From Paraphysoderma sedebokerense (taxonomy: Eukaryota; Blastocladiomycota; Physodermatomycetes; Physodermatales; Physodermataceae), in contig JAHLJZ010000009.1 in NCBI GenBank assembly GCA_025602915.1, positions 488,233 to 552,232 on the forward strand: a stretch of DNA of 64,000 bases. The letters are read 5' to 3'. The position numbers were made by a program, and so were the translations under genes. This document shows positions 1-64,000 of this stretch, one piece after another; the stretch's first letter is position 1; every line of letters starts with the position of its first letter. Below the pieces are notes generated by a model. The model saw only the letters and a program-made list of their open reading frames with translations, did no database searches and was not told the origin of the DNA.

Positions 1-66
1 CGGGGTATATTTTATGACTGGCCATACTGTCCTTTTGCTTTTTCGCATTATTGACATGTAATCTAG

Positions 67-3000
67 GAATACTACAGTGCTCACGGAGATGATGCCCTAT
101 ACATCGCGAAAGTGCATTACAAAACGGCGACTGTTTTAAAATATCTTGGTGGTAAATGCTGGATTTCTGCTATAAATCTCATAATTCGCTCTTATCACTA
201 AAACATTTTTGATCTCTGCCAATAGGATCCGATGGCCTTCCCAGTTGCACACTGTCCAAAATGGGCTCCGACTCTTTCCTTCGCGATTCACTTCTCAACA
301 AACAACTTAAAATCGAAATTTGGGCATTAGCCGAATCTCGACGTCCTAATTCATGGATCCTGTCCAAATCTGCCAGTCCGGGCAATCTTGGCGACCTCGA
401 AGATGTCTTGTTTGCAGGTGCATCCGGAATGAGCAGTTCTCCGATTGTCTTGGCGGTAAAACTTTCAATCAAAAATGATCAAAGAGTGTGTTCTCTTCAA
501 CTCTTACTGCCCAAATTCATCACAAATTCCTAACAGTATTGCAAACACTGCATTGATTCTAAATCATTCAGATGGTCGGAATTTCATTTGCGGATGCAAC
601 GTCCCGTGTCCTTGGTGTAGCCGAATTTATCGACAACGAATTGTATTCCAATTTGGAGTCACTAACCATTCAGTTGAGTGTCAAAGAATGTTTGGTTCCT
701 ATAGATGAATCTAAAAAGGATTATGAATTGAATAAAATGAAGGGAATGTTGGATCGTTGTGGAGTTGTCTTGACAGAATGTAAAAAGGGTAAGTCTTGGC
801 TGGCTCAATTCATCGAAATGTTGAAGAATTTAGCAATATTCGAACGTTTCTTTGGAGTGTACATTGAATTTTAAAATTAAACTTTTCGGTAGGCGACTTC
901 CAAATCAAAGACGTTGAACAAGATTTGAATCGGCTGATGGGTGACGGAGTTTCGGTAGCGTCGTTACGTGAGTTGTTTAATTTCTTGGATGATGTCTATC
1001 GGCTCAACTCTAATAACATCTTACAATAGCCCAATTCGAACTCAAGAATGCCATGGCAGCTTGTTCTTGTTTGATCAAATACTTGGCTGTAAGTCTAAAC
1101 GTCATGAGATCGTTCGATTCATTTCAGATGATTTCTCTCTAACTATTTTCGACTCTTCTTCACATGCCGTATATCTCTATGACGCAGCTTCTTTCGGATG
1201 AATCAAACTTTGGAGAATACAGCTTAACCACCCATGACTTGACGCAATACATGAAACTTGACGCTGCAGCCGTTGCTGCATTGAATCTAATGCCTGGCCC
1301 AAATGATGGTTTGTTTTCTTACTCCTTTCTGGTGGATGCATCGATGATACGAATCCCTGACTCAACGGATTTATGTTGTAGGTGCTAACAAAACAATGTC
1401 ACTTTTCGGGTTACTCAATAAATGTAAAACGTCGCAAGGAACCAGATTGTTAGGGCAATGGTTGAAGCAGCCGCTAATGAATTTAACCGAGATTGGTACG
1501 TTTGGATCCAACCATTAGTCTTATTAGTCTTAAAGCCCGCTAATTTCTGGTCTAATGGCTCCATCAATAAATAGAAAAGCGATATAATATTCTTCAATCG
1601 TTCATGGATGACACTGAAGTTCGACAAACGTTGCAGGATGATATCCTAAAAGTGATGCCAGATCTACATCGTTTGGCGAAAAGATTTCAGAAAGGAAGCG
1701 CATCATTACAGGTACTTCTATTACATCTTTTTGAATTTATCATGTCTTCCTTCTCAAACTGACAATCTACGGACACTTACTATCCTACGTGATAGGACGT
1801 TGTGAGAATATACCAAGTCGTTATTCGTCTTCCTAGCTTCTTCAACGCTTTCGATTCATTCACTGGCGACGACGAAAGTAAAACCATTTTGGAAGAAACT
1901 TATGTGACAAAGATTAAGGTCAGTTTCAAACTTTGCACTTTTTCTTGGACATCACCTGACGACAATGAGGAAACTGTTTATAATATACAGGAATATTATC
2001 AACATCTGTCGAAACTCCAGGAAATGGTGGAAGAAACAATTGATTTAGAAGCCGTAGAACAACACGAGTTTAAAATCAAGTCTGACTTTGATGACACTTT
2101 GAAAGGTTTTTTATTCGGATTTCTTTTATTCTGGTAAGCAAAGAATTCTCATCTTACATTATTGTCGCCATTTTTTTTTTGGGAATGAATAGAGTTACAT
2201 CAACAGTTGGAAGAAATTAAAAATGGAATCGAGCCGGAAGCATTTAATGTAAACTTTTTTTCTTTTTATTCGTTTTTATGTCGCCATATTCGTAGAAATA
2301 TAACGAAACATGTGTAGGTATCTCGACGGTTGAATCTTGAGTTGAACAAAAAACTCAAAGTTGAGAAGAACTCTATTTATGGGTATCATTTACGTCTGTC
2401 TCGTCAGGTACATTTGATTTTCTCTTCAATTCATGGTCTTTATATTGTCTTACTCATTCGCACTCCAATTCTATTCCTTTATTTTATTTTTTGGTTATTT
2501 GCGTCATCTAGGATTCCACCCACATCCGCAATAAATCGGAATACATTGAACTAGCCACCCAAAAAGCTGGCGTGTTATTCACCACCTCTAAATTACGTGA
2601 ATTGAGTAACAGATTTATGAGTTTGTCGAGTGAATATGAAAAGCAGCAAGGGGAGTTGGTAAAAGAGTTGATAGGGATCGTTGGTACGTTGCCTTTAATT
2701 CCTTGTTGAAGGCTGATAAACGGAGCGACTCAACATTTATGACTTCACATTGAATAGCGACATATTCGGGTGTAATGGAGCAACTCAATTCTGTGATTGC
2801 CCATTTGGATGTTCTCGTCAGGTAAATATCTTTTATCTCGACGAACGTTGAGATTCGTTCTCGAGACTGTCGCTGGATTGCCGTTAACTTTTCATGCCAT
2901 TAGTTTTGCCCATGTGTCGCTTCATGCTCCCACGACTTACGTGAGACCTAAATTATTCGAAAAAGGTTTGTTGCTCTCTTGTCATTTAATCTTCATTTAT

Positions 3001-4297
3001 AAATTGATTAATTAACCTGAATGGAAATGTAGGAAACGGAAATATAATTTTAAAAGATGCCAGACATCCGTGTTTGGAGGTCCAAGATGATGTGTCTTTT
3101 ATTGCCAATGACGTTGAAATGATTAGAGGTATGCTATTTTCTTTTTATCCTGTAAAGTTGGAGACGCTGGTACTTAACAAAGTTAAAATGAATTCGGATA
3201 GATCAAAGTGAATTCCAAATCATCACAGGACCGAATTGTGGCGGAAAATCTACTTATATTCGCCAGGTAAGTTCTCTGCCGTTGTTTCTTTCCAACATCA
3301 TGCTTATACAATACATTAAAATTGCTGCTACAGATCGGTGTTATCGCTCTCATGGCTCAAATTGGATGTTTTGTTCCCTGTTCCTCGGCTGAATTGTGTA
3401 TTGTTGATTCTATTCTTGCTAGAGTTGGCGCAGGTGATAGCCAGTTAAAGGGTGTTTCTACGTTTATGGCGGAGATGTTGGAAACTGCTGCGATTTTAAA
3501 GGTTTGTTTCCATATCTATTCTCGACAAATGATCTAATCTGACATTGATTCTTGATATCACAAACAGTCTGCGACATCATCTTCTCTCATTATCATTGAT
3601 GAACTCGGCCGCGGCACCTCCACTTACGACGGATTCGGTCTAGCGTATGCTATCTCGGAACACATCGCCAAAAACATCAAATGTTTCGCACTCTTCGCTA
3701 CACACTTCCACGAACTTACCAGCTTATCTGAAGAAATATCGACTGTCAAAAATTTACATGTCGTGGCTCATATCGGTAGAGAAAAAGAAATTACTTTGTT
3801 GTATAAAGTGAAAGAAGGAATTTGTGACCAGAGTTTTGGTATTCATGTTGCCGAGATTACTAAATTTCCAGAGTCACTGGTGAAGGTGTGTTTTTGGTTT
3901 TCGTTTTGTCATGTTGGGATTTGGGTGTGTGGTAGAATTTGAGATATGGTTGACGGATTGTTAATATTTTTTTTATTGGTAGCTTGCAAAACGAAAAGCA
4001 GATGAGTTGGAAGATTTTTCACAGTCGGATCGGGCTACAAAGTGTCCCAAGGAAGTAGTGGAGGTGCGTTGTTTTGCATCATGGGATTTGTTTCAAATTT
4101 ATTGACTCTTTCGTGACCTCGATAAATAGGAAGGAACCAATGTCATTGAATCGTTCCTATCTGAATTTTCGGGCACCGAGAATATAGATTCGATGAAAGA
4201 AGAACAAGTAATTGATGTGATTCAGAATTTGAAGGAAAAATATTGGCATCAATTTGAACAAAACGAGTTCGTCATGGAAGTCGTGAATGGATTGTAA
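67..4297 (+). CDS. MSH2: DNA mismatch repair protein MSH2 (5' end outside window)
   Basis: MutS-family ATPase that, as a heterodimer with MSH6 or MSH3, recognises mismatches and small loops in nuclear DNA. The first visible exon begins after an AG at 65-66 and encodes [14 protein letters not shown], matching the MSH2 N-terminal mismatch-binding region, so only the extreme N-terminus is missing. More than a dozen short-intron exons follow in frame: connector, core/lever, clamp, then the ATPase. The Walker A segment [15 protein letters not shown] lies around 3223-3268, the Walker B-like [17 protein letters not shown] around 3590-3645, and the FATHFHELT helix around 3697-3722. The C-terminal helix-turn-helix region ends at a TAA at 4295-4297. 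Oddity: the usual Walker A methionine (GPNMGGKST) is cysteine here. Family assignment is very secure; exact borders of the small middle exons are less so. Confidence 0.96.
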
Positions 4298-4607
4298 AGT
4301 TTGTAGAGTAACGCGATGAGGAAATTGAACGTTATACGGATACTGTATTATATTATTCATGACATCAGTGGTTGTATTTAAATGGATCGATCTGATGAGT
4401 GGTTTTGTAGGAATGAATATTTAAAGTCACGTGTATTTCTTTTAGCTCTCGCTTTGCTTGCCTCCTATGAGTGATGACCCTGTCCCCTGTTCAGAACGAG
4501 TATATGCTCCTCAATTTTTCTTCTTTTTGTTCCCCTTTGTGAACTCATGACATGAGCGGCTGATCATTGATAATTATATCTCATATCAGAAACATGTCCT
4601 CACTGTA
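4298..4607. promoter_or_regulatory. MSH2 3' flank and promoter of the 4608 gene
   Basis: About 310 bp between MSH2 and the next plus-strand gene. It contains GTCACGTG at 4426-4433 (core CACGTG at 4428-4433), about 175 bp upstream of the next ATG. This is a typical bHLH (E-box) target. No other feature is recognised. Confidence 0.35.
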
Positions 4608-5783
4608 ATGGCGCTGATGGAAAGATCAAATATAGAGTTTATGCCACCGTCCAAGCAAACCTTAAGACGATCGCCTCGACAACCAGGTTTCTTGAATTCA
4701 AGTTCTTCTCAAAACGAACAAAAGAGTGCAACCGACGCTAAAGTTGTTGAAACATCGGATGTGGGAGTGTTAAATATGAAGATTAAAAATACGAAAAGTA
4801 CGGGTACGACAACGACGACGGCAAATAATCGTACGACGGCGGACAAGAAAGTAGGGTTAAAAGAGAAACGGAAACGAACTATCACTCAAACGAATGAGTT
4901 GATTCAATCCCAACCTATTCATGATACATCTGTTTCTGTTACTTCTATTTCCAAATCTCCAAGGGAGAAAGAGGCTCCCAAATCCACATCGAAAACGAAA
5001 TCGACACCGAAACCGACACCGAAAGTTAAACCGCCAAAGGCTGGTTCATCGTCTTTGGCTGTGACGATATCATCGGCATCCACGTTGACTGAAACTGAAA
5101 AAGGTACAAAGAACAAAACCCCAAATCCAAGTGAAAGTCAAATTCAAATTTCACCTCAAATTCCACAAGAACCACCCACCAAACGACTCCGTTCAGCGAT
5201 TCGTAAAGTCCGATTTTCATCGTCCCCGACCCGTTCAATCAATGCCACAACATACATTACCTACTCTAAAACCGAATACGACCGTACCATTCCACCCAGC
5301 GAATGGTGGCGACGATTCGAAAAAGACGAATTATCAATGGACGAGTATATTGATGTTTATTATCGACTTGATATTTATAAATTAAAAGAAATGGAGTCTC
5401 ATATGGATAGTCGATCGAATATAAGACTTGACGTGGTGAATAATGTTCCCGATGGAGTAGATTACGTGGCTCGTACAAGTTTAAGTGAATTGGAAATGTT
5501 GAGTATGGAGAAACTAAAAGTGTTGTTTAGTGTGGGACAAGTACCGGATGAAGTTTGTATGGAGACATTGTTGAAAGCTATGGATGATTATGTTGGTCAG
5601 ATTGGAAGTTCGAAAAAAGCAAAAGGAAAGGGGAAAAAAGGTGCAAAAAAAGTTAAAAATGGTAAAGCTGGAACTCGAAAAGTAGGGAGAGGTAAAAGGC
5701 TTGGTAAAGGTCAACCAGCTCAAAAATCGGATGGCGTTACCGTTAGTACCAAGATGAAATCAAGAAGCAAGGGGAAGAAGTAA
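4608..5783 (+). CDS. Basic low-complexity protein with PP1-docking-like motif, function unknown
   Basis: Single-exon reading frame of 391 residues. The N-terminal half is Ser/Thr/Lys-rich and low complexity. A more conserved-looking core starts at about residue 198 with RKVRFSSSP, which fits the RVxF docking motif for protein phosphatase 1. It is followed by TYSKTEYDRT and a helical, acidic segment containing PPSEWWRRFEKDELSMDEY. The RVxF plus TYSxxEYDR combination recurs in uncharacterised fungal proteins (from memory, not searched). The C-terminus is a Lys/Gly-rich basic tail with KGKGKKGAKK and RKVGRGKRLGKG, suggesting nuclear or nucleic-acid association. The ATG at 4608 is the first in frame. 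PP1 binding and a nuclear role are inferences; the gene itself is well supported by its uninterrupted length. Confidence 0.75.
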   Translation: MALMERSNIEFMPPSKQTLRRSPRQPGFLNSSSSQNEQKSATDAKVVETSDVGVLNMKIKNTKSTGTTTTTANNRTTADKKVGLKEKRKRTITQTNELIQSQPIHDTSVSVTSISKSPREKEAPKSTSKTKSTPKPTPKVKPPKAGSSSLAVTISSASTLTETEKGTKNKTPNPSESQIQISPQIPQEPPTKRLRSAIRKVRFSSSPTRSINATTYITYSKTEYDRTIPPSEWWRRFEKDELSMDEYIDVYYRLDIYKLKEMESHMDSRSNIRLDVVNNVPDGVDYVARTSLSELEMLSMEKLKVLFSVGQVPDEVCMETLLKAMDDYVGQIGSSKKAKGKGKKGAKKVKNGKAGTRKVGRGKRLGKGQPAQKSDGVTVSTKMKSRSKGKK

Positions 5784-6507
5784 CCGACTTTTTGTTTTAG
5801 CACCAAGGTACATTTGCTTGAAGCATGAGGTTTGGGTCTATCGATTCATGTGGTTTCCAAAGACGTCTTCAATGTTCGCACTATTGTTGATTTCGTAGCC
5901 TCTACCTCCAATAGTTTCACTTTACATTCGTACTGCTCTTGGCGATATCACACCTACATTGATTTACCTCCCCTCTGTCCAAACTTCACTCGACCTTTCC
6001 ATCCAACCGACCACACGTTAAACTTACGTACGTGACACAATCGTAACTATCATCTAAAGCTTTTATTCCTCCTCGTATATGTAACCTCAACTTATACTCG
6101 ACTTCTATCCTCCTTATACGATATACTATATGCAATGTAATATGTAATCCCGAATCAAATTATCAAGCTAGGCAAAAAAGTCTATGGACGATTTACATCT
6201 TTGCTTTTATCTGTATAATCATGAGATTTTGATACCCCTAGTGTGTAAATTGTAATTATTAGTGTATGGATATATTATTTGAAATGATGAAACAGCTCGC
6301 TCGAGTTTTTTGGGCCGTCTTTAAAAGAATTTAAGCTTAGACTTAAAAGTTAAGATTCCAATACCTGATGGATTTCAAGTGAAAGTTGAACCAATCTAAT
6401 GTGCATTGGTGAATCATGTATTTCGGTTTGGCAGTATTCAAAATCACAATTTATTTGTTGTGGTTACTGTAATGAATTTTATTAATTTATACATTATCAA
6501 TCATTCA
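5784..6507. other. Convergent intergenic region
   Basis: About 720 bp between a plus-strand and a minus-strand gene end. It is AT-rich, and short reading frames are not supported by splice or domain signals. It presumably holds the two 3' UTRs. Nothing else is seen. Confidence 0.5.
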
Positions 6508-8931
6508 TCAATTCGCAGGACGAGACAACTTGAATAATCTTTTACGCTCGTGTAATTCAATTTTTCGAATTTGAGCTATAATGTTCTCATGTTGTTGCTT
6601 GTATTGTTCAATCTGGGTTTGAAGGAGTTGACATGATTCCTAAAAATTCAAGTTTCGACGATCAAATTGTATGATATAATCAATAATCAATATCCAAACG
6701 TGATGATGTCAGAGATGAGGTGGGGTATAGAGGGATAAAACTAACCACTCTAGTTTCGTAATCTCTTAAAAGCGGTTCATTCCCCAACAACCCATTTTTT
6801 TCTTTCATTACTTGATTTTTTGTTCGCAATTTATCTCGTCGATGTTTGGCAAGTGGAATCGTGTCGCGTTGTCTTTCCACCATTTCGTCCAAGGATTGCA
6901 GTTCCCCTTTCAGTTCAGTATTCTCGGACTAATCAAATGAACAATAATTTAGTAAATAAAGCAATTGCAATGTGGGTGTAGTAGGGAGTTGCTGCAGAAA
7001 TTGAACAATATAATATCACCTGAACAAATTGAAGTTTTTCCTTGATATGCGTTAACACCTGTACTATATTAGTTATTTTTTTCCGTAGTTTAAGTAGTTC
7101 CTAGTATTCAAAACATTAGTTTAGGTGCGTCCATATGACCTGTTGAACTCAATTGTTCAAAGTACTTCGTTCCTCTCTTCAATTTTTTCGTTGTATGTCT
7201 GGTTTTCGATTTTTAGTTGTTCGAAATCAATCAAATGTAGCCCTTCTGCCAACTCCTCCTGCAATTACAGTAGACAGAGAATAAATAGATTAGAATTGTT
7301 TCATATACATCCTGCATCCGACTCACAGCTTGAATGTACGGAAAAATAGATTCAACCTTTTGTCGTAGCAACAGTTCACTACGTCGTATTCTATTCCGCA
7401 ATTTGATATTTTCGAGTCGCATTTGCATTACTTCCTGTTCCTTCCTCAGATCATAATTCTCCATTTGCTCGATAATCTTTTTTGACGGTATAGATAGACA
7501 TCAGAATGGTAAATGTTGATTATCAGCGAAACGACTAACTAACCTTTGAAGGAATGGGTTTTCCTGTCCTACTATTACCGGCATTAACAGCAACATTGTG
7601 CTTGTATTTCCGAAATTCCTCTGATTTGAGGTTTGCTTCCACCTTCTTTTCTTCTAACTTTACTCGAAGTTCGTCAATGATCCCCTTATTGGATTCTTCG
7701 AAACGATCCTGCTCTGCTCGCATGTCTTTTAGCTGTGTGATGACACTGAGATATCTTTGTTGTTGATCTGTGGGCGCTTTGTCGACTTCATTGGGTTTGT
7801 CATCGGTCTATGAGTGATGGTGTATTTCAGTTAAGTTGAAGATATGGATAAACATGTCCCCGATGAATTAGATTTGCCTACCCTCTTCCGTCGAAAGTAA
7901 TCACCTAATCTATTCTGTAGCGACAAATTAACAGCTTTCAGTCTCTCGCGTTGGCCCAATGCAGCCTGTATCAGAGCTTTGTATGCCTCTCTATCAACTT
8001 TAAATTTTTGTGGATCTTCTTGGTTTGATGATTGCCCCATTACCTGAACTTGAGTTTCAGATTGGGTCGAGGAGTTGTCTTCAGCAAAGATGGATGTCGA
8101 TTGGGTTGGTGGAATTGGAACGTCCGTGTTCATTTGGGATTGCGGCGCCAATAAATCTTGATTCAGATTTGATGTAACTGACAATTGGTCTTTGAAAATA
8201 TTAATGGATGACAATCCACCGCTTGAAATCTCCATTCTCCTAGGGTTGTCAACCCCATTTTGATCTGAACTCTCATTAACTGTTGTTGTTTTCGTCTCAT
8301 CGTATAAATTCGATACATCTGAGCGCTCCAAGTTTTGTGGAATAGTATTGTCTGTTTTGATATTGGTATTTACTGCAATTTCTTCCGATTCTGATGTACG
8401 TCGGCTCTTGGATTTGGTGTCATGATGACTTGGAGTATCCGTCGGATCGCTGTGACCAGTGGATTCACCAGTCGATAATTTTAAGTCAGATTCACTCGAA
8501 GGTTTCGAAATCGATTTCTTTTCTATATCTGCGTCCAAGTTGTTCGCCGAATTTGAGTCGGCTGCATCTGTAGAAATCAAGTTACCACCTGACATGATAT
8601 CGGCAGGATTCGCAATTTGATTAGCAGCCAATTTCCCATTTGATTCTGAGTGTTGGGGTCGACTATCCTTTGATATTGCTTCAGGAGTTTCGATGGTCTC
8701 GTTAGTAGATGGACTGCTGCTGTGATCGGATGACTTTTCAAGTACGGAGATATCCGCCGAACTTTCACCTAGAACACTCCCAGCAGGCAACTCCGAACTG
8801 GATGTCACAACCGTCTCAGTACCTGGCATTTCTACAGTTTCTTTTGGATTGTCTTGATCGGACATTGGTATCAGGTTTTTGTGTTGTATGGTTGTAAATG
8901 TGGTATTTGTGGAAAACGCGTTGGGATCCAA
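6508..8931 (-). CDS. CCDC96/CCDC113-family axonemal coiled-coil protein (CFAP184-like)
   Basis: Seven exons join in frame (8931-7882, 7807-7544, 7476-7357, 7258-7166, 7100-7020, 6928-6746, 6639-6508) to give 640 residues. The first 310 or so are Ser/Thr/Asp-rich and disordered. The rest is coiled coil with family hallmarks: EFRKYKHNVA and NSRTGKPIPSK at about 415-438, then LIDFEQLKIENQTYNEKIEE and ERNEELLKLRKKITNIVQ at about 486-524. These match the CCDC113/CCDC96 coiled-coil domain. Family members sit on ciliary axonemes near the radial spoke/N-DRC region, so this is probably a flagellar gene of a zoospore. The long disordered N-terminus favours CCDC96 (CFAP184) over CCDC113. The upstream gene on the same strand ends only 181 bp away. 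Confidence 0.88.
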
Positions 8932-9112
8932 TGCTTTTGAACTAGATTTAAGAAATATTCGCCAAATATATTATACAGCTACAACGTTTTAAAGCATCAA
9001 TACATTGCAATACAAATTGCTCTATCAATAATAAATATTTCGATATCCGATGGTATGCCCTCCCTTGTTCTTTCCGAAATCACATATGTCTCTCGCAAAT
9101 GCCTCAAACATA

Positions 9113-11234
9113 CTACTGCACATGATTGGGCACAGCTTCATCGGGGTGAAGTGACCCTGAATTAATATGCTTTTCCGGGGTTTCTTCATTCCCGTTTTTA
9201 GTGCAGGTAATATTTGATTCGTCATGTTTTTGTGAGTAGGTTTCTATTCCAACTGGACTTGGGCTTCTGACTTTAGAAGGGTTAGTATTTTTATGACCAG
9301 CAGGAACGGAATTACTATTACTGGCGGCGCGAGTATGCGCTGTCAAATCATCTGGCTTTGTCGAAGGGCGATGAGGAGGAAGTGAACCTTCCATTTTCGA
9401 CGGCTGTTCATCAGTAAAAGTTCTGTGGGGCTCATCCTTATCTTTAGGCTTGTTCTCGATTTTCTTACTTGCCACCCACGCATCGTATTCAAGGGTGACT
9501 CGTGCAACTTTTATTTTCTTATCTTCATCCGGTGATGGTATTGAAAGATTCGCCATTGTTGGTTTCGGCTTTTTCGTCATGGAAGTTGGCACAGGCAGCA
9601 TTTTTTCGTCAGGGACACTTTAGGGTGAAATAAAAAGAGCAGAAAACGAGCGGGGCAATTTAAATTCCATTTTAGATTTCGTCTTTGTCTGATTAAAAAA
9701 GCTTACTTTTCGTTCCCGACTACATTCTTCGCGGTATCGATTTTAATATCGACAGGTTGCCTTATCAAACTATCAGATGCCTGTAAATTATGGCAGAAGA
9801 TTTTTCCAACACTTACCCTTTCGTTTTGTCAGGCTGTCTTGTAGTAGAATCTGGTTCATCAAGGAAGGTACTATTTATGAAAATCAGTATATAGATGCAA
9901 GTGTTGCAGAGTTAGATTTCTGTCCGCGCCAAGACTTTCAAATAGTCTGAGAAACTAATTATAGAATTCTTACCCTAGAGCCTCGTTGAAGTTCATTTTT
10001 TCTACCTTTTGTCGCAACGTATAGTTTTGATGCTCCAACGTTATTCTGATTTTGGCTTCTTCATCTATACGTTTCTCATATTCACGTATTTTCTCTTCCA
10101 GTGCTAGCTTCTTTTTCAGTGCTTCAGTTAATTCCAGTTCTTTAGTGGTTTTCTCTCTTGCAATTTTTGCTTTCATCGCCTCGGTTTCACTTATTATCTT
10201 TTGACTTTTCTGTATATACCACAATGGTAAACATTCAAATCGGTATCATTTGCAAGGCGAAGCAAAGGTGAAATATAATGACAAGTTGTTAATACAGAAG
10301 GCTTCATTCCGAATTTCAGAAGTTGTCCAGTAAGTACTTGCCTTAGCCTCGGATTCCAGTTGTAGCGATTTTGCATGCAGCAAATGTTCAAGCTTCCTTT
10401 TCTCTTTCGTCAACTCTTTGTTTCTCTTAGTCAATACCGCAATCATATTACTCTGTCTAAGGCTCTCTTCTTCTGTGATCACACTTTTCTTGCCGGTTTC
10501 GTATTCCTTTAATCTACCAGCAGCTCGTTTCAGCTGGTCTTCCAATTTAGCGAATCGTTCGGCATTGGCGTCTACTCCTTTCTTTATAAGAGATTTCAAG
10601 GTGTCGCTACCGCCTTCTTTCGTAACACTGCTGTCGTTTGGTACTGGACTCTGAGGTATGCTGACAGTTTCCTGTTGGGGTCCCTCAAGTTTGGAAATTC
10701 GCACTTGAAACTTCGACAATTGATCGCGAAGGAGGCGATTAGATTCTTGGAATCGAACTCTTTGACCATATTCTTGTTGCCATTTTTTCTGTACAAGGAA
10801 CAAATTAAATAAAGAAGAATGCGTTCAACTCTTTTCAAAACTTAACTTATAACTGAAGAACGATGAGCTAATTCTTTTCTTATCCAACATACCTTGAACT
10901 CCTGGAGCAATTTTTTTAGATCGTCAGGCTGTAAATCCATAGGAGCATCGTGAGATTTGTTCGATTGAGTCGGTCTTCGTTTTTTGTCTATAGGTACAGA
11001 TTTGCTGTTATTGGATTTGACGGGGATGGAACTTCCTTTCTTCAATGCTGTACTTGTCATGATTTTGTGGTCGAATTTGGATTGCCCTTTCTGTTGAAAT
11101 TTGACGTATGACGACGAACTTGGATCACTCGATGACGGCGATTTCGGAAATTTAGATATCGGAGATTTTGCTTCAGAGACCGGTGAAGCTACCTGAGTAA
11201 TCGTAGGTGATTTGGCTGTTGGTGAAGACGGCAT
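9113..11234 (-). CDS. Coiled-coil protein of unknown function
   Basis: Six exons join in frame (11234-10893, 10788-10342, 10209-9974, 9870-9817, 9760-9707, 9617-9113) to 545 residues. The start is the ATG of MPSSPTAKSPTIT; a longer frame upstream uses only TTG. The N-terminal 95 residues are Ser/Pro/Lys-rich. A continuous coiled coil runs from about residue 100 (DLKKLLQEFKKKWQQEYGQR) to about 340 (LRQKVEKMNFNEALG). The C-terminus is polar and disordered, with VARVTLEYDAWVASKK. The second intron starts AAG|GCAAGT, a GC-AG intron; the GT alternative a few bases on breaks the frame. No family is recognised. Its position directly upstream of the ciliary CCDC96-like gene allows a guess at a cytoskeletal or flagellar role, nothing more. 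Confidence 0.72.
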
Positions 11235-11721
11235 GTCAGATATTACAATCGGCAACTTTGTTTGACTGTCACTTCAATATCATAAGAAGATATCTAACTG
11301 CAACTGCATCACTCATTTCAGGAGTTTTGAATAATTTTTGGAACCTGCGGGCCAGGGCCATGAAATACATCTCAACCGGACGTGTCGAATAAACCGTCAA
11401 CGGAAAGAATCGAAAATCTCACCAAATTTTGATCAAACTCACAATATCATTTCAATCGGACCTCCAGTGGAAATATACGTAGAGTGGTGTCTTATTTATC
11501 AGCTTCATCTTCCTTGAATGCACCTGATTATGTTGATGGAGTTTACTACAGCGATCAACTCGTCATATCAAATTCAGCGGTTTCTCAAGTTACTATTTAT
11601 TTATGTATCAAAAGATAACAGCTTCATAATCTTAAACCTACTAATATGATTTCTACTATAAATAAATATCGTTAAGTAGCTAACAACTAAGAGAGGGTTG
11701 ACGGAGAGAAATCCAAATCCA
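11235..11721. other. Intergenic region, no gene seen
   Basis: About 490 bp between two minus-strand genes. It should contain the promoter of the coiled-coil gene and the 3' UTR of the Sel1 gene. No clear motif is seen. Confidence 0.45.
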
Positions 11722-14250
11722 CTACAACGAAAAGTTTGCTCTCTTTCCTTTAACTTCTGACACTTGTCTCTCCTGCACCAAGTCTTTCAACTCTTCCATC
11801 CTCTGCTTTGCTCTTTGATCTCCGCGTTTACTGGCCTCTACGTACAACTTAACAGCTTTATCTAGATCGCGCTCTACAGCTAAGCCTGACTCGTACAATT
11901 TACCCAAATTGAAAATCGCTTTCGCAAATCCATTCTTCATAGCTTTGGCATACCATTTTTTGGCTTCATTCGGATTTGGTTCCGCGCTTATTGCCCCGAT
12001 TTCGTGTAATTCACCTAGAGCGTTCTCCGCGATTGGATTGGAAAATGTGGTAGCCGCGAGGAAGTAAAAATGGCTCGATAACTTAAGATTTTTGGGGATT
12101 CCCCGTCCGTGCAGTGCCATTTCTGCAGCTTTAATCATTGCCTGAGAACGGAAAGAGATTTAGTCAATTCAGAGAAAATGATTATCAATCACAACTTTAC
12201 CAACCTTCTCGTGCCCTTTTTCAGCTGCCATTTTGTAATACTGAAATGCAGACCGTTGATCGGCTATAATGCTGAATGGAAGTAAATCTGAGGGGAGAAA
12301 AGTATCGATCGTCGGTACAGATCCTAAGAGTGCACTATGGTTGCCTTTTGAACCATTCTCATACAAAGCACCTAAATTATAAATTGCGTCGACTGAACCG
12401 AGCGACATTGCCAAATTAAACAGCTGAAATGCCTCGAAAACATTGTTCTTTCAGAGGTGTAAGTAAGCACTAGCGAAGCCAAGAGTGACAGAAAATAGCA
12501 ACACACTTCAACTAAAAACATGTATCCAAGATTGTTTGTTCCGCTGGCATGACCTCTCTCATGTGCACTCTTGTACCATAATTTCGCCAGTACATAGTCT
12601 CTGGCCACACCTCTACCTTCCTCGTAGCAAATGCCTAAGTTGTTCATAGCAGCAGCATTTCCTTGCTCTGCCGCCTTTCTAAATTCTTGTGCGGCCTTTA
12701 AATAATCCTGCGAGCATCCTATTCCTTTATATAATAATCCTCCTAAACAATTTTGCGCTCGAGCATAACCTTGATTTGCAGCGAGAGAATACCAGTGATA
12801 AGCCTTTTCAGAATCAATGTTAATCGGAGATGGGCCTGCTTCTAAGAGGTTGCCGAGACATGTCATTGCTTCTAAATCACCCAATTCCGCAGCTTTCAGA
12901 TACCATTCAGAAGCTTTACTAAGGTCCCTTTCCAAACCGATACCGTGCTCATATAATCGTCCGAGTGCTGTACATCCCTGTTATGAAAGAATATACATAT
13001 TCAAAATTGCGTTGACTGTTGAATTAGTCACCTTTCTTCAGATCGAAGAAAAAATAAATGCACACGACGAATCTGAACAACATACCTCAGCCGAGTTTCT
13101 CTCCGCTGCCATTTTATACCAATAAACCGCCATAGAGAGATCACTTGAATGGCCTATTCCATATTCGTACAAAGCTCCCAACATAACACAAGCCGGCGCG
13201 TATCCGTTTTTAGCTGCCAGGTTATATCGTTTTAAAGCGATTTCTGGAGACTTGGTAACGCCATATCCGAAAAGATGTTTATCTCCTTGAGTACACAATT
13301 TGACTGCATCATTGGGATCTAAGACTGAAGAGGATAATGATCAAATGCGAATGAATATGGTGTTAAAGTGGACAGGGAGCAACCTGCAGAATATTACCAT
13401 CCCAGTCAGGGTGACCTTGTGCTATCGCTAATTTCGCAACATTGCCTGACGCCTGCGTAGCCGCTTGAGATGATTTTGTGGCCATAGTCATCGTCAGAAT
13501 CATGAACTTTGAGGAATATGAATTAGCCAACGCTATTGCCTCTTCTCTGAACGGTACCTTCTCTAACCCTCTACGGTTTGCCTGATTAGATTGAAACAAT
13601 ACACACCATACGATTCCAGCATTCCTTTACTTCACTTAGCCTTCGGTCTAACTTCCTCTTCTTTGAGTAACTTGGCAAGAAGGACGAGTTTTTCAAAATA
13701 GTTAGCTTGTTGTTTAATTTCGTGATTGCGACATGGAAATCAAACATGGCACTGTTAAGAGTATTTTCGACTGATTGATATGTTTGTAGATCATGTTGGT
13801 GGAGGAGAAAAATATCCTATCATGTGTTAAGGAACAATCAAGAAAGAGCGTGCATTTTATGTTTTCGATTGGTTTCAGACAGTATGAGTGATGTTAATTT
13901 AATTAATAGAATTGAATGGTGTTAGACGATGCAAACTACTTTCGGAGCAAAATAGTCAATTTAAATCGATTGCCAACCTTGATTTCCGTCAGCTGTTTTA
14001 AAACTCGTTCATCTTCCTTCCCGCTTAAACCGATAACATTGGCATTCAAACAGACTTGTATCAACAAAGCTGTTGTATCTTCCAAGGAAACTCCCGTTGA
14101 TATCAGATGATCATAAACGTCTGCTGAGGGAGTAACAGGCGAGTTTGGTGTTGTTGGAGAATACGCAAGTGTTGGACTACGTGGTGTGTTGAAGATCGCC
14201 GTATTGGGAGATGCAGGGCTGGCAGACGTTTTTATCCTTAGATGTGACAT
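11722..14250 (-). CDS. Sel1-repeat (TPR-like solenoid) protein
   Basis: Minus-strand multi-exon gene. Repeats of the Sel1 pattern AxxxLGxxYxxGxGVxxDxxKAxxWYxxAA dominate 13310-11722, for example YNLAAKNGYAPACVMLGALY, WYLKAAELGDLEAMTCLGNL, FRKAAEQGNAAAMNNLGICY and AIFNLGKLYESGLAVERDLD. Eight or more repeats are visible, interrupted by short introns. The last exon starts near 12141 and ends at the stop at 11722. The N-terminal part (14250 to about 13363) has a Ser/Pro-rich leader, then a helical region with RRLSE joined to ANRRGLEKVPFREEA across a 54-bp intron. Splicing of the first intron (about 13935-13750) is uncertain. Sel1 proteins scaffold complexes, as in Skt5/Chs4-type chitin-synthase activators or ER-associated degradation; which applies here is not decided. 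Confidence 0.85.
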
Positions 14251-15035
14251 TCTTTCTTCTCGTTATGGTATGTGTCAAGGTTTGAATTCAAGAGGTGATT
14301 AGGAATGTAATGTCGCAGGTTTGCGGCATAACTTTTACATCAATCGCGTCGCGTGGACTTGGCAACTGAAAGAGAATATATTTGATTCCAACATGAAATA
14401 ATAATACCACTATCAAAAGTATATAAAACTTGCCTACATGGTGGGTATGACGTAAATATAAAAATGTACATAGAGGTTGCCGACTCTTATCTTCAATCCT
14501 TTCATGACAGTGTGATGACGTCTACAGTTAGTTAATGCGTAAACCAGTAAATATGTGCTTGAATAATACATGAGTAATAAATATGGATGCAATAATAACT
14601 CCATCCTTCCGCTCACATCTTAGCCAACTATGTACTATGTCAAAGATTGCTTCTAAGAATTTGTCACATCATCACGGACAACAAAAAGGATTAACGAGAA
14701 CCCCGAATGAACTTATACTCTTGTTTCGACGAATCCGTTTGATTTAATTTAAAGCCGTATATCGTTATATAAAGTATTGCCCAAGGCTGTAAAAAAGCAA
14801 AAAGAATACTCTGTCAACTAACTCGAGGTAGATTGACTTTCATTCAAGATGTCTTGGCCTTTATCACTTAGGTGCTGATTTCTTGCAGCCGGATCTTCGC
14901 CAGTTAAAAAGTCACCATTGACCCGAGAACTTAAGTTGGAGTGAGAGGATGACGATGTCGATGGTTCTGATGATCACGAAATAAGTTGTCAATAACTTTT
15001 CTCTGTTCGCAGGATAAGGTCCGTACAGATTGTGA
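14251..15035. other. Intergenic region, no gene seen
   Basis: About 785 bp between the Sel1-repeat gene start and the bHLH gene stop, both minus strand. It is AT-rich. Short frames here lack start context, splice continuity or recognisable domains. Presumed promoter of the Sel1 gene. Confidence 0.45.
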
Positions 15036-16776
15036 CTAATCACCTTGACGTGAATGGTCTCGCTGATTGTATTTAAAATCTTCATAATGAACCCCAGCAA
15101 AATCGGCCACTCCCATTTCATACCCTACTCCGGCACTAGATCCCCAATCTGTTCGTGTTATGCTATGTAACTGCGGTAAGCTATACCTTCTGTCGGCGAT
15201 ATAAGACTGCTGATGACTTGGAATTGGTAGCTGAGCATTGGAATGTTGGGCATATTCGTCTCCAAATCCAGAATCATAGCTATGCCGACGAGTGGAATTA
15301 TATATCAGGTCTAAAGAGTTCGACGACGGGGATAATTCAGAATGCTGATATTGCCTATTGTAATGGGCAACGGTTTCATTCGGATATGTAGGTGTATACT
15401 GCGGTAAGCTTTGCAGCGGTCGACTTTGGGTTTGTTTGCTTTAAAAAAAGGTTGGATATGAGCCCACAGCATTCAATAATGAACAACTCACGAAGTAGGA
15501 AAAATCATTGAATTAACATACTATTTGTTATCTACTGCACTCTCGGGAGCCAACCGATAATTTTGAAGTGACGAATGGAATGCATTATTTGAAAGCTCCA
15601 ATCCTCCTTTCATTGTGTTATTACCGCTGATTTCAACACTTCCATTTCGCAGCAAGTCCATATCTTCTTGCCGCCTTACACGCATTCCATTTGCCCCCGT
15701 CACAATCGACTTATCATCATATTTAAAATTTTGACTGTCATACGGAGCATGTCGTAACTGAGTCCTCCGTTGCCGATAATTTTGGCGGTGTTGTGGCGAT
15801 GCATTGTGAAGTGCATATTGAGACTGTATCGAGTTGGACGAAGAGACCTTGGGCAGCTGAGGACGACGCCCCCTGATGGATTCACCAAGGTTACAATGAC
15901 AAGCGGTCTCGTATAATAAAAGCTGCTTTTTGGTACTTTTGAGCTGATTTTGTAGAGACTCGACCTTTTCAGTCAAAGCAGCGATGTAATCCGATGCTAT
16001 TTAATAGGAATATGCCGTAATAATATCGAGAAATATACATTAAGAGATACGAATGAAGAAGAATAAGCGATATAACAACTAACCTTTATTTAAGATAACT
16101 TGCTTCGTAACCTTCTTCCCATTGCACCCAGGGATGAGGCCTTTCAATTCTTCAAAACCGTTTTTTAAGCACAACCTTCCACGTCGTTCAGATTCCAGGT
16201 GCAATAATCTTCTACGTTCATTAGGATCCAAGTCATCTGGCAACGCCAAAGAGTCCTGAGAAAACTGATCAGTGGGATACTGTTCAGGGAGTGATGACAC
16301 ACTACTGCGCCGAGACGACGTCCTGTTTCCTTGCATTGGTGCATGGGCTATCAAAAATGAATTTAGAAACGAAATGCTCCAATCTCGGTGCATAAGCAAG
16401 AAATGAGGTTATATTTACCCATCCCGATTCCACCATCAGAACCTCTTCTTCTGTTGAAAGACAACCCTTCAGTGGATTTCACACCGTGCATGGGCCGCGG
16501 GTTCTCGTTATCGATTCTCTCAAAATCAGCATCAGGTTCCCCTTGTACTTCGATTTTATCAAGACTATTTTCTCTGTCATCTGTGTATGCATTGGTGTTG
16601 GATTGCAGAATGTGAGATAAATTCCCTCCTTCCCGTTGCTCATCAAGGTACTTGTAGTCATTGCCGTGTCCTTCATCATGAGAGAACGAAGGATAGGGAC
16701 CACGATACCGATGCGAGGATATTTGATTGTAATCGCCCAAATTTTGGTGATTTAATACTAAGCCGGCAGCAGTCAT
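15036..16776 (-). CDS. bHLH transcription factor predicted to bind CACGTG
   Basis: Four exons (16776-16419, 16347-16084, 15996-15522, 15438-15036) give 499 residues. The bHLH lies at about 162-218. The basic region NERRRLLHLESERRGR has His169, Glu173 and Arg177, the H5-E9-R13 triad that reads CACGTG E-boxes in the MAX/MLX/USF class. Helix 1 is LCLKNGFEELKGLIPG, and helix 2 is TKQVILNKASDYIAALTEKV running into a leucine-rich coil. Flanks are Ser/Asn/Gln-rich and disordered, with the C-terminal 130 residues rich in Tyr, Gln and His. The NGFEELKGLIPG and KQVILNKASDYI wording resembles the MLX/Mondo side of the family. It should act as a nuclear dimer. Several promoters in the window carry CACGTG; regulation of them is only inferred. 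Confidence 0.87.
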
Positions 16777-18005
16777 TTGGCGAGAATTTGGAAAAAGCGG
16801 TTGGGGTGTTGTATGCTGATTGATTTGCTTAACGTAATGCAGTTGTTCCGAAGTCTAAGCCGTCTGGGAAGTGCCGACTGCGGGAGTATAGACAAAATAT
16901 ATGTGATCAAAGTAATTGTAGCTAAGACAGACGGTTTTCCCAAGGATATGTTGTCTAATACCTTTCAATTAAGGCACAATGTCAACATTCGTTGCCTTTT
17001 CTGGCAGAGGCGAAGCATTGTAACTCAATCTAAAGAAACAATACATACGCTGTACTTCGCGAATGTTTATCGAAATCGTAATGGAATCGCAGTTCTGTGT
17101 CGCTTCAGAAAAGAATATCTAGCACTTTGCAGGCAGACATTGAAATATAAATATCGGAGAATTCAGGGCAGATCGAGGGAGCGTCGGGCACGGTGAGAAC
17201 GGGCTCAAAATTGCTGACACCTGCTTGACATCCGCGCAAAGTGAATGATTGCCAATTTGCCAGAGTGGAAGAGCTCTGATACAATTATCAACGGGAGACG
17301 GTTAACCTCCAAGTGTCCCATTCTTAATCAACAATGTTTTTGGATTTTGGATTTTGTGTTAAGTGCGAAACTTTTCAACCATTGTAGGAAATAATTGAAA
17401 GTTTGTTACTATGTGACTCAACACAGGATACGGTAGGGTCGGGCAACACTGTCGCAGATATGTCTGAATTGAATGTTATATAATACCTGTAAGCTAATAA
17501 TTGCGCTCCCATTCATTAAACGTTACAAATATTCAAATAGACAGCGGCGATATGGGGACACTGTGTACTTGTTTATTGAGAAATTAACGCACAGGCCTTT
17601 TTTGCTACGTGTTCGGTGTTCACTAGATCGAGTCTGGAACACAGAGATTCTGTAATCTGATCTTGCATTCCTTTTCCAGTATTTTGGATACAGTTGCAGT
17701 GATTACATTACCGCAATTTTATTGGCCTAACCGTTGGGGATTCAACAGTAATCACATATTCTGAACTATATAATGGGATTCTGAAGGAGGACAGTTCGTC
17801 GTCGTCGGCGAATTTCGCTCCAACCGCACAACCTAGGTCGTATCAATCTCGCAAGAGGAGGTACTCCCTTGATTCTCAGATGAAAACTTTGACGGAATTT
17901 ATTGAGTAGGGAAGATTATGGCGATGGTTATAAAACGGTTATTGTAGTTTGAGAGGTGATGGACTGAGGCGAATATTTGAATGACCAGGCGGCGCATATC
18001 AATCA
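16777..18005. other. Intergenic region, no gene supported
   Basis: About 1.2 kb upstream of the bHLH gene up to the duplicated 7TM units. A 139-residue plus-strand frame at 16777-17196 overlaps the bHLH promoter and has no recognisable domain or splice partner. No tRNA-like cloverleaf could be supported. Confidence 0.4.
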
Positions 18006-18216
18006 TCATTCACAATATACTATCAAGAAATATCATGTGGAGCTGTGTATGATAACTATAAAAAGTATTATTGCAACATTTAATGTTTACTTGCTTCTGT
18101 GCAAGCAACGCATATGTACACAATAATCAATGATATATTCATAAGTCGCTTACAAAAGTTACATATAAAATAGCCAGTATAGATGGACTTGTCTGTCGTC
18201 TGAGACAATTGAATGT

Positions 18217-19117
18217 TCAGTTTAGGGCCCCGACTTTCGATGCAGTTGCATTTGAATGGTTTTTGCTTGTGTGATTGCCGCCCGATTGAGGACTAAGTCT
18301 GGTGGATAAAATTTCTTTGGATACCTGACGCGTCACGAAAATGTAGTCCTTGAACACAGTGATAGCGACAAAGTTGCCTGCGGTATTTTGGAAAGAAAGA
18401 AATAACGTGGGCTGCGCTGTTAAGGGCAAGATAATACCAACTATTCTGCAAACAACGAAGAATGAATTGATGAAAGTGTTGAATACAAGATTGCCTGATT
18501 CACTAGGTCTGTTACGAATGAAGTTCAAAATGCTTTGCTGTCGGTGGAAAGCGAGGGTATAGACAAATGACACTGATAAGATAAGGTTGGCAACAATATA
18601 CAAGAGGGTTCCAACAGTAGTACATATATTTAGAGCCTGGTAGTAGCGCATTGTATCAGATAAGAAAGCTAGATATAATATTTGAGGAATGACAAGAATG
18701 AGTGGACCCATATATTTGACGGCCTGCAAGTAAATCTTGGGAATGGCGAGACGATTTCTTAATGCCAAGGCTCTTTCGATTAGGATTGAATATAAGCAGT
18801 ACGCGGAAATCATCCAGAACCAACCGGCCACTTCGAATGGGGCTGTAGAAGCTCCTGTTGGCATTTGAATGACTACCGAACTCAGACCAAAACCGACACA
18901 TGAGAAGAGACCAGTCACAATAGTGGAGAATAGAACTCGATTTTTTCGAAAGCCGTAAAGGTCCGAGGAGGTTAGAACATTCATAAAGCTCGATTTTTTC
19001 GAAAGCCGTAAAGGTCCGAGGAGGTTAGAACATTCATAAAGCAGTTTATTGTCATGCCGGCAAAGATGCTAGCCATTGCAGCTTTTTGCAACGAAATGAG
19101 CGGATAAAGGGTTGCCA
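18217..19117 (-). pseudogene. Seven-transmembrane protein copy 1, disrupted by a 53-bp tandem duplication
   Basis: Compared with the intact copy at 22824-23666, the frame should start at the ATG at 19117 (MATLYPLISLQKAAMASIFA). It runs through DLYGFRKNR and then hits a stop, because 53 bp are duplicated in tandem at 18936-19041 and 53 is not a multiple of three. The remainder is open down to 18217, and an internal ATG at 18984 could give a 255-residue protein missing the first transmembrane segment. The upstream TATA-like element (TTTTATA at 19172-19178, i.e. TATAAAA on the coding strand) is preserved. The disruption could be real decay or an assembly error. Nucleotide identity to copy 2 looks near-perfect through the body of the gene. 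Confidence 0.82.
18936..19041. repeat. Perfect 53-bp tandem duplication inside 7TM copy 1
   Basis: The segment at 18936-18988 (beginning CTCGATTTTTTCGAAAGCCG) is repeated directly at 18989-19041. The unit contains the T-homopolymer where copy 2 has lost one base. It shifts the reading frame of the minus-strand gene. Confidence 0.9.
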
Positions 19118-19334
19118 TTGTTTTTGGGTGTACTGTTCGACTTGCGATATAGAGACATGGCCGCGAAGAGATTTTATATCAAGAGAGACTGTGACTAGGA
19201 GAAATAAAAGAAACTTCGACGGGGAATTTCAGGCAAAGGTCATTGTTCTGTTGAAATGTCACGGCCCAAAAGGGTAAGGCAAATTCAGTGCAAATTCTCT
19301 CTTGTTTTCGCGCACCTAACGATTCTGGAATCTG

Positions 19335-20180
19335 GAGCCAGGTGTGTCCTGTGTTGTCAGTGTGTACTGTGTTGTCGCCAATTGTCAACATTCTAGAATA
19401 TTGGGGAGGCAATTTCACCGTCGCGACTCGCGAGTGCCCACCGCCACCACATTCTTTCACGGATTTCTGTGAACGGTTAAAAACTTCGAACAACGGTTAA
19501 TTATAGCTCGTCAGAGCCGTGCTGAAATAGTAGTTTCTATATTCTATTCTATTCAACATGAGAGATAGTGACAAATTATGCGACAATCTCGTCAACTGTT
19601 TGTTCCATGTACTATAACGATTCCCTCAAATTCAGAAACAAATTTTTTATGATACTAGTAATAAATTAGAAAGCTTTCCGAAACACATTGAACGCATTAA
19701 GTGCGGTCAATTCCGAAATATTTTTCAGCAATGTAACGCTGCATGAGGTGCTCCTAAACCAGAACTGCAGTTTCACTGTTAATTTAAGATACTGATACTT
19801 TTATTATTTGAAAAATTTAATGAATGTCAATGAACACTGTCTCAGTTATTTGAAATTAAAGTTGCCCCGAGAAGTTTTGATGATTTCTTATATTCCCAAT
19901 GTTAAGTTATGGGTGCGAGTGGTATCACTCATAGTATCAAATTTAATAAATTAAATTGCGGGTATATTTTTATATACATGAGGGTTCTTTTTTTCGTCGG
20001 TAAGAAACAGTATGTCCAACATTATTTTAACAAGTATCACTTCGTTGGTGATTGAGGGCACTCCGTGGGCAAGACATCTTTCAGTTCAAACTTTTCACGA
20101 GCGAATGTAAATGATGGCATTGCTCAACACATTTTTTACGGGCAATAAGTCTTTTCGAACGGATTAATTAATGAAAATAA
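19335..20180. repeat. Intergenic block, orientation A (inverted relative to 21635-22485)
   Basis: The reverse complement of 21635-22485 aligns along this block. Landmarks in order are: GTGTGTT/GTGTTGTCG near 19370; CAATTTCACCGTCGCGA at 19410-19426; GAACAACGGT near 19487; AGCTCGTCAGAGCC near 19506; the TATTCTATTCTATTCAAC run near 19540; AAGTGCGGTCAATT near 19699; TCGGTAAGAAACAGTATGT near 19997; AGTTCAAAC..TTTTCACGAGCG near 20085; and TTTTCGAACGGATTAAT near 20152. The flanks on both sides are in direct orientation in both units, so the block itself is what is flipped. Identity is visibly lower than in the gene copies. I see no transposase gene, no long terminal inverted repeats and no target-site duplication. 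Confidence 0.78.
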
Positions 20181-20345
20181 ACCCTGTCCGTTTTCGTCCG
20201 TTTATGTTGTCGATTGTTTGGGTGCTCTGGAAGAGCCTTGTGGCCTGTGCATTTGTGTCTGTGACTTTTGCCATACAGCGATAATAAATATCGATATAAA
20301 TTGAAGAATGTGTCATCTGGTGTGTTAGAAAGACCGAATACAATA
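20181..20345 (+). promoter_or_regulatory. Orphan copy of the intact 7TM gene's upstream region
   Basis: Directly repeats 22486-22676: both contain CCTGTCCGTTTTCGT, CTGTGCATTTGTGTCTGTGA, GATATAAATTGAAGAATGTG and TCATCTGGTGTG in the same order. Here the promoter-proximal part and the coding sequence are absent; the sequence runs into the 3' flank of 7TM copy 2 at about 20366. It is probably a duplication remnant without function. Confidence 0.7.
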
Positions 20346-20574
20346 CATCATTTGGTAACTAGAAATCACAATATCCATCAAGAAATAATATGTGGAGTTG
20401 TTTATGGTAATAATAAAAAGTATTATTGCAACTGCATCATTTAATGTTCACTTGCCTCTTATGTCAAGAAACGCATATATAGTCAATAGTCAATGATATA
20501 TTGATCAGCGGCTTACAAACATATAAAATAGCCAGTATAGATGGACTTGTCTGTCGTCTGAGACAATTGAATGT

Positions 20575-21422
20575 TCAGTTTAGGGCCCCGACTTTCGATG
20601 CAGTTGCATTTGAATGGTTTTTGCTTGTGTGATTGCCGCCCGATTGAGGACTAAGTCTGGTGGATAAAATTTCTTTGGATACCTGACGCGTCACGAAAAT
20701 GTAGTCCTTGAACACAGTGATAGCGACAAAGTTGCCTGCGGTATTTTGGAAAGAAAGAAATAACGTGGGCTGCGCTGTTAAGGGCAAGATAATACCAACT
20801 ATTCTGCAAACAACGAAGAATGAATTGATGAAAGTGTTGAATACAAGATTGCCTGATTCACTAGGTCTGTTACGAATGAAGTTCAAAATGCTTTGCTGTC
20901 GGTGGAAAGCGAGGGTATAGACAAATGACACTGATAAGATAAGGTTGGCAACAATATACAAGAGGGTTCCAACAGTAGTACATATATTTAGAGCCTGGTA
21001 GTAGCGCATTGTATCAGATAAGAAAGCTAGATATAATATTTGAGGAATGACAAGAATGAGTGGACCCATATATTTGACGGCCTGCAAGTAAATCTTGGGA
21101 ATGGCGAGACGATTTCTTAATGCCAAGGCTCTTTCGATTAGGATTGAATATAAGCAGTACGCGGAAATCATCCAGAACCAACCGGCCACTTCGAATGGGG
21201 CTGTAGAAGCTCCTGTTGGCATTTGAATGACTACCGAACTCAGACCAAAACCGACACATGAGAAGAGACCAGTCACAATAGTGGAGAATAGAACTCGATT
21301 TTTCGAAAGCCGTAAAGGTCCGAGGATGTCAGGATATTCATAAAGCAGTTTATTGTCATGCCAGCAAAGATGCTAGCCATGGCAGCTTTTTGCAGCGAAA
21401 TAAGCGGACAAACAGTTGCCAT
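20575..21422 (-). pseudogene. Seven-transmembrane protein copy 2, disrupted by a 1-bp deletion
   Basis: The frame starts at the ATG at 21422 (MATVCPLISLQKAAMASIFA) and is nearly identical to copy 1. At about 21299-21303 the T run is five bases, where copy 1 has six. This turns FRKNR into FRKIEFYSPLL followed by a stop. The rest is open to the stop at 20575, and an internal ATG (21276) could give 233 residues without the first transmembrane helix. The coding-strand TATA-like element seen in copy 1 is CATAAAA here (TTTTATG on the plus strand at 21470-21476). A homopolymer sequencing error would create the same picture. Confidence 0.8.
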
Positions 21423-21634
21423 TGTTTTTGAGTTCGACTTGCGATATGGGGAGCAGGGGAGTGAAGAGGTTTTATGCCGTAATAGACTGGGACTACGAGA
21501 AGTGAAAGAAAATTCTATTGGACATTGAAGGTACAGGGTTCATTGTTCCGTTGAAATGTCACGGCAGCAGGAAGATAGGGGTAAGGCAAATTCTCTCTTG
21601 TTTCCGCGTAGCAAACGGTTCTGGAACCTATCTA

Positions 21635-22485
21635 AGGGGGTTTGTTTATTAATCCGCTCGAAAATACGTATTGTGCAGTGTAAAAATATCTTGAGCGAGA
21701 TACCTCCGCTCGTGAAAGGAAAAAAAGTTTTGAACTGAACTACGGATATTAATTATCAACGAAGTGATATTGTCGAAAATTAATTCTAAATGATATGTCA
21801 AGAACATACTGTTTCCTACCGAAGAGAAAAAAATTCACTTCTGTTTAATTAAAATGTACGCACAAATTACTTTAATTAATCTGATGTTTTAAGCGATAAT
21901 ACTCACTTACCATTGGGAATATTCTGATACGGATTCTTTCGGATAATTTGTTCCTTGAGTAACTTTCAATTTCAAATGACTAGGGAACAGTTCATTTATC
22001 AGCATTCATACATTTTCTTAACAAAATTATTAGTAATTTAAATTAAATGTGAAATTGCAGAGCTGTTTTAGGGACAGCGTTACATTGCTGAAATATATTT
22101 TGAAATTGACCGCACTTATGACAAATTCAAAAATGCGCTTTCTCTATATTTTTCGCACATTTTATATTAATTAATAATGTCAAAAGAATTTTCTTTAAAA
22201 TTGTGGGAAGCGTTATAGTACATGCAACAAACAGCCGACAAAATTGTCGCATAATTGGTCACTATCTCTCACGTTGAATAGAATAGAATATAGAAACTAG
22301 TACTGTTGCAGCACGGCTCTGACGAGCTATACTATATTCACCGTTGTTCGAAGTTTTCTAACCGTTCACAAATTCTGTAACAACTGTGGTGGCGGTCCAG
22401 AATCTCGAGATTCGCGACGGTGAAATTGGCTGTTGGGCGTCACCAAATTTCTAGAAATTATAACAATGACGACACACCAGTAGGC
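21635..22485. repeat. Intergenic block, orientation B (inverted relative to 19335-20180)
   Basis: Reverse-complement partner of 19335-20180. Landmarks are CATACTGTTTCCTACCGA near 21807, AATTGACCGCACTT near 22105, GTTGAATAGAATAGAATATA near 22274, GGCTCTGACGAGCT near 22315, and TCGCGACGGTGAAATTG at 22413-22429. It separates the proximal promoter of copy 2 from that of the intact copy, so its orientation decides which end faces which gene. A weak G-run/C-run pair (AGGGGGT near 21630, ACCCCTG near 22486) sits at the edges; whether it matters is unknown. Confidence 0.78.
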
Positions 22486-22823
22486 CAAGACCACCCCTGT
22501 CCGTTTTCGTGCGTTCATGTATTTCGATTGTTTGCGAGCTCTGGAAGGGCCTGGTGGCCTGTGCATTTGTGTCTGTGACTTTTGGCATACTGCAGAGTGC
22601 AGTCATTCTGCGATAGTAACCGATATAAATTGAAGAATGTGTCATCTGGTGTGGTCAAAACCGAATACAATACCTCAATTGTTGTTCATTTTCTTTTGTG
22701 CGCTGGTATTCGGGCGTTTTCTATAATTCCCCGTTTCTAATAGAAATACCCGGATATATAAACCAGTTACATCCGTTACTCTACCTTTGCATAACCCGTT
22801 CTTCAATTGCTTAATTCACAAGA
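22486..22823 (+). promoter_or_regulatory. Promoter of the intact 7TM gene
   Basis: Upstream region of the intact gene. A consensus TATA box, TATATAAA, lies at 22755-22762, about 62-69 bp before the ATG at 22824. A further GATATAAAT at about 22622 is also in the orphan copy at 20181-20345, but the proximal TATA is not. Confidence 0.6.
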
Positions 22824-23666
22824 ATGGCCACAATTTGTCCACTCCTTTCCCTGCAAAAAGTTGCAATGGCCAGCATTTTTGCTGGTATGACGATTAACTG
22901 TTTTATGAATATCGTCACATCGACAGACTTGTACGGTTTCAAAAAAAACCGTATTCTCTTCGCCACCATCGTGACAGGTCTTATTTCTTGCGTGGGGTTC
23001 GGTATTGCGTCCGCCACAATTCAAATGTCAACATTGGGTTCAGTATCCTATCAAATAGCCGGCTGGTTTTGGATGCTTTCCGCTTTCTGTCTTTATTCCG
23101 TCTTATTCGAAAGAGCTCTAGCTTTACGAAACAGAATTGCTGTTTCCAAGGCGACCCTCTTGGTAGTCAGATACTTGGGTCCCATCTTGTTTACTATTCC
23201 ACAAATGCTTTATATTGTCTTCCTATCCGACCCATTTAAATATTACCAAGCTCTGAACGTATGCACAACTCTCGGAACCATTATGTATATTGTCGCCAAT
23301 TTAGTTTTATCTGTTTCATTCGTCTACACCCTCGCCGCCCACCGAGAAGAAAGTATCCTCAATTTCATCCGCAATCGACCCGGTGAATCTGGTACCCTCA
23401 TTTTGAACGCTTTCGTTACTTTAGTCTTTGTTATTTGTCGATTAATTGGTATCGGTATGCCACTTGTATCGCAACCCACACTATTTATTACTCTCCAAAA
23501 TACAATGGGTAATTTCGTCGCTATTACAATGTTCAAAGACTACATTTTCGTGACGCGACAAGTATCAAAAGAAATTCTCGCTTCAAAATTGACTCCTCAA
23601 TCCGGTGGTTCTCACAACTCAAAGAATCAAAACCCTGCTTCGTCTCGTGTAACTGCCGCTAGCTGA
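22824..23666 (+). CDS. Seven-transmembrane membrane protein, intact copy
   Basis: Uninterrupted single-exon frame of 280 residues. Seven hydrophobic helices can be placed at about 12-30, 44-68, 77-96, 112-135, 148-172, 190-213 and 218-243. The ends are short, with a polar Ser/Asn-rich tail after about 255. Conserved between the three copies are MASIFAGMTINCFMN, AGWFWM, ERALALRNR, YYQALN and the segment KDYIFVTRQVSKEIL after the last helix. The seven-helix count is reminiscent of receptor-like proteins, but I see no rhodopsin retinal lysine motif, DRY motif or other GPCR signature and do not recognise the family. Copies 1 and 2 are about 70-75% similar by eye and broken, so this may be the only functional member here. 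Confidence 0.88.
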   Translation: MATICPLLSLQKVAMASIFAGMTINCFMNIVTSTDLYGFKKNRILFATIVTGLISCVGFGIASATIQMSTLGSVSYQIAGWFWMLSAFCLYSVLFERALALRNRIAVSKATLLVVRYLGPILFTIPQMLYIVFLSDPFKYYQALNVCTTLGTIMYIVANLVLSVSFVYTLAAHREESILNFIRNRPGESGTLILNAFVTLVFVICRLIGIGMPLVSQPTLFITLQNTMGNFVAITMFKDYIFVTRQVSKEILASKLTPQSGGSHNSKNQNPASSRVTAAS

Positions 23667-24847
23667 ATATCTGAAGTTGGGATGTTACCGGATGAACGCA
23701 TTTCACTAACGCGCGTCAAATTTGAGGAGAATGTGCTATTTAAGTATTGTACAGTCATGTTGATTATTTATATACCACTGTAACGTTATATGCGTGTGTT
23801 GTATTATACATTGAAATAAATAAAATCTAGGGAAATAATTTGATATATCCGAGGCAACCATACAACATTTGACACCGGCGATAACACTTCAAGAGGTAAT
23901 ACCCATGTAATAATATTAGCCAAAAATTCATCGGCGTAATCTATCCAAGGAGGATATATACAACAGTGATAGTACACGTGATATTTATTACTATGACCAT
24001 TCTGCAAGGTTGCAATCACAGGATTAGCTTTAATCCTGCACCCGGTTTTTAATACAAAGATACGTATCATGAGATCTGGTGTATTATTTTCCCTTGAAAC
24101 ATTAATTTATAAATGATTTCTCGGTGATTGAGAGGATTTAAGATTTAAGGTATTCAGAATGTTCACAATTTCTAACAATTCAAAAATAGTTGTATAAACA
24201 AGGACGGCATACCCCAGCTTTTGTTTTAAGATGTTTTTAAATCAGTAGATGAGTTTATAATCTACTAAAAAAATTGGTGTTGTGGTATTATACGAAGGAT
24301 AACGTATGAAGCCTTCATCGCAATTTCGCGTTTCTTTCTATACATCTTAAAGTATTTATAACCGACACGGGAAAATCATTTATTTCTAAACATAAAAACA
24401 ACTTCAATCCCCAATATATATACCCACCAAAAAAACCGTCCATGTCTTCTTCTGTTCCAACCATAAATCATAAAATCATTGCAACCAGCTCTAACATTTG
24501 CGGAATTTGCAAAACCGAAAAAGAAAGGGACTCTAACAACTAACGCCGGGTAGAAAAGCATTAAAAAAGAATTGGAGAACTAAACTACAGCAATCGAGGA
24601 AATTAATAACGGGTAAGTAAAAAAGGAATGATTGAAATGGTCAAAATGAGTACTGGTGAGGGGTCTAGAGATTTAGTGAAGAGAGGAAGGAAAATTGCCG
24701 ATACAGAAGAAATTGGCAATTGAGTACGGTATAAACAGGGAAAATCTTTTGGTGAATGAATAAAACCGTCGAAAATGACGACAGAAAACAACCAAATGTT
24801 TACGAATATCGTTGCTGATGTATTCAAATAAACGATGAATGAGATAT
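23667..24847. other. Intergenic region, no gene supported
   Basis: About 1.2 kb between the intact 7TM gene and the ArfGAP gene end. It is AT-rich, with a CACGTG at 23975-23980. Possible extra 3' exons of the ArfGAP gene cannot be excluded at the right side. Confidence 0.4.
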
Positions 24848-27312
24848 TTAACCTTTAATTGCGGCACGAATGAACGCATAGGTAAGATTACAAACCTGCA
24901 TATCTTGCAACGTGCTACTCAATTTTTGGGCTGCATTGCCTGCTAAATTTTTGATGGCGCTTATATCGGTAGCAGCTTGAGACACAAATTTTCGGGCAAA
25001 ATCTTTAGTTGCGTCTTCGATGTTGGATGCTTTTTTTGAGTTAGTTTGGCATCGGTGATAGAGAAGGAGATCGCAGTCGAGTTAGAATACTATTTAGATT
25101 GGTGCAGGGCAGAGAAAGTGAAAGGAATATAAAGACAAACCGAATTCTGTTGCAGTAGGACTTCTAGCTCCATCTTGACTGCTCCTACCGAAGTAGGCAT
25201 CCGAAGATATAGCTTTTGCGCCAGAAAATTGTTGAAGGCGGCGACGATCCTCCTATTATACGTTTCGATGTCAAAGTCAGCCTATGATCATGCCACTATC
25301 GAAAATTTATGCTATAAGCCCAAAAACAGACCTCGTCTATTTCTTGGTGATTTCCGCGCTGGAAATACATATCACTGGAGATAGCTTTAGCTCCACCAAA
25401 TCGTTTCTGGGCATCCCCCTGGTCCCCACCATTTCCGCTCGATGAAGCTCCTGTAGCTCCAAAACCCATACCAGGTTTCTTATTAGGATTGTTCACTTGA
25501 AGTTTACCAAATCCCATTCCTAGCCGTTCCATCTGTTGAATTTGTGCCGGGTCAGTTGGTTTTGGAGGCACAGCATTCGACGTGGACGAAGTAAATGTGG
25601 AGGATGACGGGGCAGAAGAAGGGTAAGATGGGTTGGATTGGGACTTTTGCTGCTGGGCTGCTTGTTGTTGGGCTTGGGCTTGTAGTTGAGCTTGCAATTG
25701 AAGTTGTTGAGCGGCGGCCAGTTTTCTCTCTTCTTCAGCTTTCTTAGCTTTCGCTTCGGCTTCATCAAAATTCAAATTGACGGCTTTTTTGGCTCCTAAT
25801 CCTTTTTTACCTCCTACACGCGGTTTTCCCAGTGTCATGGAAGAGGTCGCGGCACCGCTGGATGACGAGAGAGAAGCGGGTTGTGTGGTAGTGAGAATCG
25901 TTGTAGTTGTCGACTGGGGTGTCTCTTGCTGCGGTTGCGTAGAATTGGAAGTGGCGGATAATGGGTCAGGTGTTGTGACGGAAGACGTAGAAGGAACGCT
26001 GGATGTAGTATTGACGGACAGAGCGGAGGAAGTGGAGGGGGCGGTGAACGTGGGGATGGAGGAAGTGGGGGTTGTAGCGGTTGAAGTGGAAGATTTCATG
26101 TCAAACTGAGCAAAGAAATCTTCGGAGGGTCGACGTTGAGATTGGGCGTTGGACGATGCTAGGAGATCAGATTCAGAACCGTCGACTGCGACTCCCAATG
26201 GAAACCTTAGATTTAAACAAATATTTGATGGCATCGCATTAGCTCATTCATATTCCCGAATAATAGCTCTAACTCTAACTTCCACCTGAATCGCAAAAAA
26301 AAACAAGTAACATACATCCTCTTATCCTCGTCGGCCTTTTCTCTCAACCTCTCTTTCAATGCAGTCGCCGCCCGACTCGTGTACTTTGACTTTGCATCTT
26401 TTCCTATTCCAGTTCCGTATTGTTTAAAGCATTCCGAGGCGACGGCGTTTCCTCCAACTTTCATGATTCGAAGTTGATCCCACGTCTACAAGACACCAAT
26501 CCAGTCAGGGAAAGGTTGTATCGCCGTGTTAAAATAACTGGCGGAGATTGAAAGACAACATACCCAACTATCTAACAGAACACTTCTTACAAAACTAATG
26601 TGGACACCCAAGTTTCTGTGAACAGCGGAGCAATCCATACATAGATAAATTCCGTACGTAACAGAAGACCATGTCGGGTTTTTGACGTTACAGTCAAAGC
26701 AGACCTTTCGGGTAATTTGAAAGAAATGAAGTTGTATTATCGTGGCGGGGAATGTATAGGTAAGATTAAGTAGTATGATGGGATGAAGAAAGAAAGGAAA
26801 GAGTGATACAACAGTAAATAGTTAGATGACACGTTTTGAGTTATTTATAATCTGTAGTTGACATAGTTCTATGCAGAAAAGCAATCCAAGCAAGAGAACT
26901 TTTGAAAAATGCAGGAGGATAGCGAACAGATTTATGCTTGCGAGAGACGAAGTAGATAATGGAAGCCATAATCATTTTGCAATTTTATAGCCGGCAATAG
27001 ATTCGTTGCGATTTTTTTTTTCTCCTTGCTAAAACCGAGAGAAGGCAAACATAGGATATGCATCTTTGGGTTCAACAAAATGAACAAGATGAACCTGAAA
27101 ACGCTCCTTCACTATTGTTTGCTAATATTTTGACAATGTTGGAGAAACTTCATTCGTGATAATGGAATTGTAACCCACATGGATGGAGGGATGGGTACAG
27201 GAGCAACAAAAGTTGTAAACGAGGCAAGGAGAAGTGTGTATACCTGATTCGCCCTTTTTGTCTTTAGCTTTTTGAATATTTCCTGGATTTCGGCTTTTGT
27301 GGGCTCAGACAT
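24848..27312 (-). CDS. GLO3: ADP-ribosylation factor GTPase-activating protein, ArfGAP2/3 (Glo3) type
   Basis: Six exons (27312-27244, 26704-26564, 26485-26316, 26205-25332, 25249-25141, 25029-24848) give 514 residues. The N-terminal ArfGAP domain has the CxxC-x16-CxxC zinc finger (CFDC..LCMDC) and the catalytic arginine in [16 protein letters not shown], followed by the amphipathic helix region. The middle is Ser/Thr/Gln-rich. Two Glo-type motifs follow, [15 protein letters not shown] and [15 protein letters not shown], and then a C-terminal helix with [18 protein letters not shown]. This order is diagnostic of ArfGAP2/3, which stimulate GTP hydrolysis on Arf1 in COPI coats at the Golgi. The last 15 residues depend on reading through a possible GTTTGT splice site near 24893; animal homologues end in a short QDRYGS tail, so a further small exon is possible. 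Confidence 0.9.
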
Positions 27313-28501
27313 TTCTGTGGATATGGATATGGATGAGGGTTGAGGAAGATAACTTTTGGGCCGTTGCGATGGCTGTATACGGTACAGAAATGGAAGTGGT
27401 GAACGGGTTTGCCGCTGGTTCACCAGTCAAATGAAAATTGGTTCACCCGTTCACAGTCCCATTCTTGTCGCATTCTTTGCTGCTTGTCCGAAATGTCGCA
27501 CAATCAAACAACTGACAATCCTCGCCCTCGCTCACCACTCTAAGCACGCAGATGCTGTAGTGATGGTATCCAATGGATACGCTATAGACTACTTTTGGAT
27601 CTCCTTTGATGCATTATCGACGGCAGCATCATCAACAGACAAACAGCTGACGCTATTTGGGATTCCAGATCGATCTTTGCGACCTGGATCATCATCAACT
27701 GCCAGGTGACTCGTTGACACAAATCCAACAATTATTGTGGATGCATAGCTTTACTTTTTGTGTGCATTATTAACCAGCATCTATTTTTTATTTGTGTGTG
27801 GTAGTGGCAGTGCAGATCTGTTCAGCTGGTTAGTGGTACCAATGCAGTGCACAGGTATAGAGTCCAGCCAGCTCCACCAATACAGTACAGATTGACAGGC
27901 TGGGCACATGGACAGCAGTTGAAGAGGTTGTAGAGTAAGGGGCACAGTTTATTAGATGAGTTGACAAAGACAGGTATACTCTTTAGTGACAAAGATGGAA
28001 TGCAGGGGCAACAGGAGTCAGTAGCAGGAGTCAGCAGAAGGAGCCAGTAGGGAGGTCAGGAGCAAGAGGGGTGTTGAGTGGCGAGCGAGAAGGGGATGAT
28101 GAGGGGGTGCAAGGACAAAGAAGAGCCAGTGCAGTGCAGACTGCAGAGAGAGGAACCAAAGGGAACAAGCGAACTAAGGGAGTGACTGGGAGGAGGGGAT
28201 CAACGCGTCCTGAAGTCTACCAGCTGAGCAGCAACTTACCTGCAATGACTTCTACCACCTGCACAGACAGCCCATGCGCACTGGCCATTGTGTGCAGACA
28301 ATGGGGGCCACGCGGGGGTGTTTGTTGCGAGAGAGCACCGAGCTGGCCTAGGAGCTCCCTCTCGCTCCATCCGACGACTCCCATTCTCTCTGGACTCACA
28401 CACTCCCTTTATCCTCCGCCCCTATTCTCCACCACAACAAACATCTATTATTCCACAAACCATCCCTCCTCTAAACTTCTTTTCCTATCCCACCCTTCCC
28501 C
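27313..28501. other. Intergenic region with purine-rich imperfect repeats
   Basis: About 1.2 kb between divergent ArfGAP and HMG-box genes. At about 28012-28060 there are imperfect direct repeats of CAGGAGTCAGYAG within a G/A-rich stretch running to about 28200. This is unlike the AT-rich surroundings and probably belongs to the promoter or 5' UTR of the HMG gene. Open frames through it (27356-27709, 28071-28652) show no domain and look accidental. Confidence 0.45.
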
Positions 28502-30567
28502 ATGGAGAACCCTCCCATCGACATCGTCCCCGCCGACGACCTCTCCGCCTCAGCTCAGCTCCCTTCCACTGATTCTTCCTCCCCCAATTCCCACTCGGTC
28601 GCTTCCTCCGTCGTCAAAAATGAAACCCCAGAAATCAACACTGACGACCTAGGCGACCTCGCTGAATTGGCCGCTAAAATGGTCTCCGAATTCGCTTCCC
28701 TCAGAAGCTCAAAGAAGAGACCTCCCAGACCCCCAAATTCTTACATCTTGTTTCGTAAGGTAATTCTGCTCGCCCTCATCGTCGAGAACTGGGCTTTTTT
28801 TTGCTTCTTATCCTGTATTGGTTTTTGTTTTGTCACACTTCTTCATCTTCTCTCTTCCATAAACTCTCTTTGGAATGTAAAGAATTTTACTAAACATTAC
28901 TTGTTTCCTCTGTTATCCATCCAAATTCTCCGCTACATTTGCGTTGCGTTTCCATAAAAAAAAATTTCATCTCTTTTGCCTCCTTCACTACCAACAACCA
29001 ATTGATAACCGCACTCAGGATAAACAACCCGAGGTATTAGCAAAATACGGAGGTATTGCCAATAATGAAGTGTCAAAAATTGTCGGTGAAATGTGGAGGA
29101 ATGCTTCCTTTGAGGAAAAAGAGAAATACAATAAGGTAAGGAGCTTTTTTTTTATTTCAAATTTCTTGCTTTCTACTTTTGTCCTTGCTTTTCTCTTCAG
29201 ACAAAAACTATTAAATGCTAGTTTGGAATAATTTTTGCTGGATGGGAAATTTCATTCAATGCCTTTGTTTGGGGGGCATTGTTTGCCAGACTAAACTCTT
29301 ATTTTACGTATACAATTGAGTATTGTCAGCTTTACGCTTTTGTCCCTATGTGTTTAATTTTTTTATGTTTATTCGTATTTGTTATGCATGTCGCGGGTTT
29401 GCATCCCAGCGAGCCTGTCGGGTGTCGTGAGCCTTTGTTAACCCTCATTCCCCCTTCCCGTATTTTTTTTCGCTTTTGCTCTTTCGCTCACAACCTTTTT
29501 AGCTATCGAAAGCTGTCAAAGAAGCACATGCCAAGATGTACCCCGACTACAAATATCAACCTCGTAAGACTAAAAAGAAGAAGGGTAACATGATGTTTGA
29601 CGGAATGCCAGGACAACCCATCATGGGTGGCAATCTCGACATGCTTGTTTTGGCGTCCGAGTATCCACAGTCTCACTATGGCCAACCGCATCCACACGCC
29701 CAACATCCCCATCCTTACGGTCAAGTCCATCCGCAACACCCACATGCCGCTGCTCATCACGCTCAGATGCATGGTTACCCATCTCATCCAGGACATCCTC
29801 ATATGATGCCGCCGTCGACCGGTGCCTCCACTTCCATGGCTATGGGCGCCTATGACCAACATCGTCGTGAGTCTGTCGGTAACCAGATGCCTCAAGGATA
29901 TCCTCCCGCATCGGGTGGCCAACCTTGGATGCCATTGGGGTACGGGGACGCTTCGTCAACTGGTGAAGTTGGAGTCAACCAACCTTACTTTGCTTCCGGA
30001 CCCGCCCCAAATTATTCCACTCAACACGCCGGCCAGCAACAACAACAGCAGCAGCAGCGTCAACAACAATCCGGTGAGATCACATACTCTCAATCACAGC
30101 AACATCCCACCTCTCAACAACTGCAAATCCAGCAGCATCAGTTTCCCGGTGGCTCGCAGATTTCCCAGTCTTCTGGATCAAATACCTACTCTCCTATTGA
30201 CCCGTCTTCTGTGAATTCTCCTTCTCACTCGTCGTCGCAACCGCATTCGTCATCTCAGACGCCCAACATCAACAATCAAAACTATAAAGCCAAATCCCCT
30301 CCTCGTCAATCCAACGCCAACCCATCCCAAGGGCAAAGCTCTCCCCGCCAACAGCAACAAGGTGGTCAACAGCAGCAACAACAACAACAACAACAATATA
30401 TGGACATGCCGCAAGTCGACTTTTCCGGTCTTCCCGCCATGTCAAACGGCATGGGAGTGAAATCTGGTGGGTACTATCCAATGCAGTCACAGCCAGGTGG
30501 CGCACAACAAGGAACTGGTAGCCCCGGTGCGGCTGGAAACAATAACGGTGGCGGTTTCCGCTATTAA
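28502..30567 (+). CDS. HMG-box transcription factor (MAT/Ste11/Rox1-like box) with His- and Gln-rich tail
   Basis: Three exons (28502-28759, 29019-29135, 29503-30567) give 479 residues. The HMG box spans about residues 74-145 across both introns. It opens with KKRPPRPPNSYILFRK, continues through SKIVGEMWRNASFEEKEKYN and closes with AHAKMYPDYKYQPRK, the sequence-specific (SOX/TCF/MATA) type rather than the tandem HMGB type. Downstream is a basic KKKK stretch, then a histidine-rich region at about 183-226 with HPHP/HPQH repeats, and two glutamine tracts at about 303-312 and 400-423, consistent with an activation or condensate-forming region. Fungal proteins of this type regulate mating or morphogenesis; the exact orthologue cannot be named from sequence alone. 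Confidence 0.9.
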
Positions 30568-31683
30568 AACTTAAGAATTACTTGATGGTGTACAGTAGAG
30601 TTAAGAGCCCAACGTTACAGGCGCATGAATTGAAATTTTCTAGTTGAAGTTTAGTACGAGGTAAACCCGTTAACAGTACAGGCATCGAAACGTTAAAATC
30701 GTCAAGCGTAGATGACGCTTTCCACCTCGCATAGTTTTGTCGTGTCTAGTTTTATTGATTGATTGATGCAATTGAATTTCTGTTTTTTTTGTTTGTTGAA
30801 AACCGTTAGTCTTTTTTGTGAATTTTTGTTCTCTTCCGTTTTTTTTTATTACAAACCGTGTTCAGTGTTATTTATTGCAATACCGAAAAAATATTCTTGT
30901 GGTTTTTGTTCTTTCTGTCCGTTACATTCTATTGTCAGTTTAATTGTGACGTGACAACTACCAACGAGTCAAGTGCAGGAAAAGGAAATGACAACCCAAA
31001 TTTTACTGGTTGTTTTCATATACTATAATATCGACAACATCAGAAAATCGTGTCGGGAAGTGTATGTGTCATGTCATTTCAAAGAATCAAAAGACTAGTG
31101 TGAAAGGAAATACTATTAGTGGATTGATTACATTCTATTATCTGTATAATCGCTCATTTATAAGTAAATGTAAAAGAATCATACAACCTTTATGGAAATG
31201 TATGCCCTTATAGTGCCTACATCGCAGTTGAGTTGTGTATATAGTTGACAATCACTTATCCTTCGCTGTCGCCTTTCATCTTGTACCTGTGTTTCTGTGG
31301 GTTGTTGGTGGAGGTTGTTTATAGTTTCAATTGTAATTACCCTATATTTACTTGACCAATCTGCGGATTTTCTTGTTTCTGTTTGGTTGAATTTATTCCT
31401 TGTAAAGAGAACTTGATATATATTTTAAATACAAATGACTCCTTTGACTTAAATTATTTGCATGTGACTTGTTTATCAACTTCCGCATCTGAAACGCGTG
31501 GTAATGGACGATTGAATCCGAAATTGATTTCAACCAAAAAATTGCCCTGAGAAATTACCTACATTCGAATCCTAGAAACGATAATCAAAAATCAACCATA
31601 CTAACATCGAAGCTACAGTGATACTGTTCAATAAATCTACACCTTGATTCCGCAAGCCGGGGACAATAGAACTCTTCTAATTA
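30568..31683. other. Convergent intergenic region, no gene seen
   Basis: About 1.1 kb between the ends of two convergent genes. It contains T-rich runs around 30780-30850 and no recognisable gene. Likely long 3' UTRs. Confidence 0.45.
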
Positions 31684-33287
31684 TCATTTTTGGTGACCAA
31701 GAATCCCATTAATCCATTGTACCAAACTACCCAGCGCGCTTGAATTTTCACGAATCAAGACTCCTTGTTTTCCGCGGTGAAGTTTATTGTCCCTTGTGTA
31801 ATAAATATCCACGACTTTAATAAGAACATAAAAACAATTGGAAGTTAAAAACGTGTTTATACAATGCGCGGTGATAATTATTACGATAGAGTTATAATTG
31901 ATTTTAATAGATTTACCTTTGACGATTCGTTCTGGGATTTTTTTCTTTTCAACATCGGTGGGTTGGTCTTTTCTTGTTTTGTCGTTTGATACGACGATAT
32001 CGGTTTTTCGGAAAATAACTAGGTACCTGTTTTCGCCGAACCCTAAAAACGATTGGAGAATAGGTTAAACCAAATCGAAGACATGTGATCAAATTTAAAA
32101 CTACAAAACCACCAAAAACCTAAATATAAAATAAAATAAAAAGCAGAGAAGAGCTATACTAAATTTGATGGTTTTAATGATTGCAATCATTACCTTCCCG
32201 AAGAGCGAAAAGTGAGTCCCTCTCTTCCCAACCTATCCGTCCACTACACCATCCCAAAACCAAGCAACATTTCCCATGCAGTTGTCCTAATTCTTCCAAT
32301 GAACCGGAAACAACGGTAAATTCTACGTGAACGTCGGCAACACTTAGGTCGATCGATTTTTTGAGTTCTGTCGTGAATTCGGTCGCGATTTGTTGTAACG
32401 TGGAGAGATACTTTTGTGGGACAATGATGGGGATGGTGACTGGGTTGATGGATTTTGTAATGGGTTTGTCAAGGTTGTCGAGTTGGTCGAGTTTCGGGGG
32501 AGTGGTGGGATCAGGGATTACGGGTGAATTCGGATTGGGAATTGCGGTAGCAATAGAGTGAGAGAACGAGGAAAGATGAGTATACAGGTTTTGTAGACCC
32601 TGGAAGATAGATTGTAAAAATTAAGAGAATTAATGGTTAAAAATGATACGTGAATTTGTTTTGTTTTCATATTCATTTTTTTTAGATACGACGTACTTTG
32701 TACACCGTCTCCATCTCGGTACCGAACATCTGGGTCAAGATAAATTTTGGCTTCGCAATGTTGAGTAAGTCATTGAGGCCGTGACAAAGTCGAGCGTTAT
32801 GCTCTTCGTGCTGCGTTCGTTGGGTTTGCAAATTGCTCTCTAATTCTTTTACCCTTGCGCATGTTTCGTTGTAATCACTTTGCAGTTTTTGATACTCATC
32901 GTTTGTGGTTTTTAATTCCACCTCCATTAAACGATTGCTGGACTCTAAACTGTCGACATCGCTGTGAAGTTCAGCGTTTAATCTCGCTAGATTGATTACT
33001 TCATTTGCTTTGTTTTCGTATTTACTTTTCCAAAATTGTTGCAATGCTAGAATCTTATCTTCTTCGTTACCGTTCGAATTTTCGGAAGGCACTTCTTCCA
33101 TTTCTGTATCTTCGTCCTCGTAACTATCATCCTTATCGACATCAAATTCTACTATGGAACCTTGACCTTCCTCTCCTGACGAAATTACGATGAATGAAGA
33201 ATCATCTTTATCCAATTCAAAGTCTGATTCCGGTTTGCAGATATCAATTCCTGGCAGGGAATCTCCAACTCGCATGTCCGATTGCAT
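31684..33287 (-). CDS. Coiled-coil protein with conserved-looking C-terminal domain, unknown
   Basis: Four exons (33287-32697, 32599-32194, 32042-31917, 31814-31684) join in frame to 417 residues. The start is the ATG of MQSDMRVGDS; upstream in-frame sequence has only GTG. An acidic leader (EFDVDKDDSYEDEDTEMEE) is followed by a coiled coil at about 90-190. A Pro-rich linker (SPVIPDPTTPPKLDQLDN) leads to a globular-looking C-terminal half with GKCCLVLGWCSGRIGWEERD, GENRYLVIFRKTDIVV and DIYYTRDNKLHRGKQ. No family is recognised. It shares a 307-bp divergent promoter with the vWA-GTPase gene, so coordinated expression is possible. Confidence 0.75.
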
Positions 33288-33594
33288 GTTCCTTTGGTTT
33301 CGGTATAAAATTAATATATTTCTTCCCACTCCTCAAGCAAAGGATCTGACGCTTTGCCCTGCTGTAGATTACTATTTTTGACCTGCCGTAAATATTCTTG
33401 GGTGGTGTGTTCTGTGGAGTCTTCTATTTTCATTGTTATTAACGCGCCCGGTAACAGTGAAAATAATTGCGGCATACTAATTTTGGAAGTGTCCTGTTTC
33501 TATTCTTACAATCTGGAACTGACACCCGAAAATTCCAGGGTTCACTGTATAGACCTTTTTTGATAGACTGCAACATTACAGTACATCCTCTAAC
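33288..33594. promoter_or_regulatory. Divergent promoter, coiled-coil gene / vWA-GTPase gene
   Basis: 307 bp between the two opposite start codons, so both promoters must overlap here. No TATA or E-box stands out. Confidence 0.4.
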
Positions 33595-36248
33595 ATGCGA
33601 ATAAGTGCGGAGCAGCTTGATATCCTGGAAGATGGGGAGGCCATGGGTGCCATGACCCCCTTGCCAATGAGAGTCACTGCAAAGGAAAATTTCGCCGAAA
33701 ATCAGGATGTCATCATTGTATGTTTCTTTTTAACACTTTATTGAATCATATTTATTCACTTGATATTTTCAATTAGATGGTGGACGGGTCTGCGTCTATA
33801 AACCGCACTGATTTTCAAAAAATGAAACAACTGTGTGGAGCTCTTGCGCAACGTTTTACTGGACAAGCAAGTCAGTTGGGATTAGTACAAGTCGGTGATA
33901 GCGCAAGAGAAGAACAATGTTTAACGACGGATCGTAGTCTCTTCGACAGTAAAGCTTTAGGTAATTCATAATGAATTTTAGTCTTTCCCGCAATTCAAAA
34001 TACATAACCCTGTCCAATTTGTTAAATTGTAGCAATGCTGCAGATGCGCGGGGGTACAGACATTTTGGCAGGCCTACAGTTATGTGCTCAAGCGTTCACC
34101 CATTCCAGCTTGCCGAATAATGGGAAGCAACTCTGGATATTCACCGACGGTGTGTACACTGGTGGCGATCCTACTCCTTTTGCCAGAGAGCTTCAAAGGC
34201 AGGTACGTTCATTTTATCATTCTCAAAGAATATCCATATGAGTCAATAAGTGATTTTAAATTTATGATTCAGGGTGTTCTCATCACCGCGATTGGAATAG
34301 GCTACGGAATTACGCAGGAAACCTTAGAGAATGTGGCCTCATATGGCAGAGCCTTCTGGAAAGAAGATTTTGATAAAGCCGTGGAATTTATTTCAAGCGG
34401 TATTACTCCCAATCTGCAGCAGGAGCTTACGCATCTCCAAGTATTTTTAGAAAATTCAATGAATAAAATTGGCTACGATGTTTCGTTCCTGTTAGAGGTA
34501 CAATGTTATTTCAATGTTATTTCCAAAATCAACATAAATCATCACTAACCCAAATTATTATGGTCATCCTACCAGATCACGAATAATACCGAGCAATCTA
34601 TTCCTTCTCAGTCTTGCGTATATATTCCACAAACCCAATATTTCAACGCTCGTCGTATCATCTTGCCGCGCGAAATACATCCATATCAAAAATGGCAAAC
34701 GCCATTCGTGTTAGAATGTAAAAACTCAAACATCAAGAATAAATTTCATGACTGGATCCTCAAGTTACCGCAAATTATTGAAATTTACTTATGTGATTCG
34801 ACGGGAAATTGGATTCCCACGAATGAAAATGGGTTCGAATTATCAATAGGTAAGTGTCTGGCGTGGTCAAGGGGGTCAAAGGTGAAGATTGCATGAGCTG
34901 ATAGATTTTTGGCCTTTTAAAGATAAATTCGCAGGCGACGTGATTGAATGGAGACCTTCCGATGCAAGGACACCGGATGCAAATATCCTCTTGTTTGGAC
35001 CACAAGGATCCGGCAAGGTGAGATACGCTTTGTTAGTAGTTAGAATGAATATGGTATCACCGCCAACACTGCTTTACTGACTTTTAATTAGAGTTCTTTT
35101 GTTAATTCAGTTTTCACTGCACTTTCAGAGAATGTACAAGAACTTAGTATTGCCGGAGGAGGTAGTAGTCGTATTACAACTCGCTTAGAGCGCTTCCCTA
35201 CTTCTATCGCTTTAGGAGATTACGACGCCGGCTCCGCAAAGATAAATTTCTTCGATTGCCCGGGTATCGAGGAGAATGATGCTACTTATCAAGGCGAAGA
35301 AATTGAAATGATAGTTGAAGGTGTCATGAAAGTAGGAGAAAAAATTGTGAATCAAAAACTGCTTTATTCGGATCTTAGACGTCGAAAAAGACTAAATGAT
35401 AAGGATACGGCTTGGAAACAACGAATTCATTCTGTCATTTTTGTGATTCCGCAACAGTATGCAGCCGATTCCGATCAACAGCAAGATCTCATTCAACCTT
35501 ATGTTGCCATGTATGAGAAATTAAGAAATGAACTAAGTACGAGTTCATTTATTTTCTTCGAAAACTTGTCTACTTGCAATGAAGGAGCGAGAACACTGAC
35601 AATTTTTTCTGCCAAACTACGTAGAGCGTAAAGCAATAGTGGCCGTTTCCCAATTCGACAAAGTAGGCCAAGAAAATGGTAGATTAGTGTTGCAACAAAT
35701 TGCCGATTCGTTTAATATTCCCGTTGACCAAGTTTATCCGCTGATCAACTATTCCTCCGGAATGGCGAAAAATTCTAAACTGTTCGAAATGGATCAAAGA
35801 ACAATTCATATTTTGTATGCTGCACTCCAAGGGGCTTCAAATTTTATGCGGGTGGAAGCATTGGGTCAAGGTACGGCATCAACGTATATCTACTCATTCA
35901 AGAAACGCCACATCTAACTGTTTCGTTCTTGCAGTTGAAAGGTTATTCGATTACGACGATGATGATTTGAGTTATCAGTTCCAACACCAGGTAAACCTAG
36001 ATTCCAGTTCCAGCTCTCAAGGGTCTGCGTCCAACGTCGCGTCCACAACTGAGCTGATGGAAGAGATTTGGACTTTTATGATGGATTTGGTCAATGAAGA
36101 TCTGATAGAACCTGAAGATTTTGAAGCTCTTAAAAACGCGAATGAAGGAAAATTGAGGAGTATCTATAAATCTGCAATGAAAGGTGCATCGGAAGATGAC
36201 AAAATCTATAGATTTTTGCGAGGAGCAAAGCAATTTCAATTACTCTAA
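33595..36248 (+). CDS. von Willebrand A domain fused to an IFI44/AIG1-like GTPase
   Basis: Nine exons (33595-33717, 33777-33960, 34033-34202, 34273-34497, 34576-34849, 34923-35017, 35092-35536, 35625-35870, 35935-36248) give 691 residues. Residues about 39-205 form a vWA domain with the MIDAS motif DGSAS and later FTDGVYTGGD. After a beta-rich linker comes a GTPase: P-loop LLFGPQGSGKSSFVNSV (about 349-364), G3 FFDCPG (411-415), and SQFDKV (514-519) in place of G4 TKxD after a hydrophobic strand. The layout of SRITTRLE, IHSVIFVIP and FNIPVDQVYPLINYSSG resembles the interferon-induced IFI44/IFI44L GTPases more than septins or dynamins. A Ser-rich stretch and a helical C-terminal domain (MEEIWTFMMDLVNEDLIEPE) follow. 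No signal peptide or transmembrane helix is seen, so it is probably cytosolic. The function is not known. Confidence 0.85.
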
Positions 36249-36982
36249 GGAATTTTGAAGCTGTTTTATCCTTTACCTTGCTGCTAGTTGTTCTAATATA
36301 ATTTTAGGGCTACAATTTGTGTATTATCTGCGTTATATCAATAAATGCAACAACAACCGCATATATTAGTTTTAGGAATGTGAAGTATTTGGTCTATCCA
36401 AAAAAAAATTTTGTTTATTCTTTAGTCTACATTTGCGCAGCAATAGCATCGCAAATTTTCGATAGGTTTAAGCCTAATTCAATTGCTAACCTTACGTAAT
36501 ATTTATTTCATACATTTTTCTAATGTTTTTGCCCTAATATATCTTCAAACATTTCTCGGGTTGTTCATGCAGCATATATACATTATAAGTTCTCTGAACC
36601 AAGGCCCCAAAAAATGTTAAAATCAATGTTTATCACATGGTAACAGCATCCAAAATACAATAAAAATAGAATGTGAGATTGGGGTTTCACTCGTTGTTCA
36701 ACTCTAAGGATAGTAGGTCCTCAATATAAAGTCAGGTAATGCAAGATCAAGGTTGACGTGGAATCAAGAGAGCACTCTGCGAATGGCTGGAAGATATTCG
36801 ACCAAACGGAATAGAGGTGGAGAGGTACGCCCCCGCGATAAGTTCGGAGGTCAGCGGCTATTCTGTGGTGACCAGGGATGTTCGATTGGGAAGAGGGAGA
36901 AGAAGATATGAGAAACGAAGATGGCAACCCATTCCGAGGGGAAGAAAGATAGAAAGTTGTTGAGGATGGAGATACTAAGTGA
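36249..36982. other. Convergent intergenic region, no gene seen
   Basis: About 730 bp between two convergent stops, AT-rich. No supported gene or RNA. Confidence 0.45.
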
Positions 36983-39015
36983 CTAATCCAAAACAATCAC
37001 AATCTTTCCGTCTTCCTTAGTAATGATTGTCCCATTATTACTTTTGTCTGCTGCCAGCGAGTTTGTATCACCAGACGCCAAAGTCGAAGCAATATTCGAG
37101 CGTTTTCTCGGCAGTGCTTGATCACATTCTCCATCACTGCATAAATCGATCACCATAGCTGACGCACCTCTCTTGCTTCCGGCAACTTCATACTTTTCGT
37201 TGTCATCTATTATCACGGTCTCGATTCCACGTTTTGAGCCACTCTTACCATGGTCGATTTCGATGGCTTGGGACTTTCTTTGAGGAGCACGACTTGTACT
37301 GCCGTCAGGATTCACCGCTATTTTGTCCTCCTCTGGATATATTTTCAAGCAATGTTTCATGAATGGGTCCATGACTATATCATTTAAACTTTTCAACGTG
37401 GCGTTGCAAGCAATACATTTCCACTTCGATAACGGTTTCTTCACATTAAACTCGATAAAAGGTATGAAATCGAAACATTCGTAATGCGTGCACTTTGTCA
37501 GTTTGGCCGGATGACTCAATCGCTTCATCGTGAGGGGACATTTGAGAGAAACGACTTGTTGTCCAACCTCTAAATCGTCGTCCGCTTTATTCTGCTTGTT
37601 TTGATGATTAAATGAGGAAGAACCGATCGAATAAGTGCGGTCGAATAGAGATTCCATGGCTTTTAAATCAAATTTGGCCTTTTGGTGGATTGAGGTGACG
37701 GTTGCCGGTGATTTGCTTTTGAGATGTTGGTAATATGTTCTGGCAAGTCGAGAATCTGGCGAAAGCTGTCGCGCAAATTCAACGATCAGATGTGCATTCG
37801 ATAACCTATATTTAGGTCCTTGTACATTAATATCGAGAGTCTTCTGGCCTGATAGAAGAGAGCCAAGGTCGACGAAAGGCGTTATGTCCAGGTATGAAGG
37901 GGACGACTTAGCTGAGCTCTGCGGGATTAGGCGACGGTTTACTTTAATGGTAATGGCTTTGTCGAAATGAACCAAGTAAGCTCCGTTCAGCAAGTACACA
38001 TGAATCTGATAAATTGGATCAGTTGGTAATGACTGAGATTCCCTCTGTTTTTTCATTTGAGAAATAATCGGAACGTGACTGGAGTTGATTCGGATACAAG
38101 TGTTCGCATAACTTTCGCTCTTCGAAAGAACAGAAAAACTATGTTTGTGAATTACATATTCAGTAAAGTGATAGGGGGATTGTATCATGGATTTTGCCGT
38201 ATGGAAATTATTTCTCACTGCTCCTGTCAGTATACTAGACAATAACGTTAGGAATAAGGACAACGAAAATATGTAAAGACACCCAAGAGATCTGCTTACT
38301 TCGAGTCAAATTTGATTGGAACCTTTTTTGTGGTGGTCGTCGTCACATTGTTAGAGGAAGTCGTAGGCACCGGGTTCACGGATGAGAGGAGAGGGTAAGA
38401 ATATGGCATATATCCCGTATAAATGTATGGATGATAGGGTGGAAGAGGAAGTACATTTGGGAAAGTGCCACCGTAACCAGCGTTTCCAGGTTTCTCGGCC
38501 GCTTGACTCGCTTTTCTTGTAGCCGCCCTGAAAATAAGGTCAATAGCCAGAAGTTTGAAGTAATACCAAAAGAGTGCATTTACAGCTTTTTGGCATAGTC
38601 CGGGAATATTTTCATTGCCAGTTGGTCCACCAAACCATCCTTTAAGCACATGGTATTGAGGTCATGCATTCCCTTCTTCTCTCTAAGGTAGATCATCACT
38701 TTCTTCAATTCAGGGACAGTTAAGGTGCGCAATGAGCTAACGTCCTGAATACAAGCGAGTTAGAGAATCGTTACTAGCGATCCGAGGATGACTACAGAAT
38801 CGTACCAGAAATTCAAAATAATTTCGGTCTCCGCGAAGGCATGTAGTTTTGATATGCGTTTGCTCTAACAAGATAGCACACAATCAACGAGATTAGTAAC
38901 CAGAGAACTGAAGCAGGAAATATCTACCAAATATACCTTTAGCCGTCAAAATCGTTCTGTTTTCGGGATTTCGTCTACCAGGGATCCCGGCTGTGGACGC
39001 ACTGGGTGCTGTCAT
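36983..39015 (-). CDS. SIZ1: SIZ/PIAS-type SUMO E3 ligase
   Basis: Five exons (39015-38937, 38864-38806, 38744-38584, 38527-38300, 38234-36983) give 592 residues. A SAP-like DNA-binding segment lies at about 47-95 (SSLRTLTVPELKKVMIYLRE). A Pro/Tyr-rich linker follows, then a PINIT domain at about 185-335 with IYQIHVYLLNGAYLVHFDKA. The SP-RING (MIZ zinc finger) at about 408-453 has CPLTMKRL, CTHYECFD and WKCIACN, which recruits Ubc9 charged with SUMO. The C-terminal tail carries hydrophobic SUMO-interacting motifs: VIDLCSDGE at about 537, TVIIDDNE at about 515, and IVIVL directly at the C-terminus. This domain order is that of fungal Siz1/Pli1 and animal PIAS proteins, nuclear ligases acting on chromatin and repair proteins. 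Confidence 0.93.
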
Positions 39016-39322
39016 GGTGAAGGCCTCAAGAGATCAAGGATAACGGATCCACCGACTTCGGGCAGTGGATAAGACTGCCGAGAGAAGCAATACAACTATC
39101 AATGCGACCCTTGAGCAGCAGTTTATGTGACAAGAAATTCAAAGGACGCTAATAAACGAATGAAAGTTTACGGAGGCATTTAAAGTGCGAAAGTTGGAAA
39201 TGTCAGCAAACCCGAAAATTCTCAGGTTATCGAAACACGTGATATCCATGTGACAAACACGTGTACCCGATCATGAAGCAAGAGTGTAATTCCTTAGTTC
39301 CGACATGAATTGAAAGACTGCA
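39016..39322. promoter_or_regulatory. Divergent promoter, SIZ1 / CENATAC, with two CACGTG elements
   Basis: 307 bp between opposite start codons. CACGTG occurs at 39236-39241 and 39258-39263, two helical turns apart (22 bp), a spacing that would place two bHLH dimers on the same DNA face. Confidence 0.5.
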
Positions 39323-41014
39323 ATGTCGGATTTGGAGCCGCCATTCAGCGACTTCATCTTTTGCGATCTTTGCAAGAGGAATTTCTCTGGTGGAAACCGG
39401 CATTACTATTCAAAGTTGCATAAGGAGAAATTGCACAAAATTCTAAGTCGGCAAATCGAGGTTAGTGCTTGTACATTCTGAATGGATACTGTCGCACTTT
39501 CTGACCAAACATTATTCAACAAACAACAGAAGTACAGCAAACTGAAACAATTTTTAAATCCTGTCACTGAACTGGAAGATGCTTCGAAGCAACCGTCATT
39601 CTGGTGTGTCTTTTGCGATCACGACGTCAGATTGACGGCCCAAGACTTTCTAGAAGATGTGCAGATTGCATGGTAACCTCGTTGGAACCATAACATTCCG
39701 TAGTACTCATTGCTCTCTCTAACAACCTGGGGATTGTTTCCAATAGTAAGCACGTCTACGCCCATTTAGCTAGCGAAAAGCATCGCTTCAAAGTCGAGGA
39801 ATATCTGGAAAAGCATTATGGCGACATTTCAGATGTTGAAAAATATACCCTTGATTACAATTCGTACCAAAAGGTATATCATGTACTCTCTGCCTTTTTT
39901 ATTGTATTGATCGTATTCATCACAAGACGAAAGTTTAAGAGACTCGCCAAGGCCAAGGTGGAGGAAGTAGTCAAGAATCGGAGGGCGGCCCAAGCCGAGG
40001 CCGAGACACTGTTTGCAATGAAACAGCAACAAAACTATGTCTCTCAGACAGATCCTTTTCAAAGTAAGGGCTCATAAAGTTAACAGAAGTGGTAGATGCC
40101 TGGACTGATGTACTCCATTTTGAGTAGTTCCTCCTCCGGTTTCCCGTCCGTCAAAGTCCCACTTCGCGCCATCGCATGCTCCTACAACATCCAAAGTAAA
40201 CCGCACTTATTCTTTTTTCAGGTAGAATTCTCTACGCTAACATTTACATTTTCTACAACAGAACCGGATTACTACGAAAGAAATTCAGTCAGTCGTGTCA
40301 ACAAGTAATTCGTCGACCAACCCAAAACTCGACGAAGCTGCCAAAGTGCTGAGTGTGTTCTATTTCTGTTTCTCTCTTGAATTATGGTACAATCCGTGTT
40401 TAGAATCCGTTCTTACATTTTACATTTCATTATGTAGACCTTACCCGAATTCAAGTTCCGTCGTTAAAACCAGGACAGGGAAATGTCCATGACAGCGCGA
40501 CAGGTAATTCAAACAATGCTGTCTCCTTTCCTACATCAGTTCATATTCCCTTATTATCAATTTTCATAGTTCCACCCTGGTTACTTAATGACTCGGATTC
40601 TGATGACCAAAAAGAAATTGGACCATCAGAAGAGTTGTTCCGCAAGGCGCAGAAAATTGAACAAAAGAAGAAGTTGAATCCGAAGCGTCTCGGGGCTAAC
40701 TTAGACCGCCGTATGTTTCCTTTCTACTTTCCGCTCCATTCTTGGATTCGATCGCTGAGGAAAATTTTTGCATTACAATTCTGTTTATTTACTGTATACT
40801 TGTTTTATGCTGACCTCCTGTTATCTTTTGTACAACAACAGAGACCCAAGTTAACGACGCTTGGGTTCCAAATTTTGGTCGAGTTTGGAATGCTGGAAGC
40901 AGAAGTTCTACAAGGATAGAATTTTGGAAGGAGCGAGGATCACACGTTGGATCGCAAGACGTCGAGACTAAAGATCGTGGAGAAAGGGCCGAGAAAAGAC
41001 GGAAGCTGGAATAA
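39323..41014 (+). CDS. CENATAC: CENATAC (CCDC84), minor-spliceosome factor
   Basis: Nine exons (39323-39460, 39530-39672, 39747-39873, 39934-40063, 40128-40195, 40262-40352, 40438-40503, 40570-40710, 40842-41014) give 358 residues. The N-terminus has a C2H2-like finger FCDLCKRNFSGGNRHYYSKLH and a second CVFCDHDVR..HLASEKHRFK. A Lys/Glu coiled coil follows. The C-terminal half has the CENATAC-specific signatures VPPWLLND, GPSEELFRKAQKIEQKKKL, KRLGANLDR and the terminal DAWVPNFGRVWNAGSRSS. In animals this protein belongs to the U4atac/U6atac complex and promotes splicing of AT-AN minor introns. Its presence suggests the organism keeps a U12-type spliceosome. Confidence 0.9.
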
Positions 41015-41893
41015 GAACTAATCTTTATTGGAATCCATGCAAACTAGATATTCTTATTTATCACCATTCCTATAAAAAAACATGGTGTGATTTTGCTAAA
41101 TAATTGTAAATTAAAATAACAACACAGAGCAATTATATTATTACTTTCGTGGCTATATTGTGATATACATCATCAACTTATTTTCGGATACCTAATTTTA
41201 CTCAAATTGTGAAGCAAATCTCCACGAGTCGCTAATCGTCGGCTGATCAGCTCAAATCCGATATATGTTATCCGCAATATCGCCACTACACCAATTATCA
41301 AAATCACTACCCAACCTTCCACTACGTCGTTCTCTGCATAACTCTCAATCACCGATTCCACCCTTGAGCATCACTTGACAATCATATCAACGCGACAATA
41401 AATGAAAACTGCAAAATGGAAGGCGCGTAATTTGACTGAACTGCGAGAATGACGCAACTTTAGAAACTTCGAACAACCAAATTGCTTGATGAAATAGTTG
41501 ATCTTTTGTTATTAAGATTTTGCAGAAGTTTATAGGAGTTTAACTGATTTCTGGCGTTTTGTTGAAGCTACGAAAATTAAATTTGTAGTCGGTTATCTTC
41601 ACTTCCCGTACTCTCATTGCTGTGAATTCTACGTAAAGTGACAGCAAGTTTATATATTTTTTGGAATCCCGGGATTAGATTTCGAAATAACCCTACCTTG
41701 GGTAAGTTTGGTCAATTGGTATATTACGGTTTGAGTAGTCATTAATCCGACATAATGGAATTTGATAACATAAAATCTTCAATGACTACGGGTTAATACA
41801 TTGGCTAACTCACTTCAATTTTCTGTATTCTCTTACCATTTATCAGCACAAGAGCAATCAGCATTCACACCTTATAAAAACACACCCAAAAAC
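41015..41893. other. Intergenic region with one unresolved short ORF
   Basis: About 880 bp after CENATAC. Apart from the small minus-strand frame at 41173-41361, no gene is seen. A T/A-rich region around 41640-41800 probably holds the promoter of the gene at 41894. Confidence 0.4.
41173..41361 (-). CDS. Possible membrane-protein exon or small protein (unresolved)
   Basis: An open minus-strand frame of 62 codons contains one convincing transmembrane helix, GWVVILIIGVVAILRITYIG, flanked by charged sequence. There is no ATG in frame before an upstream TGA (the frame begins with GTG), so if real it must be a spliced 3' exon. The matching first exon was not found. It may be chance. Confidence 0.25.
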   Translation of the reverse strand: MESVIESYAENDVVEGWVVILIIGVVAILRITYIGFELISRRLATRGDLLHNLSKIRYPKIS

Positions 41894-42235
41894 ATGTTCA
41901 GTTTCGGTCAACCTCAAACCGGCGAATCCTCTACCTCCGGTACCCAACGCCGACGATCTCCATTCGAATATCTCACTTCCACTCCTTCCCCAACTAGCAC
42001 AGCCCCCTTCACAATCGGGTCTATACTAGGTTCTTATTTCATGTGGATGATGCAAATTTTATACTCTTATACCGCTTGGATTATTAATAGTGATTTGTTC
42101 AAAATGTTTTATACTGATGCTTGGAATGCTGGTATGGAGATAGTAAAGGAGTTTGGAAAATTGGGAAAATTGGTTGGAGAGGTGGCGGGAGGTGTAATTA
42201 CAGGGGCAGGGGAGGCCGCCAAAAGGGAAGAATGA
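41894..42235 (+). CDS. Small hydrophobic/helical protein, unknown
   Basis: Single-exon frame of 113 residues from the ATG at 41894, which follows a T/A-rich region. The N-terminus is polar and Ser/Thr/Arg-rich (FGQPQTGESSTSGTQRRRSP). The middle is a hydrophobic helix (SILGSYFMWMMQILYSYTAW), and the C-terminal part is an amphipathic Gly/Ala/Lys helix ending GAGEAAKREE. No family is recognised. Codon use and length support a real gene, but introns or a longer 3' end cannot be excluded. Confidence 0.6.
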   Translation: MFSFGQPQTGESSTSGTQRRRSPFEYLTSTPSPTSTAPFTIGSILGSYFMWMMQILYSYTAWIINSDLFKMFYTDAWNAGMEIVKEFGKLGKLVGEVAGGVITGAGEAAKREE

Positions 42236-42785
42236 TAGTGGGGGAAAAAGGAGACGGCGGATCCAAATGCGGCGGTTCGTATTTGATCGTGTGGGCAGGA
42301 GTTAGTACAGAGGTGAGAAAGGAATTCGAGAGGGAATTCCTTTGTTTAATTCGGTTTTGCTCTATTGTAAATATATGAAATTGTTGATCTCCAAGATTGG
42401 AAAATCGACGAAATGACTCTACTCGGTCACAATTTACAGGTCATTTAAAGGCCGCGGAAGTATCACGATTACATTGAATCCAAAAAATATGGCAAACCGC
42501 AACAGTCTTAAAGAGCAAAGTTAATTCAAACTCTTTTGATCAGTTCGAGTTCGATTTTCCCAACTATTCGCGTAGATTAGCAATGTCCATGTCTGGTCAA
42601 ACCCGACTGCAAATCTCATTATGAACATTAGCAATTCAGGAGAAAAGCTGTATTCAATTCAAAAGCAATATATATATATATTACACAATATCTTGGAGCA
42701 CCAGAAATGCTTGTGCTTCCTACTTCATCGCATATTCGCCCACGTCCAACCCTCAGATGCATGTATGATACTGACGCATAACCAA
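42236..42785. other. Convergent intergenic region
   Basis: About 550 bp between two small convergent genes. A short TA microsatellite lies near 42670-42682. No gene is seen. Confidence 0.4.
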
Positions 42786-43194
42786 CTATGCTTCCTTCAA
42801 GTCTTCCATTAAATACTCGATACTACCCCAAGCAAGACCGAACATAAATCTCAGCACTTCTTGAGCCGATGTTAAAATCATCTTAGCGATAGGTTTGACC
42901 CACGGGTTGGTAATGGCAAATTTGACGAGACTGTGGACTGCTTTGAACACTACAAAACGAAGCAGATGGGTATGGAATAACGGGCCGCGACAAAAAAATA
43001 AGGCATTAGCGACGATTCACTAACTCAGCCGAGGGCTATCATTATAAAGACGAAGACATACCATTCTCCACGGCAACTCCTATGAATTTTCCGAAATCGA
43101 AAGTTAAGGATTCCGTATCAGATTTCTGCGATACAGCATCTCCGAAATGAGAGAGGGACGTGTAAAATGACGTGACTGTTTCGTAAAGCGACAT
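42786..43194 (-). CDS. Small helical protein, unknown
   Basis: Two exons (43194-43062, 42949-42786) give 98 residues. The protein is nearly all predicted helix: MSLYETVTSFYTSLSHFGDA, then after the intron FKAVHSLVKFAITNPWVKPI and EVLRFMFGLAWGSIEYLMED. It is amphipathic with a moderately hydrophobic C-terminal stretch. No family is recognised. It faces the 113-residue protein at 41894 tail to tail; both are short and helical, though their sequences do not obviously match. Confidence 0.55.
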
Positions 43195-43572
43195 GTTCCT
43201 AATATACACTATCGTCTGCAAAGAGAGAATTGCAGTCCTTTTATAGACGTGAGAGTCAATGTGGTGACGATGGAGGGAGCGAGCTCGAGAGAAGGAATGA
43301 AAATTGCCGCGGTGACATCATCTGGTTTGCCGCCGTTCACAAGTGCTGGTGAATGTCCAGTGAACCTGGATGTGTTGCTCCATTGCTCAGTATTCTCTCC
43401 GTTCCCTCTCAATCTCAACTAATATCATCGCCGACTATATCCCCGCTATCCCCACCAATTTTCGATCCAATATTCTCTATATCGCCATTACAAAGCGTCT
43501 ATTTCCCCTGGACTGTCCGTCTATAATCAATCGCAGCTAACGATAAACAAAAAGTTTGAATAACACCTTTCA
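43195..43572. promoter_or_regulatory. Divergent promoter region upstream of TAF8
   Basis: About 380 bp between opposite start codons. Pyrimidine-rich on the plus strand just before TAF8. No TATA is seen. Confidence 0.35.
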
Positions 43573-44909
43573 ATGGATCAAGTCGCAAACCCACTCCTCA
43601 AAAAATCCATATCCCTGATACTAAAGTCCATCGGCTTCACCGGTACCTCTGGAAAATGTCTGGACGTTCTGGTCAATCTATTCGAGCTGTGTAGGTATTC
43701 TGTATTTGATTTTGGGCCTTCAGTCCGCTTGTGTTGCTATTCGTTGAACGAGCTTTGGTGAAATTACAATCGAGAGATTATTGGTTTAGTGATAAATAAC
43801 ATGCGAATTGAGTCGATGTGGTAGAAATCGTTCTAGCTGAACGACAGCGAAATTAGTATCTTTGACGCTTATGATTACCTGAGAAACAGGTCGCTAATTT
43901 TGTGATCTACTTTATCCTTGATAACCATACTGTATCGTTCGACACCTGTTTATCGAAACATTGGACCCATGTCAAATTTTGCGGAATTCTTCTCTCCTTA
44001 TACATCCAATTCAAAACGACCAAGATCTAGAAGAACTAGCGTCACATCTATCCGCCTACATCGAGCACACCGGCCGTAGGAAAGCCCATCATGAGGATAT
44101 ATTGTTATTGCTATGTGGTTTGAGTGGTAGTCATGTTCATATAAACAAGGTGCCAGGTGCCGTGGTGGGTTTTCACATCGATATCGAGGATCTGTTAAAA
44201 TACGGAAAAGAATTCAAGAAAGCAAAAGGAATAAGAAAAATAGGTACGTGTGTTGACGGGCCTTGGTATTCCTTTTGCCTAGAAATAACGTAGGATTTCT
44301 TATTATGTCATTCATTCTCTCTATTATGTTATTGCTTTCCTTACTTAAGATGCACATAAAAAAGAAATTACAGCGCTGCGACGGAATGGAGGAACCGAAG
44401 CAGAATTCAAGGTGAAGCCTCACTTTGATACCCAGCAAAGAGAAACTCTGCCATCCTCTATACCTCCCCATTTTCCACCGTTTCCGGAAAGTCATTCATA
44501 CAAGCATTCACCTGTACGTTATCAATTCACGTTTCTTTTTGCTGATTTTTACTTCTCTTGAATACTTCACTTATGTGGAAACAAAAATGGACTCACTCTA
44601 TTGGTTTCGTTATTTAAATTTACAAATTCTTTGCATGATCGAATGGTACAGGTTTATACACAACCGCCTCCTCCCCCCTCCATCCAGAGGTCCTTAGTCA
44701 CTACTCAACATTCCTTAATCATATCTAACCTGAAGAGGCTAATGAAGGATCATAAGGCGATGTTTCCTGAGTTGAAGGGACATTGTGACGTTGATATTAA
44801 GCATACCCTTGTTGGATCAGCTGGAGGAAGGAGGAATAGTTATGAAATCCAGGAAAATGATGGTGGCACGAGTGGGACGACGGGGAAGAAGAGACGAGTA
44901 GGACTGTGA
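43573..44909 (+). CDS. TAF8: Transcription initiation factor TFIID subunit 8 (TAF8)-like
   Basis: Four exons (43573-43690, 44025-44243, 44350-44513, 44652-44909) give 252 residues. Residues about 5-75 form a histone fold of the Bromo_TP/TAF8 type: LLKKSISLILKSIGFTGTS, VLVNLFEL joined across the first intron to YLEELASHLSAYIEHTGRR, then HHEDILLLLCGLSG. The second hallmark, the TAF8 C-terminal motif IPPHFPPFPESHSYKHSPVY, spans the last intron at about 149-169. TAF8 pairs with TAF10 through the histone fold and brings TAF2 and other subunits into TFIID. The C-terminus is basic (KKRRVGL) and may serve as a nuclear signal. The first intron (333 bp) is long for this locus. Confidence 0.87.
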
Positions 44910-45163
44910 GTCCATCCATTAAAATATTATGATGTATATATATGTGTATCTATGAATGAAATGGAATTCGCCAAAAGGATTGATAATACATGAATTGGCG
45001 GGCTTCAGATTTGTAAACAAAAGCTCTTCGTGTTTTCAACTTGGATTCACCGGGTATCATTCCATCTCAGACGAAACAAGAACCATCAGCATCGTTGCAG
45101 TTATCTTGTAATTTTCATTTGTTTTACCTTTTGCCTGAGAAGTACACACAACAGATGTCTTAA

Positions 45164-48100
45164 ATGGAAGACCGCAAACGATCTTTTGAGAAGCAATCTT
45201 CCTCGTCCTCCCATCCACATTCTCATTCCTCACCTACATCTCCATCTTCACCACCGAATAAGCGAATTCACTTGGATCCTTCTGTTACCACTTCATCTTC
45301 TTATGTATCCTCATCAAAAAGGGAAGAAAGCGATAAGATAGGAGCCGCTAGTAGCGGTCAGGGTGGACCTGTGTCTGGTTCAAATCACATGAAGGATGAC
45401 AAAATCAAGAAGAATCAGGAAGACGATATACCCGAGGTACATATTAAGTTTTTATTTTTGATATATTTGGTCGCTTCTTCATAAATGACAGGATATGGAG
45501 AATTATTGAGTTGTGTTTGCCGAGCGGAGTTACCCCACGTTTGGTAGTTTTGTGTTTATTTTCCATCACACTGCGCTAGAATATGATGATCATCCTGTTA
45601 CGAGTAACGGATTCATCAAATATTGTCTATTGTTGGGTTATGTTGGGAACTGTTTCTTTCGTTCCGTATTTCGATTTGGATCACGATAATAGTTAAATGA
45701 ATCACCGGAAAGCGTACTTATTGATTCATCCACCCAAAATTTCGGGGTTGCTTCCGGCAACATTGTCGTCATGTACTGTTATTAGGAGTTATACTGACTT
45801 TTTATTGATAAATTTATTATTGGTCGTTACGGCTCCTCAATCGAAATGTGAATTTCAACACGCTTCCCCCGAAAACTCGAAATTTATCGCATCGAAACAT
45901 TTGGTTCATTTACTTTTTAAATCCTCTGAAAATTGGGTTGCAAACCACACAGGATTCCGTCCTGCAATTTCAGAAAGAAGCGATATGGCGACAGATGCAA
46001 GAGTACAAGCGAGAATATCACTTAGCTGACGAAAGGATACGGAAGTTGAATATTCGCAACGATCGGGTGGAAGGAACGTTGAAAGTGGTTGGAAAATGGT
46101 GGAATACGGTATGTTGTAGCACTCTTGTTGACTGAAATTGAGATTGCTGATCGAAGTCGCTCTGTCACTTTTGATTATGTATACGAACTGCCCTTATCTA
46201 TTTGGCTAACATTGACTTTCTTTCAGTTGATTGAGGATTTCAGGGTAATGATAAATCGGCTGTCGCCCCTTGGCATTGATGAACTCAAATCCATGCTAGA
46301 ACGGGAATGTGAGTCCTAGTATTTGCTTCTATTCATTATTAACGAACATACCTAATCATAGTTGTATATATCTTTAATTAGCCGAAAAACGATTCGTCTT
46401 CCTCCGCTTTCTCCTTTCCTCCTCTATGACAACAGATTCAGAATCCCTCGATTCATACATATCCTCCCGATGCGCTGATGCAAAGAACCTACTCTCTCAA
46501 GTTATTTCAATTCTCGAATCCCAATCTGCTTCATCTTCATCTCTTTCCGATAACGACACCATTAAGTTGATCGACACCCTCCAATCCCGACATCATGAAT
46601 TGAACTCCAAAATATCAGATCTAGAGAGTGATTTGTTTAGGACTACTGAAAAATTGAAGAAGACCGAGCATGAACTCAACGAAGCCCATTCCTTGCGAAA
46701 GCGAGCTGAAAAAAGAGCTGATAGGGAAAACAGTACAACGTTTAAAGCCGCATTTCATATTGAGGGCGGCAACAATGCAAAAGAACAAAATGAAGAATCA
46801 AATCAAAATGCATCAGCGAGCATAACTTCACCTCAGGCTGATAATCAGGTTGGTATACGATTTCTTTTTTGCTGTAATGTAAACATATATCTGACGTTCT
46901 TCCTCTTTTGCGGAAACTTTTGAAAGCAGAAGGAAGATTCAAACGGCATTCCACTCACCGCTCAAATCTCGTATTATACGTTCCTCGCCACAAATCGACT
47001 CAAAGAGATTGAAACGTTAAAACAGGAAAGAATCAATTTGAATAAAGAAATCGACGATCTTAAAGCTAAATTAATTGAAATACCGGAGACAGTTATCTTG
47101 GAACATCCTGTGCATAAAGTTGCCTTAAGTCAAGTAACCTTTCTGCAGAAAGAAGTGCACCAGTGGAGAAGTATGGGTGAAAGTAGAGGTCGGGAATTGG
47201 AAGAACTGAAAAGGAAGAAAGAAAAATGGTTGGAAGGATTGAATGTTTGTTCTTTTTACTTTTGTCTTGATTGTGTCGAAATTAGCTAATCAATTTTGCT
47301 CACTTTTTACCCGTGTCCTCTCCTTTTTCATATTTCGCGGTATCCACAACAGAAAGAGGAATCAGTCCGATTCAAAAATATGGAAGAACAACTCAAAAAT
47401 ACGCATGCAGAGACAGTGCGACTGCGGCAGGAACGTGAGGAGCTAAGGGGTAAGTTGGCTCTCTTAGCTGAAAAGGAATCGTACGTAAGACAAGATACGA
47501 ACGAAATTAGGACATTGGCCAATACGTTGAAGGTATGAACAGAATTTCTTTCTCCAGGTACGATGCACCTTTGTTATGAAATCTGATCAGAGTTGTGATA
47601 TTACAGTGCCGAATCAACGCTCTTGAGAACGAGATAGTGAGACTGAAAGAAACGATAGCAATAAAAATGAATGATCGGAGTGCCGTCGAATTTTATGCGA
47701 AGTTTCCAAATTTGGCGTTAGAAAGTGACATGAGGAGTCGAATAAGGTCCGCTTTATATTTCATTTAAGTAGGGAGATAACGGAAAATTTAACCATAGGT
47801 TATGATAATATAGCGAGCTTGAGGAAGAAGTGAAAGCATTACGAAGTCAGTTGGACGCATATAAAGAGGCTCAAAATCCGGCAAGGGAAATGGCCGAAGT
47901 ATGTATACCTGGTTCATTCCCGTCGTCTTCTTTTCGTTATAAATAACCATTCCCTCTCCTTTTTTTGATGCGCCTTTGATACAGGTACTTATCTCGGAGC
48001 AGAATCTAAAAGCGCAGATTGAACAACTTAACAAACGAATATCGAAATTTGAGCTAATTTTGGGGTCGAACATAAATTTTGATAATCCAGAGGTAAAGAG

Positions 48101-49460
48101 TTTAGTTGAAAAGCTGAGCGAGAAGCAGAAGAAGATTGAAGAGCTGGAAGTTAAAGTAACGGGGAACGACGAGGTTCGTAAATTTTTGAATTCAAGTCCT
48201 TGGGTTGCTCTGCCTGCATAACATGTGAAACTTGATCTGATCTCCTTATATATTCGTCTCTCTTTGCGCTACGTTCGTCCATATATTTCGTGATCCATAC
48301 TTAATAGATTCAAAAGGCACTTTTGTCAGAAATAGAGAGCCTCGGACAAAGTTGGAAAGAGCTCGCCCGACAGAATAATAGCAAAATTATGAATTTGGTC
48401 GAAAAAGAAGATCAAATCGCGCAATTATTGAATGAGGTATGGTTATTCCATTATTACGCTGCGACCCGATTTTCGTAACGATAATACGATTCCTTAAACA
48501 GAAAATATCAGCGCAAAACAAATTCAATGCCTTACAAAAGCAGATGGAAATGTATAAAACGACGCATATTACACAGCTGAAGAGGCAAAATGAAAAGCAA
48601 TCAGAATTTATACGGAAGTTAGACGAGAAGGAGAAAACCTCGGCGCAACAAATTGTAAGGACATTTTATCATTGATCGAGGTATGGTGGACGTAGTAATT
48701 CTAACGTCGTTTCTCTTATACCGTAGATGAACCTAGAACGCGAAATCGCACATTTAAATACAGAGTTGCAATCCCATCGAGATAAGAACGTTCAGCTGAT
48801 ACAGGATAATGTTGAACTGAAAGAACGAGTGCAACGAAGTGATCATAAATTTCATGATGTTCGTAGTTACTTTGTCGTTGTTTGTCCTGACTTCTGTTTG
48901 CAGCGGTTCAATTTTAACATATAGTGTATTGTTTTCAATGATAGATGACGACGCAGCTGAAAGATCGGGGTGAATCATTGGAAGAGGAACGACATCAACG
49001 GAAACGGCTTGCTGTAAGTCACCTCTTGTTATTTAAACCTTATTGACATTAGCAAAATAGTAACTGTCGTTCCTGTTACTTTCTGTTATGTAGGAAGAAA
49101 ATGATATTCTGAAACGCAAGTTGGATCATTATACGAAAGCGAATGCCGGTGCTGTTGATAGTGATATGAAAAAATTACTAGAAGATTACAAGGTAAAGTA
49201 TTAGTTTCTGCTATTGTCGTCGCGATATCGCGTCCAGTGTTTGCGTTATTATTGTTTACTCACGAAATTTCGTCCGCAATCATCAGACACTGCTGAAATG
49301 TCCAACATGCAATGAACGATTTAAGTCTCATGTAATTGCTCGATGCTGGCATGTATTTTGCAAGCAATGTATCGAATCACGATTGGAAACTCGCCAACGA
49401 AAATGTCCGAATTGTTCGGAACCGTTCGGCGTGAATGATGTTAAACAGATATACCTGTAG
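45164..49460 (+). CDS. BRE1: BRE1 E3 ubiquitin ligase for histone H2B
   Basis: A gene of about a dozen or more exons, starting with the ATG at 45164 (exon 1 45164-45436) and, after a 516-bp intron, exon 2 at 45953. A Ser/Pro-rich leader with PPNKRIHL precedes QKEAIWRQMQEYKREYHLAD, the conserved BRE1 N-terminal helix. Long coiled coils (EEREELRGKLALLAEKE-like heptads) fill the middle. The C3HC4 RING is at the extreme C-terminus in the last exon: CPTCNERFKSHVIARCWHVF followed by CKQCIE and CPNCSEPFG. BRE1 with Rad6 monoubiquitinates H2B, coupling transcription to H3K4/K79 methylation. The stop is at 49458-49460. The RING and N-terminal motif make the family certain; a few internal splice sites are approximate. 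Confidence 0.93.
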
Positions 49461-50062
49461 TCGATTGAGAATCTACATGTAGTAGTTGGAGTATGGATTA
49501 ATGTCATATACTAATAGCGGTGTGATTGTCGATTGTGGAAGGTTGATAATTTTATTGACGGTTTTGTAAAGTTGAGCGGGGATGGTGTAGGGTTATGCGG
49601 GCTGTGTGGACTCTTTTTGTTGACGATTTATACCTTGCAGATATATGGAAGATGTGAAACGTATATAACGGTGGCTCAACAATAAACAATAAATATGAGA
49701 AATAGAAAGGGAAGACTGTGGAGATATGGACCTGGCCATCAACGATTCAGTTGTGAGGTTTGCATTCATTACTTCGGTCCATTAGTTGAGTGCTTCAATG
49801 GTTCGATTTATCTGGTTTTCTTACATTTTGTTGTGGCATCCTAATGCTGATTGAGAAGAAAGTTGAAACACTCATTTGTTAATAAATTTAAAATAATTGC
49901 GAATCATGTGCCGATCCGTTGTCCAGGCGTACAAGAGTTCAAAATTCACAGAGACCGCCAACAAAATCGTATCTAGCTAGCGTCTGATTTCTTCACTTAT
50001 ACATTAACAAAGATCGAATCCCGTTTTGTTTTTTTCTGAAAATTCAACATCGGACATCAAGA
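49461..50062. other. Intergenic region, no gene seen
   Basis: About 600 bp between BRE1 and TXNDC9, both plus strand. Nothing beyond presumed 3' UTR and promoter is seen. Confidence 0.4.
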
Positions 50063-51220
50063 ATGACAGCTACACACGGAGAGTATGTGTATTTTCCCAT
50101 GCCTGCCCTGGTTCCCATTCAGACTAGTTGTTAACAGCTTGCACGTTTTCCTACATTCTCTATTATGACTACTACATTGATATTTTGAACAATTAATTTA
50201 TTGGCTGTATTTGTTACACCCCAAATGGCTGAACCCCAACTCTAGAGTGTCGGATAAAGTGATTGAGCGACTAAACGATTCTGACGCCGACGATGATCTA
50301 TTCGACGAATTGGAGAAAGAATCTGAATATGAAATGATGAAATTCCGTGAACAGAGGTTAGAACAATTGAAGAGAGAGTAAGTAATATTTCAACAGCTCT
50401 CTGACCTTTCTTGTGTTTGCACCGCTTGAATGGGATGGTTTTTGTTTTTGGGAAGCCTAAATAAGTGAGATCGATGTGTTTTACTCAACACCTCTGCTTT
50501 GTGTGTTTATCTAGAGTCACAAAAGTGAAGGAGATGAAAGAAAATTATCATGGTGATTATGTTGAGATAACCGAGGAAAAAGAAGTGCTCAAGATAACGA
50601 CGACAGTTAAGAAATGTGTTGTCCATTTCTTTCATAAAGAGTTCAGACGGTGTCAAATTATGAGCAAACATTTGGAGGTGAGATATACCGAGATATTGCT
50701 TGTTCAGTAGAATGTTGAGTCTAACATTTTGGTTTTGAATTAATCCACAAGATTTTATCTCGAAAACATTTCAAAACACGTTTCATCAAAGTCGATGTCG
50801 AAAATGTGCCATTCCTTGTCGACAGATTAAAGATACAAGTTCTGCCATGCGTTATAGCATTTATTGATGGTGTTGCTGTCGACAGGTCAGTCGAAGTTCC
50901 TTTCCTTTGACCCAACTCATGATATTCATGCATATTAACATTCAAAATTACAGGGTTGTCGGTTTCGAAGAGTTAGGAAATACGGATTCTTTCAGAACGC
51001 CAATATTGGAAAAGAGACTTTTCAAATCAGGTAAATTATTGTTTGATTCGGCATCTCGGTCTATGCGTGGTGATATGTTAAGGACACTTTATTAACCACT
51101 ATCCTCTGGATTCCGATCTTAGGTGTGGTGACACCGACAGAAGAGGACTTACCAGCACAAACAAGCAAGTCTATATTCGGATTCGCTGAAAAGGCGTACG
51201 ATTCCGATGAAGACGAATAA
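50063..51220 (+). CDS. TXNDC9: Thioredoxin-domain protein TXNDC9 (phosducin-like, Plp1/APACD type)
   Basis: Six exons (50063-50082, 50246-50377, 50515-50677, 50752-50885, 50954-51030, 51123-51220) give 207 residues. An acidic helical N-terminus (DADDDLFDELEKE, KFREQRLEQLKRE) precedes a thioredoxin fold with VVHFFHKEFRRCQIMSKHLE, KTRFIKVDVENVPFLVDRLK, VLPCVIAFIDGVAVDRVVGF and a C-terminal DSDEDE. As in the family, the active-site CxxC is replaced by a single Cys (RRCQ), so it is not a redox thioredoxin. TXNDC9 binds the chaperonin CCT/TRiC and modulates folding of tubulin and actin. The 20-nt first exon is inferred from phase and a good GTATGT donor. Confidence 0.9.
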
Positions 51221-51513
51221 AGAGATTGAAAGTGGAGTTTTGAATGCGTGAAATTCAGGACATCGTCTTTTTGTGTAAAATATCAATGACCGTCTATTAG
51301 TGCGTTACGTTAAAATCAAACTTTGGCTTAACAGATTTATGTACTTGCCACTTGTAAAATCTATTTGGGATGAAAAATTCTACACGGATCAATATCTGAG
51401 TCCAAAATGATGACAAATGTTCGTATCAAATGCAGGAGGCTGCGCCTCTAGTCATCCTTAAATATATATACAGTCTATCCCTGGATCCCACTTGGCTTCC
51501 TCCCACCGCAACT

Positions 51514-52779
51514 TCAAAATCTTCGTCGATGAGGCCCCATGAAATCCCATACGTGCAATTTAAGTTCATCTGTCCAGTCTCCTTTAAACCAAGACATACT
51601 TTCGTTCATATGTGCAATCGCTCTGGGGCCAAATTTTGACTGAATGTTGGTGACGATGGGCGTCCGGTTCGCCTGTGATTCTTTTCGTAGCTCGGCTATA
51701 ATTTTTTTGAGCTCACTAATACCGCCGTCCCTAGGTGCAGAAGTGACACTTGATACGGTCGATGCCACTAACATTTTGAACCAATGTTAAAATCATGAGG
51801 ACAACAAGACATCCACACCGACTTCCAACGAAATTCAGGCATGCTGAAAAAATATCTGTATACCAGAACATTACCTTGTGATGGCGGCTTTTGTTCCATG
51901 GCCTTTATAATTGTCGTAAATTGGGGATGATTTTTCAATTTCGTCAGCATTAACTCGATCGTCGATTTCCAATCCAAATTGTTCCAAACGAATTCTACCA
52001 GTTCATTTGAACCACCTTCCTTCATACCTAAATACCCTCTCAGTTTTGCAATCGCTTTATCAAATTTTTCTTGATCTTTCGTCGATTTTCCCCTTCCTGG
52101 TAATCCCTTAGCATCTAATTCTAATTGAAGTTCTCGTTCGAGTGTTGGTAGGCCATCAGGACTGGCAAGATATTCGTATGGGTTAAAAGGAGATTCTAGT
52201 CGACTAAAAGAAGCGGGATCTTGAAGAAGATAAATAAATTTTCCATTGATCATGCTTGCGTTACATTTTTGAACCATGGCTACAAATGAAGGACATTTGT
52301 ATTCCCTGTAGAATGCTAGGTTGCGTTCTTCGTATCTGAAATCAAAAAAAAGGTCAAAGTAAGACTTCCGAGAGGAGTAGAAGAGAATGATCGAACACCC
52401 ACAATTTCTGATATAGATGTTGAAAATGCCCTTTTTTTATCCTATCTGACGATTTTACTACATATTTTAATCTCAGTTTTACCGAATCCTGTCCCTTCAG
52501 TACCGTTTCTTGCAAGTGCGCCAAGTAGCGTTTACTCATGACAAAGGTCATTTCATCTTTTCCAGTAGTTTGATAGACGTCAAAAAACGATGGCCGTTCT
52601 TTGAAAAATGTGGTCGGTTCGGGGGGAAATGAAGGACATAGAACGTCATGGTATCCGCTAAACATTTGTCGAAATTTTTTGACATTACACCATGCACCTT
52701 TAGAACAGAATAGTAAGAAATGCTCTACACTGAGGGCTTTCTCAAAATCGGTCCAATCGGACATATGGGTCGAAGTCAT
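51514..52779 (-). CDS. Conserved-looking protein of unknown function
   Basis: Three exons (52779-52403, 52335-51875, 51767-51514) give 363 residues. It begins MTSTHMSDWTDFEKALSVEH and is mixed helix/strand with no low-complexity regions. Visible segments include HFLLFCSKGAWCNVKKF, SPFNPYEYLASPDGLPTLER, AIAKLRGYLGMKEGGSNELV and SELKKIIAELRKESQANRT. No transmembrane helices, signal peptide or nucleotide-binding motif are seen. The even composition suggests a folded domain under selection, but I do not recognise the family. Confidence 0.72.
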
Positions 52780-53376
52780 TGTGAATTTATATTATTTAGT
52801 GTAGTTAAGTAGAGTGTACGGAGACACTTTGACTAGACGTGTGCTTAGCGGCGCTTTCTCAGATTGTCGAAGTCCCGCTCAACCGACTTGACGCGGGTAC
52901 AATCTTGACGTGATATCAGACTTAGTGTCTCATCACAGGTTTGAAAACGATTAAGATTGCTTCCCAAGACCAGAATGGGAACGGTCTGAATTAATATATT
53001 CCCAGGTCAATCAATTCAATAAAGAGACGGGAAGACAACGATTGGTTAACAGAAGCTTAGATTCTGAGAGTTGCAATACAAATTTCATCCGTTCATTTCA
53101 CAAAATAGTCTGAACGGTTTTATTCTCAAACGACTACGTTCCGGCATTCTCTGTCGCCATTCTCTCCAGTGCGTCCCCTCAAATCCTCGGTTGATTTCTT
53201 ATCAAGCCCATTAGTGAGCTTCGCACATTCCAGTTCTAAAGGCGGCAGCTCGGTTTTGTTGGTTTTAATGTAGTCCCATGCCATCTCCGCATATTTCGGC
53301 GAAATCCGTGGAATGCCGACCTAGTCGAGCGCAGGATGAGTCAACTCAAAAATGCATGGAAGCAAGAACGTAGATG
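52780..53376. other. Intergenic region, no gene seen
   Basis: About 600 bp between two minus-strand genes. It should hold the promoter of the 363-residue gene and the 3' UTR of the PfkB kinase. No motif stands out. Confidence 0.4.
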
Positions 53377-54573
53377 TCAAAGAATCGAAGGACTAACTGT
53401 TCTTAAAGCTGTTGCACCGAAGAAGTGGCCCAACCGTATGCAATCTTGTAAGGGAAACTCCCTGTATAGACCTGCCGCAAACCCTATGCAGTTTACACAG
53501 GCCGGGAAGGAGATTAACAACAAACGATAGCTCGGATAATTGAAGAAGAATAACGAGTCAAACCGGCTAAGAAGCAATCACCGCACCCAGTAGGGTCGAC
53601 TTCGTCTGATACGTGATATCCCATAACATGTATTGTTTCACCAGATTTCAGATATGCGGTAGCGCCTTTTCCACCCCTTGTAACTAATACATTGGTTCTA
53701 GCCCGAAGCAACTCTAAATTTACATATTTCAATTCTGAACTTGAGATCTTCAGCCAAGATAACGACTCCAGACAAGAATGGAATTCAGTATCTGCTAAAT
53801 TTTTATGAATCAATTTGTTTTGGGCCTTATCGACGTATCGAATAAGTCCTTGAATATCGGCCAATAAATGATTGGATCTTTGAGATAAGGAAGTGATTGT
53901 TGACGAAGGTATTTCGCCCACAATACCGACTGCAAGTGAGATGGGGAATTTGCCATCGCGCACAGAGGAAGGACAGGGAATATCCTCAGGCAGAATCGAA
54001 GAGCATGTGTGTTTTACAGACTCTATTCGTTCTATCGAGTCTGATGCCGACGAAGAAAGGGTAGGGGTATAAAAGTCTGATACGAAATGGGTAGTGTGCT
54101 GGTCTGAAACGACCAGTGGCTGAAGATATTTAGGCTTTGTCCTGTCATGATAGTCAAAATCTTTTCCCTAAATGAAATGGATGGAAAGAAAGGGTAATGT
54201 TAAAGCAAGTGAAGAGTTTGCGTAAGATTAATAATTGAAGTTAGAAAGAAATTGATTGAAATTACGATATCGACACTATAAATTGAAGGCGAAGTCGTGA
54301 AAGTAGATGAACATAATAACTGACCACTTTTGAGACAACACGACAAGGGATGGATAAAGCGGATAAGATGGTACTTATGAAGCCGACACTCCCTCCGAGG
54401 GCGGAGACTGTGGTTCCATCCTGAAGAATCAGAGAGTCTAATCAGATGTGAGGTTAGTTCATAGCGGGATGGGGGTAGAGCAAGGGAACACAGTACATAC
54501 CATGGCTGTAGTGGCCGACAACCAAGAGAGGAGCGTCCTTGCTAATGCTACTGTCCTTGTCTGCAATGTTCAT
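53377..54573 (-). CDS. PfkB-family carbohydrate kinase, inositol 3-kinase type
   Basis: Four exons (54573-54501, 54420-54326, 54167-53564, 53483-53377) give 292 residues. The N-terminal strand LLVVGHYSHD is followed by ALGGSVGFISTILSALSIPC, SILPEDIP, LAVGIVGEI and LADIQGLIRYVDKA, a pattern close to plant myo-inositol kinase (MIK) proteins. The ATP/anion-hole signature is DPTGCGDCFLAG at 247-258, with the catalytic base Asp253. The usual DPTGAGD alanine is cysteine. The intron placed between FLAG and FAAGLYREFPLQD restores the C-terminal helix GHFFGATALRTVSPSIL. The enzyme should phosphorylate a small polyol, perhaps myo-inositol, in the cytosol; the substrate is inferred. Confidence 0.84.
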
Positions 54574-54876
54574 CAAATGTAGTCGGTGTATATATCATGT
54601 ATCGTTCTCTCTCCATATCCCCATTCCTCATCTCATGTTCCCTAAATGAAAAACGCGTAGCACTAATGTCACGTGTTCTACAGTTGAGGTCACGTGTCAG
54701 TTTGTTTTGCGATTCCCTCTCTCTCAGAGTGGGCAGACAGGAAAGGGAACGACATTCGCCACTGCAAATAGAGAACACATACATTCCTGCTTTAGATTAC
54801 CCTCACCGCCATACAGCATCAGATCACATATATTTAATTAAACTCGTCTAGTATTCCTGTTGTCTATATTCCCACA
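54574..54876. promoter_or_regulatory. Divergent promoter, PfkB kinase / SCC3, with two GTCACGTG elements
   Basis: 303 bp between opposite starts. GTCACGTG occurs at 54668-54675 and again with GGTCACGTG at 54688-54696; the CACGTG cores are at 54670 and 54691, 21 bp (two helical turns) apart. This is the same arrangement as in the SIZ1/CENATAC promoter. Confidence 0.5.
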
Positions 54877-57800
54877 ATGCCAGGTAAAACCGCTAACGCG
54901 GGCCCTTGTTTACTGTTACTCATTGCCCCTGTATTCAACCATTAGCCCTTTTCTAACGTTTTTTCGTCTCCGTCTCCTATGCTGTTGATGTCTAAAAGCC
55001 GGAAGAAAACGAAAGGTTCCGGAGAGTTTAGTGGATACTTGCACGAATTTGCAGGATTCCTCAGAGAGCAAAGATGACACGTCCGTTCATCAAGACTCGA
55101 TCGCTTCGCCAGTGAGTTCCACTAGACGATCGACGAGAAACATAGAACGGAATAACACTGTTCAGAGTAATTCAAGCAAGGAAGCAGAAGGTATTTGAAT
55201 CGTTTCAGCTTCTCGATTAAAATGTGACCGCGAAATGGTTCATGAGAACAGCGGTGGCTGGACAGGCGCCGTACTGGAATAACCAGCGCGTGAATGAGAA
55301 ATCGACAGTTTGCTTAGGCCGTAGCCTTAGAGTTCTGGATTTATCACCATAGATGGGCTGCTCTGACAGGATTCATTACATTCACTCCTATCCTTCAGAA
55401 GACGACAATGCAGACGAATTGTCCGAGCCGCCGTCGGATTCCTCATCGGATTCTGAAAATTCCGACTTCGAAGAAACTGAACGCCAAACTCGCACACCGC
55501 AGAGCACTACTAAGAGAGCGACGGTTTCTTCAACATCCGCTGTTGATGCGGATGGATTCAAGATTCCAGTAATAAAGCAAGCTCGATCGCGAGGACCAAA
55601 GCCCAGAGTAGCAGTGGATCCTTCGGATATTGGAGATGATTTGTGGGGTTAGTCGTCAATCTATCACCGCCTTATTGATTTCTTGTATTCTTATTCGCTA
55701 ACAATCATCAATTGGCTGAACACTTGTAGCGGCAGTGCAGCATCCTAATATATCCATCGCCTCACTTGTGTCAGACTGGCTCAGCTCATATTCTAGTGGA
55801 GGAAATGGCACGCAAGGTGAACTCACGGAAGCCAAGGGTGAAGCCCTTTTGCGCTTAGTTAATATGATCATTAAGGTGCATGGTTATTGATTCGTTATGT
55901 CAATTTCCGATTGCTGACAAATTTTCAGGCAACTGGTTGTCCAGGATCATTAAATAAGCAACAATTTGAAGACCAAGACTCCGTCGCCGACTGGCTTGAA
56001 GAATTACAGGGACATTTCGACCCGGTAAAGCAATTCGTTATTTCTGCCTGCTTATCTCTATTATTATTAAACCAATCTTTGGTATTTTCTCTGAAGAATG
56101 CATCGCCCGACATTGGATTGTTTTCCGGCAAAGCGACGACCACTAAACGTCATCCCAAGAATAAGATCAAGAAAGCTTTTCTGGAGTTTTTTGACAAACT
56201 CTTTGCCAGCATAAAATCCGAAGTACTCTTTGATGAGGTTTTAGTGGACGTTTTGAGCAACTGGGTGGTCGCAATGTCTAGGTGTGGCCTTTGTTTGACA
56301 TCACCTTATCGGTTTCTCAAATAACCATAATGACACCCATTAGCTCCGCCTTCCGCCCGTTTCGTATAACTGCAGCGACCTTATCACTTCATATACTCAC
56401 TATTCTTTGTGGAATCGCTTCTGACCTAAATACTGAACACAACATGCTTTCTCGACAACTCAGCACCGAAGTAAAAAAATCCGGTTCTACCAAACTTAAC
56501 AAGAATGAGCGAGTGAGAACGCTTGATCTCAGAGTTCGAAAATGTCATGATAGAAAAGTAGCATGCGAGGGTTTGATCAATGGATTATTCGATTCGTACG
56601 TTGCAGTCTTCTATCTGTAGTGCTGGCTGATGAAGAGGTCTAACATGCAATCACATTAGTGTGTTTGTGCATAGGTATCGTGATATTGAACCGTCTATTC
56701 GCCAACAGTGTATCACGTCGTTGGGAACGTGGATTGCAAGATATCCTGATCATTTTCTTGAGGCAACTTACTTGCGATACATTGGCTGGATGTTGAGTGA
56801 CAAGGTATGTTGAAATGGTACTGTTGTCCCGTATGCATACGTAGTTAACTGATGTCAACCAATTTCGTCCCCTAGAATCCGGCTGTACGCACGCAGGCGA
56901 TCAACTCCCTGTTAACTCTTTATCAAGATGACCGATACGCCAGCGGCTTACGATCTTTCACGGAAAGATTCAAACCTAGATTGTTAGAATTGGCGATGGA
57001 AGAAGTAGCTGAAACTGTTAAATCAACCGCCCTATCCTTGTGCAGTCGGGTTGCCACGTACGGATTATTCGAAGATGACGATCGATTGAATTTATGCGTC
57101 ATGGCATTGTCCAATTCTTCAAAGATTCGTCACGATATTGCTCCCTTAGTCAAGCAAGTTTTCGAGGAAGATTTTCTCGAAGAAGCTGTTAGTCATGCAC
57201 AACAAGTTTTTACATCTTCCACCTCGCCGTATGAAATTGATGACAGTGAAGCGGAAAAATTTGTTTCGTTCAAAGCGCTGGCAAAGTTTATGATAAGAGT
57301 GTCGAAGCGATGTGATAATCTTGTGAAAGGAGAAAATGATATGAATCCCGAGGAAAGTGATGAAGAGAATGATGAATCTGATGAGCTACCCAAAGGTGTT
57401 CCGGTCGGTCAGATGAAAAAAGAAAAAGGAGGACACGTTGCTGCTTTCGTTGATGGCTTGTGGTCTGAACTAGAGTTGATTCAGGTTCGTAACACCTTGT
57501 TTAACAGTAAAGGAAACTCACTCAATGGCTAACTAACAATTACCGAATATAGGACTATTCCTCTCTTGCGACATTTCTTTCAACCGATTTCACTTGCCCG
57601 GATACTGACTCCCCGACAGCGACACAGTCTGACTCGGTGTTATCCCTATCCCCTGCTGAGGAAAAGACACTTCTTACCCTTCTTAAATTCCAAGTGAAAA
57701 AAATAACTTCGGCCGAACCTCTTTTCCCGGGCGCTGCTACGGTGCCATCAGCGAAATCTACTCGAAAACGACATGAAGTAGATTACGTCGAGACGAAACA

Positions 57801-60617
57801 AGAAGTGTCAAGGTTGTTCATCACTCCGCCCGAGGTGAAATCAGGCAAGGGATTGAAGAATGGAACTGGCAGTTTAATCAAAGAGTTGTTCGTGAAATAT
57901 AGCAGCGTCGATGAAATGGTGGTTGACATTTGCGAGATCATGGTGATGATGGATGCTGGAATGTGGGTCGATATGAGGTTGTCTAAGGTACTGTAAACCT
58001 TTTTTGTCTTCGTATTTACGTATGCCATACACCTTACAATACTATTTTCCACAGTCGCTCCAAACTTTATTGGGCGATATCAATCGCATCTTCCTCAACC
58101 GCCAATCAATGACTCTTCTTTCCGCAATTACTCGTCTCTACAGTTTTTATCAGTCCCACCCGCTGCTAAATACAATAGTCTCCCCGAAGCAATCGGAACT
58201 CGTCGATTCTGTCGTTTTAAATCTTCGAGCTGCCATCGAAAATATCATGGCTGCAGGTACTCTATTTGACGATAGCGATGAAATGACTGGGTTAAACTGC
58301 TGGTTGAAACGATGCGAAAGTGCATGTACAAATTGGGACATCTGTGACGTTATGGAAGGTGGGGTCGGCAAACTCTTGTTAAAAGTTGGAGAAAAATTGA
58401 GGATCGACGGAGTAGGATTAGAGGTCGGTTAAATTTTGTCCGCTGCTCTTCGTTGCAATATCTCATTAGATTTCTTCGTGTAGGCCATCACCCATTTAAT
58501 CAGTTCAATGAATCTGTACTCTATGTGGAAACTATCGTCAGTTGCCCGACTTCGACCTAAATCTTCGTCCAAGTCGAAAAAATCACGAACCCGTTCTACA
58601 CAAGGTGACGAAAAGGAGGACTTGTTAACTGATAACGATAATGAAAACCAAGTGGAAAAAGAAGTTCCGTCTTTGAGTGTTTCTGAAGTCGAACTACTAT
58701 TGGAAATGAAGAATTTCGTCATGGATTACTTAAGAGATATGTTGATTATTGCGCCGAATGATTTGAACGAAGCGCATGACACAGTATGTTCTTTGTTTCT
58801 ATGCAATTACTTGATTTAGTCAATCCGTTTCGAATGGGCAGTAGTTCCTCTAACGTTAGAACAGATTTTCGAAACACTCGCTGAATACATCCTCGTAGCT
58901 TCGAACGGTGCTACCATGATTCAAGACGAGAGATTGCAAATGTTCAGATTCATCTTATCTGGCGAAGATCAAACCAGGATTGCAAAGTTTGTCGAGTCTA
59001 GGTTGAAAGAAGCAGACGGTAAAGTTTTTATCCCATAATTTTAATTCATATTCCGGTATTAACATGTGAACCGATATGTCGTGCAGCCATCCCATCTAAT
59101 CTTGTCACTGCTTACGCCAAGTTACTGGCTGGTAGTGTCGTCGACATGAGTTATGCTATCGTTGTGCTGCCATTGTACCATTTTGATTCCTCGACACCTT
59201 CATCAAAAGTTACCGATTTGGTAGTGAAATATCTAGTTGAAGGTTGGAAGGTTCAGAGTATTGACAGCGAAGAGAACAAGGAAATAGCTGAAGAAGAAGC
59301 CGAAAAAATGATGGAAGTTTATTTAAATAGTTTGAAAAAAGTATGTGGCGACTTATCAATTTGGCCAACTGTTTATCGTCATACTCATTCGTATTCAGTC
59401 CTTCGACAGATACTTTCACTCTTCCCAACCCTCGTCTACGGTTCCAACACCAACTATTCAACTAGCAAAGTTGTTCGTGCATACAGCAAAATCTCAAATA
59501 TCTTCACAGAAAAATTCAACCAATGCTCCTTTGCGTGGGCAATTGAAAGAGTTACAAAAGTACGCGTCAACCTGGATCATTGAAAAGTTCGATTCAATGA
59601 ATCAAACAAGTAGCGGAAGTGAACGCAAAACCAAAATAGAAAAGTTGTCAAAGTTCTGGGCGGTTGTGAAGGAGTTTGTTACTGTGTTGGATGAACGAGG
59701 AGCAAAAGAATTGTAATATCTACATCGGTTTATTCATTGACTTCAATTATCTTAGCCCTCTAACTTACAACATCTTGTACACATTACTATAGAGTCGAAC
59801 ACATTGACAGCTCAGTCAAGGAGTGTCAGTATGAGCTCTCGGATTTAGGTCACGAAGCGGAATCATATTTCTCCTCGCTTGTCAAGAAATCGGGTTCTAA
59901 AACTGGTAAGTGCCTTCTCTAAGGTATAAAGTATCGAAATTTTTAGGTTAACATCTGCACTACACAGGTTACCCCGTAGCGGCCAAGAAAGCTCGAGGTC
60001 AGAAAGCTAAATCCTCAGAAGTTGCGGCCTCTGACATTGAAAACACTCCATTATCTAAGCGAAAACCAACCGGTCGTCGTCGGGCCTCTGCCGTTGCCAA
60101 TGGACAATCAGTGCAGGCCGAAGATGATGCCGAATTACAACCTGCTTCCAAGAAACGCAGAACTAGTAATGTTGGAAGTATTGATGCGGAGCAGAAATCG
60201 ATCCCGAGAGGTCGTGGGAGAAAGTCTGAAAATAAGACGCGCGCACAAGTTGATAGCGACGAGGACGTTGAAAGCCAAGAGACTAATTCTCGTAGTCAGA
60301 CTGACTCACCGACGGCAGCTAGCGCATCTCCTGATGTATCTTCTGAATCTCAAGAAAATTCTGATGCAGAGTCCCAGGAGAATGAAGAGAACCCATTTTC
60401 GACTTCGAAAGCTAATATCAACAAAAAGCGAGGCTTCGACGACGAAGGAACGGAAAATGACGAAAATAGGGTCAAGGAGGTCGCGAATCAGAATAAAGGA
60501 AAAGGAAAGGACAAAGTTAAAGGAAAGCCTCAAATTTCAAGGTCAATGACGACTGAAAGCCAAGAATCTGAAGTGGCAAATAGCCCAGTTGTGAAGAGAG
60601 CTAGGAGACGGTATTAA
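54877..60617 (+). CDS. SCC3: Cohesin subunit SCC3/STAG
   Basis: Large multi-exon gene. Exon 1 is only ATGCCAG (54877-54883), then 54999-55190, 55399-55647 and 55739 onward. The N-terminus is Ser/acidic with RRSTRN and two acidic Ser stretches. The STAG domain covers about 55740-56640 (SLVSDWLSSY, NKIKKAFLEFFDKLFASIKS, CEGLINGLFD). The stromalin conservative domain follows with VFVHRYRDIEPSIRQQCITS and YLRYIGWMLSDKNPAVRTQA. HEAT-like helical repeats fill the rest, and the C-terminal tail (60000-60617) is disordered with nuclear-signal-like KKRR and RARRRY. SCC3 docks on the Scc1 kleisin and binds DNA, loading and stabilising cohesin for sister-chromatid cohesion. Middle exon borders are approximate. 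Confidence 0.93.
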
Positions 60618-61233
60618 ATCAGTTTCCTGAAAGTTAAGTATTGGTAAATTAAAATGATTTGAGTGGGAAAAGTGCGGAAGCAATTGGTCGTGTTAATTGT
60701 ACTGTATCAACTTGTACTGTTTTCCTCGTTTCGTTTCTATCGCGGCAGTAGTTCAGTTTCGTAGTTTTTTGTTATATTTGTTTAACCCATACATCTAAAG
60801 ACTCATTATGTAAATACATTTCACTTCAATCGCTCTAAATTCTAATCGATTTTGTGCCACATGTTCGCCACCGAACGCAAATCTGGATTTCCCAGTCGTT
60901 GTCCCTTTCGGTCTCTACTTACGCTTCATCAGCATAGACGAGTCGATCGTGTAATCAAAATTGACAACTTCACCAGAAAAGTAGGCATATCTATGATTCT
61001 TTACTTTAAATATGTTGTAAAATGTAGCAATTGTTGGCTAGTCAAATTTAAGCCGTGAATGCAATTAAGCAGACAATACGTCACGTGACCTCATTGGCTG
61101 TTGATATAAATACTCCTCGGCCGTTTTCCCTTCCTTCTCAGAAACCCCCTGTTTATTTTAATCGATACAATCTTTCGATATTGTCGGAAAAAGCTCAAAA
61201 TCTAGATATTCATATATAACCCATTCAAGAATA
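60618..61233 (+). promoter_or_regulatory. TFIIA large-subunit promoter with E-box, CCAAT and TATA-like elements
   Basis: About 615 bp. The palindrome GTCACGTGAC lies at 61080-61089, an inverted CCAAT (ATTGG) at about 61094-61098, and GATATAAATA at about 61103-61112. The last is roughly 120-130 bp before the ATG at 61234. The tight grouping in that order looks like a real core/proximal promoter. Confidence 0.55.
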
Positions 61234-63032
61234 ATGTCGAATACGATTGTGGTGAGTATTTCTTGGTTGTGTTTCTCGGCGGATGAGTTGCAACCGGCGC
61301 ACACATTGATTCTATGAGATTGATGGGGAGTTGACGATTACATCCAGTGAATAAGAAATATTGCGGATCAACGGGGTAGAGCCTGAAGATGTGCAGACTC
61401 ACAAATGTCGGTTGTTTTGGGAATGAATGTTTCAATGATGGACGAAGTTGTTTGTCGGTTTTCGACATCCTCTTGAACTGTGGCCAATGATGAAGACGAC
61501 ATATGTAGTGTTGGGGGGAATATTAATTGCGGAGGTTCGATGTCCGATCGATTTGGCATTCGTCGATGTCAGGAGACTGTTTTGGGCCTGATTATGATGA
61601 AGTTGCTGGAGTGATGGGTCGAACTTGTCGATATACTGGTAGCGTTGGATGAATGTATGATGTGCGCGGCTCACTCATCCGGTCATGCTCGAGGAATACA
61701 GAGTGATTCTATCGAATAGTGACTAACGAGGCTTTCTCTTCCTGAATTTAATTGTATAGCCCGCTATTTACCGTTCAGTCATTGCCGATGTGGTCGAGAA
61801 CATGAAAGACGACTTCCTTAACGTTGGTGTGGACGAAAGTGTTTTACTTGAGCTGCAACAGGTAGTGGAATTTTGCATGGTTTTGCTGCCCGACCTCCGG
61901 TTAATTCTGTTTTGCATTAGATATGGGAAGCCAAAATTGTTCAATCTAGAGTCGCTGATTTTAGAGGAGAGTATGCGGAAGAGGGAGAAAATAACGACTA
62001 TTACGAATCTGCTGACGGTTACGGATATGTATGGTGTCTCTTTTCTATACTGGACTTCCCGCTGTTATAACTTACAATTCGTCTTCAGGGTGCCGATCAG
62101 TATTCGCAGTCAAACATACCGAATCCAATACAAACAGCACCCAACCTTACCAATCTGGCGACTTTAGCGTCCGTTGTGCAGCCCCATAATAATCCATATG
62201 GACATGCCCCGGAAATGGGAAGGCCGCAAGCATATATGGTGCTTTACTATTGACTCACCTCCTTTGTGTAGCCATTGTGGCTAACAGTCATATTTGTAGC
62301 CACAGCGTGCCCAACCTGGTGTTGGAGCCGGCGGCAGTAATGTTTATAGCCTACCAACACTTTTGCCTGGTGGAGCTCGGTTACCGCAAACCGATGGAGC
62401 TGGTGACGACGACATTATCTATTCTTCACGGGAGGTGAGTTTAATAACACTTACTTCGATCTATGTTTGTCACTATAATCAATGTCATTCTTTGATTACC
62501 CGTTGATTCTTCAGTCCAATCGTACTGAATCATCTTCAGAAGCGGCCGCCACATTCTCAACAGACCCCAAAACGGGGGAAACAATACTCGAAGTTACATT
62601 ACCCGATCACATACATCCCCTGAATCAACGTTCATCTTCATCGAGTACTTCTAAGATCTCCCAGGTAGATGGATCCCAAGACGAAGATGGGAACGAAACG
62701 CATGATGAAGACGCGATTAATTCTGACTTAGATGATTCCGATGAAGACGACGACGAAAATGCGGATTCTGAAACAACTAATATGATGTTATGTCAATATG
62801 AAAAGGTAATTCCGCACGACTAAATACATGTCTATCTCCTTTACCATCTTGCTGTTTCGTATGACGGAGCTCGGTTATTTTGACATTCCTATTAAACTAT
62901 GTTTGTTCTTTTCCATTTGCGTAGGTGACGAGAACTAAAAATAAGTGGAAATGCGTACTGAAAGATGGAATCATTAATATCAATGGTGTGGATTACTTGT
63001 TTAACAAAGCGAATGGTGATTTCCAGTTCTGA
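61234..63032 (+). CDS. TOA1: Transcription initiation factor IIA large subunit (TFIIA alpha/beta, Toa1)
   Basis: Seven exons (61234-61251, 61760-61861, 61921-62028, 62089-62238, 62300-62434, 62515-62805, 62925-63032) give 303 residues. The N-terminal four-helix-bundle part has VPAIYRSVIADVVENMKDDF and ELQQIWEAKIVQSRVADF. The middle is a Gln/Asn/Ser spacer with an acidic stretch (SDLDDSDEDDDENADSE). The C-terminal beta-barrel part has YEKVTRTKNKWKCVLKDGII and NGVDYLFNKANGDFQF, the TBP/TATA-contacting module. This arrangement is diagnostic of Toa1/TFIIA-alpha-beta. The 508-bp first intron is the longest in the gene. Confidence 0.95.
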
Positions 63033-63410
63033 AGACAGGACAATCCACCTTAAAAGACACTTGGTGTACTTTTATGTATATCAACGAATTACATGTAGGC
63101 AAAGTAAGCTAATAAACAAGTGCCTTTAATTCTTGTATCTAATATCCATACAGAATCTGGCGGTGTGATTGTCGGTTTACAAAGAGTTGGGAAATTAGGA
63201 ATTGTTTTGATATCTTAATAATACTGATATCTACAAACATTGAATCGCGACACAATCAAATTACAAAATGTGAATATGGATATTTACAGATTGGAATGAG
63301 CCAAGGTTTATACGGAGCCACAAAAAATCAAAGTAGTAGTGTAACTCTGAATACTTATCGACTATGACACCAACAAAACTTGCGAAAACTCAACAGTTTT
63401 GCCCACCCAG
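63033..63410. other. 3' flank of TFIIA gene, no gene seen
   Basis: About 380 bp of AT-rich sequence between the TFIIA stop and the tandem repeats. It may contain a further degenerate repeat unit near 63270-63400, but the match is weak. Confidence 0.35.
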
Positions 63411-64000
63411 GCGCCATCAAAAAATCAGATTTGAATTCCTGACGATTGACACAAATTTTTGATGGAAATGTCTTTAAATTCGCATTTCAAACTGTTCGAC
63501 CTTTGAATCAATTAATTTATTTGTGTGCGCGATGATAAAGTCCGAAAGTTATGCTTATATGACGTGTGCCAGTAGCAAGTTAACAGCACGCCTAGTCCCC
63601 ACCAAACAATCAGATTCGGATTCCTGACGATTGACACAGATTTTTAATGGAAAGCTTTTTAAATTCGCATTTCAAATGGTTGACCTCTGAATCAATCGAA
63701 TGAATTTTGTGAGGGATGGAAATCCCCGGAAGTTATACTGATATGACGTCGCAAGGTACAACACTCTCAGTCACCATCAAACAATCAAATTCGAATTCCT
63801 GACGATTGAATCAAATTATTTATAAATTTATTTTGCATTGGCATTTCAAACTGACTAAACTTTGATTCAATTGATTTCGCTTTGTGAGAGGGATGATAAA
63901 GTGCGCAAGTTGTGCTCGTATGAGGTGTGCCGGAATCAAGTTAGAACACGGCCAAGTCGTCAGTCGCCACCAAACAATCAGATTCGAATTCCGGGAACGA
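63411..64000. repeat. Diverged tandem repeat array, period about 175-195 bp, running off the end
   Basis: Units begin with CACCAAACAATCAGATTCGA-like sequence at about 63411, 63598, 63771 and 63965, giving periods of about 187, 173 and 194 bp. Each contains ATTCCTGACGATTGA, GCATTTCAAA, GAATCAATNGA and a GATGANAAAG..GNAAGTT..TATGANGTGTGCC block. The units differ at many sites, so this is not a recent expansion. No open frame runs through the array. It may be the edge of a satellite or a dispersed-element cluster. Confidence 0.8.

What the first reader, a model, noticed from the sequence alone, without database searches (positions are those of the whole stretch)
33595..36248. vWA domain fused to an IFI44/AIG1-like GTPase
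A MIDAS-bearing vWA module (DGSAS) is followed by a P-loop GTPase with GPQGSGKSS, DCPG and SQFDKV and a C-terminal helical domain. IFI44-like GTPases are best known as interferon-induced animal proteins. A fungal member joined to a vWA metal-dependent adhesion module is unusual and could be a stress, membrane or innate-defence-like machine.
Basis: partly seen in the sequence, partly recalled or inferred. Interest (0 to 1): 0.75.

Follow-up and report, generated by a model that had tools for sequence, protein, structure and literature searches.

The report
Fungal-like vWA–IFI44-type GTPase fusion gene
A eukaryotic, probably fungal, gene joins a metal-dependent protein-binding module to a GTP-switch module resembling the animal interferon-induced protein IFI44; the parts are known, but this combination may be new, and its role is untested.

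Summary
Window 33595-36248 (+) reads as one nine-exon gene with eight GT-AG introns of 59-88 nt. Its 687 residues hold a vWA domain with the MIDAS residues (Pfam VWA E 2.2e-21), an unassigned ~130-residue linker, a P-loop GTPase in canonical motif order (P-loop 347, DCPG 408, SQFD 510) and a four-helix tail (single-sequence AlphaFold2, pLDDT 91.8). Exons 5 and 6 hold no in-frame ATG, and exon 7's first lies beyond DCPG, so two separate genes are very unlikely.

AIG1, Dynamin_N and Septin fall below their Pfam cut-offs. The GTPase scores 25.8 bits against recalled human IFI44L, versus 14.6 for the best solved-structure sequence. The similarity is strongest at the P-loop. No TLDc match, IFI44's other region, was listed. 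It is an IFI44-like GTPase in a different protein, not IFI44.

vWA-GTPase pairings have precedent: cpRAS-VWA in animals and protists (PMC2430557) and vWA systems with AIG GTPase effectors in bacteria (PMC7159879). A defence role is inference. Eukaryotic genomes could not be surveyed, no full-length structure was possible, and the organism is unidentified. New variant of a known kind.

The parts
33595..33717 (+). exon 1 (residues 1-41), start ATG; first in-frame ATG after the stop at 33550
33777..33960 (+). exon 2: start of vWA, MIDAS DGSAS at residue 44
   Evidence: Pfam VWA residues 38-195
34033..34202 (+). exon 3: vWA centre, GGTD (from residue 109) and FTDG (from residue 139), the presumed MIDAS threonine and aspartate
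   Evidence: the MIDAS roles are recalled family knowledge
34273..34497 (+). exon 4: end of vWA and start of linker in one continuous frame
34576..34849 (+). exon 5: linker, residues 235-325; no Pfam family (best E 0.18)
34935..35017 (+). exon 6: start of GTPase, P-loop GPQGSGK (residue 347), no in-frame ATG
35092..35536 (+). exon 7: rest of P-loop (SS), DCPG (G3, residue 408), KQRIHSVIFV stretch
35625..35870 (+). exon 8: SQFD (G4 position, residue 510), NYSS (presumed G5 position, residue 543)
35935..36248 (+). exon 9: end of GTPase, acidic and serine-rich spacer, four-helix tail (modelled piece 36036-36245), stop

Best explanation
One soluble protein of 687 residues. The vWA domain uses its Mg2+-bound MIDAS to hold an acidic peptide of a partner protein. 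The IFI44-like GTPase next to it is the nucleotide switch that sets the protein's shape or self-association, and the four-helix tail is an adaptor surface. The most likely role is an intracellular, GTP-gated assembly or threshold switch in a stress or invader response, working like (but not belonging to) the bacterial vWA + AIG-GTPase systems. Shown here by sequence: the single gene model, the vWA with its MIDAS residues, the P-loop GTPase motifs, the similarity to (recalled) IFI44L, the predicted helical tail, no strong membrane-spanning stretch. Inferred: metal and peptide binding, GTP binding, the switch action, the stress or defence role. My estimates: about 0.85 for a vWA + IFI44-like GTPase fusion in one gene, about 0.4 for the switch mechanism, about 0.25 for a defence role.
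For: Spliced frame open over nine exons; no start codon for a separate GTPase; vWA E 2.2e-21; IFI44L 51.6 bits BLASTP and 25.8 bits phmmer, E 5.7e-5 when scaled to 177,635 sequences, against 14.6 bits for the best of 177,635 solved-structure sequences; alignment with both recalled proteins ungapped at the intron 7 and 8 junctions; maximum 19-residue hydropathy 0.87; helical tail pLDDT 91.8. Precedents: bacterial MoxR-vWA iSTAND systems with an AIG GTPase effector (PMC7159879, passages); IFI44 named among shared antiviral-response genes in a Nematostella study that compares with Stylophora (PMC13319465, passages).
Against: No functional data. The IFI44 sequences were recalled, not fetched. Similarity is strongest at the P-loop and residues 363-455 are not above shuffles. 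In the blind six-frame check, IFI44 ranks the right ORF third with no significance. AAA profiles score as high as GTPase profiles in Pfam (AAA_16 22.7 against MMR_HSR1 22.0 bits). G4 reads SQFD rather than N/TKxD. IFI44 and IFI44L restrict RSV independently of their predicted GTP-binding region (PMC7459546). The exon 7 model failed (pLDDT 37.6). None of the neighbouring ORFs scanned, 13 of the 27 other ORFs of 150 or more residues plus one of 148, suggests a defence setting.
Confidence: 0.45

Rival explanations
1. A housekeeping scaffold: a septin/TOC/GIMAP-like GTPase whose vWA domain anchors a trafficking or organelle complex, with no link to stress or defence.
For: Best solved-structure hit of the GTPase is Toc34, 14.6 bits, E 0.15; weak Septin (19.0) and AIG1 (13.8) Pfam scores for the domain; cpRAS-VWA proteins of unknown function occur in protists and a few animals (PMC2430557, passages).
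Against: Recalled IFI44L scores 25.8 bits, above every sequence in the solved-structure search.
Confidence: 0.3
2. A degenerate GTPase: the P-loop is kept, but SQFD means it does not bind GTP selectively, and the domain is a structural or ATP-binding scaffold.
For: G4 lacks the usual N/T and K; AAA_16 scores 22.7 bits against 22.0 for MMR_HSR1.
Against: P-loop and DCPG are intact and the G4 aspartate is kept; human IFI44 (as recalled) reads THVD at this place and IFI44L TKVD, so a loose G4 would not be unique.
Confidence: 0.2
3. Two adjacent genes, or an assembly or gene-model artefact, falsely joined.
For: No transcript data; splice sites were chosen by eye; a shorter product could start at the in-frame ATG at 34459 in exon 4.
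Against: Continuous frame across nine exons, no start codon for the GTPase downstream of exon 4, alignment ungapped across two splice junctions.
Confidence: 0.05

Closest known systems
IFI44 / IFI44L (animal interferon-induced proteins)
   Same: GTPase aligned over 287 columns at 24% identity, 51.6 bits; shared GPxGxGKSSFxNSV, KxRIHxVxxV and NYxS stretches.
   Different: IFI44 carries a putative, distant TLDc domain (PMC5614904, passage; TLD 17.9 bits, below cut-off 24.5, in recalled IFI44L). Here no TLD match was listed; a vWA domain and linker stand in its place and a helical tail follows.
cpRAS-VWA proteins (PMC2430557, abstract and passages)
   Same: A eukaryotic GTPase and a vWA domain in one polypeptide, with scattered distribution.
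   Different: That GTPase is a circularly permuted Ras (G3-G4-G5-G1-G2) and precedes the vWA; here the order is canonical and the vWA comes first.
Bacterial MoxR-vWA iSTAND ternary systems with AIG GTPase effectors (PMC7159879, passages)
   Different: Bacterial, with a MoxR ATPase and a third component; such partners were not looked for genome-wide here, and AIG1 falls below its cut-off.
Toc34 / AIG1-TOC GTPases
   Same: Closest solved structure by sequence.
   Different: Only 14.6 bits, E 0.15; not a significant match.

Membership tests
vWA domain (PF00092) | profile match above curated cut-off | tested here: met
   77.3 bits, cut-off 23.8, E 2.2e-21, residues 38-195
vWA domain (PF00092) | MIDAS residues DxSxS, T, D | tested here: met
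   DGSAS 44, GGTD 109, FTDG 139; the roles of the T and D are recalled family knowledge
P-loop GTPase | G1 GxxxxGK[ST] and G3 DxxG in order | tested here: met
   GPQGSGKS 347, DCPG 408
P-loop GTPase | G4 N/TKxD | tested here: inconclusive
   SQFD at 510; only the aspartate is kept
IFI44 family | GTPase domain similar to IFI44/IFI44L beyond the P-loop | tested here: met
   residues 455-600 against shuffles: z 5.2, 0 of 500 (IFI44L); z 3.5, 5 of 500 (IFI44); residues 363-455: z 0.0 and -1.1, no signal. Reference sequences recalled
IFI44 family | N-terminal TLDc region | tested here: not met
   no TLD among the 22 families listed up to E 10 nor for the linker; residues 1-325 against IFI44L: 212 of 500 shuffles reach the score
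AIG1/GIMAP (PF04548) | profile above cut-off | tested here: not met
   domain alone 13.8 bits, cut-off 27; not listed for the full protein
IIGP/IRG (PF05049) | profile above cut-off | tested here: not met
   not among the 22 families listed for the full protein; for the domain alone 25 of 29 were shown, IIGP not among them
Dynamin_N (PF00350) and Septin (PF00735) | profile above cut-off | tested here: not met
   domain alone: 21.1 of 27 and 19.0 of 26.2 bits
cpRAS-VWA | circularly permuted motif order | tested here: not met
   order is G1-G3-G4
Bacterial vWA ternary conflict systems | linked MoxR ATPase and third component | not tested
   no whole genome held; only part of the neighbouring ORFs was scanned

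The most novel reading that the evidence does not exclude
The IFI44-type GTPase predates animals, and in this lineage it is wired to a vWA sensor instead of TLDc, forming a non-animal innate-immune or stress GTPase switch that mirrors the bacterial vWA + AIG-GTPase conflict systems. The interferon-induced protein of animals would then be a late re-use of an older eukaryotic switch.
Probability: 0.18. Interest if true: 0.65.

Novelty: new variant of a known kind. Interest (0 to 1): 0.42.

Why it matters
IFI44 and IFI44L are familiar antiviral markers in animals whose molecular mechanism is, to my knowledge, unsettled. A relative in a probably non-animal genome, joined to a domain whose general way of binding is understood, would offer a comparison for what the GTPase does without interferon, and could date the family before animals. 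vWA-GTPase pairings in three settings (bacterial AIG systems, cpRAS-VWA, this gene) would suggest a recurring design.

Tried and rejected
Relatives: viral contigs with the GTPase alone (1 pattern stretch, 0 confirmed) and with alignment A1 (371 stretches, 0 confirmed); genome contigs with A1 (274 stretches, 0 confirmed) and with the vWA domain (42 stretches, 0 confirmed). These scans are insensitive for one divergent query: even a vWA domain, common in bacteria (general knowledge), found nothing, so absence from prokaryotes and viruses is not shown. Plasmids: 7 records, best E 0.1, all within the first 84 of the 269 query residues. Phages: 11 records, best E 0.03, all within query residues 17-118. 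NCBIfam: 6 families listed, none near its cut-off, best hCaCC E 3.9e-4 on the vWA part. PADLOC: 6 listed, best Csx3 E 2.5e-4, 18.4 bits, around the P-loop; not taken as assignments. A second copy in the window: none found; the best hit outside the gene has E 0.018. Rfam and tRNA scans of the window: 0 and 0 (ARAGORN ran with the bacterial code).

Structure: exon 7 alone gave pLDDT 37.6 and was discarded. The tail gave 65 Foldseek matches at E 10 or better, 50 shown, best E 0.8, no TM-score (query) above 0.45. Ten of the 50 are described as CARD, including the first; at these scores this is a lead, not evidence. Its sequence search gave E 0.13 at best.

Literature: I ran ten paper searches; the lists are capped and I saw titles and starts of abstracts. 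No listed title or abstract start reported a fungal IFI44 or a vWA-IFI44 fusion. One search found 0 papers holding both 'interferon-induced protein 44' and 'Chytridiomycota'. Only open-licence papers are held, so this does not show that none is in print. Passages only were read of seven papers; PMC8195603 and PMC7016017 added no direct precedent.

Full report
Gene. The start is the first in-frame ATG after a stop at 33550. An additional upstream exon cannot be excluded. Splice sites were chosen by eye and then tested in two ways. First, the frame stays open through all nine exons, while each of the first eight runs into an in-frame stop 9-93 nt past its end if not spliced. Second, the alignment with recalled IFI44L and IFI44 has no gap at the intron 7 and intron 8 junctions.

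One gene or two. Exons 5 and 6, and the open stretches in front of them, contain no in-frame ATG; exon 7's first in-frame ATG is at 35308, beyond the DCPG motif. The GTPase therefore cannot start on its own downstream of the vWA exons. A shorter product from the in-frame ATG at 34459 in exon 4 (linker plus GTPase) remains possible.

Domains. Residues 38-195 match Pfam VWA at E 2.2e-21, with DGSAS, GGTD and FTDG in place for MIDAS. The best solved-structure matches are collagen VI alpha 3, proximal thread matrix protein 1 and integrin alpha-M. Those are extracellular proteins (general knowledge), but here no 10-residue window in the first 40 residues averages above 0.88 and no 19-residue window anywhere above 0.87 in hydropathy, so a soluble intracellular protein is inferred. 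Residues about 196-325 match no Pfam family (best E 0.18). Residues about 325-600 form the GTPase. The last 70 residues fold confidently into four helices from a single sequence (pLDDT 91.8, pTM 0.80), with no significant PDB match (best E 0.8).

GTPase family. Pfam gives MMR_HSR1 at 22.0 bits for the domain (cut-off 21.9) but 19.3 for the whole protein; AAA_16 scores as high (22.7), and AIG1, Dynamin_N and Septin are below cut-off. Against 177,635 distinct PDB sequences the best score is 14.6 bits, Toc34, E 0.15 (269 residues as query). With phmmer at maximum sensitivity and a query seven residues longer, recalled human IFI44L scores 25.8 bits and IFI44 22.3; scaled to the same library size E is 5.7e-5 and 6.8e-4. 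BLASTP gives 51.6 and 47.0 bits. Split by region against 500 shuffles each: residues 325-600 z 19.9 (IFI44L) and 15.6 (IFI44), 0 of 500 each; 363-600 z 4.5 (1 of 500) and 2.6 (14 of 500); 455-600 z 5.2 (0) and 3.5 (5); 363-455 z 0.0 and -1.1; vWA and linker 1-325 z 0.1 and 0.9; linker z 0.1 and 1.7; tail 600-687 z 2.7 (8) and 1.2 (61). So the family call leans on the P-loop region plus a weaker C-terminal half. A blind check on 1,259 unspliced six-frame ORFs: recalled IFI44L ranks the exon 6 ORF first (11.0 bits, E 0.011), recalled IFI44 ranks it third (E 2.9). Recalled IFI44L has a weak Pfam profile like that of the window GTPase (MMR_HSR1 19.2, AIG1 17.9, Septin 13.3 bits), and its GTPase part has no significant solved relative (best 14.2 bits, E 0.24). 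The recalled sequences were not checked against a database; their lengths and mutual identity agree with published values.

Membership. The G domain looks like an IFI44-type GTPase, but the protein is not IFI44: no TLDc match was listed, and a vWA domain and linker occupy the N-terminal half. By curated cut-offs it is not AIG1, IIGP, dynamin or septin, and not cpRAS, because its motif order is canonical (PMC2430557).

Precedents. [quoted passage not shown] Bacterial MoxR-vWA iSTAND systems carry a GTPase effector of the AIG subfamily (PMC7159879, passages). IFI44 is described as the most distant TLDc protein (PMC5614904, passages) and is named among shared antiviral-response genes in a Nematostella study that compares with Stylophora (PMC13319465, passages). 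Against a GTP-driven defence role: IFI44 and IFI44L restrict RSV independently of the predicted GTP-binding region (PMC7459546, passages).

Mechanism. My most likely reading is a GTP-gated, vWA-tethered assembly switch: the MIDAS holds a partner peptide, the GTPase changes shape or dimerises, and the helical tail recruits a further partner. Only the parts are shown; the action is inferred. SQFD at the G4 position leaves guanine specificity open.

Limits. Prokaryote and virus scans found no relative, but they are insensitive for one divergent query, as the empty vWA scan shows.

Verdict. Interest is 0.42: an unusual pairing whose components and general design have precedents, with no functional evidence. 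It would rise if a survey showed an IFI44-vWA family outside animals.

Noticed in passing
window 18161-21433 and 22815-23666: Two copies of a membrane-protein-like ORF (18217-19068 and 20575-21372, minus strand) share a 300-nt stretch at 100% and a 135-nt stretch at 91%; a diverged inverted copy (71% over 451 nt) lies at 23166-23616. The one copy scanned, 22815-23666, matches no Pfam family. Looks like a recent tandem duplication.
   Followed up: partly
window around 3228: [14 protein letters not shown], which resembles the MutS/MSH P-loop (recalled), in a frame broken by stops; possibly part of an MSH2-like mismatch-repair gene.
   Followed up: partly
window 36983-38305 (-): SP-RING (zf-MIZ) protein, E 5.9e-13, perhaps a PIAS/Siz-type SUMO ligase (name recalled); the next gene downstream.
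   Followed up: no
window 12372-12980 (-): Sel1 repeats, four stretches, E 1.6e-28.
   Followed up: no
window 28475-28957 (+): ORF with RPPRPPNSYILFRK, resembling the start of a fungal mating-type HMG box (recalled); Pfam lists nothing, perhaps because an intron follows.
   Followed up: no
window 56876-57532 (+): Stromalin conservative domain, 27.2 bits against a cut-off of 27.5; perhaps a cohesin SCC3/STAG-like gene (inference).
   Followed up: no
window 36036-36245 (+): The tail of the gene: 10 of the 50 Foldseek rows shown are CARD structures, including the first, but with E of 0.8 or worse and TM-scores of 0.45 or less. A death-fold adaptor is a lead only.
   Followed up: partly
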